Origin: Pseudoxanthomonas sp. F37
GTDB taxonomy: Bacteria > Pseudomonadota > Gammaproteobacteria > Xanthomonadales > Xanthomonadaceae
Direction of reading: 5' to 3'
Length of the DNA: 64,000 nt
NCBI RefSeq assembly: GCF_022965755.1
Contig: NZ_CP095187.1
Location: forward strand, 806,001-870,000
Under the pieces are notes generated by a model, which had not been told where the DNA came from, searched no databases, and saw only the letters and a list, made by a program, of their open reading frames with translations. The position numbers were made by a program, and so were the translations under genes. Positions within the stretch are counted from its first letter, which is position 1; each line of letters starts with the position of its first letter. Below are positions 1-64,000 of the stretch, piece by piece.

Positions 1-702
1 GCCGCGGTCGCGCAGGGCATCGGGCTGATCGGGCGTGAGCTTGAGCACGCGGTCGGCGCAGCGGGCGGCGCGGTCCCATTCCTCGCGTTCGGCATAGACG
101 CCGTGCAGGTTGCGCAGCGTGCGCACGAGGATCGCGCGGTGCGATGCCGGGTTGAGAATGTGCAGCAGCGCGGCATCGTCGGGGATGTCGCCGCCCAGGT
201 GCGGCTTGGCGCGTTCACGCAGTTCGTCCACGCCGAGCGGACGGCCGCCGTTGAAGGGGTCCATCACCAGCAGGCCGTCGTCCACCGGCAGGCGCACCAG
301 GAAGTGGCCGGGGAAGGACACGCCGTCCAGCGGCACGCCCAGCCGCCGCGCGACCTCCATCTGCACCATCGCCAGCGACACCGGATTGCCGAGCCGGCGC
401 TCGAACACCTGGTTGAGGTAGCTGTTGCGCGGGTCGTAGTACTCGTCGTGGTTGCCGGTGTAGCCCAGCTCGTCGAACAGATGGCGATTGATGGCGGCCA
501 TCTTCAGCGGCCACGGTTCGATCGTGGCGATCTCGTGGCGCAGGTGTTCGGCGTGGCTCTGGGCCAGCGTGTCGTAGAGGTCGGGATCCAGGTCGGGGTA
601 CTCGTCGCGCGCGATCAGCAGCGCGGTTTCCAGCAGCGGCACCGTGTCATCGGCCTGGCTGGCCAACGCATTCCATTCCGGCAATGTCAGTCGATCCCCC
701 AT
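1..702 (-). CDS. SirB1 family protein (transglutaminase-like plus TPR), 3' end cut by window
   Basis: The reading frame begins at the complement of CAT at 700-702 (MGDRLTLPEWNAL) and stays open to the left edge, so about 234 N-terminal residues are visible and the C-terminus is missing. The block NSYLNQVFERRLGNPVSL, followed by GVPLDGVSFPGHFLVRL, is typical of the SirB1 family, which carries a transglutaminase-like domain (Transglut_core2). Near the cut edge LKLTPDQPDALRDRG looks like a tetratricopeptide helix pair. The family is cytoplasmic and of poorly defined function, sometimes found near release-factor methylation genes. No catalytic assignment is made here. Family call is confident; role is not. 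Confidence 0.85.
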   Translation of the reverse strand, partial: MGDRLTLPEWNALASQADDTVPLLETALLIARDEYPDLDPDLYDTLAQSHAEHLRHEIATIEPWPLKMAAINRHLFDELGYTGNHDEYYDPRNSYLNQVFERRLGNPVSLAMVQMEVARRLGVPLDGVSFPGHFLVRLPVDDGLLVMDPFNGGRPLGVDELRERAKPHLGGDIPDDAALLHILNPASHRAILVRTLRNLHGVYAEREEWDRAARCADRVLKLTPDQPDALRDRG

Positions 703-740
703 GCCGACAGACTGGGGCCAATCCCACCGCGAATCAAGCC

Positions 741-1187
741 TCAGCGGACGGGCGGAATGCCTTTGCCGAGGGTGAGCTCCGCTCCCTCCTGGAGCTTCAG
801 GCGGTCGGCTTCGCCGGCATTCAGTTCCAGCACGTAACGGGCCGGTTTGTCGCTGGGATAGGAGGGGCAGCGGTTGCCGCCCGAGCACGGCGGGACGTTG
901 CGCTGCTGGGTCACCAGCTTGCGGGCGTCGTCGAAGTACAGGATGTCCAGCGGAATGCGGGTGTTCTTCATCCAGTAGGCCTGCGGCGCCTCGGCCTCGT
1001 GGATGAAGAGCATGCCGGTGCCATCTTCCAGGCGGTCCCGGAACATCAGTCCGCGGGCGCGCTCGGCGTCGTCATCGGCGATTTCGACCCGGAAACGCTC
1101 GCCACCGACCTCCACCCAGGGACTCCCGCTGGCACAGGCGCTGAGCAGCAGGGAGAGTGCGAGCAGGGGCCACGGTCGGGGGTGCAT
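741..1187 (-). CDS. DUF192 family lipoprotein
   Basis: A 148-residue secreted protein. The N-terminus MHPRPWPLLALSLLLSACAS is a lipoprotein signal with lipobox LSAC, so it is probably anchored in a membrane facing the periplasm. The mature part carries DUF192 hallmarks: RARGLMFRDRLEDGTGMLF, YWMKNTRIPLDILYFD and RYVLELNAG. Two cysteines in CSGGNRC could pair. DUF192 is a small beta-barrel domain of unknown function that is often exported. An in-frame ATG five codons upstream (1202) is an alternative start; neither has a clear Shine-Dalgarno sequence. The gene follows the small hypothetical gene on the same strand after about 60 bases. Confidence 0.85.
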   Translation of the reverse strand: MHPRPWPLLALSLLLSACASGSPWVEVGGERFRVEIADDDAERARGLMFRDRLEDGTGMLFIHEAEAPQAYWMKNTRIPLDILYFDDARKLVTQQRNVPPCSGGNRCPSYPSDKPARYVLELNAGEADRLKLQEGAELTLGKGIPPVR

Positions 1188-1248
1188 GTCGGAGTCCGGC
1201 ATCCAGGGAGGCGCGTAGTTTAGCGCCGTGCGCGGCGTGCGCTCCTGC

Positions 1249-1674
1249 CTACGCCTGCAGCAGGCGCGCGGCGATGCGTTCGGCCACGTGGCGGTTGTCC
1301 CGGTAGTAGGACGCGTTGTCGGCCAGCGCCTGCCAGCGTTGCTGGTCCTGGAGGTGATGGCGCACCTGGCGCAGCACGCCATCCGTCAGCCGCGCAGCCG
1401 CGGCCGCGTCGGTGCGCTGCGCAAGCTGCAGCAGGTCCAGCAGCAACAGGATGCCCTGGTGGCTGCGGTCGGCCTGCTGCCGCGCGGCCACGAACAGGCG
1501 GTCCAGGCTGGCGGGTGTCAGCCGGGCAAGGCCCGGGTCGGCCAGGCTGTGGCCGGGGTCGGCCTGCAGCAGGTGCAGGGCGTCGTCGAGGGGAGCGAGG
1601 GGTGGCGTCGGGGGCGTCCCTTCATGCATGCCAGCCGAGGCTGATGCAGTGGACTCGTCGGTCTCGGTGAGCAT
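1249..1674 (-). CDS. Hypothetical alpha-helical protein
   Basis: A 141-residue protein that I do not recognise beyond being the sort of conserved hypothetical found in this family of bacteria. The frame is open further upstream, but the ATG at 1674 (MLTETDESTAS) follows AAGGA about 11 bases ahead and is preferred. The first 30 residues are low-complexity and rich in serine, threonine and proline. The rest is predicted by eye to be helical, rich in leucine, alanine, glutamine and arginine (LLLLDLLQLAQRTDAAAAARL). There are no cysteines after the preferred start, no signal peptide and no membrane segment, so it is probably cytosolic. It faces the HTH regulator gene across an AT-rich spacer and may be controlled from it. 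Confidence 0.55.
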   Translation of the reverse strand: MLTETDESTASASAGMHEGTPPTPPLAPLDDALHLLQADPGHSLADPGLARLTPASLDRLFVAARQQADRSHQGILLLLDLLQLAQRTDAAAAARLTDGVLRQVRHHLQDQQRWQALADNASYYRDNRHVAERIAARLLQA

Positions 1675-1755
1675 CAATCGACAGTTCCTTGTGTCGGTGG
1701 GAAAGCCGTGGTCGCCGGCGCCCGGGTGGGCCGTGGCGCCGATCCGCAGCACGCC

Positions 1756-1799
1756 CCACTTTATTAACCCAATAAGTGTACGTCAATTAAATTAAGTGG
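1756..1799. promoter_or_regulatory. AT-rich dyad, candidate operator/promoter island
   Basis: In this GC-rich window the spacer between two divergent genes contains an AT-rich island with dyad symmetry. CCACTT at 1756-1761 is mirrored by AAGTGG at 1794-1799, and CACTTTATT is followed at close range by AATAAGTG. The spacing and symmetry suggest a regulator-binding site, plausibly for the HTH protein encoded just downstream. No convincing -35/-10 pair was identified. Confidence 0.35.
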
Positions 1800-1836
1800 T
1801 GAATATGTGTGACATGTCGCCGCTAACGTTTCCTGC

Positions 1837-2226
1837 ATGGGCAACGAGCGCGAAAAATTCTCACAGCGACTGGCGCACGCCATGCAGCAGGCGGGATACG
1901 AGCCGCGGCCCACCGTCCTGTTCCACCTGTTCAACACGCACTACCGCGGACGCTCCGTCAGCGTGCAGACCACCTCGCGCTGGCTGGGGGCCCAGGCCAT
2001 TCCCGCGCAGGACAAGCTGCAGGTGCTGGCGGACCTGCTGGGCGTGGAACCGCATGCGCTGCGCTTCGGCAGCACCCCGCGATCGCGCGTGGCGGAACCG
2101 CGGATCGCCTGGCCGGCGGGTGTCGGCGGCCGTGAGCGGCAGACGATCGACGCCTATCTGCAACTGCCGCCCAAGAAGCGCGAACTGGTCGGCGAGCTGG
2201 TCAAGGCGCTGTCCGACGGCGCCTGA
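1837..2226 (+). CDS. XRE-like helix-turn-helix regulator
   Basis: A 129-residue soluble protein beginning MGNEREKFSQRLAHAM. Residues about 5-75 resemble the helix-turn-helix region of lambda-repressor-like regulators: a recognition-helix-like stretch SVQTTSRWLGAQAIPAQDKL followed by LADLLGVEPHALRFG, which matches the usual order of helices 3 to 5 in XRE proteins. The C-terminal part (RQTIDAYLQLPPKKRELVGELVKAL) is helical and may dimerise. The likely role is transcription control, perhaps of its own gene, since an AT-rich dyad lies directly upstream. It converges on rpiA with only 23 bases between the stop codons. Confidence 0.7.
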   Translation: MGNEREKFSQRLAHAMQQAGYEPRPTVLFHLFNTHYRGRSVSVQTTSRWLGAQAIPAQDKLQVLADLLGVEPHALRFGSTPRSRVAEPRIAWPAGVGGRERQTIDAYLQLPPKKRELVGELVKALSDGA

Positions 2227-2249
2227 GCCCACCCCGGTTCCGCACCCGC

Positions 2250-2900
2250 TCAGCGCAGGACGACCGGCGGCTCCCCGCCGACGATGACGATGTCGGCCGG
2301 CCGGCGGGCGAACAGGCCCACGCTGACCACGCCGGGGATCTGGTTGATCTCGCGCTCCATCGCCACCGGGTCGGTGATCGACAGGTTGTGGATGTCCAGG
2401 ATCACGTTGCCGTTGTCGGTCACGGTGCCGTCGCGCCAGACCGGCTGGCCGCCGGTGAGCGCCAGGATCTCGCGTGCGACCAGGCTGCGGGCCATCGGGA
2501 TGACTTCCACCGGCAGCGGGAATCTGCCCAGCACCGGCACCTGCTTGCTGGGGTCGACGATGCAGACGAACTGCTTGCTGGCTTCGGCGATGATCTTCTC
2601 GCGCGTCAATGCCGCGCCGCCGCCCTTGATCAGGCGCTTGTGAGGGTCGCATTCGTCGGCGCCGTCCACGTACAGCGACAGTGTGCCGGTATGGTTGAGG
2701 TCCAGCACCTCGATGCCGTGCTGCCGCAACCGCGCGGTGCTCTGTTCGGAGCTGGACACCGCGCCCTTGATGCGGTCCTTGACCCGTCCCAGCGCGTCGA
2801 TGAAGAAGGCGACTGTGGAGCCGGTGCCCACGCCGACGATCATGCCGTCCTCGACGAACTCGATGGCCTTTTCGCCGGCCAGGCGCTTTGCTTCGCTCAT
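2250..2900 (-). CDS. rpiA: Ribose-5-phosphate isomerase A
   Basis: Interconverts ribose 5-phosphate and ribulose 5-phosphate in the non-oxidative pentose phosphate pathway, in the cytosol. The 216-residue length fits the family (about 219 in E. coli). Diagnostic motifs are visible: VGVGTGSTV near residues 23-31 (phosphate binding), SSEQ shortly after, VDGADECD with the active-site acidic residues, and [12 protein letters not shown] containing the catalytic lysine region. The gene stands alone, with a GTAG-type palindrome on its 5' side. Transketolase, which uses the same sugar phosphates, is elsewhere in the window. Confidence 0.97.
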
Positions 2901-2926
2901 GATGTCATCTCAACAGGGGAAAGGGT

Positions 2927-3000
2927 GTAGGAGCGCCCCATGGGCGCGATGCTCTTGATGGGTCATGCCGGAAAGCATCGCGCCCATGGGGCGCTCCCAC
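2927..3000. repeat. GTAG-type REP/SMAG-like palindrome, subtype A
   Basis: A 74-base imperfect palindrome. The left arm starts GTAGGAGC and contains GCGCCCCATGGGCGCGATGC; the right arm is its reverse complement and ends in CCCAC in place of CCTAC. The centre is a short unpaired spacer. The form (GTAG end, about 25-base arms) matches REP elements such as SMAG in Stenotrophomonas. It lies between the EVE-domain gene and rpiA and would fold as a strong hairpin in RNA. Confidence 0.85.
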
Positions 3001-3015
3001 GGCCAGGCGGAAAGC

Positions 3016-3479
<464 letters not shown>

Positions 3480-3483
<4 letters not shown>

Positions 3484-4106
3484 GCTGGGGCGTCCGGCAA
3501 AGGGGAGGAAGGAAGTAGCGTATCGCGCTCGGAGCAGATGGCATCCAGCGGCACGTCCCAAGCCTGCGCGCCGACCGCGTCGATGCGCTGCGCCTCGAAG
3601 CCGACACCGACCAGCCAGGGCGGCGCGGGACGTTGCAGGCGGGGCGCCAGCGTGCGGTCGTACCATCCGCCGCCCATGCCCAGCCGGTGGCCGGCGCCGT
3701 CGAAGCCGACCAGCGGCACGGCGATCAATGCCATGTCCGTGGCGAGCAGGCCCGAGCGCGGATCGACATCCGGTTCGGGAATGCCGTAGCGGTTGGTCAC
3801 CAGCTCATCGCCCGGTCGCCAGGGGGCGAAGCGGAGCGTCTCGTCGTCGGCCAGGACGGGCAGGCAGTAGACCAGGCCGGGGGGCAGGCGCAGCTGCCAG
3901 CTGTGCAGGCCGATTTCGCCATCCATCGCCCAATAGCCGGCGACGTAACCCTGGGCCGGAAAGAACGGGAGTGCGAACAGGCGCGTGGCCAGCGCATCGG
4001 CGCCGGCGATGCGCTCGGCGGCGGGCAGGGCGCGGCGGCGCGCACGCAGTTCACGGCGCAGCGTGTCGCGCTCGGCGGCCAGGGCGAAGGAGGGGGAGTC
4101 GGGCAT
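3480..4106 (-). CDS. fau: 5-formyltetrahydrofolate cyclo-ligase
   Basis: Converts 5-formyltetrahydrofolate to 5,10-methenyltetrahydrofolate using ATP. The 208-residue protein begins MPDSPSFALAAERDTLRREL and carries the family basic N-terminal helix (RRELRARRRAL), the PLVGFDGAGHRLGMGGGWYDRTL block that forms the nucleotide/folate pocket, and VGVGFEAQRID near the end. The gene sits directly downstream of 6S RNA and zapA, the same order as E. coli zapA-ssrS-ygfA, which supports both this call and the RNA call. Its end overlaps the EVE-domain gene by four bases. Confidence 0.95.
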
Positions 4107-4285
4107 GCGCGAATTTTACGGCATGCGTACCGGCGTTGCCGGTGGGACCGCGGGAGCGGCGTCAGTCACGGCCCTGCGCGTCGGATCCCTGGTGCAATCG
4201 GCTTCATTTCGAAGTCATCCCGCTCATGGGCGGGTGCAACTGGACCGGCCGGGTCGCGGCTGATGCCGCTGCCGCGGGAAAAATA

Positions 4286-4472
4286 CGTCCTCCGCCATGC
4301 ACGATGTTCGCGAAACGACCTTGAACCCGGGGTTCAAGTGGGAAGGTTGGGTGACCATCGGGCTTTCCGCTGCGAGGCAGACTTGCACTCCCGGTAACCG
4401 TCACCTTCCCGTGGTCGTCATTAAGGGACAAGGCGAATGTTTGCGCGCACTGTCGAGTACAGCAGAGGACGC
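4286..4472 (-). ncRNA. ssrS: 6S RNA
   Basis: 6S RNA mimics an open promoter and sequesters RNA polymerase holoenzyme in stationary phase. On the minus strand the segment holds the conserved hairpin CTTGAACCCCGGGTTCAAGG, almost identical to the 3' hairpin of gammaproteobacterial 6S RNA. A closing stem is formed by GTCCTCTGC (complement of 4462-4470) and GCGGAGGAC (complement of 4287-4295), which pair over nine positions with a single G-U. A -10 box TATACT lies just upstream and a T-run just beyond the 3' side. Position between zapA and fau matches the known synteny. Ends are estimated to within several bases. Confidence 0.92.
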
Positions 4473-4478
4473 GTGGGC

Positions 4479-4484
4479 AGTATA
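4479..4484 (-). promoter_or_regulatory. -10 box of the 6S RNA promoter
   Basis: TATACT on the minus strand, six to eight bases before the predicted 5' end of 6S RNA. No good -35 match is seen at 16-18 bases upstream, so the promoter may be growth-phase regulated or sigma-S-like (inference). Confidence 0.6.
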
Positions 4485-4555
4485 GCCAATGCCGCGTTTT
4501 TGCCTAGCCCGTTCGTCGGCCGATTCAGTGGGCAGTCGGTGTGGTGCGCACTGCG

Positions 4556-4852
4556 TTATGGCGTGCCCAGCGCGCTGTCCAGCTTGCGGTGCAGATCCTG
4601 CAGCGTGCGTTCGACTTCGCGGTTGCGTGCCTGCTGCTCGTCGCGCAGCTGCTGCAATTCGTGTGCCAGATTGAGGGCGGCCAGCACGGCCACACGGTCC
4701 ACCGCCGCCATGCGGTTGCTGCCGCGCACCTCGCGCATGCGGCTGTCCAGCAGCTTGGCCGCCGCCATCAGGCTGGAACGTTCATCGGGCGCGACGCCGA
4801 CGGTGTACTCGCGGTCCAGGATATGGACGCTGACCGGTTCGGTGGCGCTCAT
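4556..4852 (-). CDS. zapA: Cell division protein ZapA
   Basis: ZapA bundles FtsZ protofilaments at the Z-ring. The 98-residue protein has the N-terminal beta-rich domain (VSVHILDREYTVGVAPDE), followed by LLDSRMREVRGSNRM and the long C-terminal helix (AALNLAHELQQLRDEQQARN) that forms a coiled-coil dimer. It starts at an ATG overlapping the stop of the upstream coiled-coil gene by four bases, and 6S RNA follows downstream. Length is slightly short of the E. coli protein (109). Confidence 0.94.
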   Translation of the reverse strand: MSATEPVSVHILDREYTVGVAPDERSSLMAAAKLLDSRMREVRGSNRMAAVDRVAVLAALNLAHELQQLRDEQQARNREVERTLQDLHRKLDSALGTP

Positions 4853-5070
4853 GTGTGCTGCTCCAGCGACTTCAGGCGGCTGATCATGGCTTCCACGCGC
4901 GAGCGCGCCTGTTCGTTCTTGGCCAGCAGCTGCGACCGCTCGCCGACCAGGTGCTCCTGCTGCTGGCGCAGGCTGCGGTTCTCATCCGCCAGGCGCTGGC
5001 AGCGGTCGGCCAGGTCCTGGATGCGCGTACCGAGCGCGCGGAGCTGGTCGAGAAGGTCGGCGTTGTCCAT
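4849..5070 (-). CDS. ZapB-like coiled-coil protein (TIGR02449 family)
   Basis: A 73-residue protein, nearly all a heptad-patterned coiled coil (DLLDQLRALGTRIQDLADRC, then NRSLRQQQEHLVGERSQLL). It matches the small TIGR02449-type proteins encoded just upstream of zapA in many gammaproteobacteria, thought to be ZapB-like division factors. MDNADLL at 5070 is the chosen start; an ATG six codons upstream (5088) is possible. The stop overlaps zapA in an ATGA junction, so the two are probably co-translated and may interact at the Z-ring (inference). Confidence 0.85.
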   Translation of the reverse strand: MDNADLLDQLRALGTRIQDLADRCQRLADENRSLRQQQEHLVGERSQLLAKNEQARSRVEAMISRLKSLEQHT

Positions 5071-5130
5071 GGCGGGCACATTAGGCATGCGGTCGGTGGC
5101 CGGTCAAGCGGCCGGGGCAGCCACCACCCT

Positions 5131-5204
5131 GTAGGAGCGGGCCATGCCCGCGATGCTTTTCGGTCGGACCACGCAAGAGCATCGCGGGCATGGCCCGCTC
5201 CTAC
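5131..5204. repeat. GTAG-type REP/SMAG-like palindrome, subtype B
   Basis: A 74-base palindrome with perfect GTAG/CTAC ends. The arms contain GCGGGCCATGCCCGCGATGC and its complement, a second arm subtype differing in the paired central bases from the copies near 2927 and 18028. It lies between the zapB-like gene and the stop codon of the GGDEF-EAL gene, ending five bases short of that stop. Confidence 0.87.
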
Positions 5205-5209
5205 GGGGG

Positions 5210-7519
5210 TCAGGAGGCCACGCGCATGCCCGAGCCGGGGTAGTACTCGCGGATGAAGCGCAGGCACTGGTCCGCGCCCAGCGCCTGCGAGACCCAGTGC
5301 CCCTGTACTTCGTCGCAGCCGTGGTTGCGCAGGAACTCGTACTGGTCCCAGGTCTCCACGCCCTCGGCGACCACCTTCAGGGCCAGCGACTGTCCCATCG
5401 TGATGATGGTGCTGGTGATCGCCTCGTCGTCGGTGTCGTGGGTGAGGTCGCCGATGAACTCGCGGTCGATCTTCAGGGTGGTCAGGGGCAGGCGCTTCAG
5501 GTAGGCCAGCGACGAATAACCGGTGCCGAAGTCGTCGATGGCCAGCGAGATGCCCAGCCGGCGGCACGCGCGCAGGGTGTCGGCGTTCTGCTCGGGGTGG
5601 GTCATGATGACGCTCTCGGTGAGCTCCAGCTCCAGCCGGTTGGCGGGAATGCCGGTCTCCTGCAGCGTACGCGCCACTACCGCCTGCAGGTCGCCGCGCT
5701 GCAGCTGGGTGGACGAGACGTTGACCGCCATCGACAGCTCCTCCAGGCCCTGCTCGTGCCAGTCCCGCAGCGTCAGGCAGGCCTCGCGCAGCGCCCAGGC
5801 GCCCAGTTCGAGGATCATCCCCGATTCCTCCGCCAGCGGGATGAACTGCGCCGGCGAGACCATGCCGAACTCCTTGCTGTCCCAGCGCAGCAGGGCCTCC
5901 ACGCCGGTGACGCGCTGGCGCGAGATCGACAGCCGCGGCTGGAACACCAGCGAAAGTTCGTTGCGGTCGATCGCCCGCCGCAACGCGCTGGCCAGGATGG
6001 CGCGGTGACGGTTCTTCTCGTCCATCGACTCGGAATACACCTGGTAGGTGTGCCGGCCCATCGCCTTGGCCTGGTACATCGCCGTGTCGGCGTGCTTGAG
6101 CAGTTCGGTGGGTACCTGCGCATGCTCGGGGTACAGGCTGATGCCGATCGAGGGCGATACCGCCAGCTCCAGCCGTTCGCCGAAGTTCAGCGGCGCGTGG
6201 AAGGCGTGGATGATCCGCTGCGCCACGTCTTCGGCGTCGGGCATGCCGTTGATGTCCTCCAGCACCACGGTGAACTCGTCGCCGCTCAGCCGCGCCACGG
6301 TGTGCTGGGTGCCCACGGTCTGCTGCACGCGCGCGGCGGCCGCGCGCAGGATGCGGTCGCCGGTGGCGTGGCCCAGCGAGTCGTTGATGTCCTTGAACCG
6401 GTCCAGGTCGATGAACAGCACGGCCACGTGTCCGTGTTCGCGGCGGGCCCGCACGATGGCGCGCGACAGGCGCTCGGACAGCAGCGAGCGGTTGGGCAGG
6501 CTGGTCAGCGTGTCGTAGTTGGCCAGGTAGCGCAGTTCCTGCTCGGCGCGCTTCTGCTCGGTGATGTCGGTGAGCACCTGCACGTAGATGGGGCGTTCGC
6601 CGCTGGCGTCGGGCACCACGTTGGTCTCGATCCGGCAGAGGATCTCCTCGCCGTCCTTGCGCACCTTCCACACCTCGCCGGACCAGCGGCCGGTCAGGCG
6701 CAGTTCGCGGTTCATCCGCTCGAAGAAGGCGTCCTCGTGCTGGTCGCTGTCCAGCATCGTCATCGGCTGGCCGATGATCTCCTCTTCGGCGTAGCCGGTG
6801 ATGCGGGTGAAGGCCGGGTTGATGGTGATGAACTGGTGCGCCCAGTCCAGCACCGCCACCGCCTCGTTCATGCTGCGCATCACCTCGCCGGCGATGCGGT
6901 GCTCGTACTCCGCGTTGCGGCTGGCGGTGATGTCGCGCGCGGTGCCGGCGATGCGCACCGGCTGGCCGTCGGCGTCGCGCTCCACCACCCGGCCGCGGGC
7001 GCGCACCCACACCCAGGTGCCGTTGCCCTGCATGTCCATGCGGTGCTCGGAGGTGAAGATGGGCGCCTTGCCCTGCAGGTGCAGGCGCAGGCGCTCCATC
7101 ACCAGGGGCAGGTCTTCCTCGTGGATGGCGGGCACCTCGCCGTGGCGGGTGAGCACGGTGATGTCCGAGGTCTGCACCGCGGTTTCGTCCGCCCGCATGC
7201 GGTACAGCCTGCGCTGCACCAGGTCGTAGTCCCAGAACTGTTCGCCCGAGGCCCACAGGGCAAGCTTCAGGCGTTCGTCGCGGTTGCGCAGCGCGTCGCT
7301 GCGCAGCGGCTCCGGCGGCGCCTGGCGGGCCGCCAGCCAGTCCTGCCACCAGCGCCGCGTGCCGATCGCCACCACGCCCAGCAGCACCGCGCCGGCGAGC
7401 AGCATGACCGGCGCTCGGGACGACAGCGGGGACGCCGTTGCGAGGACTGCAGCGACAGGAAGGGCGAGCATGGAGGTGGACGGGCTGTCCGGGCCGAGGC
7501 GATACCGGAGTGTAGGCAT
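5210..7519 (-). CDS. Membrane PAS-PAS-GGDEF-EAL cyclic-di-GMP protein
   Basis: A 769-residue bifunctional-type c-di-GMP enzyme. An N-terminal membrane segment ([17 protein letters not shown], around residues 37-53) precedes two PAS sensor domains (the second with [19 protein letters not shown]), a GGDEF domain with SGDEF at about 412-416, and an EAL domain with EALLRW near 541, [32 protein letters not shown] and VVAEGVET. All the EAL metal/substrate motifs look intact, so phosphodiesterase activity is likely; cyclase activity is plausible because SGDEF variants can be active. The start is uncertain: 7519 or 7471 ([10 protein letters not shown]), neither with a strong ribosome-binding site. 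Divergent from ygfB. Confidence 0.93.
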
Positions 7520-7607
7520 GCGTACGCATGCACAACAAGCCGGGATGCGGCTTTTCGTTGGTACACTTGCGCGGGTGTCCGAAACCCGTGGCGGATTGCG
7601 TTCTTCT

Positions 7608-8150
7608 ATGCCCGACCTTCCCGATATCGCCGCCGTCGACGCGGCTTCCCGCCAGTTGGGACTGGCCATGGACGCCTCCGAGCTGCACGGCGTGCTGTGC
7701 GGCTGGCTGGCCGGCGGTGGCGCCACCGACGGCACCTGGCTGGCGCGCGCGCTGGCCGACGATGCCCTGCCCGCGCCCGCGCCCGGCAGCGTGCTGGACC
7801 AGCTGCGCGAAGCGGCCATCGTCCAGCTCGAGGACCGCGGCTTCTCGTTCGACCTGCTGCTGCCTGCCGCCGATCATTCGCTGGACGAGCGCGCCGAAGC
7901 CCTGTTTTCCTGGTGTCGGGGGTTCCTGGGCGCGTTCGGGCTGGCGGCCGGCGCCGCGCCGCCGCTGTCGGAGGAGGGCGGGGAAGCGCTGCAGGATCTG
8001 GCGCGCCTGGCCAAGGCCTCGGCCGAAAGCAGCGAAGACGAGGAAGACGAGGACGCGCTGGCCGAGCTGGAAGAGTTCGTGCGCGTGGCGGCCCTGTTGC
8101 TGCATGGCGATTGCGTGCTGGGGCCCCGGCACCGCCGGAGCCTGAACTGA
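7608..8150 (+). CDS. YgfB/UPF0149 (YecA-like) family protein
   Basis: A 180-residue cytosolic helical protein of the UPF0149 family: MDASELHGVLCGWLAGGG and FSWCRGFLGAFGLAAG are the two conserved Gly/Trp/Cys blocks. An acidic stretch (SSEDEEDEDALAELEEF) occurs near residue 145. The family has no known enzyme activity; in Pseudomonas YgfB has been reported to influence beta-lactam resistance through ampDh3 expression. The TGA stop shares its last base with the pepP ATG (TGATG), and ygfB-pepP is a widely conserved pair upstream of the ubiH region, although ubiH does not follow here. Confidence 0.92.
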   Translation: MPDLPDIAAVDAASRQLGLAMDASELHGVLCGWLAGGGATDGTWLARALADDALPAPAPGSVLDQLREAAIVQLEDRGFSFDLLLPAADHSLDERAEALFSWCRGFLGAFGLAAGAAPPLSEEGGEALQDLARLAKASAESSEDEEDEDALAELEEFVRVAALLLHGDCVLGPRHRRSLN

Positions 8151-9472
8151 TGAAGGCGCTGACCGGCATCGCCGCGGCGGAGTTCGCCCGCCGGCGCCGG
8201 CAGTTGATGCGGATGGCGGGCGCGGATGCCATCCTGGTGCTGCCGGCCGCGCCGGAACGGGTGCGCAGCCACGACACCCACTACCCGTACCGCCAGGATT
8301 CGGATTTCTGGTACCTGAGCGGCTTTCCCGAGCCGGACGCGGTGCTGGTGCTGGTGCCGGGCCGCAAGCATGGCGAGGCCATCCTGTTCTGCCGCGAGCG
8401 CGACCCCGAGCGGGAAGGCTGGGACGGTCCGCGCGCCGGCCAGGACGGCGCGGTGAACGACTACGGGATGGACGATGCCTATCCCATCGACGACCTGGAC
8501 GAGATCCTGCCGGGGCTGCTGGAAGGGCGCTCGCGCGTCTACTACCACTTCGGCCGCGATGCCGACTTCGACCTCAAGCTGATCGGCTGGGTGCGCCACG
8601 TGCGCGCGCACGTGAAGCAGGGCGCGCAGCCGCCGCACGAATTCCTGGAACTGGGCCACCTGCTGCACGAGTTGCGCCTGTTCAAGTCGAAGGACGAGGT
8701 CAAGCTGATGCGGCGCGCCGCCGACATCAGCGTGCATGCGCACCGGGCCGCGATGCGCGTCGCGCGCCCGGGCATCCGCGAATACGAACTGCAGGCCGAC
8801 CTGGAACGCGTGTTCCGCGCCCACGACGCCTGGCCCGCCTACAACAGCATCGTCGGCGCGGGCCGCAATGCCTGCGTGCTGCATTACCGCGCCAACACGG
8901 CGCAGGCGCGCGACGGCGAGCTGGTGCTGATCGATGCCGGTGCCGAATACCGCGGCTACGCCGCCGACATCACCCGCACGTTCCCGGTCAACGGACGCTT
9001 CACGCCCGCGCAGCGCGCGCTGCACGACCTGGTCGGCGCCGCACAGCGCGCCGCATTGGGCTGCGCGCGCGTCGGTGTGCCCTACGAGGCCGGCCACGTG
9101 GCCGCGGTCGAGACGCTGACCGAGGGGCTGCTCAGGCTGGGCCTGCTGAAGGGGAAGCTGGAAAAGAACCTGGCCGAGGGCTCGTACCGCCGCTTCTACC
9201 GCCACAAGACCGGCCACTGGCTGGGGCTGGACGTGCACGACGTGGGCGATTACCGCATCGACGGCGAATCGCGCCTGCTGGAACCGGGCATGGTGTTCAC
9301 CATCGAGCCGGGCCTGTACGTGTCCCACGACGACACCACGGTGGATGCGAAGTGGCGCGGCATCGGCATCCGCACCGAGGACGACGTGCTGGTCACCGCC
9401 GAGGGGCCGGTCGTGCTGACCGATGCGCTGGCCCGCAGCGCCGACGAGATCGAAGCGGAGATGGCGGCCTGA
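8150..9472 (+). CDS. pepP: Xaa-Pro aminopeptidase PepP
   Basis: Removes N-terminal residues that precede proline. The 440-residue length equals E. coli PepP (441). The N-terminal creatinase-like domain includes FWYLSGFPEPDAVLVLVPG; the C-terminal pita-bread M24 domain carries the dinuclear metal ligands in LIDAGAEYRGYAADITRTFP (two Asp), the HKTGHWLGLDVHDVG block (His) and FTIEPGLY and IGIRTEDDVLV (two Glu). Cytosolic. It is translationally coupled to ygfB through a TGATG junction. A second M24 enzyme, pepQ, lies about 2 kb downstream on the other strand. Confidence 0.97.
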   Translation: MKALTGIAAAEFARRRRQLMRMAGADAILVLPAAPERVRSHDTHYPYRQDSDFWYLSGFPEPDAVLVLVPGRKHGEAILFCRERDPEREGWDGPRAGQDGAVNDYGMDDAYPIDDLDEILPGLLEGRSRVYYHFGRDADFDLKLIGWVRHVRAHVKQGAQPPHEFLELGHLLHELRLFKSKDEVKLMRRAADISVHAHRAAMRVARPGIREYELQADLERVFRAHDAWPAYNSIVGAGRNACVLHYRANTAQARDGELVLIDAGAEYRGYAADITRTFPVNGRFTPAQRALHDLVGAAQRAALGCARVGVPYEAGHVAAVETLTEGLLRLGLLKGKLEKNLAEGSYRRFYRHKTGHWLGLDVHDVGDYRIDGESRLLEPGMVFTIEPGLYVSHDDTTVDAKWRGIGIRTEDDVLVTAEGPVVLTDALARSADEIEAEMAA

Positions 9473-9503
9473 CCGCGGTGCCGTGCCGGTAGCTTCCGGC
9501 GGA

Positions 9504-9950
9504 TCAGTCGTTGGCCCACCGCACATCCGCGATCCACAGCTGCCGCCAGCGCGCTGTCTTCTCCTCCGGCGCCAATGTCTGCGGCGACGCCGGCACGACA
9601 GGCGCGAACGCATCGCGCGCCTGCAGGCAACGCGCATTGACGGCGGCGTAGGTACGGGCGCCGTCCTCGAACACCACGGCCACCAGCACGCCGCAGTCGC
9701 CGCACAGCAGGAACTGCGCGGCCAGCGATCCCTGGCGGTAACGGCGGATGCGCCCCGGGCGAGGTGCATGCAGGACCAGCTGCGCCGCCGCATCCGAGAC
9801 CCACGCCGCGCCATGTGCGCGGCAGAAGCTGCAGTCGCAGGCGCGCGGCGCCGTGTCCGCCGGCACCTGCGGGGTTGAGAAGGCCAGGGTGATGGCGCCG
9901 CAGTGGCAGCCGCCCGCGAGCATGGAGGGGGTCTCGGTGATCGGCGCCAT
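9504..9950 (-). CDS. GFA family (CENP-V/GFA fold) zinc protein
   Basis: A 148-residue protein of the glutathione-dependent formaldehyde-activating (GFA) fold family. The zinc-binding cysteines are visible as GGCHCGAITLAF, CDCSFCRAHGA and FLLCGDCGVLVA, giving the usual two clusters. The family includes S-hydroxymethylglutathione synthase-like proteins, but most members have no proven substrate and this one cannot be assigned a reaction. The start at 9950 shares a base with the stop of the YciI gene (TGATG), so the two are probably co-translated. No signal peptide. Confidence 0.88.
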   Translation of the reverse strand: MAPITETPSMLAGGCHCGAITLAFSTPQVPADTAPRACDCSFCRAHGAAWVSDAAAQLVLHAPRPGRIRRYRQGSLAAQFLLCGDCGVLVAVVFEDGARTYAAVNARCLQARDAFAPVVPASPQTLAPEEKTARWRQLWIADVRWAND

Positions 9951-10345
9951 CAGCCGTCGTTCGCGCGCCAGGCCGACGGCGTTTCGTTCGTCACCTCGTC
10001 CGCCCGCGCGCGTGCGGCCTCCAGCGGCCGGATCTCCAGTTCCAGCCCGAAGGCCAGGCACGGATTCTGCGCGGCGATCCGCGCGGCGTCGTCCAGCGAG
10101 TCGGCCACGATGAACCAGTAGCCGCCCACCAGTTCCTTCGCTTCGGCGAACGGCCCGTCGGTGATGCCGTCGCGGGTGACGCGCCTGCCGCGCCTCTCCA
10201 GCCGGCTGCCGGGCTTCAACACGCCGTCGGCCAGGCCGCGTTCGTACCACGCGTAGAAGCGGTCGATGGCGTCCTGCACCTCCTGCGGCGATGCGGTTTC
10301 GTCCCACTGGCCGCGGGAGATCAACAGGTAGTCGGACTGGGTCAT
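9950..10345 (-). CDS. YciI family protein (DGPFAEAKE type)
   Basis: A 131-residue protein of the YciI-like dimeric ferredoxin-like fold. The family signature ITDGPFAEAKELVGGYWFI is clear, preceded by the extended N-terminal strand MTQSDYLLISRG and a conserved helix VQDAIDRFYAWYERG. Members of the DGPFAEAKE subgroup often sit next to ECF sigma factors, but none is present here; instead the gene is coupled to the GFA gene. Function unknown. The start ATG follows a purine-poor leader, and no alternative start is better. Confidence 0.88.
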   Translation of the reverse strand: MTQSDYLLISRGQWDETASPQEVQDAIDRFYAWYERGLADGVLKPGSRLERRGRRVTRDGITDGPFAEAKELVGGYWFIVADSLDDAARIAAQNPCLAFGLELEIRPLEAARARADEVTNETPSAWRANDG

Positions 10346-10409
10346 TGCCGTTCGCCTTGGGGTGAGAGAAGAAATTCCAATCGATGAGGGGCCCAGGATG
10401 GCCTTCAGG

Positions 10410-10640
10410 TCACCGCGCCATCCGGAACGCCCAGAACACCAGCGCGATCGCCGCGCCCCAGAACGCCAGGCCGGCCAAGGTGGCAGCGGTTTCGCCGGGT
10501 TCGTGCTTCGGGCGCAGCAGCCGCAGGATCATCGCGCCCGTACCACGCAGGATCACTTCGAACACGATCTCGAATACGAGCCGTGCGATGAAGCGGAACA
10601 CGCCGCCCAGCGCTTCGCCCGCGATGTCATCCAGTGGCAT
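10410..10640 (-). CDS. Small hypothetical membrane protein
   Basis: A 76-residue protein starting MPLDDIAGEALGGVFRF. It has two hydrophobic stretches, FIARLVFEIVFEVILRG near residues 17-33 and LAGLAFWGAAIALVFWAF near 56-73, separated by a basic loop (LRLLRPKHEPGE). It is probably an inner-membrane hairpin protein. I do not recognise the family. It ends the VOC gene transcript, starting nine bases after the VOC stop, so co-transcription is likely. The longer open frame upstream is a shadow of the VOC gene. Confidence 0.65.
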   Translation of the reverse strand: MPLDDIAGEALGGVFRFIARLVFEIVFEVILRGTGAMILRLLRPKHEPGETAATLAGLAFWGAAIALVFWAFRMAR

Positions 10641-10648
10641 GCGCGCTC

Positions 10649-11029
10649 CTACTGTCCCGCAGGCGGTTCCCACAACTCGACCTTGTTGCCTTCCGGGTCC
10701 AGCACCCAGCCGAACTTGCCCTGTCCGGAGACCTGCGGATCGCCGACCACGTTGCAGCCTTCCTCGCGCAGGGCCGCCAGCAGGGCATCCAGGTCGTCCA
10801 CGCGGAAATTGACCATGAAGCTTGCGGTGCTGGGCGCCATGTACGCGGTGTCCTGCTTGAACGGGCTCCAGAGCGTCATGCCGGCGGGGCTGCCTTCGCC
10901 GCCCCACGGGAACATCGCGCCGCCCCAGTCGGCCGTGTCCAGCCCCAGATGGTCGCGGTACCACGCGCTGAGCGCCTGGGGGTCCGCCGACTTGAAGAAG
11001 ATGCCGCCGATGCCGGTGACGCGTTTCAT
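10649..11029 (-). CDS. VOC (glyoxalase/dioxygenase-fold) family protein
   Basis: A 126-residue vicinal oxygen chelate protein. It opens with MKRVTGIGGIFFKSADPQAL, the first beta-alpha-beta module, and ends with KFGWVLDPEGNKVELWEPP, the second module with the family glutamate. The intermediate DLDALLAALREEGCNVVGDP helix-strand is typical. VOC members include glyoxalases, antibiotic-binding proteins and methyltransferase-like enzymes, and nothing here picks a substrate. Likely co-transcribed with the small membrane protein downstream. Confidence 0.87.
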   Translation of the reverse strand: MKRVTGIGGIFFKSADPQALSAWYRDHLGLDTADWGGAMFPWGGEGSPAGMTLWSPFKQDTAYMAPSTASFMVNFRVDDLDALLAALREEGCNVVGDPQVSGQGKFGWVLDPEGNKVELWEPPAGQ

Positions 11030-11091
11030 GCTGGACCTCCGGGTGTCGTGACGAGGCGTCGCGTTGCGTTACGCTGCAGGCGCCGAGTGTG

Positions 11092-11424
11092 TCAGCCCGT
11101 TGGCGGCGCCGCCAGTGACGCCGCGCCCAGCGCGGCGAAGACACCCAGCAGTATCACCAGGCCGTAGCGCAGGCGGAAGGGAATGTCGGGGCGCCCGTAC
11201 AGGCGCTCGGCTTCGCGTGCATCGAGCCGCCAGCCGTGGTGGCACACGGGGCACGCGAGCTGATAGCGCCGGCCGTAAACGAAGCCGAACAGCAGGTCGA
11301 AGCGGCCGTACTTGTTCGCGAACTGCGGCTCGAAATCGCGCATCCGGTCGCAGCGCGGGCAGTGCTGCGGCTCTGGCGCGCCGACCGGTACGACCTGCTC
11401 CCCCTGGCCGATCATGAACATCAT
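11092..11424 (-). CDS. Zinc-ribbon membrane protein of unknown function
   Basis: A 110-residue protein with two CPxC motifs: HCPRC near residues 21-25 and ACPVCHHGW near 57-65, together a likely four-cysteine zinc ribbon. A single hydrophobic segment, YGLVILLGVFAALGAASLAA, lies near the C-terminus (residues about 87-106), so the ribbon probably faces the cytosol with a C-terminal membrane tail. Between the cysteine pairs lies FANKYGRFDLLFGFVYGRRY. I do not recognise a named family. Located between VOC and pepQ genes, same strand. Confidence 0.7.
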   Translation of the reverse strand: MMFMIGQGEQVVPVGAPEPQHCPRCDRMRDFEPQFANKYGRFDLLFGFVYGRRYQLACPVCHHGWRLDAREAERLYGRPDIPFRLRYGLVILLGVFAALGAASLAAPPTG

Positions 11425-11448
11425 GCGTGCAGCCCGTCGTGCGCGGAC

Positions 11449-12789
<1,341 letters not shown>

Positions 12790-12856
12790 GGCGGCGGCTC
12801 GTGCGGGAGAGCCGCCATTTTGCCGTATCCGGCCCGCGCGGGCCGCGGCGCGGGTC

Positions 12857-13204
12857 CTATTCGGCTTCGGGCCCGGCGTTGACCCACTGGCGCAGGCGCT
12901 CCAGCGGATCGCGGTCGATGGTCAGGAAGCGCAGGCCGGCGAACGCCTGCCCGGGCGTGTTGGCCGCCGCGGACCAGACCAGGTGCGCTCCCACGTCGAT
13001 GGGGACGTCCTGGCCGCGCTCGTCGCGCAGGTGGAAGCGCAGCTGGTACAGCGCATCGTCGACCACCGGCTCGGTGGCCACCAGCAGCATGCCCGATTCG
13101 GAGAGGTTGCCCACGCGGCCGATCACCTGTTCGGTCATCAGGTCGAACACGGCCACCGGCTTGGGCACGTTGCGCCGGCGGGCGCGGCGGAATTCGCGCA
13201 TCAT
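12857..13204 (-). CDS. PilZ domain protein
   Basis: A 115-residue single-domain PilZ protein. The N-terminal c-di-GMP-binding arginine cluster is visible in FRRARRRNVPKPV (RxxxR), and the second motif occurs as VGNLSESGMLL, matching the N/DxSxxG consensus. Both determinants of c-di-GMP binding look intact. Its start (ATGATG at 13204-13199) overlaps the stop of the DUF1631 gene by four bases, which suggests coupled translation and a shared role. The GGDEF-EAL protein in the same window is a possible source or sink of the ligand (inference). Confidence 0.9.
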   Translation of the reverse strand: MMREFRRARRRNVPKPVAVFDLMTEQVIGRVGNLSESGMLLVATEPVVDDALYQLRFHLRDERGQDVPIDVGAHLVWSAAANTPGQAFAGLRFLTIDRDPLERLRQWVNAGPEAE

Positions 13205-15672
13205 GCGGCGCCTCCAGCGGGTTCGGCTTCGCCGCGGCGGCCGGTCAGGCTGCGCAGCGCATTGAGTGTGGCGTTCCAGGCGCGGTCGATCAGGCGGCCG
13301 CGGTCTTCGGTGACCACCTGCGCCTGGCCCTTGGCCATCAGGTGCGCCAGCGTGTCCAGTGAATGTTCGCCCACGCGCTGGCCGCGCTGGTTCACGAACA
13401 GCGCGTTGCCGGTGACCGGGCTGAACCACGACAGGCGCTGCCGCTGCACGTCGCCCTGCTGGTTGCGGGTGAACTCGAACCAGGTGCCGAACGGCAAGGT
13501 GCGCAGGTAGTCGTAGCATTCCTGCTCTTCGAGGGTGCGCGGCTGCGCGGGCTTCTTCTTGACCTCGTTCTGTCCACCCAGGCGCGCGCGCGCCTTGAGC
13601 CTGGCCGTCAGTTCGGTGCGCGAGGTGGTCTCGTCTTCCTCGGCGCTGGACAGACGGCGCGCGATCGCCGCCGCCTCGTCTTCGTGGTAGCCCACCTGGA
13701 CCAGCGATTTCTCGACCTTGCCGGCCAGTTCCGCATTGGCGCCCTGGGCGGTGGTGGTGGCGGCGACGATTTCCAGGGTGGTCTGCAGCGCTTCGGCCCA
13801 CTCGCCGGAGGTTTCGCCGTTGCGCAGCTGGGTGAGGGTCAGCACGTCGGCCCAGGCCTGGCTGAGCAGGGCCTGCACGAACTTCTGCGGCTTGGCCTCG
13901 GCCATGGCCGATTCGATGGTCTCGGCGGCGCGCTGCTTGGCGATCTCCAGGCGGTCCTTGCCGCGGGCGGCCTCGACCTGGCGTCGTTCGGCCAGTTCGG
14001 CCTTGCGCGCGGCGGCCTGCAGGTGCTGCTGCACCTCGCGGCTGGCGTCCTCGAAGACGGCCTCGTCGCCTTCGTACTTCTCCACCACGGTCTCGACCGC
14101 CTGGTGCAGTTTCTGCAGCAGTTGCGGGTCCACGTCCTCCTCGCCCAGCCAGGTGGCGCCGGACTCGGCCACGGTGTTGAGCAGGTCGCGCGCCGGATGC
14201 TGCGCGCGCAGAAAGAAGTTGCGGTCGCGCAAGGCGGCCTGCACCACCGGCACCTGCAGCCGCACCAGCATGTCGGCGGCGGGGGCGTCGTGCTGCACCT
14301 CGCGTTCGATCTCGTTGTACAGCAGGTCCAGCAGTTCGAAGGTGTCCGAATCCGCGCTGGCCAGGGTGGCATCGGGTCCGTGCTGCGCGCGGGCGGCCGC
14401 CAGCATCGCCTGCTGCAGGTCCTGCACCGTGCGGCGCGGCTGCTCGGGCGTGCGTGCGGGCAGGGGCGCGGCCTGCATGGCCTGCAAGGTGTCCAATACG
14501 TCGGGCGTGGGAAGCAGCCGCGGTGCGCCGGCGCCCAGGCCGGACGGGGTGTCGGCGCCGCCACGGCTGCCCGGCCCTGCGGGATGGCCGCCTGCGCCCT
14601 GCGCCAGCGTACCCGGCCCGCCGGGCCGATCGATCGCGCCGGCAAGCGCCTGGGCATCGGCCTGCAGTCCGCCGCGACGGATCGCCAGCAGCTTCTGCAG
14701 GACTTCGAACGAGCCTGCCGCGTCGCCCGGCGTCTCGGCCTTGTCCGCGGAGGCGGGTGCAACCCCGCCCGCCGGAGGGGCAGTGGCTGCGGCGCCCTGG
14801 CCGGACGCCGCGGTGCTGCTGCCGGTCAGGGCGCCCGCCACCGCGTTCAACTGCTCGGGCGTGAGCGTGGCCCAGTGCGATGCCGAACCCTGCCAGCCGG
14901 TCAGGGGGCGGGCCGTGCCGTCGGCCGCGTCGCGCGGATGGCGGACGGCGTCCTGCACGCGGACGCGGCGCGGCATGTAGACCAGGCCCGGCAGGATGCC
15001 CTCGCGCGACAGGAACTGGTTCACCGTCCCGGCCCATTCGCTGTAGTTCTGCATCACCTTGTGGTCGAAGGTGCGATACAGCACCAACTGCGCATCCAGC
15101 GACAGCTGCAGGCAGGTGGCGGCCTGTTTCAGTACCTGGCACAGGCGGTGCGGGCCCAGCGGCAGCGTGTCCGCGTCGTAGGCCGGGGCCCGGGCCAGCA
15201 CGCCGAAGCGCTGGCCCAGCATGAGGATCTGCGCATTGCCGCGCTGCTCGTGCCGGCGCGCGACTTCGCGCAGCACGATTTCCTGGTCCATCACCGCGTC
15301 TTCCACCAGCGTGAGCGTCTGGTAGTCCAGGCGCAGCGCCGATGCCGTCTCGGCCACCGGGCGCGGCGTGCGGATGCCGGCCAGCTCGGCTTCCAGGCCG
15401 AACATGTAGTGGGGGACCAACTCGGTCCGGTGCTTCTGCAGGGCGCGCAGGTCGACGAAGACCTGGGCCTGCAGGTGGTTGCTGCGCGCCTGTTCGGCCT
15501 GCTTGAACAACTGCTGCTCGAACTCCACCAGCATCGCGTTCAGTGCGGTGATGAAGTCCGGTGCGACATGGTCGTACAGGTTCTGCAGTACGCGTCGCAC
15601 GCGCGGCGGCAGGGCCGACGACGCGATGGTGGTCGGCGTGGCAGCGGGCGAAGGCGGTCGTGGGCCGGTCAT
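13201..15672 (-). CDS. DUF1631 family protein
   Basis: An 823-residue cytosolic protein of the DUF1631 family. It starts at 15672 (MTGPRPPSPAATPT); 19 codons upstream are also open but look like leader. The N-terminal helical region contains LYDHVAPDFITALNAMLVEF and VVARRHEQRG-like charged helices. A low-complexity Ala/Gly/Pro segment follows around residues 265-340, and the C-terminal region has DYLRTLPFGTWFEFTRNQQG and RLSWFSPVTGNALFVNQRGQ, typical for the family. The role is unknown. The adjacent, overlapping PilZ gene suggests a link to c-di-GMP signalling. Confidence 0.88.
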   Translation of the reverse strand: MTGPRPPSPAATPTTIASSALPPRVRRVLQNLYDHVAPDFITALNAMLVEFEQQLFKQAEQARSNHLQAQVFVDLRALQKHRTELVPHYMFGLEAELAGIRTPRPVAETASALRLDYQTLTLVEDAVMDQEIVLREVARRHEQRGNAQILMLGQRFGVLARAPAYDADTLPLGPHRLCQVLKQAATCLQLSLDAQLVLYRTFDHKVMQNYSEWAGTVNQFLSREGILPGLVYMPRRVRVQDAVRHPRDAADGTARPLTGWQGSASHWATLTPEQLNAVAGALTGSSTAASGQGAAATAPPAGGVAPASADKAETPGDAAGSFEVLQKLLAIRRGGLQADAQALAGAIDRPGGPGTLAQGAGGHPAGPGSRGGADTPSGLGAGAPRLLPTPDVLDTLQAMQAAPLPARTPEQPRRTVQDLQQAMLAAARAQHGPDATLASADSDTFELLDLLYNEIEREVQHDAPAADMLVRLQVPVVQAALRDRNFFLRAQHPARDLLNTVAESGATWLGEEDVDPQLLQKLHQAVETVVEKYEGDEAVFEDASREVQQHLQAAARKAELAERRQVEAARGKDRLEIAKQRAAETIESAMAEAKPQKFVQALLSQAWADVLTLTQLRNGETSGEWAEALQTTLEIVAATTTAQGANAELAGKVEKSLVQVGYHEDEAAAIARRLSSAEEDETTSRTELTARLKARARLGGQNEVKKKPAQPRTLEEQECYDYLRTLPFGTWFEFTRNQQGDVQRQRLSWFSPVTGNALFVNQRGQRVGEHSLDTLAHLMAKGQAQVVTEDRGRLIDRAWNATLNALRSLTGRRGEAEPAGGAA

Positions 15673-15759
15673 CGGTGCAGTGGGCTCCCCTGTAACCGCA
15701 TCATTATCACACCCCCGTTGCCGGCGCATCCATCCATTGCCCTGGCGGGGCGGTGGGCG

Positions 15760-16914
15760 TCAGCGGTCCAGGAACAGTTCGATCACGTCGTTGGTGAAGC
15801 GGCGCCCCAGCGCGGTGGGCACGACATGGGTGCCGGACAGGGCCAGCCAGCCCCGCTGCCGGGCCTGCTCCAGCGGCGCCGCGATGTGCTCCGCCGGCAG
15901 GCCGGTGGTGGCGGTGAAATCGGCCAGGGCGAAGCCTTCCTGCAGTCGCAGCGCGTTGAGCATGAATTCGAACGGGCGCCGTTCCGGCGTGATGTCGTCG
16001 TCCCCGCCGATGGCCTGGGGCGTGCCGGCCGCGGCGAGATAGGCGGTGGGATGCTTGACCTTCCAGCGGCGCAGGATCTGTTGCGTCGCACCCACGGTGA
16101 TCTTGCCGTGCGCGCCGGCACCGATGCCGATGTAATCGCCGTAACGCCAGTAATTGAGGTTGTGCGCGCAGCGGCGCCCCGCGCGCGCATAGGCGCTGAC
16201 CTCGTAGTGCTGGTAGCCGGCGTCGGCCAGCAGGGCCTGGCAATGCTCCTGCATGTCCCAGGCCAGGTCGTCGTCGGGAATCCCCTGGGGCGGACGGGCG
16301 AAGAAGACCGTGTTGGGTTCCAGCGTGAGCTGGTAGTGGGAGACGTGCGCGGGCTGCAGGGCGAACGCGCGCTGCAGGTCGTGCTCGGCCATCGCCAGCG
16401 TCTGGCCGGGCAGGGCGTACATCAGGTCCAGGTTGAGGTTGTCCAGGCCGGCGTCCTGGGCCAGCTTCACCGCATGCTCGGCTTCGCGGCTGTCGTGGAT
16501 GCGGCCCAGCTTCTGCAGGCTGGCATCGTCGAAGCTCTGGATGCCGAAACTGATGCGGTTCACACCGGCGGCGCGGTAGTGCTCGAAGCGCCCGTGCTCG
16601 GTCGTGCCGGGATTGGTCTCCAGCGTCACCTCCAGTCCCGGCGCGAAACGCAGCCGGCTGCTGGCGCCCTGCAGGAAGCGGTCGATCGCCGCCGGCGGGA
16701 ACAGGCTGGGCGTGCCACCGCCGAAGAACACGCTGTGCACGGTGCGGCCCCAGACCAGCGGCAGGTCGTGGTCCAGGTCGCGCAGCAGGGCGTCCACATA
16801 CGCATCGAAAGGCAGCCCGCCCTTGCCCTGGTGCGAATTGAAATCGCAGTACGGGCATTTGCGCACGCACCATGGCATGTGCACGTAGAGCGCCAGCGGC
16901 GGCGGGATGAGCAT
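15760..16914 (-). CDS. hemW: Radical SAM heme chaperone HemW
   Basis: A 384-residue radical-SAM protein related to oxygen-independent coproporphyrinogen oxidase. The [4Fe-4S]-binding CxxxCxxC motif is CVRKCPYC near residue 16, with HMPWC just ahead. GGGTPSLF, ETNPGTTE, GVNRISFGIQSF and YALPGQT are the other landmark blocks. HemW-type proteins bind heme and deliver it to respiratory enzymes rather than decarboxylating coproporphyrinogen; this is family knowledge. Downstream of rdgB on the same strand, the classical rdgB-hemW pairing also seen in E. coli. Confidence 0.94.
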   Translation of the reverse strand: MLIPPPLALYVHMPWCVRKCPYCDFNSHQGKGGLPFDAYVDALLRDLDHDLPLVWGRTVHSVFFGGGTPSLFPPAAIDRFLQGASSRLRFAPGLEVTLETNPGTTEHGRFEHYRAAGVNRISFGIQSFDDASLQKLGRIHDSREAEHAVKLAQDAGLDNLNLDLMYALPGQTLAMAEHDLQRAFALQPAHVSHYQLTLEPNTVFFARPPQGIPDDDLAWDMQEHCQALLADAGYQHYEVSAYARAGRRCAHNLNYWRYGDYIGIGAGAHGKITVGATQQILRRWKVKHPTAYLAAAGTPQAIGGDDDITPERRPFEFMLNALRLQEGFALADFTATTGLPAEHIAAPLEQARQRGWLALSGTHVVPTALGRRFTNDVIELFLDR

Positions 16915-16948
16915 GGGCGTCTATTCGTCTGTTCGTATGTTCACGTTG

Positions 16949-17025
16949 GCAGGAGCGCCCCCTGGGCGCGATGCTCTTCCGGACCGGTCACATGGAAACG
17001 CATCGCGGGCATGGCCCGCGCCTAC
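16949..17025. repeat. GTAG-type REP palindrome with hybrid arms
   Basis: A 77-base element between hemW and rdgB. The left arm is subtype A-like (GGAGCGCCCCCTGGGCGCGA) but the right arm, read from the other strand, is subtype B-like (GGGCCATGCCCGCGATGC). The arms therefore pair imperfectly compared with the other three copies. The right end CTAC forms, on the minus strand, the GTAG that contains the rdgB stop codon. Confidence 0.8.
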
Positions 17026-17615
17026 AGGGCCGCGAGCAGGCGCTGCTTCAACGCCGCCAGCGCCTTGCCACGGTGGCTGATGCGGTTCTTCTCGTCCAGC
17101 GGCATCTCCGCGGCCGACTGGCCGGACGGCGGGTCGAAGAACACCGGGTCGTAACCGTGGCCGCCCGCGCCGCGGCGTTCGTGCAGGATACGGCCCTGCC
17201 ATTCGCCTTCGACGATCAGCGGCTGCGGGTCGTGCGCATGGCGCAGCAGCACCAGCACGCAGTAGAAGTGCGCGCCGCGCTGCTCGCCCGGTACCCCGTG
17301 CAGCGCGTCCAGCAGTTTGTCGATGTTGCGCTGGGCGTCGCCGTGTCCGCCGGCATATCGGGCCGAATAAAGCCCCGGCGCGCCGTTCAGCGCGTCCACG
17401 CAGATGCCCGAATCGTCGGCCAGCGCGGGCAGGCCGGTCTGCAGGCTGGCGTGGCGGGCCTTGATGAGAGCGTTCTCGACGAAGGTGGTGCCGGTTTCGT
17501 CGGCATCCTCCACCCCCAGGTCGGACTGCGCGACCAGTTCGATGCCGGTATCGGCCAGCAGGCCGCGCAGTTCTTCCAGCTTGCCGTGGTTGGAGGAGGC
17601 GAGGACGAGTTTCAT
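17022..17615 (-). CDS. rdgB: Non-canonical purine NTP pyrophosphatase RdgB/HAM1
   Basis: Hydrolyses dITP, XTP and ITP to monophosphates, keeping them out of DNA. The 197-residue length equals E. coli RdgB. SSNHGKLEEL at residues 7-16 binds the triphosphate, and ADDSGICVDALNGAPGLYSA holds the catalytic Asp, followed by GYDPVFF and SHRGKALAAL near the end. The start at 17615 is preceded by AAAGGATG, a good ribosome-binding site only a few bases after the stop of the VOC gene. The stop codon TAG is formed by the terminal GTAG of the REP element. Confidence 0.96.
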   Translation of the reverse strand: MKLVLASSNHGKLEELRGLLADTGIELVAQSDLGVEDADETGTTFVENALIKARHASLQTGLPALADDSGICVDALNGAPGLYSARYAGGHGDAQRNIDKLLDALHGVPGEQRGAHFYCVLVLLRHAHDPQPLIVEGEWQGRILHERRGAGGHGYDPVFFDPPSGQSAAEMPLDEKNRISHRGKALAALKQRLLAAL

Positions 17616-17619
17616 GCGG

Positions 17620-18009
17620 TCATCCTTTCGGTTGCAGCAGGTCCCAGCGATTGCCGTAGGCATCGCGGAAGACGGCGACGGTGGCATAGCGTTCTTCGCG
17701 CGGCGATTCCAGGAACTCGACGCCGGCCGCCGACATCCGCGCATGGTCGCGCCAGAAATCGTCCGTCTGCAGGAAGAAGCCCACGCGCCCGCCGGTCTGG
17801 TCGCCGATGCGCGCCCGTTGCGCGTCGGTGCTGGCCACGGCCAGCAGCAGGTCGGTGGTGCCCTCGCCGGGCGGCGCCACACGCACCCAGCGCTTGCCGC
17901 CGCCCAGATCGGTGTCTTCGCGCAGCGCGAAGCCCAGCGCGTCGCGATAGTGCGCAATGGCGCGGTCGTAGTCGTCGACCAGCAGGGTGACCAGGCTGAG
18001 GGTCTGCAT
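17620..18009 (-). CDS. VOC family protein
   Basis: A 129-residue vicinal oxygen chelate protein: MQTLSLVTLLVDDYDRAIAH opens the first module with ALGFALREDTDLGGGKRWVR, and YATVAVFRDAYGNRWDLLQP closes the second, with the conserved terminal acidic residue. It overlaps functionally nothing recognisable; it lies between rph and rdgB, five bases from the latter, so it is probably co-transcribed with rdgB. Unrelated in close sequence to the other VOC gene in the window. Substrate unknown. Confidence 0.88.
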   Translation of the reverse strand: MQTLSLVTLLVDDYDRAIAHYRDALGFALREDTDLGGGKRWVRVAPPGEGTTDLLLAVASTDAQRARIGDQTGGRVGFFLQTDDFWRDHARMSAAGVEFLESPREERYATVAVFRDAYGNRWDLLQPKG

Positions 18010-18027
18010 GAGGATTACCGGATATCT

Positions 18028-18102
18028 GTAGGAGCGCCCCTTGGGCGCGATGCTGTTGCTTGAATCCGCCGCAAGAGCATCGCGCCCATGGGGCGCTCCT
18101 AC
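18028..18102. repeat. GTAG-type REP/SMAG-like palindrome, subtype A
   Basis: A 75-base palindrome with perfect GTAG/CTAC ends. The left arm carries GCGCCCCTTGGGCGCGATGC and the right arm the complement of GCGCCCCATGGGCGCGATGC. It lies between the rph stop and the VOC start, both on the minus strand, so it would be transcribed as a hairpin in their common mRNA. Confidence 0.86.
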
Positions 18103-18116
18103 AAGGTGGGAAGGAA

Positions 18117-18842
18117 TCAGCCTGCCAGCGCGGCCCGCTGCGCCGCGAACAGCTCGCCCATGCCCTTCTCGCCCAGGGCGAGCAGCGCATCCAGTTCGTC
18201 GCGGCGGAACGCATGGCCCTCGGCCGTGCCCTGCAGTTCGATGAAGCCGCCGCCGTCGTTCATCACCAGGTTCATGTCGGTATCGCAGTCGCTGTCCTCG
18301 GCGTAGTCCAGGTCCAGCACCGGCGTGCCCCGGTAGATGCCCACCGAGACCGCGGCCACCGCGCCGTGGATCGGATCGCGCTTGATCTCGTTGCGCGACT
18401 TCAGCCAGTTCACCGCGTCCACCAGCGCCACGTAGGCGCCGGTGATGGCCGCGGTCCGCGTGCCGCCATCGGCCTGCAGCACGTCGCAGTCCAGGGTGAT
18501 GGTGCGTTCGCCCAGCGCCCCGCGGTCCACGCAGGCACGCAGGGTGCGGCCGATCAGGCGCTGGATCTCCAGCGTGCGGCCGCCCTGCTTGCCGCGCGCG
18601 GCTTCGCGGTCGCTGCGGGTGTGGGTGGAACGGGGCAGCATGCCGTACTCGGCGGTCACCCAGCCCTCGCCCTTGCCGCGCAGGAAGCCCGGCACCTTGT
18701 TGTCGACGCTGGCGGTGCACAGCACCCGGGTGTGGCCGAAGCTGACCAGCACCGAGCCTTCCGCATGCCGGGTGTAGTTGCGCAGGATGCTGACCTCGCG
18801 CATCTGGTCGGGCTGGCGGCCGCTGGGGCGGGAAAAGGACAT
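18117..18842 (-). CDS. rph: Ribonuclease PH
   Basis: Phosphorolytic 3'-to-5' exoribonuclease that trims tRNA 3' ends. The 241-residue protein (238 in E. coli) begins [16 protein letters not shown], then [46 protein letters not shown] and [20 protein letters not shown], which are the phosphate- and RNA-binding blocks of the family. [12 protein letters not shown] near the C-terminus carries conserved catalytic aspartates. Divergent from yicC, an arrangement also found in E. coli (rph/yicC). Confidence 0.97.
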
Positions 18843-18953
18843 GGGGGCATCCGCGGTGAGGGGGGCGAAGTTTAGCAGTCCGGCCCCATCCGGCCGGGAT
18901 GCCGGCGCGCGGGCTGCTAAGATGCGCCGCTCATTGTTCGCATGGGCTTCCGC

Positions 18954-19814
18954 ATGATCCGCAGCATGACGGCGTTCGCCGCCGCCGAACGCGCCACCGA
19001 GGGCGGCACGCTGGCGGCCGAACTGCGCGCGGTCAACCACCGCTTCCTCGAACTGGGCGTGCGCCTGCCCGATGAGCTGCGCGTGCTGGAACCGGCACTG
19101 CGCGAGCGCGTGGTCGCGCGCGTTTCGCGCGGCAAGCTGGACCTGACCCTGCGCCTGCGCGCACCCGAGGGCAACGGCGCGCTGCAGCTCAACCCGCGCG
19201 TGGTGGCGCAGCTGTCGGAACTGGCCCTGGACCTGTCCTCGCGCATGCCCAACCTGCGCACCGGGCTGACCGACCTGCTGCAGTTCCCCGGCGTGCTGCA
19301 GAGCAAGGGCGTGGACATGGAGGCCCTGCAGGCCCAGGCGCTGGCGCTGCTCGACGCCGTGCTGGACCAGTTCGTCGCCGCGCGCGAGCGCGAGGGCGGC
19401 AAGCTGGTGGCGGCGATCCTGGAGCGGGTGGACGGCATCGCGGCCCTGGCGGCCGAGGTGCGCACCCTCATCCCGCAGATCCGTGGCGGCCAGCGGCAGA
19501 AGCTGGAGGCCCGCCTGGCCGACGTGGCGCAGAACATGGAGCCGGGCCGGCTGGAGCAGGAACTGGTGCTGTGGCTGCAGAAGCTGGACGTGGACGAGGA
19601 ACTGGACCGGCTGGACAGCCACGTGAAGGAGATCCGGCGCATCTTCACCCAGAAGGAGCCGCAGGGACGCCGGCTGGACTTCCTGCTGCAGGAGTTCAAC
19701 CGCGAAGCCAACACGCTGGGGTCCAAGTCCGTGGACATCCGCACCACCAACATCGCCGTCGAGCTGAAAGTGCTGATCGACCAGATCCGCGAACAGGCGC
19801 AGAACATTGAGTAG
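18954..19814 (+). CDS. yicC: YicC family endoribonuclease
   Basis: A 286-residue protein starting [14 protein letters not shown], the classic YicC N-terminus (E. coli 287 residues). Conserved blocks include [20 protein letters not shown], the helical middle, and the C-terminal [20 protein letters not shown], which is nearly invariant. E. coli YicC has been shown to act as an endoribonuclease in decay of small RNAs such as RyhB. An ATG four codons upstream (18942) is less likely because the family starts at this residue. Divergent from rph; gmk follows downstream after an inverted repeat. Confidence 0.95.
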
Positions 19815-19816
19815 CG

Positions 19817-19939
19817 CCGGGAATCGGGAATGGGGAGTAGGGAATGGGAGAAGCGGGAAGGCTTCCGTCCACCGCCCCGCCTGCGACGTTCGCGCTGCGC
19901 TGCTTCTACAATTCCCTACTCCCCATTCCCGATTCCCGG
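19817..19939. repeat. Long inverted repeat with 38-base arms
   Basis: Arms at 19817-19854 and 19902-19939 are reverse complements apart from a few mismatches, around a 47-base centre. Each arm holds internal near-repeats (GGGAATCGGGAATGGGGAGT). The element fills nearly the whole yicC-gmk gap and ends eight bases before the gmk start codon. It shares the 13-base core GGGAATGGGGAGT with the spoT-ridA element, so the two probably belong to one repeat family. Confidence 0.88.
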
Positions 19940-19946
19940 TCAACTG

Positions 19947-20561
19947 ATGCGCGGAACCCTTTACATCGTCGCGGCGCCGTCCGGGGCCGGCAAGAGCAGC
20001 ATCGTCAACGCCGTGCTGGCCCGTGATGCCGGGATCGCCCTGTCCATCTCGTTCACCTCGCGCGGTGCGCGGCCGGGCGAACGCCACGCGCAGCATTACC
20101 ACTTCATCAGCGCCGAGGAGTTCGAGGCGATGATCCGCGCCGGCGACTTCTTCGAGTACGCCCGCGTGCACGGCGACTGGAAGGGCACCGCCCGCCAGTC
20201 GGTGGAGCCGCAGCTGGCCGCGGGCAAGGACGTGCTGCTGGAGATCGACTGGCAGGGCGCGCGCCAGGTGCGCGAGAAGGTGCCGGATGCGGTCAGCGTG
20301 TTCATCCTGCCGCCGTCGCGCCAGGCGCTGGAGCAGCGCATGCGCGCGCGCGGGCAGGACAGCGAGGAGGTCATCCAGCGACGCCTGGCGGCGGCCCGCG
20401 AGGAGATGTCGCACTACGGCGAATTCGACTACGTGATCGTCAACGACGTCTTCGAGGAGGCGGTGGTCCAGATGCATGCCATCTTCACCGCCAGCCGGCT
20501 GCGCCGCGAGGCGCAGGACCTCCGCCACGCCGGCCTGATCGCGACCCTGCTGGCCGAATAG
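19947..20561 (+). CDS. gmk: Guanylate kinase
   Basis: Phosphorylates GMP to GDP with ATP. The 204-residue protein starts [24 protein letters not shown] is the P-loop at about residues 13-18. [11 protein letters not shown] followed by [14 protein letters not shown] forms the GMP-binding region, and [13 protein letters not shown] is also diagnostic. Cytosolic, about the E. coli length (207). Its start codon comes eight bases after the right arm of the inverted repeat, with no obvious ribosome-binding site, so translation might be sensitive to that hairpin. yicC-gmk and gmk-rpoZ-spoT are common neighbours. Confidence 0.97.
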
Positions 20562-20697
20562 CGGCCACCGTGGCGCCGGGCTTGCCCGGCCGCGTACGCG
20601 GGGGCCGGCGACGCGACGCCGTGGCTCGGCGTGTGTCCGGCTCCGGGGTTTCGGGCCTGACGGGCGCAGCGGGGCAGGCCCCGCGCGACGAGCCGGG

Positions 20698-20720
20698 AAG
20701 GGTTTGGCCTTTAAACCCTT
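20698..20720 (+). terminator. Candidate hairpin downstream of gmk
   Basis: AAGGGTTT (20698-20705) and AAACCCTT (20713-20720) form a perfect eight-base stem with a seven-base loop. Only a weak T-rich run (GATTTTC) follows, so it may be an inefficient terminator for gmk. The rest of the 258-base gmk-rpoZ gap is GC-rich and shows nothing else but the promoter. Confidence 0.4.
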
Positions 20721-20737
20721 GATTTTCAAGGAAAGGC

Positions 20738-20766
20738 TTGCATTGCCGGGCCGGGCTGCCTACAAT
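20738..20766 (+). promoter_or_regulatory. Sigma-70 promoter for rpoZ-spoT
   Basis: TTGCAT (20738-20743) and TACAAT (20761-20766) are separated by exactly 17 bases, close to the sigma-70 consensus. The predicted start of transcription is about 45 bases before the rpoZ start codon. Confidence 0.75.
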
Positions 20767-20819
20767 CGCCGCCCCTTTCCGTATTCACTGCGCGGCCCGA
20801 CCGGTCGCCGGGAGCCCGC

Positions 20820-21119
20820 ATGGCCCGCATCACCGTCGAAGATTGCCTGGAAGTCGTCAACAACCGTTTCGAGCTGGTCACCATGGCCGCCAAGCGTGCC
20901 CGCCAGCTGGCCAACGGTGTCGATGCCCAGATCGACAACACCGAAGCGCAGGACAAGCCCACCGTGCTGGCGCTGCGCGAGATCGCCGCGCGCAAGATCG
21001 ACAACGACCTGATCGACCGCGTGGAGAAGGCCGAACGCGAGCGCGCCGAGCGTGAAGCGCTGGAGTGGGCCGCCGCCGAAGTGGTCGCCGACGACGACCT
21101 GTCCAAGGGCGACGACTGA
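20820..21119 (+). CDS. rpoZ: RNA polymerase omega subunit
   Basis: Omega helps beta-prime fold and assemble into core RNA polymerase and takes part in ppGpp binding. The 99-residue protein starts [20 protein letters not shown] and continues [11 protein letters not shown] and [17 protein letters not shown], the full family signature. It has an acidic C-terminal tail ([14 protein letters not shown]). The gene is preceded by a good sigma-70 promoter and followed by spoT, the usual arrangement linking omega with (p)ppGpp metabolism. Confidence 0.97.
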
Positions 21120-21159
21120 TCGCATCGGTCCATCGTTCCCATCGGAACGGACGATCGCC

Positions 21160-21185
21160 GGAAAGCCCGCGGAAGCGGGCTTTCC
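21160..21185 (+). terminator. Hairpin between rpoZ and spoT
   Basis: GGAAAGCCCGC and GCGGGCTTTCC form a perfect 11-base stem with loop GGAA. Only GCGTTTG follows, so no strong U-tract is present. It may attenuate transcription from rpoZ into spoT or stabilise the rpoZ transcript. Confidence 0.55.
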
Positions 21186-21244
21186 GCGTTTGCGGGCCCC
21201 CTGCGCGCGTTGCCGTGACGACCTGACTGGCATAGTCTGGCGGC

Positions 21245-23416
21245 ATGAATCCAGGTCGTTCCGCCAAGGCCCTCCGCAGCCCGTCTTCGTCGCGCGACGA
21301 CGGCGTGCCGGACTATGTGGCCCAGTTCGAGAAGACGGCGGCGTACCTGCCGAAAGAGCAGCTGCCGCTGCTGCGGCGTGCGTGGGAAGTGGGTGCCGCG
21401 GCGCATGCCGGCCAGACCCGCAAATCGGGCGAACCGTACATCACCCATCCCGTGGCCGTGGCGGGCGTGCTGGCCGAGTTGGGCATGGATGCCGAGACGC
21501 TGATCGCGGCCATCCTGCACGACACCATCGAGGACACCCCGCTCACCCGTGAGGAGATCGCCGGCGAGTTCGGCGAATCCGTGGCCGAGCTGGTCGACGG
21601 CGTCACCAAGCTGGACAAGCTGAAGTTCCGCGACCGCCAGGAAGCGGCCGCCGAGAGCTTCCGCAAGATGCTGCTGGCCATGTCGCGCGACCTGCGCGTG
21701 ATCATGATCAAGCTGGCCGACCGCCTGCACAACATGCGCACCCTGGGCGCGCAGAGCGCCGAAGCGCGCGGGCGCATCGCCCGCGAGACGCTGGAGATCT
21801 ACGCGCCCATCGCCCAGCGGCTGGGCATGAACCTGGTGAAGTCCGAGCTGCAGGACCTGGGCTTCCGTGCGCTGCATCCGTGGCGGCATGCGGTGATCGA
21901 CAAGCACATCCGCAGCCAGCCGGTGATGCGCCGCGAATCGATGGCGCAGATCGAGGCGCACCTGTCGCAGCGGCTGGCCAAGGAGGGCATCGAGCACCGC
22001 CTGGTCAGCCGGGTGAAGACGCCCTGGAGCATCTACAACAAGATGCGCAGCGAAGGAAAGAGCTTCGACCGGGTAATGGACGTGTTCGGCTTCCGCGTGG
22101 TCGTCGATTCGGTGCCCTCGTGCTACCACGCCCTGGGCGCCGTGCACGCGCAGTACAAGCCGCTGGACGGCCGCTTCCGGGACTTCATCGCCATTCCCAA
22201 GGCCAACGGTTACCAGTCGCTGCACACGGTGCTGTTCGGTCCGTACGGCTCGCCGATCGAGGTGCAGATCCGCACCGCCGAGATGGACCTGATCGCCGAG
22301 CGCGGCATCGCCGCGCACTGGACCTACAAGTACGGCACCGACTCGCCCAACAGCGCGCAGAACCGCGCGCATGCGTGGATCGTCGAGCTGATCGACAACC
22401 AGCGCGCGGCCGGCTCGTCGCTGGAGTTCCTGGACAACGTGAAGGTGGACCTGTTCCCGGACGAGGTGTACCTGTTCACGCCGAAGGGCAAGATCCTGTC
22501 GCTGCCGCGCAATGCCACTGCGCTGGACTTCGCCTACGCGGTGCATACCGATGTCGGCAACCAGGCGGTGGCCTCGCGCGTGGACAAGAAGCTGGTGCCG
22601 TTGCGCACCAAGCTGGCCAGCGGGCAGAGCGTGGAGATCATCACCGCCAAGTCGGCCGCGCCCAAGCCGCAGTGGCTGGAATTCGTGGTGACCAGCAAGG
22701 CGCGCACCGCCATCCGCCACCAGCTGAAGCAGCTGGAGCACGAGGACGCCGTGCAGCTGGGGCACCGCATGCTCGACCGCGCGCTGGAAGACCTGGACAG
22801 CTCGCTGGAGCGGCTGCCGCAGCAGCGCCTGGAGGCCTTCCTCAGCGAGCACAAGTACCCGCGCCTGGAGGCGTTCCTGGCCGATGTCGCCCTGGGCAAC
22901 TGGATGCCCTCGCAGGCGGCGCAGGCGCTGACCGCCTTCGCCGAGCTGCGCGGCGGTGGCCATTCCAAGCATTCGCAGGAGAAGATCCTGATCACCGGCG
23001 GCGAACGCGGCGTGGTCAGTTTCGCGCAGTGCTGCCAGCCGATCCCGGGCGACGAGATCATGGGCTACCACACCGCCGGCAAGGGCATCGTGGTGCATCG
23101 CCTGGACTGCCCCAACGTCACCGAGTTCCGCAAGTCGCCGGAACGCTGGGTACCCATCGCCTGGGACGCCAAGGTCACCGGCGACTACGACGCCGCGCTG
23201 CTGATCGACGTGGAGAACCGTCCCGGCGTGCTGGCGCAGGTCGCCGCCGCGGTCGCCAAGAGCCAGTCCAACATCGAACGCGTGGAATACCTGGAGCGCG
23301 ACATCAATGTCGCCGTGCTGCGCTTCTCCATCCAGGTGCGCGACCGCAACCACCTGGCGGAAGTGATGCGCCGGCTGCGGCGCCTGAACGTGGTGCATGG
23401 CGTCAGGCGGCAGTGA
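21245..23416 (+). CDS. spoT: Bifunctional (p)ppGpp synthetase/hydrolase SpoT
   Basis: Makes and degrades the stringent-response alarmone (p)ppGpp. The 723-residue protein has the order expected of RelA/SpoT enzymes: an HD hydrolase domain with HDTIEDT at 92-98 (intact, so hydrolysis is likely), a synthetase domain (MDVFGFRVVVDS, PKANGYQSLHTVLFG), TGS domain (YLFTPKGKILSLPRNATALD), and a C-terminal ACT domain (LLIDVENRPGVLAQVAAAVA). It starts 125 bases after rpoZ and ends with TGA directly before the left arm of a repeat array. RidA follows on the same strand. Confidence 0.96.
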   Translation: MNPGRSAKALRSPSSSRDDGVPDYVAQFEKTAAYLPKEQLPLLRRAWEVGAAAHAGQTRKSGEPYITHPVAVAGVLAELGMDAETLIAAILHDTIEDTPLTREEIAGEFGESVAELVDGVTKLDKLKFRDRQEAAAESFRKMLLAMSRDLRVIMIKLADRLHNMRTLGAQSAEARGRIARETLEIYAPIAQRLGMNLVKSELQDLGFRALHPWRHAVIDKHIRSQPVMRRESMAQIEAHLSQRLAKEGIEHRLVSRVKTPWSIYNKMRSEGKSFDRVMDVFGFRVVVDSVPSCYHALGAVHAQYKPLDGRFRDFIAIPKANGYQSLHTVLFGPYGSPIEVQIRTAEMDLIAERGIAAHWTYKYGTDSPNSAQNRAHAWIVELIDNQRAAGSSLEFLDNVKVDLFPDEVYLFTPKGKILSLPRNATALDFAYAVHTDVGNQAVASRVDKKLVPLRTKLASGQSVEIITAKSAAPKPQWLEFVVTSKARTAIRHQLKQLEHEDAVQLGHRMLDRALEDLDSSLERLPQQRLEAFLSEHKYPRLEAFLADVALGNWMPSQAAQALTAFAELRGGGHSKHSQEKILITGGERGVVSFAQCCQPIPGDEIMGYHTAGKGIVVHRLDCPNVTEFRKSPERWVPIAWDAKVTGDYDAALLIDVENRPGVLAQVAAAVAKSQSNIERVEYLERDINVAVLRFSIQVRDRNHLAEVMRRLRRLNVVHGVRRQ

Positions 23417-23420
23417 TGGG

Positions 23421-23550
23421 TGATTGGTGATTGGTGATTGGTGATTCGTGATTCGGCAGAGCCCTGCCGTCACGCGTGAAGCCGGACGCCAGGATTGCGC
23501 AGGATCACCGACTCCCCATTCCCCAATCACCAATCACCAATCACCAATCA
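23421..23550. repeat. Inverted tandem heptamer arrays flanking a spacer
   Basis: Left array: TGATTGG three times then TGATTCG twice (23421-23455). Right array: CCAATCA four times (23523-23550). The arrays are inverted relative to each other. Inside the right flank lies ACTCCCCATTCCC (23511-23523), the complement of the core found in the yicC-gmk element. The element spans almost the full spoT-ridA gap and its last unit is four bases from the ridA start codon. Confidence 0.88.
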
Positions 23551-23554
23551 CACC

Positions 23555-23938
23555 ATGACCAAGCAGATCATCCACACCGACCACGCGCCCGCCGCCATCG
23601 GCCCGTATTCGCAGGCCGTGCGCGCCGGCACCACGGTGTATTTCTCCGGGCAGATCCCGCTGGATCCGGCCACCGGCAATCTGGTGGAAGGCGACATCGC
23701 GGCCCAGGCGCGTCGCGCGTTCGACAACCTCAAGGCCGTCGCCGAGGCCGCAGGCGGCTCGTTGGACCGGGTCGTGCGCCTGGGCCTGTACCTGACCGAC
23801 CTGTCGCAGTTCGCGGCGGTCAACGCGGTGATGCAGGAATACTTCGTCGCGCCCTATCCCGCGCGCTCGACCATCGAAGTCTCGGGCCTGCCGAAGGGCG
23901 CGGCGTTCGAAGTCGATGCGGTGATGGTGCTCGACTGA
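23555..23938 (+). CDS. ridA: RidA family enamine/imine deaminase
   Basis: RidA hydrolyses reactive 2-aminoacrylate-type enamines released by PLP enzymes. The 127-residue protein opens [20 protein letters not shown], followed by [29 protein letters not shown], and the end [20 protein letters not shown], which contains the key arginine and glutamate of active RidA proteins. It is preceded by repeat DNA rather than a recognisable Shine-Dalgarno sequence. spoT-ridA adjacency is common in gammaproteobacteria. Confidence 0.95.
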
Positions 23939-24028
23939 CCGGCCGATGCGCGCGGCGCCGGGGCTGGCCGCGGCGAACGCCCCCGATCGGCCCGCCCAGG
24001 GAGGGAAGGCCGTGCTGCAGGCCCTGCC

Positions 24029-25066
24029 TTACGTCGGCTTGATCCGCATTTCGCTGGGCGTGTGTCCGGTCCAACGCTTGAACGCGCGGCGGAATTCGCG
24101 CACGTCGGTGAAGCCGATCTGGCCACCGACGGCCGCGATGGTCAGTTCCAGGTCCTGCAGCAGTTCGAGTGCGCGTTCGGTGCGTACGCGGTCGTGCACG
24201 GCACTGAAGCTGGTGCTTTCCTCGGCCAGCTGCCGGCGCAGCGTGCGCTCGCTCAGGTGCAGCGCGGCGGCCACATCCGTCATCTGCGGGTTGTCGCGCA
24301 GGCGGGGGCGCAGCTGGCGCTCGACCGCCGCGGTGGTCTCGCCGCGCAGGGACATGGCGGCCAGCTGCGCCTGGCACAGCGCCAGCGCCTGCCGTGAGGT
24401 CACCGGGTTGTAGCTGGCGAACGGCAGTTCCAGCCAGCGGCGATCCACCACCATCGCGTGCTGCGTCTGGCTGAAGCGGATCTCGCAGCCGAACAGGTCG
24501 CCGTAACGCCTGGCATAGCCAGGCGCGGGATAGCCCAGCTCCAGCCGGAGTGGACGGAAGTCGGGGCCTGCCAGTTCGCGCGCCAGCATCAAGGTGCTGG
24601 CGAACATTTCCTCGCACAGGAAGGGCAGCAGGTCGGCGGCCTCATCCGGCGCGCTGGCCACGACGGCGAGCGCGCCGTCGTCGCGGTCCTGCAGGTCCAG
24701 GTCCATCAGCGGGCCGAGGTTGCGCTGGTACTCCAGGCCGATCTGCACGGCATCGCCGAAGGTGGGGGCGGTCTTCATGGCCAGGCCGAGCAGGCCGAAG
24801 TTGCCGCCGTTCTGCTTCTCGCCCATGGCCAGACCCACGCCGTCGATGGGCAGGGTGGGCAGGGCGCGGCGGATGATCTCGCTGGCCTGGCGGTAGGACA
24901 CCCGCGCCTGCGGGTCGTGGATCTCCTGCACGTTCAGGCGCATGCCGGCGAACCAGCTTTCGGCATTCACGCCGAACTCGCCGGCCAGCAGCACCAGGCC
25001 GCACAGCATGTTGGTCGGCAGGTTGGCCACCAGCAGGCGGTTGCCGAGTCCGGTTTTCCAGCGCAT
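24029..25066 (-). CDS. AraC family regulator with arabinose-binding-like N-domain
   Basis: A 345-residue transcription regulator. The C-terminal 100 residues are an AraC/XylS double helix-turn-helix: ALHLSERTLRRQLAEESTS and LTIAAVGGQIGFTDVREFRR, with FKRWTGHTPSEMR. The N-terminal two-thirds (YFGANVQ-free, but with DLLPFLCEEMF and PLRLELGYPAPGY) resembles the arabinose-binding-like sensor domain of OruR-type proteins (Arabinose_bd, PF12625). It is transcribed away from the beta-helix/cytochrome/receptor genes across a 120-base gap, so it is a good candidate for their regulator. The effector is unknown. Confidence 0.9.
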   Translation of the reverse strand: MRWKTGLGNRLLVANLPTNMLCGLVLLAGEFGVNAESWFAGMRLNVQEIHDPQARVSYRQASEIIRRALPTLPIDGVGLAMGEKQNGGNFGLLGLAMKTAPTFGDAVQIGLEYQRNLGPLMDLDLQDRDDGALAVVASAPDEAADLLPFLCEEMFASTLMLARELAGPDFRPLRLELGYPAPGYARRYGDLFGCEIRFSQTQHAMVVDRRWLELPFASYNPVTSRQALALCQAQLAAMSLRGETTAAVERQLRPRLRDNPQMTDVAAALHLSERTLRRQLAEESTSFSAVHDRVRTERALELLQDLELTIAAVGGQIGFTDVREFRRAFKRWTGHTPSEMRIKPT

Positions 25067-25186
25067 CGAAGCCCCTCCAGCTTGTCCGCTTTCCCCCCCT
25101 TAGTATGCCGCTCCCGCCCTCTGCGTGACGTGGGGCGGCGCACCAGACTGCCGGGCACTACGCAGCCGTATGGGGAGAGGCGATTC

Positions 25187-26422
25187 ATGCAGCGCAGCAT
25201 TTCCGTGGCAGTGGCCGGCGCCCTGGCGCTGCTGGCCGTGGCTTGCCAGCCCGACGCCCCCCCGGCTGCCGAGGTGCCCGCCGGCGACGCGGCCTTCGCC
25301 ACCACCCTGCAGGAGCGCCTGCTGGACGCCAAGCCGGGCGATGTCATCGAGATTCCGGCCGGTCGGCATGCCTTCGACCGCAGTCTGACCCTGCGCGCGA
25401 GCGGGGTGACCATCCGCGGCGCGGGCATGGACAAGAGCGTGCTGAGCTTCAAGGGCCAGAAGGCGGGCGCCGAGGGGCTGCTGGTCAATGGCGACGACTT
25501 CACCATCGAGAACCTCACCATCGAGGACTCCAAGGGCGACGGCCTGAAGATCAGCGAGTCGTCCAACATCACCGTGCGCGGCGTGAAGGTGCAGTGGACC
25601 GGCGGCCCCAGCACCAAGAACGGCGCCTACGGCATCTATCCGGTGCTGACCAAGAACGTGCTGATCGAGGACACCGTATCCATCGGCGCGTCCGATGCCG
25701 GCATCTACGTGGGCCAGTCCGACGGCGTGATCGTGCGCCGCAGCCGCGCCGAGCAGAACGTCGCCGGCATCGAGATAGAGAACACCATCAACGCCGATGT
25801 CTACGGCAACGTGGCCACCGGCAACACCGGCGGCATCCTGGTGTTCAACATGCCGGGCCTGTCGCAGCAGGGCGGCAACATCCGCGTCTACGACAACAAG
25901 GTGATCGCCAACAACCACGAGAACTTCGGCGCCAAGGGCACGCCCGTGGCCAGCGTGCCGGCGGGGTCGGGCATCGTCATCAACTCCAACGACGACATCG
26001 AGGTCTTCGGCAACGAGATCCGCGATAACGCCACGGCGAACATCATCGTCTCCAGCGTCTACTCCACCGGCTACAAGGACAGCAGCGCGTCGCCGAACTT
26101 CGATCCGTACCCGGAGCGCATCCACATCCACGGCAACACGCTGTCCGGCGGCGGCGACTCGCCGGACGGGTTCGACCTGAAGGCGCTGAAGGTGGCGACC
26201 TACGGCCTGCGCGGGCGTTTCCCGGACGTGCTGTGGGATGGCTACTTCAACAAGGAGCGGCGGGTGGACGGCAAGAAAGTCGGGCCGCAGATCTGCCTGC
26301 GCGACGTCAGCGGCGTGGTCAATGCCGATGGCCCCGGCGGTTACAGCAACCCCAGCAAGGACGCGAAGGCCCACGACTGCGAGCTGCCCCCGCTGCCCGC
26401 GGTCGACCTGAAGCGCGGGTAA
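25187..26422 (+). CDS. Parallel beta-helix lipoprotein (TIGR03805 type)
   Basis: A 411-residue lipoprotein: MQRSISVAVAGALALLAVAC gives a lipobox with Cys20. The mature protein is built of right-handed beta-helix turns rich in Asn, Gly, Ile and Val (GDDFTIENLTIEDSKGDGLK, SSNITVRGVKVQW, NVAGIEIENTINADVYGNVA). I assign it to the TIGR03805-type family, known to occur in two-gene pairs with a diheme cytochrome-like family (TIGR03806); function unknown. Here the pair is present, with only three bases between stop and next start. The ATG follows a strong GGGGAGAGG ribosome-binding site. Likely periplasmic or outer-membrane; a polysaccharide substrate is only a guess. Confidence 0.88.
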   Translation: MQRSISVAVAGALALLAVACQPDAPPAAEVPAGDAAFATTLQERLLDAKPGDVIEIPAGRHAFDRSLTLRASGVTIRGAGMDKSVLSFKGQKAGAEGLLVNGDDFTIENLTIEDSKGDGLKISESSNITVRGVKVQWTGGPSTKNGAYGIYPVLTKNVLIEDTVSIGASDAGIYVGQSDGVIVRRSRAEQNVAGIEIENTINADVYGNVATGNTGGILVFNMPGLSQQGGNIRVYDNKVIANNHENFGAKGTPVASVPAGSGIVINSNDDIEVFGNEIRDNATANIIVSSVYSTGYKDSSASPNFDPYPERIHIHGNTLSGGGDSPDGFDLKALKVATYGLRGRFPDVLWDGYFNKERRVDGKKVGPQICLRDVSGVVNADGPGGYSNPSKDAKAHDCELPPLPAVDLKRG

Positions 26423-26425
26423 GGC

Positions 26426-27580
26426 ATGCGCAGGCCGTATCGGCTCGGGCTCCTGTTCGCGGTCGCCTTGCTGGCGCTGTCGGCGTGTCGCCCGTCGGCG
26501 GGCGTGCATTTCTTCGCCGAGGGACAGCCGAAGACGCTGGACGAATGGGGCGTGCTGCGCATCCAAGGCGGGAAGCTCCGGTTGAGCGAAGGCGTGGTGC
26601 CGTACGATCTGAACACTCCGCTGTTCAGCGACTACGCGCACAAGCTGCGCACGGTGTGGATGCCAGGAGGCACGTCGGCGACGTACCAGCCGGAGCGGAG
26701 TTTCGATTTTCCGGTGGGCACCATCCTCAGCAAGACGTTCTACTACCCGTTGCCGGCGGGGCAGGCCTGGGATGGGAAATCCGTCGCCCGCACGCCACCG
26801 TCGCAGTCGTCGCTGGAGGGCGAGTCCCTCGATCTCTCCAAAGTGCGCCTGATCGAAACGCGCCTGCTGGTGCATCGTGCGGAGGGCTGGGTGGCGCTGC
26901 CCTACGTCTGGAACCAGGCGCAGACCCAGGCCACGCTCAAGCGTACCGGCGAACTGGTCACGCTGGACCTGGTGGACGCCGCCGGCACGAGCGAAACGGC
27001 CGAATACCAGGTGCCCGACCAGAACCAGTGCGGCGGCTGCCACATCACCGACAACAAGTCGCGCAAGCTGCTGCCGATCGGGCCGAAGGCGCGCCACCTC
27101 AATCGCGACTTCGACTATGCCGGCGGCCGCGAGAACCAGCTGGCGCACCTGGTGCGCGTGGGCTATCTGACGGGCGTGCCGGCCAATCCGCCGCGGCTGG
27201 TCGATGCGATGGAGGCCGGAGCGCCGCTGGATGCGCGGGCGCGCGCCTACCTGGACATCAATTGCGGCCACTGCCACAGCGCCACCGGGCCGGCGATCAC
27301 CTCGGGCCTGTGGCTGGACGCGCACACGCAGGACCGCCTGAAACTGGGCTTCTGCAAGCAGCCGATCGCGGCGGGCAAGGGCACCGGCAACCGCATGCAC
27401 GACATCGAGCCGGGCAATGCCGCGGCCTCCATCTTCGAGTTCCGCATGGACAGCGCCGACCCCGCCATCATGATGCCGGAGGTCGGCCGCTCGGTGGTGC
27501 ACCGCGAGGGCGTGCAACTGATCCGTGACTGGATCAACGCGCAGCCGGGGAGTTGCGGGGGCGCCGCAGGGGAATCGTGA
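26426..27580 (+). CDS. Diheme c-type cytochrome lipoprotein (SO2930/TIGR03806 type)
   Basis: A 384-residue lipoprotein (lipobox LSAC, Cys21). Two heme c-binding motifs are clear: CGGCH at 202-206 and CGHCH at 280-284. Other blocks are LNTPLFSDYAHKLRTVWMP and FPVGTILSKTFYYPL, typical of the SO2930-type diheme cytochrome family. It follows the beta-helix gene by three bases, matching the recurrent pairing of these families. Periplasmic electron transfer is likely; its partner and substrate are unknown. Met residues in ADPAIMMPEVG may supply a distal heme ligand (inference). Confidence 0.9.
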   Translation: MRRPYRLGLLFAVALLALSACRPSAGVHFFAEGQPKTLDEWGVLRIQGGKLRLSEGVVPYDLNTPLFSDYAHKLRTVWMPGGTSATYQPERSFDFPVGTILSKTFYYPLPAGQAWDGKSVARTPPSQSSLEGESLDLSKVRLIETRLLVHRAEGWVALPYVWNQAQTQATLKRTGELVTLDLVDAAGTSETAEYQVPDQNQCGGCHITDNKSRKLLPIGPKARHLNRDFDYAGGRENQLAHLVRVGYLTGVPANPPRLVDAMEAGAPLDARARAYLDINCGHCHSATGPAITSGLWLDAHTQDRLKLGFCKQPIAAGKGTGNRMHDIEPGNAAASIFEFRMDSADPAIMMPEVGRSVVHREGVQLIRDWINAQPGSCGGAAGES

Positions 27581-27587
27581 ACATGCC

Positions 27588-27607
27588 GCCGGCCCCTTGA
27601 GGCCGGC
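27588..27607 (+). other. Intercistronic hairpin before the receptor gene
   Basis: GCCGGCC (27588-27594) and GGCCGGC (27601-27607) form a perfect seven-base stem with a six-base loop, without a T-tract. It could stabilise or partly terminate the upstream two-gene message. Confidence 0.45.
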
Positions 27608-27637
27608 TTCCGCACCAACGCTTCTTGGGAGGGAGTG

Positions 27638-30088
27638 ATGAAAGTGACGCAACGGAATCTGGTGGTCGGGCTGCGGCGCGCGCTGTTCGGCGGCTGCGTG
27701 GTGCTGGGGACGGGCGGCACGGCATGGGCGCAGTCGACGCCGCAGGGCGAACAGGACGCCACCAACCTGGACACCATCGTCGTCACCGCGCAAAGCCGCC
27801 AGCAGGAACTGCAGGACGTGCCGATCGCGCTGCAGGTCGTGGACCAGCAACTGCTCGACGACGTGGCCGCCGACAACCTGGGCGACATCGATGCCTTCGT
27901 TCCCGGCCTGGTGGTGGATGCGGTGCAGCCCACCCAGCCCTCGTTCCGCCTGCGCGGCGTGGAGACCAGCGACTTCGGCATCGGTACCGATCCGGCGGTG
28001 GGCGTGTTCGTGGACGGCGTGTACGGCGGACGCGGCGGCGGCGTGCTGTTGCCGTTCGTCGATGTCGAGCGCATCGAAGTGCTGAAGGGCCCGCAGGGCA
28101 CGCTGTTCGGCCGCAATACCGCGGCGGGCGCGATCTCGCTGGTGACCCGGCGGCCCCAGGACGAACTGGAGGCGCGCCTGCGCCTGCGCCTGGGCAACCA
28201 TGGCAAGCAGTATGCCGATGCGATGTGGAACATCCCCACGGGCGAAAACTCCGCGCTGCGTTTCAATGCGCTGTTCAACCACAGCGACGGCTGGTTCGAG
28301 GACGGCGCCACCGGCAAGGACCTGGCTGGCGAGAACGTGTGGGCCACGCGCGCGGCCTGGCAGGTCGGGCTGGGCGACAACACTACCGCGCTGGTCAGCT
28401 GGGACCACGAGAGCCTGGACCAGAACGGCCGCGTGACCACCGGCATCGTCCCGCTGCCGGCGTATCCGCAACGGCCGCCGGTACCGGTGGATCCGGACGA
28501 CTACCTCGACCCGCGCGACACCCCGACCTACAGCGACGCCACCAACGCCGAGTGGCGCACCTTCGACGGCGTCACCCTGATCGTGGACCACGCATTGACC
28601 TGGGGGCATCTGACCTCGACCACGTCCTGGCGGCAGTACGACTCGCTGAACCAGACCGAGGAAGACGGCACCAACCGCGCCGACCTGTACATCGACTCGG
28701 TCAACACCGAGAGCAACGAGACCTTCTACCAGGAGTTCAAGTTCGCCGGCAGCAACGCGCGGCTGGACTGGGTGGCCGGCGCCAGTTTCTTCAAGGAAGA
28801 CGCCGACCAGACCAGCGAGGTGAACACCAATACCGAGGCGGTCGACAACATCGTCCGCAATCTCGGCATCGCGCCCACCCCGGACGGCAGCCTGTTCGGG
28901 TTCACCTCGTTCCTGGCCCAGAGTGCCGGCATCCCGGTCTCGCTGGTCGGCGACCGCTGGAACGAGCGCTTCACCAACACGCTGTCGACCACGGCCTATG
29001 CCGCCTTCGGCGACGTGATCTGGCGCGCCACCGACAAGCTCAACCTGACCTTCGGCCTGCGCTACACCCGCGACGAGAAGGACTTCACCTGGCTCAACAC
29101 GCCCCGCAACGCGCCCGAGCTGGAAGCCAAGCTGGAACTGCTGGAATCGTTGGGCTTCTTCGATGCGCTGGCGCAGATGGGCATCCCGATCACCCGCGAG
29201 CTGCTGACCTTCGACATGGCCTTCATCGATCCGCCGGCGATGGTCAACAAGGGCGTGCTGGTGCGCGACAAGCGCAGCTGGAGCGACTTCAGCCCGCGTC
29301 TGGTCGTGGACTACCATTTCAACGACAAGGCGATGGTGTTCGGCTCGCTGGCCAAGGGCTACAAGGCCGGCGGCTTCAATGCGCTGCAGATCGGCCCGGC
29401 GTTCGAGAACGAGGACGTGTGGAACGCGGAAGTGGGCATCAAGCAGTCGTTCGGCCGCTTCTCCTACAACGCGTCGCTGTTCCACTACCGCTACGACAAC
29501 CGCCAGTCGATCCGCCTGGTCGATCCGGACCCGGACAACCCGGTGGACATCCCGCGCTACGTGTTCGACACCGGCGACCTCGAGGCGACCGGCATCGACT
29601 TCGACATGCGCTGGAAGGTGACGGACGCCTTCACGCTGGACGCGCAGGCCGAGTGGATCGACTCCAAGTACAAGGACTACGTCACGCCGGAGGGCGTGGA
29701 CCTGGACGGCGAGCCCACCGGCGAGCCGCGCTTCACCGCCTCGGTGGGGGCCGCCTACCGCGTGAGCCTGGGCGACAGCGGCGACCTGCGCATTTCCGCG
29801 CGGCATGCCTACCGCGGGCGTGCGCGCTGCAATGCGGGCTCGGACCTGCAGGGCGACTGCGGCGTGAACGCACTGCTGGATATCGGCGAGCCGCGCGAGC
29901 GTACCGACCTGCGGATCGGCTGGACCTCGCCGCAGGACCGCTGGAGCTGGGCGATCTACGGCAACAACGTCTTCGACAACCAGTACGTGAAGGGCCTGAA
30001 CACCTACGGCCGCGCTCCGCTGGGCGTGGTGGGCGCGACCATCAGCGAGCCGCGCACCTACGGCGTGGAAGTGGCCGTGAAGTTCTGA
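27638..30088 (+). CDS. TonB-dependent outer-membrane receptor
   Basis: An 816-residue receptor. After a signal peptide (cleavage near AWAQ) comes a TonB-box-like segment LDTIVVTA, then the plug domain (FVPGLVVDAVQPTQPSFRLR, RIEVLKGPQGTLFGRNTAAG) and a 22-stranded-type barrel ending in the typical aromatic strand GVEVAVKF. No N-terminal STN signalling domain is present, so it is a plain transporter rather than a transducer. The chosen ATG follows GGGAGG; a GTG one codon earlier is also possible. It is the third gene of the AraC-divergent group. Substrate is not readable from sequence. Confidence 0.94.
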   Translation: MKVTQRNLVVGLRRALFGGCVVLGTGGTAWAQSTPQGEQDATNLDTIVVTAQSRQQELQDVPIALQVVDQQLLDDVAADNLGDIDAFVPGLVVDAVQPTQPSFRLRGVETSDFGIGTDPAVGVFVDGVYGGRGGGVLLPFVDVERIEVLKGPQGTLFGRNTAAGAISLVTRRPQDELEARLRLRLGNHGKQYADAMWNIPTGENSALRFNALFNHSDGWFEDGATGKDLAGENVWATRAAWQVGLGDNTTALVSWDHESLDQNGRVTTGIVPLPAYPQRPPVPVDPDDYLDPRDTPTYSDATNAEWRTFDGVTLIVDHALTWGHLTSTTSWRQYDSLNQTEEDGTNRADLYIDSVNTESNETFYQEFKFAGSNARLDWVAGASFFKEDADQTSEVNTNTEAVDNIVRNLGIAPTPDGSLFGFTSFLAQSAGIPVSLVGDRWNERFTNTLSTTAYAAFGDVIWRATDKLNLTFGLRYTRDEKDFTWLNTPRNAPELEAKLELLESLGFFDALAQMGIPITRELLTFDMAFIDPPAMVNKGVLVRDKRSWSDFSPRLVVDYHFNDKAMVFGSLAKGYKAGGFNALQIGPAFENEDVWNAEVGIKQSFGRFSYNASLFHYRYDNRQSIRLVDPDPDNPVDIPRYVFDTGDLEATGIDFDMRWKVTDAFTLDAQAEWIDSKYKDYVTPEGVDLDGEPTGEPRFTASVGAAYRVSLGDSGDLRISARHAYRGRARCNAGSDLQGDCGVNALLDIGEPRERTDLRIGWTSPQDRWSWAIYGNNVFDNQYVKGLNTYGRAPLGVVGATISEPRTYGVEVAVKF

Positions 30089-30117
30089 GCCGCGCGGCGA
30101 CGCGCTGGACGTGGGCA

Positions 30118-30146
30118 CCCCGGCACCTTGCGGTGCCGGGGTTTTT
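30118..30146 (+). terminator. Rho-independent terminator after the receptor gene
   Basis: A ten-base perfect stem CCCCGGCACC / GGTGCCGGGG with loop TTGC is followed by TTTTTG, a textbook intrinsic terminator closing the beta-helix/cytochrome/receptor transcript. Confidence 0.93.
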
Positions 30147-30176
30147 GTTTGCCGCTTATCACGGCATCCTTGTGCG

Positions 30177-32282
30177 ATGCCCGTGCGTCGCAATGTCCCC
30201 GTCGTCGATCTCTCCGCCGAACCCCTGAGCCGCCTGCCGGGCGTCGGGCCGCGGGTGGCCGAGAAACTGGCGGCGCGCGGCCTGGCGACGATGCAGGACC
30301 TGTGGCTGCACCTGCCGCTGCGCTACGAGGACCGCACGACGCTCACGCCGATCCGCCTGCTGCAGCCGGGCGTGGCCGCGCAGGTCGAGGGGCGGGTGGA
30401 AGCCGTCGAGCGCGGCTTCCGGTACCGCCCGGTGCTGCGGGTGGCGATAAGCGATGAGGGGCGCGGCACGCTGGTGCTGCGGTTCTTCCATTTCCGCGCG
30501 GCCCAGGTGGCGCAATTCGCGGTGGGCACCCGCCTGCGCTGCTACGGCACGCCCAAGCCCGGCCAGCATGGGCTGGAGATCATCCACCCGAGCTACCGGG
30601 TGCTGGGCGAGGCGGATGAGGTCGCCCTTGGCGATGCGCTGGACCCGATCTACCCGGCCGTCGAAGGATTGGGGCCGGCGACCCTGCGCAAACTCATCGG
30701 CCAGGCGCTGGAGCGCCTGCCCGAAGCGGGTGCGCTGGAGTTGCTGCCCCCGTCGTTGCTGGAAGGGCTGGGGTTGCCGTCGTTGCGCGATGCGTTGCTG
30801 ACCATGCATCGCCCGCCGCGCGATGCGGACGTGGCCGCGCTGGCGCTGGGGACGCATCCGGCCCAGCGCCGCCTCGCCATCGAGGAACTGCTGGCGCACC
30901 ACCTGAGCCTGCGTCGGCAACGGCTGGCCCTGCAGCGGCACCGGGCACCCGCGCTGAAGGGCCGGGGCGCGCTGGTGAAAGCGCTGATCAAGGCCTTGCC
31001 CTTCGTGCTGACCGGCGCGCAGAAGCGCGTCTTCGAACAGATCCGCGAGGACATCGCGCGCCCGTCGCCGATGCTGCGCCTGGTGCAGGGTGATGTGGGC
31101 AGCGGCAAGACCGTGGTCGCCGCGCTGGCCGGCATGCTGGCGGTGGAGGCGGGCAAGCAGGTCGCATTGGCCGCGCCCACCGAGCTGCTGGCCGAACAGC
31201 ATCTGGCCAATCTCCGGACGTGGCTGGAGCCGCTGGGCGTTCGCGTCGCCTGGCTGGCGGGCAAGGTGACCGGCAAGGCACGCACGCAGGTGCTGGCCCA
31301 GGTGGCGTCGGGCGAGGCCCAGGTGGTGGTGGGCACGCATGCGCTGATGCAGGAGACGGTGGTCTTCCACGACCTGGGCCTGGCCATCGTCGACGAGCAG
31401 CACCGCTTCGGTGTGCACCAGCGGCTCGCGCTGCGCGACAAGGGCGCCGGCGCAGACCGCGTGCCGCACCAGCTGGTCATGACCGCCACCCCGATTCCAC
31501 GCACGCTGGCGATGGCGGCCTATGCCGACCTGGACGTCTCGGCCATCGATGAACTGCCGCCGGGCCGCACGCCGGTGCAGACCGTGGCGCTGAGTGCGGA
31601 ACGCCGGCCCGAGCTGGTGGAGCGCATCCGCGCCGCCTGCGCCGAAGGGCGGCAGGCCTACTGGGTGTGCACGCTGATCGACGACAGCGACGAGGTCGTC
31701 GCGCAAGCCGCGCAGACCACCTACGAGGCCTTGTCCGCCTCGCTGCCCGAGCTGCGCGTGGCCCTGGTCCACGGGCGCATGAAGGCTGCCGACAAGCAGG
31801 CCACGATGCGCCGTTTCAAGGACGGCCAGGCCGACCTGCTGGTGGCCACCACCGTCATCGAAGTAGGCGTCGACGTGCCCAACGCGTCGCTGATGATCAT
31901 CGAGAACGCGGAGCGGCTGGGCCTGGCGCAGCTGCACCAGCTGCGCGGACGGGTGGGGCGCGGCGCCACCGCATCCAGCTGTGTGCTGATGTACCAGCCG
32001 CCGCTGTCGGCGATGGCCAAGCACCGCCTGGCGACGATGCGCCAGACCAACGACGGCTTCGTCATCGCCGAGAAGGACCTGGAACTGCGTGGCCCGGGCG
32101 AGTTGCTGGGGACACGGCAGACTGGTCTTGCCGCGTTCCGCGTGGCCGATCTCGCGCGCGACGCGGGCCTGCTGCCGCAGGTGCATGCGCTGGCCGAGCG
32201 GCTGCTGGCCGAGGATCCGCCGGTCGCCGATCGGGTGATCCGCCGCTGGGTGGGCGGCGCGGCACGCTACGCATCCGCGTGA
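30177..32282 (+). CDS. recG: ATP-dependent DNA helicase RecG
   Basis: Remodels stalled replication forks and branched DNA. The 701-residue protein (693 in E. coli) starts MPVRRNVPVVDLSAEPLSRL; the open frame extends further upstream, across the terminator, which is implausible. The N-terminal wedge domain includes LPLRYEDRTTLTPI, and the helicase core has GDVGSGKTVVAAL (Walker A, about residue 306), DEQHRFGVHQR (DEQH box), TATPIPRTLAM (motif III) and GRVGRGA (motif VI). Cytosolic. Followed by an unrelated nucleoside hydrolase. Confidence 0.97.
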   Translation: MPVRRNVPVVDLSAEPLSRLPGVGPRVAEKLAARGLATMQDLWLHLPLRYEDRTTLTPIRLLQPGVAAQVEGRVEAVERGFRYRPVLRVAISDEGRGTLVLRFFHFRAAQVAQFAVGTRLRCYGTPKPGQHGLEIIHPSYRVLGEADEVALGDALDPIYPAVEGLGPATLRKLIGQALERLPEAGALELLPPSLLEGLGLPSLRDALLTMHRPPRDADVAALALGTHPAQRRLAIEELLAHHLSLRRQRLALQRHRAPALKGRGALVKALIKALPFVLTGAQKRVFEQIREDIARPSPMLRLVQGDVGSGKTVVAALAGMLAVEAGKQVALAAPTELLAEQHLANLRTWLEPLGVRVAWLAGKVTGKARTQVLAQVASGEAQVVVGTHALMQETVVFHDLGLAIVDEQHRFGVHQRLALRDKGAGADRVPHQLVMTATPIPRTLAMAAYADLDVSAIDELPPGRTPVQTVALSAERRPELVERIRAACAEGRQAYWVCTLIDDSDEVVAQAAQTTYEALSASLPELRVALVHGRMKAADKQATMRRFKDGQADLLVATTVIEVGVDVPNASLMIIENAERLGLAQLHQLRGRVGRGATASSCVLMYQPPLSAMAKHRLATMRQTNDGFVIAEKDLELRGPGELLGTRQTGLAAFRVADLARDAGLLPQVHALAERLLAEDPPVADRVIRRWVGGAARYASA

Positions 32283-32418
32283 CTCCCGTGGAGCCGGGCT
32301 TGCTCGGCTCGGGGCGCCGGCAGCAGCGGAGCATGCGCCGCGCCACGGCGCTTGCCTGCGCTTCCCAGCCGCCGCCCACGGTGCGAGACTCGGCGGCCGG
32401 AAAGACGAAGAGAATAAG

Positions 32419-33357
32419 ATGACCGACAGGATTCCCCTGCTGATCGACACCGACCCCGGCGTGGACGACGCCCTCGCGCTGTTGATGGCCTTCAACGATG
32501 CGCGCCACGAAATCGTCGGCCTGACTATCGCGGCCGGCAACGTGGGCCTGCAGTACACCGTGCGCAATGCGCTGAAGTTGTGCGAAGTGGCGGGACGCGC
32601 GGACATCCCCGTGTTCGCCGGCGCGCCGGCGCCGCTGCTGCATCCGTCGCCGGACGCCGGCTACGTGCACGGGCAGGACGGCTTCGGCGATGTCGGCTTC
32701 GAGCCGGCCGGGCGCCAGGCCGAAGACGAACACGCGGCGCTGGCCATCCTGCGCCTGTCCCATCGGCACGCCGGCCGGCTGGTGCTGGTGGCGCTGGGCC
32801 CGCTGACCAACATCGCGCTGGCCCTGAAGCTGGACCCCACGCTGCCGCAGCGGGTCGCGCGCTTCGTGGTGATGGGGGGCGCGGTCACCTGCCACGGCAA
32901 CATCACGCCCGCGGCCGAGTTCAATTTCTACTTCGATCCCGAAGCGGCGCACATCGTCCTGCAGGCGTTCGAGCGCTACGACCTGGCCGACTGGGAAGCC
33001 ACCCTCGCCCACGGCCTGCCGCACCGCGAGGTCGACGCATGGCTGGCCGCCGACAGCGAGCGGGCCCGCTTCTACGCCCGCATCTCCGAGAAGACCCGCC
33101 TGTGGTCGGCCGACCGCCGGGGCGACCACTGGTTCGCGGCCGACGCGCTGGCGATGGCCTTCGTGCTGGCCCCGGAGGGAGCGCTGGAGCTGGCCCAGCG
33201 GCCGCTGGCGGTGGAACTGCAGGGCGCGCACGCCCGTGGCGCCTCGGTGGTGGACTGGCGCCGCGAGGGCGGCCGGCCGGACCAGGCCAACATCCTGCTG
33301 CGCTACGACCAGGCCAGGTTCCAGGAGCTGATCCGGGCCGCGCTGGCCGCCGGCTGA
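32419..33357 (+). CDS. Nucleoside hydrolase (IUNH family)
   Basis: A 312-residue inosine/uridine-preferring nucleoside hydrolase. The calcium-binding signature [12 protein letters not shown] occurs at residues 10-21, with [23 protein letters not shown] and [20 protein letters not shown], which contains the Asn and Glu residues that contact the ribose. Members cleave ribonucleosides to base plus ribose, in the cytosol, for salvage. The start ATG is preceded by GAAGAGAA. It is cut off from recG by about 135 bases; a salvage role fits rpiA and tkt but is not proof. Confidence 0.92.
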
Positions 33358-33431
33358 GGGTCGGGTTGCGCCGGCAGGGGAGGGCGGGCTACAATGCCGC
33401 TCTTCCATTCCCGCTACACGGTGTGCCCGCC

Positions 33432-33674
33432 ATGAAGGCCGACATCCATCCCGATTACCGCGAAGTCGTCTTCCACGACGTGACCTCCGATTTCAAGTTC
33501 CTGACCCGCTCCACGCTGGGCAGCAAGGAAACGACGAAGTGGGAAGACGGCAACGAGTACCCGCTGATCAAGGTCGAAATCTCCTCGGCCTCGCACCCGT
33601 TCTACACGGGCAAGCACAAGGTCATCGATACCAGCGGCCGCATCGACAAGTTCCAGAAGCGCTACGCGCGCTGA
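33432..33674 (+). CDS. rpmE2: 50S ribosomal protein L31 type B
   Basis: An 80-residue protein, [20 protein letters not shown] and [20 protein letters not shown], matching L31 of the B type. It contains no cysteine at all, so the zinc ribbon of canonical L31 is absent; B-type L31 is the zinc-independent version that replaces the zinc form under zinc shortage in species having both. Here it may be the only L31. Followed by a hairpin, then gltA, a pairing common in xanthomonads. Confidence 0.95.
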
Positions 33675-33699
33675 TCGGACTCCGTCCGCTGTTCCCGGC

Positions 33700-33722
33700 C
33701 GGCCGCGCCTCGTGCGCGGCCG
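33700..33722 (+). terminator. GC-rich hairpin after rpmE2
   Basis: CGGCCGCGC and GCGCGGCCG form a nine-base stem with a CTCGT loop, followed by TTCGCGTTTG. No solid U-tract, so termination is tentative. The remainder of the 258-base rpmE2-gltA gap contains GATAAT at 33841-33846 as a possible gltA -10 box, without a good -35. Confidence 0.45.
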
Positions 33723-33932
33723 TTCGCGTTTGTGAGATGGCGCATCGCGCGCGTCGGCGGAACGGACGGTTGCGTCCGCGGCCTCATTCTTTGGTCTGAC
33801 TTTGGTGCGGTGTCGAGCGACGGCTCCAGACCCGCTGTGCGATAATTCGGGTCATCCAAGGTTCACTCCCTGGACTCCCGTCACACGTCGCGCGGACTTC
33901 CGCCGGCGTTTCCCCACGAAGGAGCGCACACT

Positions 33933-35222
<1,290 letters not shown>

Positions 35223-35241
35223 GCCCGTCGGCGACACGATG

Positions 35242-35267
35242 AAAAAGGCCCCGGACGGGGCCTTTTT
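35242..35267. terminator. Bidirectional Rho-independent terminator
   Basis: AAAAAGGCCCC and GGGGCCTTTTT form a perfect 11-base stem around GGAC. A-tract and T-tract flank it symmetrically, so it can serve both gltA (plus) and the isochorismatase gene (minus). Confidence 0.93.
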
Positions 35268-35282
35268 CTTTGCGGCCGCCGG

Positions 35283-35783
35283 TCAGGCGTCCGGCCGCAC
35301 GACGACGCGGGTGGCCAGTGCATGCAGGGCGAAACCATGGATGGTCCCGTCCGTGGTGGTGGTGCAGTCCGACAGCACGCTGACCTGGTAGCGGTCCGCT
35401 GCCGGCGACAAGGCGGTGAAGACCACGCAGTTCTGCGTCATCATCCCTGCGATGCGCAGGTGGGTGACGCCCAGGTCCGCCAGCACGCTGGAAAGGGCGG
35501 TCTGATGGAAGCTGTCCGCGTGCTGCTTCACGACGACGGGCGCGCCGGGGGCGGCGGCCAGGATACGCGCATGGATGCTGGCGCCGGTCGTGCCGGGCCG
35601 GAACAGCGGGCTGTCCGCGGATGCGGCCAGATGCTGGACCAGGACCACGGGTTCGCCGCGCGCGCGGGCGCGTCCGATGGCGTCGACGATGGTGTCGAGC
35701 GTGGTTTCGGCGTTCCACAACGGGAGCGCGCCGCCGGGGAAATAGTCGTTCTGCACGTCGATGATCAGCAGGGCGGTGGTCAT
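35283..35783 (-). CDS. Isochorismatase-type cysteine hydrolase
   Basis: A 166-residue member of the isochorismatase/nicotinamidase superfamily. The catalytic triad is visible: Asp in LLIIDVQNDYF (Asp9), Lys in VVVKQHADSFHQT, and Cys in GMMTQNCVVFTALSPA. A proline-linked cis-peptide region precedes the cysteine. The N-terminal FPGG segment (DYFPGGALPL) fits nicotinamidase-like members but lacks a clear full metal site, so the substrate is left open. Divergent from an Lrp/AsnC regulator 105 bases away, a plausible regulator. Confidence 0.88.
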   Translation of the reverse strand: MTTALLIIDVQNDYFPGGALPLWNAETTLDTIVDAIGRARARGEPVVLVQHLAASADSPLFRPGTTGASIHARILAAAPGAPVVVKQHADSFHQTALSSVLADLGVTHLRIAGMMTQNCVVFTALSPAADRYQVSVLSDCTTTTDGTIHGFALHALATRVVVRPDA

Positions 35784-35888
35784 GGGTTACCTTGCAAGGA
35801 GTGGGTTGCGACATCCTAGTGACGGGCAAGGGCGGCGGTAATTGCAGTCCGCAAGCAGCCGCACCGTTTTCCTTGAGGATCGAAAGAC

Positions 35889-36293
35889 ATGTCCCTGGAC
35901 AAGATGGATCGGGCCATCCTGGCGGCGCTGGCGCACGACGCGCGCATGACGTGGCAGGCCATCGGCCGGCGCGTGCACCTGACGGGACAGGCGGTCGCCA
36001 CGCGGGTGCAGCAGATGCTGGAGCGCGGCACGATCCGTGGCTTCACGGTGGTGCGAGGCGACCTGCGCCGCTACTTCGTCACGGTGTTCATGGATACGCC
36101 GCAGTTCGACGCATTCGAAGCGTTCCTGCAGGCGCATGCGGAGGTGGAGAGCGCCAGCAAGATCGCCGGCGAGGGCTGCTACCAGGTGACGCTGGCCTGC
36201 GCGAGCGAGTCGGACCTGGATGTCTTCACCCAGGCGCTGCTGCGCTATGGGCGCTACAAGGTCGCCAGCGAGATGCGGCGCGTGAAGCCCTGA
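35889..36293 (+). CDS. Lrp/AsnC family regulator
   Basis: A 134-residue regulator. The N-terminal helix-turn-helix (MSLDKMDRAILAALAHDARM, then GRRVHLTGQAVATRVQQML) and the C-terminal RAM/ACT-like ligand-binding domain (FVTVFMDTPQFDAF, KIAGEGCYQVTLAC) are in order. Such proteins form octamers and sense amino acids or small metabolites. It is divergent from the isochorismatase-type hydrolase and may control it. The gene converges on the next gene with nine bases between the stops. Confidence 0.92.
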   Translation: MSLDKMDRAILAALAHDARMTWQAIGRRVHLTGQAVATRVQQMLERGTIRGFTVVRGDLRRYFVTVFMDTPQFDAFEAFLQAHAEVESASKIAGEGCYQVTLACASESDLDVFTQALLRYGRYKVASEMRRVKP

Positions 36294-36302
36294 AGATTGG
36301 TT

Positions 36303-36959
36303 TCAGCGGCGCGCCGCGTCCAGCTCGTAGCCGGCGATGTCCTCTTCGGCGAGCAGCTGGCGCAACTGCGTGGCGGACGCGCGCCTCATCGGTTTCTCGT
36401 CCACGCTGGAAAGCGGCGCCTGGCGCAACGCGTCGTGCGGCAGCACGGTCAGGTCGAAGCTGAGCTCCTCGGCGCTGAACACCCACACGGGCAGGTCGGC
36501 CACGCGTTCCCTGTCGAGGCGCAGCCGGCGCTCGCGCGGCTCGGCGGGGATGCGGTGTTCCTCCAGGAACCGGGTGACCGCATCCGGGTCGTCGCTGTGC
36601 AGGTGCACGTGCACGGGCGTGTTGGCATCGGCGGTGCCTTCGAGTACCGGACCGACCAGTCGGGGCGAGAAAGCGGACAGGAACTCCATCGCACGCAAGG
36701 CGGCCTCGCGCCGCCGTCGCAGGCCGGTCACATGCGCCTGTCCGACGAACAGGCGCTGGTACTCGCGCAGCGCGTCCTCGATCTCGCGGTTGCGCGGGAG
36801 CGAGGCGTCGTCGTGGATGCCCAATCGGCTGGCGGCTTTCAGCTTGGCCTGGTGGTAGTCGCGGATGCCGCCCTCGACCATCAGCCGGGCGGCTTCGTGC
36901 GCCAGCCGCTGGCGGCGTTCGCGGGTGCGGGTTTCGGCGTGCTGACGGGCGTGGTGCAT
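36303..36959 (-). CDS. Conserved hypothetical, possibly nucleotidyltransferase-like
   Basis: A 218-residue soluble protein, not confidently recognised. It starts at 36959 (MHHARQHAETRTRERRQRL), where GGAGG stands seven bases ahead; a frame 23 codons longer has no site. The first 90 residues form a basic helical region with GGIRDYHQAKLKAASRLGI and NREIEDALREYQRLF. The middle, FSPRLVGPVLEGTADANTPV followed by HVHLHSDDPDAV, and the later VWVFSAEELSFDLTVLP resemble the strand-acid pattern of minimal nucleotidyltransferases. That fold assignment is inference only. It lies between an Lrp regulator and PBP1A. Confidence 0.6.
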   Translation of the reverse strand: MHHARQHAETRTRERRQRLAHEAARLMVEGGIRDYHQAKLKAASRLGIHDDASLPRNREIEDALREYQRLFVGQAHVTGLRRRREAALRAMEFLSAFSPRLVGPVLEGTADANTPVHVHLHSDDPDAVTRFLEEHRIPAEPRERRLRLDRERVADLPVWVFSAEELSFDLTVLPHDALRQAPLSSVDEKPMRRASATQLRQLLAEEDIAGYELDAARR

Positions 36960-37058
36960 GGCAGGCCTCCGCGTCGAAACAGACCCGAATGTACACCATG
37001 CTCCCGCGTTGTCGATGACGGCGCGCACGCGCCGTCAGGGAGCCTTCACGCCGTGGCG

Positions 37059-39482
37059 TCAGAAGATGTCGAACGCCTCTTCATCCGGCACCGCATCTTC
37101 CGGGCCGTACAGGTCGTAGTCCTGGATGCGGTCCATGTCCTCGACCTTCACCCATTCGGTGACGCCGTTGAGCGTGGCCTGCACCATGCCCTCCGGAGGA
37201 TCGTTCAGCGCCACCGGCTTGTCCTTCAGGGCCACCCGCATGTAGTCGATCCAGATCGGCAGGGCCGCCTTGCCGCCGTACTCGCGGTAGCCCAGCGACT
37301 GGAAGTTGTCGCGCCCCACCCATACCACGGTGGCGTACTGCGCGCCAAAGCCGCCGAACCACGCATCGCGATGGTCGTTGGTCGAGCCGGTCTTGCCGCC
37401 CACGTCCTCGCGCCCCAGCACCTTGGCCGCGGTGCCCGTGCCGCGCTGTACCACGTCGCGCATCATCGATACCAGCTGGTAGGCCGTGCGCTCGTCGATC
37501 GCGCGCGGCGCGATGACCGCGTTCGGATCGGCGGGCTTTTCCTCGGTGCGTGGCTTGGCCTCGGCCGGCCTGGCGGCGGCCGTGCTCGCGGCCGGGCCGA
37601 AGTTGAAGCCGTCCACCACCTGGCTGGCCGTTGCGCCCGCGCCCTGCGCACCCTGGCCGCAGCCGCGGCAGGCCACGGCCGGGTTCTCCTTGAACACCAC
37701 GTTGCCTTCGCGGTCCTTCACTTCATCGATGAACCAGGGCGTCACCCGCGAGCCGCCGTTGGCGAACACCGCGTAGCCGCGCGCCACCGACAGCGGCGTC
37801 AGCGATGCGGTGCCCAGCGACATCGACAGGTTGGGCGGAAGTTCGGCCTCGTCGAAGCCGAACTGGCTGATGTAGGTGCGCGCGAACGGCACGCCGATGC
37901 CATCCAGCAGTCGCACCGACACCAGGTTGCGCGACTGCACCAGGGCTTCGCGCAGCCGCATCGGGCCGCGGAAACCGCCGCCGTCGTTCTGCGGCCGCCA
38001 CATGTGGCCGCGGCGGTCGCGGAACACGACCGGGGCGTCCAGCACGATCGAGGCGGGGTTGAAGCCCTTCTCGAACGAGGCCGCGTACAGGAAGGGCTTG
38101 AAGCTGGATCCGGGCTGGCGGCGCGCCTGGGTGGCGCGGTTGAACTTGTTGCCGGCGAAGCTGTAGCCGCCCACCAGCGCGCGCACCGCGCCGTTGTTCG
38201 CGTCCAGCGAGACCAGGGCGGCCTGCGCGCGCGGAATCTGGTCGACCACGTAGCTGCCGGGCTCCTTGCCTGCCTTGATGCGGGCCAGGTCGCCGCGCTT
38301 GAACAGCTTGGCCGGCGTGCGGCCGGTCCACTTGCTGGCGGCGGCGGGCAGGGTGGTTTCGCGGCCGTCGGGCATGACCACCGTGGCGCCGCCATCGTCG
38401 TGGGTACGTGCCACCACCGTGGGAATCAGCCCGTTCTGCGCGGGAATGCCGCGCAGGTGGCCGGCCAGGGTGGCGGCGTCGGCGTCGGCGGCGACGTCGA
38501 AATGCCGCTCGATGCCGTTCCAGCCGTGACGGTGGTCGTACAGGCCCAGGCCGTCGCGCACCGCGTCGTTGGCGGCCGCCTGCAGGGTGGCGTCCAGGGT
38601 GGTGGTGACGTGGTAGCCCTTGGTCAGCGCCTCCGGTCCGAACCGCGCGATCATCTCCTGGCGCACCATCTCGGCCACGTACGGGGCGTACACCTCCACC
38701 GGCCGCTCATGCGGCTTGGCATGCATGGGCTCGGCCTTGGCCTGCGCGGCTTCGGCGGCGGTGACGTAGCCGTCCTCGCGCATCCGCTCCACGACATAGG
38801 CGCTGCGCTGCTGGTTGCGGCCGGGGTTGCTGATCGGGTTGCCGCTGGAGGGAAACTTCAACGCGCTCACCAGCGTGGCGGTCTCGGCCAGGGTCAGCTG
38901 GTCCAGGGTCTTGCCGTAGTAGTACTCGGCCGCGGCGGCCACGCCATAGGAGCGGTTGCCGAAGAAGCTCTTGTTGAGGTAAAGCTCCAGGATCTCGTCC
39001 TTGGTCAGCATCTTCTCGATGCGGACGGCCAGCATCATCTCCACCAGCTTGCGGGTGTAGCTGTACTCCGAGCTCAGGAACCACTGCCGGGCCACCTGCT
39101 GGGTGATGGTGCTGCCGCCGGCTACCCGGCCCTCCTTGCGGCTGACGATCTGCCACACGGCCCGGGCGATGCCGGTGGGGTCGATGCCTCGGTGCTCGTA
39201 GAACTTGCTGTCCTCGGCGGCGATGAAGGCCTGCTTGACCCGGGCCGGAACCCGGTCGATCTGCACCGGGTAGCGCCGGATCTCGCCGTACAGCCCGATC
39301 AGCCGGCCGTCGCTGGCATAGATGTAGAGGGGTTCCTGCAGCTCCACGTTCCGCAGGGCCTGGACGTCCGGGACCTTGGACGAGACCGTGTAGTACAGGA
39401 CCCCCAGGCCGACCGCGCCGGCCAGGGCAAGTATCAGGAACGTGATGAGGGTCCAACGGAGAAGACGACGGAAACGGGACAT
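37059..39482 (-). CDS. mrcA: Penicillin-binding protein 1A (bifunctional)
   Basis: Polymerises and cross-links peptidoglycan. The 807-residue protein starts [15 protein letters not shown] (one membrane anchor, residues 11-34). The glycosyltransferase domain has [10 protein letters not shown] at 90-99. The transpeptidase has SSFK near 459, SRN in [10 protein letters not shown], and KTGS near 697. An oligonucleotide-binding-like insert lies between. Two Cys residues (ACRGCG) sit in a long linker after the middle. The longer frame upstream is ignored because it crosses the pilM promoter region. Divergent from pilM, as in Pseudomonas (ponA). Confidence 0.96.
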
Positions 39483-39596
39483 CCAGTGCTTTCCGATTGC
39501 AGAATTCGTAACGGCAGAGTATAGATGACCGCCGGGATCGCCACGGGCGATTCCAAGGGGAACAGGGACTTGGGGAACAACCCTCGTGAAACGTGA

Positions 39597-40756
<1,160 letters not shown>

Positions 40757-40757
<1 letters not shown>

Positions 40758-41527
40758 TGGCAAGAATCAACCTACTCCCGTGGCGCGCCGAGCGTCGCGT
40801 CCAGCGGCAGCGCGAGTTCTACGTGATGCTGGCCGCCGCCGCCGTGGCCGGCCTGTTGCTGTCGTTCCTGCTGTGGTTCCACTACGACCGCCAGGTGGCC
40901 GGCCAGACCCAGCGCAACGAGTTCCTGAAGGCCGAGATCGCCAAGGTCCAGGCGCAGAACAAGGAAATCGAGCGCCTCGACGAGCAGAAGCGACGCCTGC
41001 TGGCGCGCAAGGACGTGATCGAGAAGCTGCAGGCCAACCGTTCGCAGATGGTGCACCTGTTCGATTCGCTGGTGCGCACCATCCCCGACGGGGTGATGCT
41101 GGGCAACATCAAGCAGGACGGCGAAGTCCTGACCCTCGAGGGCCGGGCCCAGTCCAACGCGCGCGTCAGCAGCTACATGCGCAACCTGGAGACCTCCGGC
41201 TGGATGACCAAGCCCGAGCTGTCGATCATCGAATCCAAGCCGGAAGAGGTGAAGACCCTCACCAACACCGGCGCCAGCCGCGCGCTGCCCTACGTGTTCA
41301 AGCTGACGGTCCGCCTGGCGAACCCGACCGCCGAGCAGGAAGCGGAAACGGCCGCCGCCGGCAACGCTCCCGCCGGCGCCGCGCCCGCGGCCCCGCTGGA
41401 GGGGCAGCCGGCGGCGCCGGCCACCCCGCCGCCCGCAACGCCGTCGACGCCGGCACCGGCCCCGGCGACACCGCCGCCAGCCGCGCCGGCCGGTAACACT
41501 CCCCCGGCCACCGGGAGCGCCTCATGA
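40757..41527 (+). CDS. pilN: Type IV pilus assembly protein PilN, long Ala/Pro-rich tail
   Basis: A 256-residue bitopic inner-membrane protein. The conserved PilM-binding N-terminus is MARINLLPWR, followed by one membrane helix (FYVMLAAAAVAGLLLSFLLW). The periplasmic part has a coiled coil (KAEIAKVQAQNKEIERLDEQ) and a ferredoxin-like fold. The last about 60 residues are almost only Ala, Pro, Thr and Gly, an extension absent from the 198-residue Pseudomonas protein. Its ATG shares a base with the pilM stop (TGATG) and its end overlaps pilO by four bases. Confidence 0.94.
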
Positions 41528-42210
41528 GCCAGAAAAAGACATCGCTCAAGAACCTGGACATCAACAACATCGGCGCGTGGCCGCAGAACGCGAAGATCGG
41601 CTTCTCGGTGATCCTCGCGCTGTTCATCCTCGCCTTCGCCTACTTCCTCTTCATCAAGGGGAAGACCGAGACGCTGGAATCGCTGGAAGGGGAAGAGGTG
41701 CGCCTGCGCCAGGATTTCGAGAAGGAACAGGCCAAGGCCGCCAACCTCGAACCGCTCAAGCAGCAGCTGGCGCAGATGGAGCAGGTGCTGCAGCAGATGC
41801 TGCGCCAGCTGCCCAGCAAGACCGAGATGCCGGACCTGATCATCGACATCTCGCAGACCGCGCTTTCCAGCGGGCTGGCCAACGAGCTGTTCCAGCCCGA
41901 GCCGGAAACGCTGAAGGAGTTCTACGCCGAAAAGCCGATCCAGCTGCGCATGGTGGGCAACTACCACCAGTTCGGCGCCTTCGTCAGCGGCGTGGCCTCG
42001 CTGCCGCGCGTGGTGATTCTGACCATGCACGACATCTCGCTGAAGCCGAAGGAAGGCAAGGGCGGCGTGAGCCGCGGCGCGCTGGAACTGTCGGGCACGG
42101 TGAAGACCTATCGTTACCTGGATGAAAAGGAAGTCGCCGACCAGGAAGCCGCCGCCGCGGCCGCCAACGGTCAGGCGGCGCCGGCACCCGCCGCAGGGGG
42201 AGCACCATGA
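41524..42210 (+). CDS. pilO: Type IV pilus assembly protein PilO
   Basis: A 228-residue bitopic inner-membrane protein that pairs with PilN. The short cytosolic N-terminus (MSQKKTSLKNLDINNIGAWP) leads into one membrane helix (IGFSVILALFILAFAYFLFI). The periplasmic half has a coiled coil (LRQDFEKEQAKAANLEPLKQ) and a ferredoxin-like fold with VGNYHQFGAFVSGVASLPRV, the typical PilO block. The C-terminal tail is rich in alanine. Overlaps pilN and pilP by four bases each (ATGA). Confidence 0.94.
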   Translation: MSQKKTSLKNLDINNIGAWPQNAKIGFSVILALFILAFAYFLFIKGKTETLESLEGEEVRLRQDFEKEQAKAANLEPLKQQLAQMEQVLQQMLRQLPSKTEMPDLIIDISQTALSSGLANELFQPEPETLKEFYAEKPIQLRMVGNYHQFGAFVSGVASLPRVVILTMHDISLKPKEGKGGVSRGALELSGTVKTYRYLDEKEVADQEAAAAAANGQAAPAPAAGGAP

Positions 42211-42734
42211 TCCGCAGTGACGCGCGTTGGCTGGTCCTGTGCGCGCTGGTGATGGTGGGCGGCTGCGCCCGCGGCATCACCAGCACGCCGGGCGACGCCC
42301 CGAATCTGGAAAGCTGGGTCGCGGACGTGAGGGCACGCCCCGCGCCGCCGCTGGATCCGCTGCCGGTGATGCAGCAGTTCGAAACCTTCGAGTACGCCGC
42401 GCAGACGCTGCGCGACCCGTTCAGCGACGCCTGGAACAATGCCGAGGGCGGCGGCCTGCGCCCCGATCCGGACCGGCGCAAGGAGACGCTCGAACAGTAC
42501 CCGCTGGACAGCCTGGACATGGTCGGCACGATCGGCAAGGGCGCGGGGCTGGTGGCGCTGGTGATGGGGCCCGACAAGGTCACCTACCGGGTACGTCCGG
42601 GGAACTACCTGGGGCAGAGCGATGGCCGGGTCACCTCGGTCCGCGAAGATGGCTTGGAACTTGTCGAACTAGTGCCGGATGGCGCGGGTGGCTGGCTGGA
42701 ACGGCCGGCGTCGATCGCGCTTGAAGATCAATGA
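42207..42734 (+). CDS. pilP: Type IV pilus lipoprotein PilP
   Basis: A 175-residue inner-membrane lipoprotein (lipobox in MVGGC). It connects PilN/PilO to the secretin. The unstructured stretch with QQFETFEYAAQTLRDPFSDA is the region that binds the PilNO heterodimer, and the C-terminal beta domain contains GPDKVTYRVRPGNYLGQSDG. Length equals the 174-residue Pseudomonas protein. Overlaps pilO by four bases; pilQ starts 14 bases after its stop. Confidence 0.94.
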   Translation: MIRSDARWLVLCALVMVGGCARGITSTPGDAPNLESWVADVRARPAPPLDPLPVMQQFETFEYAAQTLRDPFSDAWNNAEGGGLRPDPDRRKETLEQYPLDSLDMVGTIGKGAGLVALVMGPDKVTYRVRPGNYLGQSDGRVTSVREDGLELVELVPDGAGGWLERPASIALEDQ

Positions 42735-42748
42735 TTGGGGGATACACG

Positions 42749-44671
42749 ATGACCGCTTCGAACGCCTACCGCCTGCGGCCGTCCCGGCGCCTGGCCACCC
42801 TCCGGGTCTGCTCTCTGGGATGGGCCATCGGCCTGCTGGCCGCTGCCAGCGCCGCCGGCGCCACGCCCCCGGGCCAGCAGGCATCCGCCACTCCGGTCGC
42901 CGCCACGGCGGCCCAGGCAGTGTCGGTGTCCAACATCGACTTCCGGCGCGGTGAGGACGGCGCCGGCCGGCTGATCGTCAGGTTCGACGGCCAGGGCGCC
43001 ACGCCCGACCTCCGCAACCAGGGCGACACCGTGGTCGTGGACGTGGGCAACGCCGCGTTGCCGGCATCCCTGCAGCGGCCGCTGAACGTGGTGGATTTCG
43101 CCACCCCGGTCCAGCGCGTCGAAGCGCAGTCCCGGGCCGGCGGCACGCAGCTGGTGCTCAGCACGCGCGGCGACTTCGAATCCCTGGCCTACCAGTCGGG
43201 CAACGAATATGTCGTGGAGATCGTGCCCCGGGCCGGCCAGAAGGCCGTGGGCGGCGCGAGCGCCACGGCAGGCACCAGCTCGTCGGCCGTGGTGGCCGCC
43301 GCGCAGAAGATCGCCAGCGAAGCCCGCCGCTACAGCGGCCGACCGGTCACGTTCAACTTCCAGGACGTGCCGGTGCGCACCGTGCTGCAGCTGATCGCCG
43401 AGGAGTCCAACCTCAACATCGTCGCCTCCGACACCGTGCAGGGCAACGTCACCCTGCGCCTGGTCAACGTGCCGTGGGACCAGGCGCTGGACATCGTGCT
43501 GCGCGCCAAGGGCCTGGACAAGCGGCGCGACGGTGCCGTGGTATGGGTCGCGCCGCAGCCCGAACTGGCCAAGTTCGAGCAGGACAAGGAAGACGCGCGC
43601 ATCGCCATCGAGAACCGCGAGGACCTCATCACCGACTACGTGCAGATCAACTACCACTCCGCCAGCGCGATCTTCAAGGCGCTGACCGAGGCCAAGGGCG
43701 TCGGCAACAGCGGCGGTGGCGGCGGCACGGGCAGCAACCAGAACGAGAACGGCTTCCTGTCGCAGCGTGGACGCCTGGTGGCCGACGAGCGCACCAACAC
43801 GCTGATGATCAGCGATATCCCCAAGAAGATCGCGCAGATGCGCGAGCTGATCGCAGTGATCGACCGCCCGGTCGATCAGGTGATCATCGAAGGTCGCATC
43901 GTCATTGCCACGGACACGTTTGCCCGCGACCTTGGCGCGCGTTTCGGCATCTCGGGCACGCGCGTCGGTGACCGTGGCCAGTACCTCAACGGCAATATCG
44001 AAGGCGTCGTCGACCAGGTGAACGGCGATGAACGGGTCCTGCCCGACCACATGAACGTCAACCTGCCCGCCAGCGGCTTCATCACCAACCCGGCCGCGAG
44101 CATCGCGTATACGCTCCTGGGGCGTAACTTCAACCTCGACCTCGAGCTGTCGGCCCTGCAGGAAGAAGGTCGTGGCGAGGTGATCTCCAACCCGCGCCTG
44201 GTGACCACCAACCAGCGTGAAGCCGTGATCAAGCAGGGTCGTGAAGTGGGTTACCTGACCGTCACCGGTTCCGCCAGCGGTGGCAATGCCGCGGTGCCGA
44301 CCGTGCAGTTCAAGGAAGCCCTGCTCGAGTTGAAAGTGCTGCCCACCATCACCGACGACAACCGTGTCTTCCTGAACCTCAACGTCAAGAAGGACGAAGT
44401 GACCCAGTTCGTCGACCTTGGACAGTTCGGTTCCGTCCCCGAACTCGCCCGCCGCGAGATCAACACCGCCGTGCTGATCGAAGACGGCCAGACCGTGGTG
44501 ATCGGTGGCGTGTACGAGTTCAGCGACCGCGCCAGCGTGGCCAAGGTGCCGTTCCTGGGCGACATCCCCTTCCTGGGCAACCTGTTCAAGAAGAAGGGTC
44601 GCAGCAAGGAAAAGGCCGAGCTGCTGATCTTCGTCACCCCGAAGGTGCTGCGCGTGGCCGAACGCCGCTGA
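42749..44671 (+). CDS. pilQ: Type IV pilus secretin PilQ
   Basis: Outer-membrane secretin through which the pilus passes. The 640-residue protein starts at ATG 42749 with ribosome-binding site GGGGGA eight bases ahead; an upstream ATG at 42731 overlaps pilP but lacks such a site. After the signal peptide comes an AMIN domain (SNIDFRRGEDGAGRLIVRFD), then secretin/STN modules (FNFQDVPVRTVLQLIAEESN) and the secretin core (LQEEGRGEVISNPRLVTTNQ, VFLNLNVKKDEVTQF, FLGDIPFLGNLFKKK). A single AMIN domain, fewer than in Pseudomonas PilQ, explains the shorter length. Confidence 0.96.
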   Translation: MTASNAYRLRPSRRLATLRVCSLGWAIGLLAAASAAGATPPGQQASATPVAATAAQAVSVSNIDFRRGEDGAGRLIVRFDGQGATPDLRNQGDTVVVDVGNAALPASLQRPLNVVDFATPVQRVEAQSRAGGTQLVLSTRGDFESLAYQSGNEYVVEIVPRAGQKAVGGASATAGTSSSAVVAAAQKIASEARRYSGRPVTFNFQDVPVRTVLQLIAEESNLNIVASDTVQGNVTLRLVNVPWDQALDIVLRAKGLDKRRDGAVVWVAPQPELAKFEQDKEDARIAIENREDLITDYVQINYHSASAIFKALTEAKGVGNSGGGGGTGSNQNENGFLSQRGRLVADERTNTLMISDIPKKIAQMRELIAVIDRPVDQVIIEGRIVIATDTFARDLGARFGISGTRVGDRGQYLNGNIEGVVDQVNGDERVLPDHMNVNLPASGFITNPAASIAYTLLGRNFNLDLELSALQEEGRGEVISNPRLVTTNQREAVIKQGREVGYLTVTGSASGGNAAVPTVQFKEALLELKVLPTITDDNRVFLNLNVKKDEVTQFVDLGQFGSVPELARREINTAVLIEDGQTVVIGGVYEFSDRASVAKVPFLGDIPFLGNLFKKKGRSKEKAELLIFVTPKVLRVAERR

Positions 44672-44691
44672 GGCCGCTGTCTTCTTGTCGG

Positions 44692-44717
44692 AAAAAGGGC
44701 CCCCACGGGCCCTTTTT
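44692..44717 (+). terminator. Rho-independent terminator after pilQ
   Basis: AAAAAGGGCCC and GGGCCCTTTTT form a perfect 11-base stem around a four-base loop, followed by CTTT. It ends the pilMNOPQ operon. Confidence 0.93.
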
Positions 44718-44824
44718 CTTTGCACGACTCCAGGCTGAATCCGGCATGCACGCGCGCCCGAGGCGTGAACCTTCCACCCCGGGGTAGGTCAGAATCCACC
44801 TTCCCGTCGATTCCGGCTGCATCC

Positions 44825-45841
44825 ATGGATTCCATCCCCACCGGCAACCCTGCGCAATCCGGCCTGTCGCAGGCCCGCCTGCATGAGGCGTTCACGCGTC
44901 TGCGCGAGGATCTGTCGCAGACCATCGTGGGCCAGGCCGCGCTGGTCGAACGCCTGCTGATCGCTCTGCTGGCGGACGGCCACCTGCTGGTGGAGGGCGC
45001 GCCCGGCCTGGCCAAGACCACCGCCATCCGTGCACTGGCCTCGCGGCTGCAGGCCGATTTCGCGCGCGTCCAGTTCACGCCGGACCTGTTGCCGGCCGAC
45101 CTCACCGGCACCGAGGTCTGGCGGCCCCAGGAAGGACGGTTCGAATTCCAGGCCGGGCCGATCTTCCACCCCCTGCTGCTGGCCGACGAGATCAATCGCG
45201 CGCCGGCCAAGGTGCAGTCGGCGCTGCTCGAGGCGATGGGCGAGCGCCAGGTGACGGTGGGCCGGCACACCTATCCGCTTCCGGCGCTGTTCCTGGTGAT
45301 GGCCACGCAGAATCCCATCGAGCAGGAGGGCACGTTCCCGTTGCCGGAAGCCCAGCTGGACCGCTTCCTCATGCACGTGAAGATCGGCTACCCGGAGGCG
45401 GCCGCGGAAGCCGACATCCTGCGGCTGGCGCGCGATCGTGCGCGCGAGCAGATGCAGCCCCCGTCCATGGCGGTCGAACGCATGCCGCTGGAGGACGTGT
45501 TCCGGGCGCGCGCACAGGTGCTGGACCTGCACCTGGCGCCGGCGCTGGAGCGTTACCTGATCGAGCTGGTGCTCGCCTCGCGCGATGCGACGCGTTACGA
45601 CGCCACGTTGGCCCGGCGGATCGCCTGGGGCGCCAGCCCGCGCGGATCGATCGCGCTGGAGCGCTGCGCGCGCGCCCGCGCGTGGCTGGCGGGCCGCGAC
45701 TACGTCACCCCGGACGATATCCGCGCCATCGCGCCGGATGTGCTCCGCCACCGCGTACTGCCCAGCTACGAGGCCACGGCGGAAGGCTGGGACGGCGACC
45801 GCCTGGTGAAGGCGTTGCTGGACGTGGTGCCCCTGCCCTGA
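44825..45841 (+). CDS. MoxR family AAA+ ATPase
   Basis: A 338-residue AAA+ ATPase of the MoxR type, thought to act as a chaperone for VWA-domain partner proteins. Walker A is GAPGLAKT at 58-65, Walker B is LLADEINRAPAKVQ, sensor-1 ATQNPIEQEGTFPLPEAQLD, and RIAWGASPRGSIALERCARA the C-terminal lid. First gene of the Bat operon. The ATG at 44825 was chosen over a longer frame that begins right beside the pilQ terminator. DUF58 follows after 25 bases. Confidence 0.93.
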   Translation: MDSIPTGNPAQSGLSQARLHEAFTRLREDLSQTIVGQAALVERLLIALLADGHLLVEGAPGLAKTTAIRALASRLQADFARVQFTPDLLPADLTGTEVWRPQEGRFEFQAGPIFHPLLLADEINRAPAKVQSALLEAMGERQVTVGRHTYPLPALFLVMATQNPIEQEGTFPLPEAQLDRFLMHVKIGYPEAAAEADILRLARDRAREQMQPPSMAVERMPLEDVFRARAQVLDLHLAPALERYLIELVLASRDATRYDATLARRIAWGASPRGSIALERCARARAWLAGRDYVTPDDIRAIAPDVLRHRVLPSYEATAEGWDGDRLVKALLDVVPLP

Positions 45842-45866
45842 GCGGGCGTCCCGTGTCCCGACTTCC

Positions 45867-46763
45867 ATGAGCGACGGCATCGTCCCCACCCTGCAGGAAC
45901 TGATCGCGTTGCGTGCGAGCGCGCAGCGACGGCCTCCCGCGCGACGAGGCCGGCATTCCGTGGCCGGCCCTTCCGCGTCATCGCTGCGCGGGCGCGGCAT
46001 GGAGTATGCCGAGTCGCGCGAATACGTGGCCGGCGACGATGTGCGCCACATCGACTGGCGCCTGACCGCCCGCAGCGGACGCACGCATACCAAGCTCTTC
46101 CAGGCCGAACGCGAGCGGCTGACGCTGATCGTCGCCGACACGTCGCCGCTGCTGTACTTCGGCACCCGCGTGCGCTTCAAGTCGGTGCAGGCCGCGCGCG
46201 CCGGCGCGGTGGCCGCATGGCAGGCGGTACGCGACGGCGACCGTCTGGCGATCCTGCGCGGCAGCGCCTCGGAAGCGCCGGTCCCGCCGGCATCGGGGCC
46301 CCGCGGCGCGCTGCGCGTGCTGGATGCGCTGGTGCGGTGGTATGCGCGACCGCCCGCGGACGATCTGGGACTGGCGTTCGCCCTCGATCATGCCGCGCGC
46401 CTGCTGCGCCCCGGTTCACGCCTGCTGGTGCTGGCCGAGCCGCACAGCGTGGCCGGCATCCCGGACACCCGCTGGACCGCGCTGGCGGCCCACCATGACG
46501 TGGTCGTGCTGCTGCTGACCGATCCGCTGGAAACCGATCCGCCTTCGCGGCAGCTCCCCTTCGCGGCAGGCGATCGGCGCATCGAACTCGACCTCGCCAG
46601 CCCGGCACAACGCGATGCGTGGCAGGGCGAATTCCAGGCGCCTCTGGCGCGCGCCCTGGACCGCCTGCCATCGCGCGGCGTACAGGTGCGCACGCTGTCC
46701 ACCGGTGCCGCCAGCGACGCCTGGCTGGTCGCGCTGGGCCGGGCGCAATCGCAGGTGGCCTGA
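45867..46763 (+). CDS. DUF58 domain protein
   Basis: A 298-residue protein with the DUF58 signature SLRGRGMEYAESREYVAGDD followed by RHIDWRLTARSGRTHTKLF, the classical R-x-Y-x-G-D-D-x-R-x-I-D-W motif. DUF58 proteins carry a VWA-like fold and are partners of MoxR ATPases in Bat-type operons. Function unknown; probably cytosolic or membrane-associated since no membrane segment is seen here. Starts 25 bases after moxR and ends two bases before the DUF4381 start. Confidence 0.9.
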   Translation: MSDGIVPTLQELIALRASAQRRPPARRGRHSVAGPSASSLRGRGMEYAESREYVAGDDVRHIDWRLTARSGRTHTKLFQAERERLTLIVADTSPLLYFGTRVRFKSVQAARAGAVAAWQAVRDGDRLAILRGSASEAPVPPASGPRGALRVLDALVRWYARPPADDLGLAFALDHAARLLRPGSRLLVLAEPHSVAGIPDTRWTALAAHHDVVVLLLTDPLETDPPSRQLPFAAGDRRIELDLASPAQRDAWQGEFQAPLARALDRLPSRGVQVRTLSTGAASDAWLVALGRAQSQVA

Positions 46764-46765
46764 GC

Positions 46766-47218
46766 ATGGCGCCGGACACGCTGGTGTTGCGCGACGTGCA
46801 GGTACCGCCGGCGCCCTCGTGGTGGCCGCCGGCGCCGGGATGGTGGCTGCTTGCGGGCCTCATCGCGCTGGTGGTGCTGGGCGTGGTGGTCTGGCGCTGG
46901 CATCGCCATCGCCGCCTGCAACGCTGGCAGCGCTGGTTCGATGCCGTGCCGCAGGGGCGGGCGCCTGCAGAGCAGGTGGCTGCCGCGTCGGAGCTGTTGC
47001 GGCGTGCCGCGCGCCGCGCTTCGCCCGGGGCCGACCGGCTGGAAGGCGAGGCCTGGCTGCAGTTCCTCGACGGCGAGCAGGGGCGCGCCTTCAGCGAAGG
47101 GCCGGGGCGGCTGCTGCTGGATGGCGGCTATCGCCGCACCGTCGAGCGGTCCGAACTGGAGGCTGCGCTCGCGGTGGCGCGCGTGCGTTTCCTCGACCTG
47201 ATGGCGGCGAAGCGATGA
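46766..47218 (+). CDS. DUF4381 domain membrane protein
   Basis: A 150-residue protein with one membrane segment, WWLLAGLIALVVLGVVVW near residues 26-43, preceded by a short exported N-terminus (MAPDTLVLRDVQVPPAPSWW) and followed by a basic cytosolic domain (RWHRHRRLQRWQRW). The pattern LQLRDIQLPPAPSWWPPAPGWW-like N-terminus plus helix is characteristic of DUF4381. Usually found between DUF58 and BatA genes, as here. Its stop overlaps the batA start in ATGA. Confidence 0.87.
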   Translation: MAPDTLVLRDVQVPPAPSWWPPAPGWWLLAGLIALVVLGVVVWRWHRHRRLQRWQRWFDAVPQGRAPAEQVAAASELLRRAARRASPGADRLEGEAWLQFLDGEQGRAFSEGPGRLLLDGGYRRTVERSELEAALAVARVRFLDLMAAKR

Positions 47219-48237
47219 GCCTGTCGCTGCCAGCATTGCAGTGGCTGCAGGACGGCTACGCAGGCTTCGCCTGGCCGTGGGCGTGGCTGGCGTTCCCGTT
47301 GCCGTGGCTGGTGCGATGGGCCTTGCCCCCGCGCCGCGCGCAGGCCGACGCGCTGAGGGTGCCCTACGGCAATGCCGTGCGGGCGATCGCCACGCAAGGT
47401 GGACGCGGCCTGCCGGGGCGTGGCGCCGTCCTGGCCTGGCTGGTGTGGTTCCTGCTGTGCGCCGCCGTGGCCCGGCCGCAGCAGTTCGGCGAAGCCGTCA
47501 CGCCGCCGGCGAGCGGGCGCGACCTGATGCTGGCCGTCGACCTGTCCGGCAGCATGACCGAGCCCGACATGGAACTGGGCGGCGCGGTGGTGGACCGGCT
47601 GACGGCGGCGAAGGCCGTGCTGGCCGACTTCCTCGATCGCCGCGAAGGCGACCGCGTGGGCCTGCTGGTGTTCGGCCAGCGCGCCTACGCGATGACACCG
47701 CTGACGCGCGACCTGCAGACGGTGCGCGAGCAGCTGCGCGATGCGGTGGCCGGGCTGGCCGGACGCGAGACCGCGATCGGCGACGCCATCGCCCTGGCGG
47801 TGCGCCGGCTGCGCACCCAGCAGGAAGGCCAGCGTGTGCTGATCCTGCTCACCGATGGGGTGAACTCCGCGGGCGTGCTGACGCCGCGGAAGGCGGCCGA
47901 ACTGGCCAAGGAGGAGCGCGTGCGCATCCATACCATCGCCTTCGGCAGCGACGGTGCGATGAGCCTGTTCGGTATTCCCCTGCCGATGCCGGCCAGTTCG
48001 CCGGAGGACATCGACGAGGCGACCCTGCGCGATGTCGCTGCACAGACCGGGGGGCGCTTCTACCGCGCGCGCGATACCAACGAACTGGCCGGCATCTATG
48101 CCGAACTCGACCGCCTGGAACCGGTGGAGCAGCCCGGCAAGGCCGTGCGTCCGAGGGTGGAGCGGTATGCCTGGCCCCTGGCCGGCGCATGGGCGGTCGC
48201 ACTGCTGGCTTTCCTGCTGCCACGGAGGCGCGCATGA
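47215..48237 (+). CDS. BatA-type VWA domain protein
   Basis: A 340-residue inner-membrane protein with N- and C-terminal membrane helices (WAWLAFPLPWLVRW, AVLAWLVWFLLCAAV and the final WPLAGAWAVALLAFLLP) around a von Willebrand factor A domain. The MIDAS metal site is complete: DLSGS at 109-113, a Thr in RVLILLTDGVNSAG (second Asp of the motif). Such Bat proteins were named for Bacteroides aerotolerance; their exact role is unknown. Overlaps DUF4381 and the next gene by four bases each. Confidence 0.9.
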   Translation: MSLSLPALQWLQDGYAGFAWPWAWLAFPLPWLVRWALPPRRAQADALRVPYGNAVRAIATQGGRGLPGRGAVLAWLVWFLLCAAVARPQQFGEAVTPPASGRDLMLAVDLSGSMTEPDMELGGAVVDRLTAAKAVLADFLDRREGDRVGLLVFGQRAYAMTPLTRDLQTVREQLRDAVAGLAGRETAIGDAIALAVRRLRTQQEGQRVLILLTDGVNSAGVLTPRKAAELAKEERVRIHTIAFGSDGAMSLFGIPLPMPASSPEDIDEATLRDVAAQTGGRFYRARDTNELAGIYAELDRLEPVEQPGKAVRPRVERYAWPLAGAWAVALLAFLLPRRRA

Positions 48238-49994
48238 GCGCCTTCTGGCCGGCGCTCCATTTCCTGCGGCCGGAATGGCTGTGGGCGCTGCTGGCGCTGC
48301 CCTTGCTGGGTGCGTGGTGGCGCGTGCGCCACCGCCGCGACAACGCCTGGCGGGACCATGTGGACGGGCACCTGCTGCCGCACCTGCTGGTGCGTGGCGG
48401 CGCGCGGGCCCGTACCGGTCTGGTCGCGGCCACGCTGGCGTACGTGCTGGCCGTGCTTGCATTGGCGGGCCCCAGCTGGCGACAGGCCGACCAGCCGCTG
48501 TGGCAGGCCCAGCGGCCGCTGGTGGTCGTGCTGGACCTGTCCAGCCGGATCACGACGCCGGACCTTCCGCCATCGCGCCTGCTGCAGGTGCGGGCGAAGC
48601 TGGCGCGTCTGCTCGAGGCGCGCGCGGGCAGTCCGGTGGCGCTGGTGGTGTATGCAGACGATGCATTCACGGTCGCGCCACTGACCGACGACGCGGCCAA
48701 CATCCAGCTCTATCTCGACGAGTTGTCGCCGGAGATCATGCCCGTGGATGGCCAGCGGGCTGGTCGCGGCATCGCCTGGGCGGCGCGCCTGCTGTCGCAG
48801 GCGGATTTCCGCAACGGGGACATCCTGGTGTTCACCGATCGCGCGGACAGCGACGCCTCCAGGGCGGCCTCGGGTGCGCGCGCGAAAGGATACGCCGTGT
48901 CCGTGCTCGGGCTGGGCACCTCGACCGGCGCGGCCTATCGCGGCAGCGACGGCACGATAGGCCATGCGGCGCTGGATGCGTCATCGCTGCGCGCGTTGGC
49001 CACGGCCGGCGGTGGACGTTACCAACCGGCCAAGACCGACCATGGCGATCTCGCCGCGCTCGGCGTCGCAGCGCCCGCGCTGGAGACGGTGGGCGCATCG
49101 GCGACGCCCGGCGGCGGCAAGGCGTGGCGCGACGAAGGCTACTGGTTGCTGGTCCCCCTGATGGCGCTCGCGTTGCTGTGGTTCCGCCGCGGCGCGGCGC
49201 TGGTGCTGGCGGCAGCGCTGTGGCTGCCGATGTCCGCGCCCGCGCGCGCCGCCGGCGTGGACTGGTGGCAGCGCAGCGACCAGGCCACGCATGCGCGCCT
49301 CGAAGAGGGCGCCGATGCGTATCGCAAGGGCGACTATCCGGCCGCCGAAAAGGCGTTCGCCGGCATCGACACCGCCGTGGGCCAGTACAACCTGGGCAAT
49401 GCGCTGGCCAAGCAGCAGCGCTACGACGATGCCGTGGCCGCCTACGATCGCGCGCTGCGCCTGCAGCCGGGCATGGCGGACGCCATCGCCAATCGCGCCA
49501 CCGTCGATGCCGCGCGCAAGCGTCCGCCTTCAGCCGATGACGGGCAGGGCAAGCCCGGACAGCAGGGCGGCAACGGCCAGGCGTCGTCGGGCGCAAAGGG
49601 TGATGCCGCCGACGCAGACAAGGCCGGAAAGCAACAGAAGCCGTCGCCGCACGACGCATCGACGTCGCCCTCGGGCAAGCCTGGCCAGGCGCAGGCGGGC
49701 AAGGGCACGCCGCCGCAACCTGCGCCGCCCAAGCCGTCGCCCGATCCCGCAGCGCAGGCCGCCGCCGATGCCGCGCAACGCGAACGCATGCGTGCCGCCA
49801 TGGGCGGACAGGACGGGCAGCGCACCGGCAAGACGCCACAGGATGCGCCGGCCGTGCAGGGCGAAACCGCGGAACAGCGCGAGCGCCGGCAGGCCGTCGA
49901 CGCCTGGCTCAAACGCGTGCCGGACGAACCCGGCGCGCTGCTCAAGGTGAAGTTCCGGCTCGAACACGAACGCCGGCAGAAGGAAGGGCAATGA
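48234..49994 (+). CDS. BatB-BatC fusion (VWA plus TPR), altered MIDAS
   Basis: A 586-residue fusion. Residues 1-330 are a BatB-like VWA membrane protein (WLWALLALPLLGAWW, then VVVLDLSSRITTPDL), and residues about 365-435 hold TPR helices of BatC type (EEGADAYRKGDYPAAEKAFA, QYNLGNALAKQQRYDDAVAA). The remainder is a long, Gln/Gly/Pro/Lys-rich low-complexity tail ending in a helical ERRQAVDAWLKRVPDEPGAL. The VWA metal motif reads DLSSR instead of DxSxS, so Ser at the third site is replaced by Arg (105), and the later TDG is TDR. Metal binding is doubtful. Coupled to batA and batD by ATGA overlaps. Confidence 0.9.
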   Translation: MSAFWPALHFLRPEWLWALLALPLLGAWWRVRHRRDNAWRDHVDGHLLPHLLVRGGARARTGLVAATLAYVLAVLALAGPSWRQADQPLWQAQRPLVVVLDLSSRITTPDLPPSRLLQVRAKLARLLEARAGSPVALVVYADDAFTVAPLTDDAANIQLYLDELSPEIMPVDGQRAGRGIAWAARLLSQADFRNGDILVFTDRADSDASRAASGARAKGYAVSVLGLGTSTGAAYRGSDGTIGHAALDASSLRALATAGGGRYQPAKTDHGDLAALGVAAPALETVGASATPGGGKAWRDEGYWLLVPLMALALLWFRRGAALVLAAALWLPMSAPARAAGVDWWQRSDQATHARLEEGADAYRKGDYPAAEKAFAGIDTAVGQYNLGNALAKQQRYDDAVAAYDRALRLQPGMADAIANRATVDAARKRPPSADDGQGKPGQQGGNGQASSGAKGDAADADKAGKQQKPSPHDASTSPSGKPGQAQAGKGTPPQPAPPKPSPDPAAQAAADAAQRERMRAAMGGQDGQRTGKTPQDAPAVQGETAEQRERRQAVDAWLKRVPDEPGALLKVKFRLEHERRQKEGQ

Positions 49995-51667
49995 AGTACC
50001 GCATCTGCATCCTGTTGGCCGTGCTGCTGACCTGGCCCGTGTCGCTGCTCGCCGCGACGCGGGCCTGGCTGGAGCAGCCGCAGGTCACGCTCGGCCAGGC
50101 GGTCACGCTCAACGTGGAAACCGATGCGGTGTCCGCCACCCCGGACCTCACGCCGCTGCTGCGCGATTTCGAAGTGGAAGGCCAGTCCGACAGCCGCAGC
50201 GTGCGGCTGGTGAACGGGCGCATGAGCGCCAGCACCACGTTCTCTCTGACCCTGCGTCCGCGGCGCGCGGGCACCCTGGCGATCCCCGCGCTGCAGGTGG
50301 GCAGCGAGCGCACCGCCCCGCTGACCCTGGAAGTGGGCGCCACGGCGACCGCTCGTGCGGCCGCCAACGGCCTGGTGTTCGTCGAAACCGAGGTGGACGA
50401 CCCGAACCCCTATGTGCAGCAGTCGGTCGGCGTCACCGTGCGGCTGTACTACGCGACCCCCCTGGTGTCGGGGCAGCTCGATCTGGATCCGCCCGATGGC
50501 GCGCTGTTGCAGCGCGTGGGCGAAATCGTGCAGTCCAGCCGCGAGATCGACGGACGGCGCTACAGCACGGCCGAGCGCCGCTTCCTGCTGGTGCCCGAGC
50601 GCAGCGGTGCGCTGACCCTGCCGGGCGCGCGCTTCCAAGGGCGCGGCGCCGGTGGCTGGATGGACGATCTACTGGGCGGCAACAGCCGCGTGGTCGACAT
50701 CACCGGTGCGCCGCGCACGCTGCAGGTGCGTGCGCAGCCGGCGGGCGCGCCGCAGCCCTGGTTGCCGGTGCGCGATCTGCGGATGCGCTACACCGCCGTG
50801 CCGCAGCAGTTGCGTACCGGCGAAGCGGGTACGCTCACCGTCGAGACCACGGTCGTCGGCGCGACCCAGGCGCAGTTGCCGGAACTTCCGGCCCCCTCGA
50901 TTCCCGGCGCGCAGGTCTTCGCCGAACCGCCGCAGTTCGACGAGCGCTTCGCCGGCGGTACGCCGCAGGTGACCCTGACGCGCCGCTATTCGGTCGTGCC
51001 CTCGCAGGCGGGCACGCTGGTGGTCCCGGGTACGGCCATGGCGTGGTGGGACGTGCGCGCCGGCGCGGCGCGGCGCGCGACCTTGCCCGACCTGACCTTG
51101 CCGGTGGTGGTCGGGACCGGGGCGCCGTCGTCCATGCCCTTCGCGGGCGCAGCGGGCGCCGCGGCCACCCCGTCCGGGGGCGCCGGCGACGACATCCTGC
51201 TGGGGGGCGAACGGCGCGTCCCGCCCCACCTGTGGCCGTGGCTGGCCGCGGGCTTCGCCTTGCTGTGGTTGACCACGTTGCTGTGGGGACTGACACGGCG
51301 TGCAGGGGCCTCGCCGGCTCCTCGCACTCGCGTGCGAGCCAGCGCCGGCGCACCGGCCATCGCGCCCGCCACCCACACTGCGGCCGACCTCAAGCGCGCG
51401 CTGGATGCGGGCGGGCTGGACGACATCGAGGACGTGCTGCGTGGCATGGCGCGCCCGGCCGCCGCCGATCTCGACGATCTGCACCGCCGGCTCGCTTCGT
51501 CTTCGCAGCGCACGGCGGTGGAGCTGCTGCGCCGCGCGCGCTGGGCCGGCGGCGATGCCGCACAGGCGCGGGCGGCGTTGCGCGAAGCCTTCCGTGGCGG
51601 GCCGCGATGGCAGGCAGCGGAGCCGGGCGAAGTGGAAGAGCCCCTGCCTCCGTTGTACCCGCGATGA
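49991..51667 (+). CDS. BatD family protein
   Basis: A 558-residue exported membrane protein. A signal peptide (MKYRICILLAVLLTWPVSLL) precedes beta-rich oxidative-tolerance domains (ATRAWLEQPQVTLGQAVTLN, STTFSLTLRPRRAGTLAIPA, SVVPSQAGTLVVPGTAMAWW) and a single membrane helix (WPWLAAGFALLWLTTLLWGL near residue 415-434), with a cytosolic C-terminus rich in alanine and arginine. This order is the BatD pattern. Last gene of the Bat-type operon, overlapping the preceding gene by four bases. Function unknown. Confidence 0.88.
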   Translation: MKYRICILLAVLLTWPVSLLAATRAWLEQPQVTLGQAVTLNVETDAVSATPDLTPLLRDFEVEGQSDSRSVRLVNGRMSASTTFSLTLRPRRAGTLAIPALQVGSERTAPLTLEVGATATARAAANGLVFVETEVDDPNPYVQQSVGVTVRLYYATPLVSGQLDLDPPDGALLQRVGEIVQSSREIDGRRYSTAERRFLLVPERSGALTLPGARFQGRGAGGWMDDLLGGNSRVVDITGAPRTLQVRAQPAGAPQPWLPVRDLRMRYTAVPQQLRTGEAGTLTVETTVVGATQAQLPELPAPSIPGAQVFAEPPQFDERFAGGTPQVTLTRRYSVVPSQAGTLVVPGTAMAWWDVRAGAARRATLPDLTLPVVVGTGAPSSMPFAGAAGAAATPSGGAGDDILLGGERRVPPHLWPWLAAGFALLWLTTLLWGLTRRAGASPAPRTRVRASAGAPAIAPATHTAADLKRALDAGGLDDIEDVLRGMARPAAADLDDLHRRLASSSQRTAVELLRRARWAGGDAAQARAALREAFRGGPRWQAAEPGEVEEPLPPLYPR

Positions 51668-51728
51668 GGGAAACCGGGCGGACGTTCGTCATTCCCTTGG
51701 CCATGGCGGCGATGCCATCGCAGCCAGT

Positions 51729-51769
51729 CCGGCCAGGCCCGTCGCGTATCGACGGGGCGTCCTGGCCGG
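51729..51769 (+). terminator. Strong hairpin after the Bat operon
   Basis: CCGGCCAGG (51729-51737) pairs with CCTGGCCGG (51761-51769), with CCCGTC/GACGGG pairing inside; a bulge of four bases interrupts one side. TTTGC follows. The position after batD and before an unrelated gene suggests a terminator, but the U-tract is short. Confidence 0.6.
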
Positions 51770-51808
51770 TTTGCTAAGCTCCGGACTTTGCCCTTGCAGG
51801 ACCCGCCG

Positions 51809-53122
51809 ATGACCGACGCCACGCCCGCCACCCGCGCCAGACTCCCGCTGCACTGGAAGATGGCCATCGGCTTCGGCGTCGGCCTGATCGTCGGCCTCAT
51901 CGTGCATGCCACCGGCCAGGGCGACGCGGGCTGGGTGCAGGACGTCACCAAGTACGTCACCACGCCCTTCAGCAAGATCTTCCTCAACCTGATCTTCATG
52001 CTGATCGTGCCGCTGCTGTTCTCCGCGCTGGTCTGCGGCATCGCCGAGATGGGCGACATCCGCGCACTCGGCCGCATCGGCTGGAAGACGCTGGCCTACA
52101 CCGTGCTGCTGTCGGCGGTGGCGGTGCTGCTGGGCCTGCTGCTGGTCAACCTGCTGAAGCCGGGCGTGGGCGTGGATCCCGCACTGGCGCAGCAGCTCAT
52201 CGCCGAGAACGCCGAGCGCACCAAGGAAATCGTCGCCAGCGTCGGCAGCCAGCCGACCGGCATGGACATGCTGCTGTCCATCGTGCCGGACAACGTGATC
52301 GGCGCAGCCTCCAGCAACGCCGCCATCCTGTCGCTGATGTTCTTCGCGGTGATGTTCGGCATCGGCCTGGTGCTGACCCCGTCGGAGAATACCGGCATCC
52401 TGAAGCGCGGCATCGAGGGCGTGTTCGAGATCTCGATGACGCTGATCGGCCTGGTGATCCGCCTGGCGCCTTACGCCGTGGCCTGCTTCATGTTCAACCT
52501 GGCGGCGATCTTCGGCTTCGACCTGCTGGTGCGGCTGGGCGCCTACGTCGGCGTGGTGGTGCTGGCGCTGGGCCTGCACCTGCTGGTCAGCTACTCGGTG
52601 GCGCTGAAGCTGGCCGGCTACTCGCCGCTGCGCTTCTTCCGCGGCGCGCAGGAGGCGATGGTGATGGCGTTCTCCACCGCGTCCAGCAACGCCACCCTGC
52701 CCACCGCCCTGCGCGTGGCCGACGAAAAGCTGGGCCTGCCGCGCACCGTGTCGCGCTTCGTGCTGACCGTGGGCGCCACCGCCAACCAGAACGGCACCGC
52801 GCTGTTCGAGGGCGTGACGGTGATCTTCCTGGCCCAGTTCTTCGGCGTGGACCTGTCGCTGGGGCAGCAGTTCATGGTGATGCTGGTGTGCATCCTCGGC
52901 GGCATCGGCACGGCCGGCGTGCCGTCCGGTTCGCTGCCGGTGGTGGCGCTGATCTGCGCGATGGTCGGGGTGAACCCCATCGGCATCGGCCTGATCCTGG
53001 GCGTGAACCACTTCCTGGACATGTGCCGGACCACGCTGAACGTCACCGGCGACCTGACCCTGGCCACGCTGGTCGCCAAGGGCGAACGTGGCGACGTGAA
53101 GTTGCCGGGCCAGACCGGCTAA
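51809..53122 (+). CDS. Dicarboxylate/amino acid:cation symporter (DAACS family)
   Basis: A 437-residue membrane transporter that takes up acidic amino acids or C4-dicarboxylates with Na+ or H+. Eight membrane segments and two re-entrant hairpins are readable. The signatures are [20 protein letters not shown] (HP1, serine-rich) and [20 protein letters not shown], in which NQNGT replaces the usual NMDGT, then [20 protein letters not shown] (HP2). The ATG at 51809 ([16 protein letters not shown]) is preferred to an upstream TTG. Substrate uncertain. Confidence 0.94.
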
Positions 53123-53222
53123 CACCCCGGAAAGCGCCCCGCAACCGCGACAGCGCGGGCGGGGGGTGGGACAATGGGCCGCCCGCAGCCCGCCGGGCGC
53201 CGCCCCCTCCGCTCCGACTCCC

Positions 53223-55220
53223 ATGACGACGCCCACCCGCCGCCAGCTCGCCAACGCCATCCGTTTCCTCGCCGCCGACGCGGTCCAGGCCGCCAATTCC
53301 GGCCACCCCGGCATGCCCATGGGCATGGCCGACATCGCCGAAGTGCTGTGGAACGACTACTACCGCCACAGTCCGTCGAACCCGCACTGGTTCAACCGCG
53401 ACCGCTTCGTCCTGTCCAACGGCCACGGCTCGATGCTGCATTACGCGCTGCTGCACCTGGCCGGCTACGACCTGCCGCTGCAGGAACTGAAGAACTTCCG
53501 CCAGCTGCACAGCAAGACCGCCGGCCATCCGGAACGCCACGAGACCCCGGGCGTGGAAACCACCACCGGCCCGCTCGGCCAGGGCTTCGCCAACGCGGTC
53601 GGCTTCGCGTTGGCCGAGAAGCTGCTGGCGCAGCGCTTCAACCGCGAAGGCCACGACCTCATCGACCACCGTACCTTCGTGTTCATGGGCGACGGCTGCC
53701 TGATGGAAGGCGTGTCGCACGAGGCCGCCTCGCTCGCCGGCACCTGGGGCCTGGGCAAGCTGGTGTGCTTCTGGGACGACAACAAGATCTCCATCGACGG
53801 CAACACCGACGGCTGGTTCACCGACGACACGCCGGCCCGCTTCGAGGCCTATGGCTGGCAGGTGGTGCGCAACGTCAACGGTCACGACCCGGTCGAGATC
53901 AGGACCGCCATCGACACCGCGCTGAAGACCGCCGATAAGCCCACGCTGATCTGCTGCCGCACCACCATCGGCTTCGGTTCGCCGAACAAGGCCGGCAAGG
54001 AATCCAGCCACGGCGCACCGCTGGGCAAGGACGAGCTGGAGGCCACCCGCGCCGCGCTGGCATGGCCGTACGGTCCGTTCGAAGTGCCCGCCGACATCTA
54101 CGCCGGCTGGAACAAGGCCGAGGCCGGCAAGGCGCTGGAAGCCGAGTGGAACGCGCGGCTCGACGCCTACGCCGCCCAGTACCCGGAGCAGGCCGCGGAG
54201 CTGAAGCGCCGCGCATCCGGCGAACTGCCCGCCGACTTCGCCGCGCAGGCCGATGCCTACATCGCCAAGGTGCAGGCCGAAGGCCCGGTGATCGCCTCGC
54301 GCAAGGCCTCGCAGAACGCCATCGAAGCCTTCGCGCCGCTGCTGCCGGAACTGGTGGGCGGCTCGGCCGACCTGGCGCACTCCAACCTGACGCTGTGGAA
54401 GGCCAGCAAGTCGGTCTCCACCACCGATCCGAACGCCAACTACGTGTACTACGGCGTGCGCGAGTTCGGCATGACCGCCATCGCCAACGGCCTGGCGCTG
54501 CATGGCGGCTTCGTGCCGTTCGACGCCACCTTCCTGGTGTTCAGCGACTACGCGCGCAACGGCGTGCGCATGAGCGCGCTTATCCCGGCCCACGCCATCC
54601 ACGTGTACACCCACGACTCCATCGGCCTGGGTGAGGACGGCCCCACGCACCAGCCGGTCGAGCACCTGGCCTCGCTGCGCTACATCCCGAACAACGATGT
54701 GTGGCGCCCCTGCGACGCAGTGGAGTCGGCGGTCGCATGGAAGCAGGCGATCATCCGCCAGGACGGCCCGAGCTGCCTGGTGTTCTCGCGCCAGAACCTG
54801 CCGCACCAGCCGCGCACCACCGCGCAGGTGGGCGACATCGCGCGCGGCGGCTACGTGCTGGCCGATGCCGACGGCACGCCGGACGTCATCCTGATCGCGA
54901 CCGGTTCGGAAGTGGGACTGGCCACGCAGGCCAAGGCCGCGCTGGACGCGCAGGGGCTGAAGACGCGCGTGGTGTCGATGCCGTCGACCGACGTGTTCGA
55001 CCGCCAGGACGCGGCCTACCGCGAATCCGTGCTGCCGAACGCCGTGCGCAGGCGCGTGGCGGTGGAAGCGGCCACCCGCGACTTCTGGCGCAAGTACGTG
55101 GGCCTGGACGGCGCGGTGATCGGCATGTCCACGTTCGGCGCCTCCGCCCCGGCCGATGCGCTGTACCAGCACTTCGGCATTACCGTCGAGGCGGTGGTCG
55201 AGGCGGCGAAGTCGCTCTGA
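53223..55220 (+). CDS. tkt: Transketolase
   Basis: Transfers two-carbon ketol units in the pentose phosphate pathway. The 665-residue protein (E. coli 663) starts [35 protein letters not shown] and the thiamine diphosphate motif [20 protein letters not shown] are clear, as are [20 protein letters not shown] and [20 protein letters not shown]. The open frame extends 19 codons upstream, which look non-coding. Cytosolic. A terminator follows; it is unlinked to rpiA, with which it shares the pathway. Confidence 0.97.
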
Positions 55221-55241
55221 AGTGAACCTTGCCTGGACAGC

Positions 55242-55273
55242 AAAGGGCGCGCCTCGGCGCGCCCTTTGTTTTT
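55242..55273. terminator. Rho-independent terminator after tkt
   Basis: AAAGGGCGCGCC and GGCGCGCCCTTT form a 12-base stem with a two-base centre, followed by GTTTTTTG. It lies between converging tkt and the acetyl-CoA hydrolase gene. Confidence 0.92.
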
Positions 55274-55310
55274 TGCCGGATGACGGGATGCGGAGCGCGT
55301 GCGGCGCCCG

Positions 55311-57254
55311 TTACCGCGTCTGGCGCAGGCCGAGCGCCAGCAGCTTCGCCTCGAGGCGTTCGCCCAAGGTCGCGGGCGATGAAAGCCCCATCCGTTCCAT
55401 CGCCTCGGCATCGTCCGATTTGGCACCCAGTGCGTGCAGCACGGTGCCGATCTTCTTCCACGGCGTGGCGGTATTCGCCTTCAGCCAGCCCAGCGCCTTG
55501 ACGATGCGCTGCTCCACGTCGGTGAAATCGCTGCCCAGCGGGTAGTCGGGCAGGGTGCCGTCATGGCGGAACGCGCGCAGGCGCGCCGACAGGTGGACGG
55601 GCGTGTTGTCGGTCCAGTGGCCGGGCGCATGGAAGCCGGCACGCAGCTTGCCCGCGCGCTGCGCCTGTCGCACCAGCGCCTGCTGGAAGCGCGCATCGGT
55701 AATGCCGCCCATCGCGATGATGCAGTCCTCGTCGTTCCTGCCGCGCAGGTCGGCGATGCCGTACTCGTTGACGTACAGGTCGCGCAGGTGACGGGGGATG
55801 GTGGTGTGGCCGTAATTCCAGCGCACGTTCGACTCCGCCGCGCCGGCATCCTCGCGCACCGTGCGGAACATCAGCGCGCTGCGTGCGTTGTCCAGCGCGT
55901 TGGACATGTCCACGAAGTTGTACTGCCCGCCCACGCCCGACACCACGCGCCCGTCCTCCAGGCCGTCGGACACCGCCGCGCCCAGTGCCGTGACCATCAT
56001 GCAGGAGTTGAAGAAGCGCGCGTCGTGGCGCTGCAGGCGCGCCAAGGTTTCGCACCCGCGCTGCAGTTCGTTGATCATGCTGATGCGGCGCATGCCGATG
56101 GCGCGACGCTGGGCGTCCGGCAACTCGCGCAGCCACTGGTAGAACGCGGGCGATCCCAGGTAGAACGCGCCATGCAGGTACTCGCCGTCGCGCTCCAGCC
56201 GGGCCTGGTCGCCGAGGTTGGCGGTGCCGTCGGCGATGCGCCGCATCAGGGCCTCGTCATCCACCACCTTGCGCCGGATCACGCCGGTTTCCACCAGCCG
56301 CTTGAACCCCTCGTTGACCATCTCGCTGCAGCCGTACAGGCCGATGGCGAAGGGGTCCAGTCCGCCGCTGGCGAGCACGGCGGGGTGCCGCTCCAGCTCC
56401 GGATCCAGCGCCGCCAGCACGCGCCGGTAGGTGGCGTTGTCGGTGTGGCGCAGCACCAGCGCGTGGCACAGCGCATCGGCCAGCGCACCGATGCCGATCT
56501 GCAGCGTGCCGCCGTCGCGCACCAGCGCGCTGGCATACAGCCCGATGGCGAAGTCGACGTCCGACACCGGCTGGCGCGGCAGCCCGAACAGCTGCGGATA
56601 GGGGCCTTGCGGGCTCACGACGATGTCGAAGTAGGTGTCCTCGACGGCCGCCGTGCCTCCCATCCAGGGCAACTGCGGATCGACTTCGGCCACCAGCAGC
56701 GGCCGTGCCAGTCCGCGTGCGAGATGCGCATCGACCGTGTCCTGGGTGAGGTCGTTGTTGCACGAGAACGACAGCCGGGTGCCGCCGGGCTCGCGCGCGA
56801 CCTTCTGCACGATGACATTGAGGGCACGGTCGGCCAGCGCGCGCGGCACGTGCGTGTAGTTGAGGCTGGCGTACAGGCGCTGCGCCGTGGTGGATCGCAG
56901 CAGGGCGCCGCCCTGCATGTAGAACTCCTCCACTTCCATGTGCGCGGGCATGGCATCGCGTTTCATCGCCTGCACGTAGTCCAGGCGGGGAAAGTCGTCG
57001 CCGAAATGCCGCGCGGCGAAGGGCTTCACGAAGCGCCCTTCCAGTCCCCGCCCGGCGGTGGGCGGATCGAGCGAGAGCGCGGTGTAAAGCGACCAGGGAC
57101 GCGAAGGATCCGCCACGCCGCGCGCGTACAGCGCATTGAGCAGCCGGTGCGGCTTGCCGATGCCCAGCGGCGCGCCGATGCGCAGCGGGCCGCAGGTGCG
57201 GGCCAGGATCAGGTCGACGGCTTCGTCGAGGTCGGTGAGGTGGTCAGGGTTCAT
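55311..57254 (-). CDS. Acetyl-CoA hydrolase/transferase family protein
   Basis: A 647-residue protein of the acetyl-CoA hydrolase/CoA-transferase family (two domains of NagB/RpiA-like fold). The N-terminal domain opens MNPDHLTDLDEAVDLILART and the C-terminal domain includes MMVTALGAAVSDGLEDGRVV, SGVGGQYNFVDMSN and VNEYGIADLRGRNDEDCIIA; the last carries the EYG and GRxxEDC pattern of AcCoA hydrolase C-terminal domains. It is about 100 residues longer than the succinyl-CoA:acetate CoA-transferases I know, with an extended linker. Substrate (acetyl-CoA, succinyl-CoA or other) cannot be read. Divergent from BlaI. Confidence 0.9.
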   Translation of the reverse strand: MNPDHLTDLDEAVDLILARTCGPLRIGAPLGIGKPHRLLNALYARGVADPSRPWSLYTALSLDPPTAGRGLEGRFVKPFAARHFGDDFPRLDYVQAMKRDAMPAHMEVEEFYMQGGALLRSTTAQRLYASLNYTHVPRALADRALNVIVQKVAREPGGTRLSFSCNNDLTQDTVDAHLARGLARPLLVAEVDPQLPWMGGTAAVEDTYFDIVVSPQGPYPQLFGLPRQPVSDVDFAIGLYASALVRDGGTLQIGIGALADALCHALVLRHTDNATYRRVLAALDPELERHPAVLASGGLDPFAIGLYGCSEMVNEGFKRLVETGVIRRKVVDDEALMRRIADGTANLGDQARLERDGEYLHGAFYLGSPAFYQWLRELPDAQRRAIGMRRISMINELQRGCETLARLQRHDARFFNSCMMVTALGAAVSDGLEDGRVVSGVGGQYNFVDMSNALDNARSALMFRTVREDAGAAESNVRWNYGHTTIPRHLRDLYVNEYGIADLRGRNDEDCIIAMGGITDARFQQALVRQAQRAGKLRAGFHAPGHWTDNTPVHLSARLRAFRHDGTLPDYPLGSDFTDVEQRIVKALGWLKANTATPWKKIGTVLHALGAKSDDAEAMERMGLSSPATLGERLEAKLLALGLRQTR

Positions 57255-57310
57255 GGGCGCAGCTTAGGCGAAGCGGGATGATCTGCCGACGAACGGCGGA
57301 GCGATAGGGC

Positions 57311-57360
57311 TTGACAGAGGATTCGTTTACGCATGTAATCAATAAAAATTACAGGTGTAA
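57311..57360 (+). promoter_or_regulatory. BlaI promoter with two palindromic operators
   Basis: TTGACA (57311-57316), 17 bases, then TGTAAT (57334-57339) is a near-consensus promoter. TTACGCATGTAA (57327-57338) overlaps the -10 box and TTACAGGTGTAA (57349-57360) follows, both with TTAC/TGTAA-type dyad arms like the known BlaI/MecI operator (TACA/TGTA). The second ends four bases before the blaI start codon. Self-repression by BlaI is the natural reading. Confidence 0.82.
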
Positions 57361-57364
57361 ACGC

Positions 57365-57733
57365 ATGTCGATCAGCGATGCCGAAGCCGTGGTGATGGAG
57401 GTGCTGTGGGGACGCCATCCCGCCAGCGCCGAGGACGTGGTCGCGGCCCTGGCGGGGCGGGCCGAATGGGCGGAGCCGACCGTCAAGACGCTACTCAACC
57501 GCCTGCTCAACAAGGGCGCGATCCGGGCGGAAAAGGACGGGCGGCGTTACCTGTATTCCCCCGTCCTCAGCCGTGACGCCTGGCTGGCGGAGCAGAGTGC
57601 GGGAGTGGTGGACCGGCTGTTCGGAGGACGCGTTGCGCCGCTGGTGGCCCACTTCAGCGAGCGACGCAGGCTCTCGCCGGCCGATATCGCAGAACTCAAG
57701 CGCCTGATCGCGGAGCTCGACGATGGTCAGTGA
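57365..57733 (+). CDS. BlaI/MecI family transcription repressor
   Basis: A 122-residue winged-helix repressor. MSISDAEAVVMEVLWGRHPA is the typical BlaI N-terminus, followed by WAEPTVKTLLNRLLNKGAIR (recognition helix) and EKDGRRYLYSPVLSRDAWL (wing). In this family, derepression comes from cleavage by a partner membrane protease. The next gene, an M56 metalloprotease, overlaps it by 11 bases, consistent with that pairing. The frame is open upstream from a TTG that coincides with the -35 box and is rejected as start. Two operators are visible upstream. Confidence 0.94.
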   Translation: MSISDAEAVVMEVLWGRHPASAEDVVAALAGRAEWAEPTVKTLLNRLLNKGAIRAEKDGRRYLYSPVLSRDAWLAEQSAGVVDRLFGGRVAPLVAHFSERRRLSPADIAELKRLIAELDDGQ

Positions 57734-59282
57734 CGCGATGGTGGCCCTGCTCGAGGCGACGCTGGCCAGCACGCTGGCGATCCTGTTGGTGATGACCCTG
57801 CGCGTACCGCTGCGCCGACATCTCGGTGCCGCCGCTGCGCACGCGGTGTGGCTCTGCGTGCCGCTGGTTTGCGTGGCCATCCTGTTGCCGGGACGCCAGG
57901 CTGAAACGCAGTGGGCGCTGCCGCTGGTCGCCGTGCTGCCGCCGGTGCCCCTCGCGGCCGCTGGCGAGGCGAAGCCGCTGGCTCCATGGTCCTCGTGGCT
58001 CTTCTGGTCCTGGTGCGCGGGCGCCATCTTCACCGCGGGCCGGCTGGTCCTGCAGCAGCGCCGCTTCGTCCGTGGACTGGGCCCACTGGCGCCGGCCGCG
58101 CCGGACGTGCTGCATGCGCGCACGTGCGAGGGGCTACCGGCCGCCTACGGCGTACTGCGGCCACGGATCGTGGTGCCGGCCGATTTCCACACCCGCTATA
58201 CGGACGCGGAGCGCGCCCTGGTGCTGTGCCACGAGCGCCTGCACATCCAACGCGGCGACCTGATCGGCAACCTGCTTGCCGCACTGCTGCGCAGCCTGTT
58301 CTGGTTCAACCCGCTGATGCACCTGGCCGCGCGCCTGCATCGCCTGGACCAGGAATTCGCCTGCGATGCGGCCGTCATCGCGCGTCATCCCGGTGAACGC
58401 CGCCGATACGGCGAGGCGATGCTGAAGGCGCACCTGGCCGGCACCCCGCTTCCCGCGGGCTGCCATTGGACGTACCGACACCCGCTCAAGGAGAGAATCG
58501 CCATGCTCAAGCACCCCTTGCACAGCCGCGCCCGCCGGTTCGCGGCGGCCGCACTGGTCATGTCGACGGTCGCCGGCACCGGTATGGCGGCATGGGCCGC
58601 CCAACCTGCAGCGCAGGCGCAGGCCGTGCACGACTTCCACTACCGCATCGGCGCTGCGCTCGAGGTCGATGGCGAGCGCCAGGACTTCGCGCTGCGCGAC
58701 TGGCCGGGACGGAAGGTGGGCTTTGCAACGACCACCCGGGCCGGGCGCGTCTGGCGCATCGAGCTGACCGTCGATCCGGCGCAGCCCGGACAGGTGAAAC
58801 TGGTCGGCGATATCAGCGTGGACGGCAGGCCGCTGTCGGCGCCGGTGCTGATCGGCGCGCTCGACCAGCCGATGCGCATCGAAGCGACCGCGCCGGAGGG
58901 TGGCTCGACCTTCGCGCTGTCGATGGTCGTCAGCCGGCACGATGGCGCACCGGGCCCGGATGCCGCCAGCCTGCCGAAGCAGCCCGCGCCGGCCTACCCG
59001 CAGGAGGCGAAGGCGCTCGGCCAGAGCGGCCACGTCGTGCTGAAGCTCAGGGTGGGGCCCGATGGCCGCGTCCGCGAAGCCGTCGTGGAGGAATCGGTGC
59101 CTGCCGGCCTGTTCGACGCCGCGTCGCTGGCGGCGGCGCAGCGATGGACCTTCGACCCACCGATGGAGAATGGCGTGCCGGTGGAAGGATGGGTGCGCGT
59201 GCCGATCCGATACGACATCGATGGCGGCCACGCCGAAGACGGTGGCGACGTTCCCGCCGCGGCCGGGCAGCCTGCGGGGTGA
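57723..59282 (+). CDS. M56 metallopeptidase with C-terminal TonB domain (BlaR1-like)
   Basis: A 519-residue membrane protease of the BlaR1/MecR1 M56 class. Membrane helices come near residues 5-28, 36-56 and 90-110. The zinc site is HERLH at 170-174 with Glu in QEFACDA at about 211. After another membrane helix (about 265-290), the periplasmic part lacks a penicillin-binding sensor: no SxxK-KTG domain is seen. Instead it ends in a TonB-like C-terminal domain (PAYPQEAKALGQSGHVVLKL, RVGPDGRVREAVVEESVPAG, AQRWTFDPPMENG). So the signal is probably not a beta-lactam. Overlaps BlaI. Confidence 0.9.
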   Translation: MVSDAMVALLEATLASTLAILLVMTLRVPLRRHLGAAAAHAVWLCVPLVCVAILLPGRQAETQWALPLVAVLPPVPLAAAGEAKPLAPWSSWLFWSWCAGAIFTAGRLVLQQRRFVRGLGPLAPAAPDVLHARTCEGLPAAYGVLRPRIVVPADFHTRYTDAERALVLCHERLHIQRGDLIGNLLAALLRSLFWFNPLMHLAARLHRLDQEFACDAAVIARHPGERRRYGEAMLKAHLAGTPLPAGCHWTYRHPLKERIAMLKHPLHSRARRFAAAALVMSTVAGTGMAAWAAQPAAQAQAVHDFHYRIGAALEVDGERQDFALRDWPGRKVGFATTTRAGRVWRIELTVDPAQPGQVKLVGDISVDGRPLSAPVLIGALDQPMRIEATAPEGGSTFALSMVVSRHDGAPGPDAASLPKQPAPAYPQEAKALGQSGHVVLKLRVGPDGRVREAVVEESVPAGLFDAASLAAAQRWTFDPPMENGVPVEGWVRVPIRYDIDGGHAEDGGDVPAAAGQPAG

Positions 59283-59287
59283 GGCGT

Positions 59288-59839
59288 ATGCGAGGTCCGG
59301 GATATCGCGGCGTCCCCATGCGGATCGTCGCCTGCGCCATGGTGGCGTGCACGGCCGCCGGCTGCGCGCATCGCGTCGAACAGGTCGATCAGCGCCTGCT
59401 GTTGCCCCAATCGGCCGGGCACTACCAGATGGCGCCGCACCAGGCCTTCGTCTACCCGGTGCCGATCCAGATGGCCGGCCCTGCATTCCCTGCCGCGGGC
59501 ATGCCACGCGAACTGCCGCCCCTCACCCTGTGCGTATCCTTCGTGGTGGATGCCGAAGGCAAGGCGACGCGGGTCGCCCCCCTTCGGCAGGCGGGCTGCG
59601 CTGATGGCGCATCGCAGCCTTCGCTGCGCGATGCCGCGCTTTCCGCGGTGGCGGGATGGACGTTCGAGCCGGCCATGTTCTGCGACTATCCGGACGCGGC
59701 GAGCCGCGACCGCGACTGGAACGGCGACGGCTGCGCCGGCGAGCGCGTGCAGGCGCGCGTGGTGCCGGTGTCCCTGGCCTATGCGTTCACCTTCGAGATC
59801 CGCGAAGGCAGGCAGCGCGTGGCCACGCGCAAGCGCTGA
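59288..59839 (+). CDS. Lipoprotein with TonB-C-like domain
   Basis: A 183-residue lipoprotein: MRIVACAMVACTAAGCAH supplies the signal and lipobox AAGC. The mature part contains CVSFVVDAEGKATRVAPLRQ and LRDAALSAVAGWTFEPAMF, which mirrors the TonB C-terminal pattern (a DxxG turn, then AALxAxxxWxF) of its M56 neighbour. It starts five bases after that gene and probably works with it. The first ATG (59288) follows GGGGTGAGG; a second ATG at 59318 sits directly before the signal peptide. It ends convergently on the flavin reductase gene. Confidence 0.75.
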   Translation: MRGPGYRGVPMRIVACAMVACTAAGCAHRVEQVDQRLLLPQSAGHYQMAPHQAFVYPVPIQMAGPAFPAAGMPRELPPLTLCVSFVVDAEGKATRVAPLRQAGCADGASQPSLRDAALSAVAGWTFEPAMFCDYPDAASRDRDWNGDGCAGERVQARVVPVSLAYAFTFEIREGRQRVATRKR

Positions 59840-60413
59840 CGCTCACTGCTCCAGCATGTCCGGCCGGAACAGCCGGCGCCGGGGAGACCTCGCGGCCGGC
59901 GATCATGAAGCGGCCGTCGCCTCGGTAGTGCACCGTGCGCGGGATGCGCGGCGAGGGGGCGACATGCGCCGCCACCACGCGCCACACGAACAGGGGGTAG
60001 TCGGCGGTGATGCGCGTTTCGTGCAGGCGGCACTCGAACTGCGCGTGGCATTCGGCGATCCGCGGTGCCCCGACTTCGCGCGAGGACAGCGGCGTCAGGC
60101 CGAAGCGCTCGAACTTGTCCTGCTCGGTGCTGCTGCAGTTGCTGATGCGCACCACCGTGTCCAGCAGGTCCTCGGTCGGCAGGTTGATCACGCACTCCCG
60201 GCTGGCCCGGGCCAGGGCATGGCTGCGGTTGGCATCCCAGATGTACGTGCCCACCAGGTCGTAGCCCAGCATCATGTGCCAGCCCAGCGTCATGATCGCG
60301 CGCTCGCCGCGGTGGGCGGTGCTCAGCAGGACCACCGGGCCCGGCTCCAGGTAGCGGCGGGTCTGGTCGACGGGCAGGGACTTCCAGCGCTTGGCCTGTT
60401 TCATGCGGGACAC
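59787..60413 (-). CDS. Flavin reductase family protein, probable frameshift near the 3' end
   Basis: A flavin-binding reductase-like protein with a PNPOx-like split barrel (MLGYDLVGTYIWDANRSHAL, ECVINLPTEDLLDTVVRISN, HYRGDGRFMIAGREVS). As read, the frame runs 208 residues and overlaps the opposite lipoprotein gene by 53 bases. Its last about 30 residues are unlike the family. Removing one C from the CCCC run (complement of 59881-59884) gives the ending RRRLFRPDMLEQ at 59843, without the overlap. The corrected product would be 189 residues. Either a real frameshift or a sequencing error. Substrate partner unknown. Confidence 0.82.
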   Translation of the reverse strand: MSRMKQAKRWKSLPVDQTRRYLEPGPVVLLSTAHRGERAIMTLGWHMMLGYDLVGTYIWDANRSHALARASRECVINLPTEDLLDTVVRISNCSSTEQDKFERFGLTPLSSREVGAPRIAECHAQFECRLHETRITADYPLFVWRVVAAHVAPSPRIPRTVHYRGDGRFMIAGREVSPAPAVPAGHAGAVSVSACAWPRAACLRGSRR

Positions 60414-60444
60414 TCCGGTGGCGTGGCCGCAGGATACGGCGGCC

Positions 60445-61062
60445 TCAGTCGAGGACGTGTGTGGAATCGGCCACGCGACGCACTTCGTCCGGGTGATGGC
60501 TGACGTAGACGATGGGCAGGCGGATCTCGTCGCGCACGCGCTGCAGGTAGGGGATCAGTTCCTCCCTGCGGGCCTGGTCCAGCGACGACAGGGGCTCGTC
60601 GAACAGCAGCAACGACGGTTGCGAGAGCAGGGCGCGGCCGATCGCCACGCGCTGCGCTTCGCCGCCGGACAGGTTGCGCGTGCGCCGGCCGAGCAGGGGC
60701 GCGATGCCGAGCAGGTCCACGACCGCATCGAATCCGAACCTCGGCGCGCCGCGCCCGCCATGGCGCCCGTAGAGCAGGTTGCGGCGCACGTCCAGGTGCG
60801 GGAACAGCCGCGCATCCTGGAACACGTAGCCGACGCGGCGCTGGTGCACCGGCACGTCGATGCGGCGCGCGCTGTCGAACAGGCAGCGGCCGTCCACGGC
60901 GATGCGGCCGGCGACCGGCGCCACCAGTCCGGCGATGGCGTTGAGGACCGAGGTCTTGCCGGCGCCCGAGGGGCCGACCAGCGCGATCACGCGCGCGCCG
61001 TCCTCGATGCGCACGTGGCGATGGAAGGTGCCGCGCCGAAGTTCGATGTCCAGGTCGAGCAT
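60445..61062 (-). CDS. modC: Molybdate ABC transporter ATPase ModC, short form
   Basis: The ATP-binding subunit of the molybdate importer. The 205-residue protein has Walker A GPSGAGKTSVLNAI, signature NLSGGEAQRVAIGRALL, Walker B LLLFDEPLSSLD and His-switch YVSHHPDEV. It stops after the nucleotide-binding domain, so the molybdate-binding C-terminal Mop domain of the usual 350-residue ModC is missing. The start ATG shares its first base with the modB stop (TGATG). Last gene of the modABC unit. Confidence 0.92.
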   Translation of the reverse strand: MLDLDIELRRGTFHRHVRIEDGARVIALVGPSGAGKTSVLNAIAGLVAPVAGRIAVDGRCLFDSARRIDVPVHQRRVGYVFQDARLFPHLDVRRNLLYGRHGGRGAPRFGFDAVVDLLGIAPLLGRRTRNLSGGEAQRVAIGRALLSQPSLLLFDEPLSSLDQARREELIPYLQRVRDEIRLPIVYVSHHPDEVRRVADSTHVLD

Positions 61063-61763
61063 CAGCCGTCCTCGCCGTGGCGCGTGGGATGGCGTCGCAC
61101 CAGCCATTCGGAGAGCAGCAGGGCCGCCAGCGAGATCGCCACGGCGACGGCGGCGAGGCGCCAGATGCCGGCCTCGCCGCCGGGCACCTGCATCAGTCCG
61201 TAGATCGCCGACGACAGGGTCTGGGTTTGGCCGGGGATGTTGGAGACGAAGGTGATGGTGGCGCCGAACTCGCCCAGCGCCTTGGCGAAGGCCAGCACGC
61301 TGCCGGCGACCAGGCCGGGCCAGGCCAGCGGAAGCGTGACGGTGAAGAAAACCCGCCACGGACCGGCCCCCAGCGTGGACGCGGCCTGTTCCAGCCGGCG
61401 GTCCGTGGCTTCCAGCGACAGGCGGATCGCACGCACCATCAGCGGGAATCCCATCACCGCGCAGGCCAGCGCCGCGCCGGTCCAGCGGAACGCGAACACC
61501 AGGCCCAGGTGTTCCTTCAGGAAGGCGCCCACGGCGCCCTGCGTGCCCAGCGTGACCAGCAATGCATAGCCCATCACCACCGGCGGCAGCACCAGCGGCA
61601 GATGAACCAGCGCATCCAGCAACGCCTTGCCCGGGAAGCGCGTCCGTGCCAGCAGCCAGCCCACCAGCACGCCCAGCGGCAGGCTGGCCAGCGCCGCCAC
61701 CGCAGCGACCTTCAGGCTGAGGCGGATCGCGGTGAGCTCGTCGGGCGTGAACGCATCGAACAT
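61062..61763 (-). CDS. modB: Molybdate ABC transporter permease ModB
   Basis: A 233-residue inner-membrane permease. Five membrane segments (SLKVAAVAALASLPLGVLVG at the start and LAAVAVAISLAALLLSEWLV at the end) surround the EAA loop, visible as EQAASTLGAGPWRVFFTVTL, which docks on ModC. The chosen start at 61763 (MFDAFTPDELTAIRLSL) matches the family; the longer frame upstream runs into modA. Length equals E. coli ModB (229). Four bases separate its start from the modA stop. Confidence 0.94.
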   Translation of the reverse strand: MFDAFTPDELTAIRLSLKVAAVAALASLPLGVLVGWLLARTRFPGKALLDALVHLPLVLPPVVMGYALLVTLGTQGAVGAFLKEHLGLVFAFRWTGAALACAVMGFPLMVRAIRLSLEATDRRLEQAASTLGAGPWRVFFTVTLPLAWPGLVAGSVLAFAKALGEFGATITFVSNIPGQTQTLSSAIYGLMQVPGGEAGIWRLAAVAVAISLAALLLSEWLVRRHPTRHGEDG

Positions 61764-61767
61764 CGGC

Positions 61768-62556
61768 TCAGTCCCGCACCGCGAATCCGTGCCGATGGAA
61801 GATGGCATCCGCGGCAGGCGAGGCCAGCCACCGCACGAACGTAGAAGCCTGGGCCGACCGGGGCCCGCGCAGCGCGGCCACGGGATAGACGATGGCCGGA
61901 TGGCTGTCCTCGGGGAACGTCGCCACCACGCACACCGCGGGCTCGGCCTTCGCATCGGACGCATACACCACGCCCAACGGCGTTTCGCCACGCGCCACCA
62001 GCATCAGCGCCGCACGCACGCTCTCCGATTCCGCCAGCCGCGCCTTCACGCCGTCCCACAACGACAGCGATTCCAGCGACGCGCGGGCGTACTTGCCCGC
62101 AGGGACGGTCCGGGTCTGGCCCAGGGCCAGGCGGCCCTCCCCGAGGGCGGCCAGCAGCGTCGCGGGCCGCTTCAGGTCCACACGCACCCCGCTTGCCTTG
62201 GGCGCGACCAGCACCAGCCGGTTGCCCAGCAGGTTGCGCCGCGTGGCGGGCACCACCCGGCCCTGCTGCTGCAGGTAGTCCATCCATTCCAGATCGGCGG
62301 AGAAGAATGCGTCGGCGGGCGCCCCCTGTTCGATCTGCCGCGCCAGCGCCGAACTGGCGGCATACGACACGCGCACCGGTGTGCCGGTCTGTTTCCGGTA
62401 AGCCGCGGCGGCCTCGTCCAGCGCTTCCTTCAGGCTGGCGGCGGCGAAGACGATGAGGCCGCGGTCCTCCTGCGCATGGGTGGCCACGGGCGCCAGCACC
62501 AGCGAAAGCAGGACCAGCATGGCAAGGAAGGAGCGCAGCGGTGCGTACAGGTTCAT
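61768..62556 (-). CDS. modA: Molybdate-binding periplasmic protein ModA
   Basis: A 262-residue substrate-binding protein with an Sec signal peptide ([20 protein letters not shown], cleaved after AHA). The oxyanion-binding pattern is clear: [33 protein letters not shown] and [13 protein letters not shown]. Together with ModB and ModC it imports molybdate for molybdenum cofactor synthesis. No ModE gene is present. The gene starts the modABC unit; S1/P1 nuclease lies 71 bases upstream on the same strand. Confidence 0.95.
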
Positions 62557-62627
62557 GCGAACGACACCTTGGGGGGAAGGCTAGCCGACGAAGAGGTGGC
62601 GGTTCCCATGCGGCATCGGCCGCCCGG

Positions 62628-63443
62628 TCACCGCCGTCCGAGGGCCTGGTTGAGCACGGCGGCCAGGGCGGTGCCGCCGGCACGCAACTGGCGCTCCACG
62701 ATGGGCAGATGCTGGTCCACGTAGCGCTGGTCCAGCCTGGCGCGGCCCGGATACACGCCCGGCCCCGTCGCCACACGGCACGAGTGTTCGGCCCATTCGG
62801 CCGCCGGTGGCGGCAGCGCGCTGGCGCCCAGCGCCGGGCGGGGCAGCGTACGCAGGCGTTGCAGATGGTCGGCTTCGCTGCGGCCGGTGGACAGCAGCAT
62901 GCGGCTGTCCCACAGCGTGTGCAGGTTGGTGCCGCGGCCGTCGAAGTTGACCTGCACGTCGTTGCCGCCCTTGTCGTGGGCGTAGCCGGCATGCAGGGGC
63001 TGGTGCACGTCCCCCACGAAGTGCACGACGAACTTCAGCGCCTGCAGCCGCTCGGCATGCGTACGCGTCCGATCCGCCAGGATCGCCGCCTGCGCGTGGA
63101 TCGCCTCGACGACGCAGTTGCCGCCCGGGCAGTCGCGGACCTGCTCGTAGGCGCAGTCGTGTTCGCCGAGATTGACGAAGTGCCAGCGCGCGGACGTCCT
63201 GCCGAGCACGGGATCGTTCTTGCGGAGGTCGTCGGCCCAGCTGGCGATGCCGGCCAGGGTCGGATCCGGCTCGCCCTGCAACAGCACCTCGGCCTGGCGG
63301 CGCGCCTGCGGCGTCAGGTCGTCCCATGCCAGCAGCGCCACCAGGCGATGGCCCAGCGGGCCCCATGCGTGCGCCGGGAGCGGCAGCAGTGCGAGCGCGA
63401 CGGCGAGGACGAATGCGGGAATGAAAAGAAGGGGACGGACCAT
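62628..63443 (-). CDS. S1/P1 nuclease, secreted
   Basis: A 271-residue nuclease of the S1/P1 zinc-dependent family. A signal peptide (MVRPLLFIPAFVLAVALALL) is cut at AHA, leaving Trp27 as mature N-terminus, as expected since its amino group and the following His bind zinc: WGPLGHRLVALLAW. Further zinc ligands are in WADDLRKND, HFVNLG, HFVGDVHQPLHAG and GGNDVQVNF. Such enzymes cut single-stranded nucleic acids and remove 3'-phosphates, outside the cell or in the periplasm. Whether it is linked to the mod genes is unknown. Confidence 0.93.
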   Translation of the reverse strand: MVRPLLFIPAFVLAVALALLPLPAHAWGPLGHRLVALLAWDDLTPQARRQAEVLLQGEPDPTLAGIASWADDLRKNDPVLGRTSARWHFVNLGEHDCAYEQVRDCPGGNCVVEAIHAQAAILADRTRTHAERLQALKFVVHFVGDVHQPLHAGYAHDKGGNDVQVNFDGRGTNLHTLWDSRMLLSTGRSEADHLQRLRTLPRPALGASALPPPAAEWAEHSCRVATGPGVYPGRARLDQRYVDQHLPIVERQLRAGGTALAAVLNQALGRR

Positions 63444-63502
63444 GCCGGTACTTTAACCGACACGGGCCGTCCCCATTGCGCGTTGCGGACCTTATGCGGT
63501 GC

Positions 63503-64000
63503 TCAGAACTTCACGACATAAGCCACGCCGTACACCAGCGGGTCGATGTTGGCGGTGCCCAGCTTGGCGCCGTCCACCTCGACGTCGGTGTCGATGTCGA
63601 TCCAGCGCGCGTCCACGCGCACCGCGCCGCGCTCGCTGACCTTGATGTCCATGCCGACGTGCGCGGCCAGGCCCCAGGAGTCGTCCAGCTTCAGGTCGGT
63701 GCCTGCCAGCGCGCCCTTCGTGTCTTCGCTGAAGAACGTGGTGTAGTTCAGGCCGGCGCCGAGGAACGGCGAGACCTTGCCCTGGCTGTTGAAGTGGTAC
63801 TGCAGCGAAACGGTCGGCGGCAGGTGCTTGGTGCTGCCCACCGTGCCGACGCCTTCGATGGCGATGTCGTGCTTGAACGGCAGCGCGGCCAGCACTTCCA
63901 GGCCCAGGTTGTCGCGCAGGAAGTATTCGAAGGTGACGGTCGGCTTGACGTCGCTGTCGATGTCCAGCGGCAGGGTGCCGCCGGCCAGCGTGCCGTTGTC
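63503..64000 (-). CDS. OmpW family outer-membrane protein, 5' end cut by window
   Basis: The right edge cuts the gene, so only the last 165 residues are visible, without start. They contain FEYFLRDNLGLEVLAALPFK, STKHLPPTVSLQYHF, KVSPFLGAGLNYTTFFSED and IDPLVYGVAYVVKF. The aromatic last residue and alternating beta-strand pattern fit an eight-stranded OmpW barrel, a channel for small hydrophobic molecules. Encoded immediately next to the S1/P1 nuclease on the same strand, with a 59-base gap. Confidence 0.93.
   Translation of the reverse strand, partial: DNGTLAGGTLPLDIDSDVKPTVTFEYFLRDNLGLEVLAALPFKHDIAIEGVGTVGSTKHLPPTVSLQYHFNSQGKVSPFLGAGLNYTTFFSEDTKGALAGTDLKLDDSWGLAAHVGMDIKVSERGAVRVDARWIDIDTDVEVDGAKLGTANIDPLVYGVAYVVKF

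Follow-up and report, generated by a model that had tools for sequence, protein, structure and literature searches.

A probable one-base frameshift at the end of a flavin reductase-like gene in Pseudoxanthomonas sp. F37

The closest described counterparts of the gene considered here are the flavin reductase-like proteins of Pfam family PF01613 and, as the closest solved relative by sequence (E 5.6e-33), 3e4v, an NADH:FMN oxidoreductase-like protein with FMN. A second point of comparison is provided by known single-base frameshifts, seen as recent pseudogenes or as base-call errors, in which one extra base goes together with a jump of homology from one reading frame to another. The copy in Pseudoxanthomonas sp. 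F37, located in a 64,000-nucleotide stretch of the chromosome (hereafter the window, with positions counted from its first base), appears to differ from other PF01613 proteins in having lost the conserved C-terminal tail through a frameshift. It shares with the known frameshifts the one extra base, the jump of frame and a remnant that differs only silently from the closest relatives, and nothing sets it apart from them. The finding is thus an ordinary one: a common enzyme gene with a one-base frameshift close to its end.

As read, the gene occupies positions 59787–60413 of the minus strand and encodes 208 residues from a GTG at 60413, with a match to PF01613 at E 2.4e-24. The profile covers residues 24–164 at 86.6 bits, against a curated cut-off of 27, while NCBIfam returned no match for the protein. 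The AlphaFold2 model of a close relative (L033), standing in for the window protein, is like 3e4v in fold and retrieved it first from the PDB (E 2.3e-16, TM 0.84, 39% identity), as is consistent with an FMN-binding split barrel. Its predicted function is that of an ordinary Xanthomonadaceae flavin reductase with an FMN-binding split barrel, and a search of the genus found the gene as a single copy in the window's genome. The ATG at 60404 aligns with a methionine in many relatives and is on this comparison the likelier start, so that the GTG at 60413 probably does not serve as one.

Family sequence extends over residues 1–177 of this open reading frame, with residues 178–208 out of frame. The break coincides with a four-base G run at 59881–59884 (CCCC in the sense of the gene, minus strand) that is one base longer than in relatives. 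Alignment with three relatives (G012, G027 and G030) identified the additional base, at any one of the four positions, as an insertion specific to the window's genome against all three. Across 30 loci (L032–L061), the longest run in the 21 bases near the site is 2 or 3 in every case, and a four-base run occurs there in none. Beyond the run, the +1 frame encodes RRRLFRPDMLEQ followed by a stop codon at 59843–59845, so that a remnant of the conserved tail, with its stop (59843–59881, minus strand), survives intact as DNA in a frame that the remainder of the gene does not share. All 12 residues of this remnant recur in L032 and L033, the nearest of the named relatives, and the first arginine is conserved in at least 90% of 40 aligned homologues, which together indicate that the +1-frame tail is not a product of chance.

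The gene as read also runs 53 bases (59787–59839) into a convergent gene on the plus strand (59288–59839), which is kept in relatives. The minus-strand portion beyond the restored stop (59787–59842) is a spurious read-through. An earlier note on this DNA had pointed to this overlap and the odd C-terminus, and had proposed a probable single-base frameshift in the G run, whose correction by one base would restore the tail and a stop at 59843 and abolish the overlap. Each of these points holds on comparison with relatives: removing one base leaves a gap of 3 bases between the restored stop and that of the plus-strand gene, equal to the gap in L033 and L039. Stop-to-stop gaps in the six loci for which the opposite gene was found are 3, 3, 13, 1386, 4 and 12 bases. 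The best explanation, to which we assign a probability of roughly 0.96 on the strength of these sequence comparisons, is that the gene carries one base more in the run than all relatives examined there and is thereby frameshifted, through either a recent mutation or an assembly error. In the sequence as it stands, the additional base shifts translation by one position after residue 177, at the cost of the conserved 12-residue tail and with the gain of 31 unrelated residues. The consequence is mainly one for annotation: the last 31 residues of the called protein and its 53-base overlap with the neighbouring gene are both false.

The reading frame of homologues bears this out. In the genus search, 32 of 38 genomes, among them that of the window, had a match and six had none at E 0.001, with a few further genomes showing weak matches only. 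Most strong matches stop at query residues 177–179, and the three that are longer (L007, L019 and L024) continue across a TGA that is the relative's own stop. A scan of named genomes yielded 48 loci, the nearest being those of Pseudoxanthomonas mexicana DSM 17121 and Pseudoxanthomonas sp. Root630 with 94% over the best segment. Among the 77 loci compared (L003–L079), 76 had a match, corresponding to 67 distinct proteins after allowing for nine pairs found in both collections. The frame continues past the site and stops 8–16 residues after the match in 75 of the 76 (66 of 67 distinct), with an in-frame tail that is mostly RRRLFRPDMLEQ in Pseudoxanthomonas. The sole exception, L030 from genome G034, has a frameshift of its own and leaves the frame near residues 102–108. 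None of the 76 loci ends with the unshifted sequence, nor is any truncated like the window protein, two outcomes on which the earlier note had made its proposal depend.

These comparisons also bear on whether the unshifted end could be a genuine new C-terminus of the species. The frame does stay open for 31 further codons, but most of these are antisense to the convergent gene, no in-frame homologue was found in the 76 loci, and the end is modelled with pLDDT below 50. The odd end matches DNA of three genomes (G012, G014 and G030), read there in another frame. We regard a new C-terminus as scarcely credible, the least probable of the explanations considered.

A further reading is that ribosomes slip by one base at the run, in a programmed or tolerated manner, and so produce the full tail. 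The tail is indeed perfectly preserved in the +1 frame, but in relatives the frame is continuous and needs no shift, and the site itself varies in sequence among them, unlike a conserved slip site. In addition, re-pairing of the codons TCC and CCG would be poor after a shift of one base, and the site lacks a stop codon. A four-base run is short for slippage, and the codons at this run form no slip site known to us. A search of the genome for repeats of a motif around the run gave a single exact match and 15 others with one mismatch, against 9 for a backward control, which is uninformative. Ribosomal frameshifting is accordingly judged very unlikely, and a variant in which the DNA is correct and inefficient +1 slippage gives the flavin reductase two alternative C-termini is rated even lower.

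The frameshift itself, our preferred reading, may have arisen in the living strain or in the assembly, and we judge a very recent mutation and a single-base assembly error to be about equally likely. Comparison of the 36 bases following the run shows one silent change relative to L032, two relative to L033, and three silent changes with one amino acid change (E/A) relative to L039. As the differences from the two nearest relatives are all silent, the change is either very recent or a base-call error. Such tail DNA without decay is what would be expected of a sequencing or assembly error in a strain whose gene is intact, for which we see an even chance, and it provides no additional decay in support of a real mutation. 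The body of the gene also shows the usual mixture of silent and amino acid changes: on its own branch there are 8 amino acid to 22 silent changes in comparison with L033 (outgroup L039) and 6 to 7 in comparison with L032, which are small numbers. From these counts there appears to be no clear relaxation of selection on the gene body.

A real and very recent frameshift in a dispensable gene, giving a beginning pseudogene or a protein with an altered end, comes a little short of even odds in our assessment. Loss of the gene seems tolerable because part of the genus (the six of 38 genomes above) has no match and because two homologues look broken at other places: L030, and L047, which keeps its tail in frame and is broken near residue 29. 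The latter derives from a metagenome assembly, however, and its break may itself be an error. The window protein also changes a glycine that is identical in all 40 other aligned sequences, but this is not telling, as 9 of those 40 rows also contain one such unique change. If the extra base is real, it is a further recent frameshift, and one in a gene absent from part of the genus.

The quality of the assembly was addressed by a survey of indels in 264,000 bases of the window's 3,971,652-base chromosome against stretches of three relatives, counting only bases for which two or more of these gave coverage. One-base indels specific to a single genome numbered 14 in 207,638 bases for the window's genome, 12 in 195,568 for G030 and 28 in 198,882 for G027. 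The window's assembly thus shows no excess relative to G030 and G027, which argues against error at the run. As far as can be discerned, intergenic DNA, gene ends and leaders account for nearly all of the 14. Because most of the DNA is coding, errors would be expected chiefly within genes, where the 14 mostly do not lie, and most of them are therefore probably real evolutionary changes in a good assembly. A filter for indels inside genes called in relatives retained three of the window genome's 14, two of G030's 12 and two of G027's 28; the G027 gene called at the present site in this filter follows an overlapping frame and is wrong. Among the window genome's three, the indel at 760729 is at an apparent leader and that at 950867 is backed by one relative's gene call. 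Both are therefore doubtful, leaving the flavin reductase indel as the only own-specific one clearly within a coding region in the 207,638 bases. This is counted in favour of error, and it would fit either a rare residual error or a recent real frameshift. Against error, the window contains 332 runs of at least four G or C, among which the run at 59881–59884 is unremarkable, so that in this GC-rich genome its four bases are weak evidence for one; the 61 runs of at least five yielded no other clear coding frameshift.

A crude gene caller and codon-phase alignments produced many rows with off-phase heads, from which nine places besides the present one were inspected. All nine were explained by leader indels, starts called too far upstream or neighbouring genes, and these nine were not counted as frameshifts. 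A comparison of open reading frames from stop to stop, aimed at a frameshift rate, was swamped by the false frames of a GC-rich genome.

The predicted effect on the protein was assessed with AlphaFold2. The L033 protein, modelled from 40 sequences, has a mean pLDDT of 90.9, with values of 94 for residues 171–180 and 77 for residues 181–186, and contains a strand at 171–174 and a short helix at 181–184. The window protein, modelled from 41 sequences, has a mean of 83.7, falling to 56 for residues 171–180 and below 50 for residues 182–205, low values that are partly expected for a tail shared by no aligned sequence. Strand 171–174 is absent from its model. These models suggest that the tail belongs to the fold and that its loss would probably harm the protein. 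If the extra base is real, the catalytic domain should be largely kept, with the last strand and the tail disordered, and the enzyme would probably be weakened or unstable.

No tRNA gene was found within the window, and searches of plasmid and phage collections gave no match. On the minus strand, positions 60445–61062 encode a ModC-like ATP-binding protein of 205 residues that matches positions 2–205 of the 353-position ModC model. Truncation of this protein was considered and rejected, as relatives end at about the same place and a short ModC is normal in the group. On the other side, the plus strand encodes a BlaR1-type M56 peptidase fused to a C-terminal TonB domain (57723–59282), which is preceded by a BlaI/CopY-like repressor gene (57311–57733).
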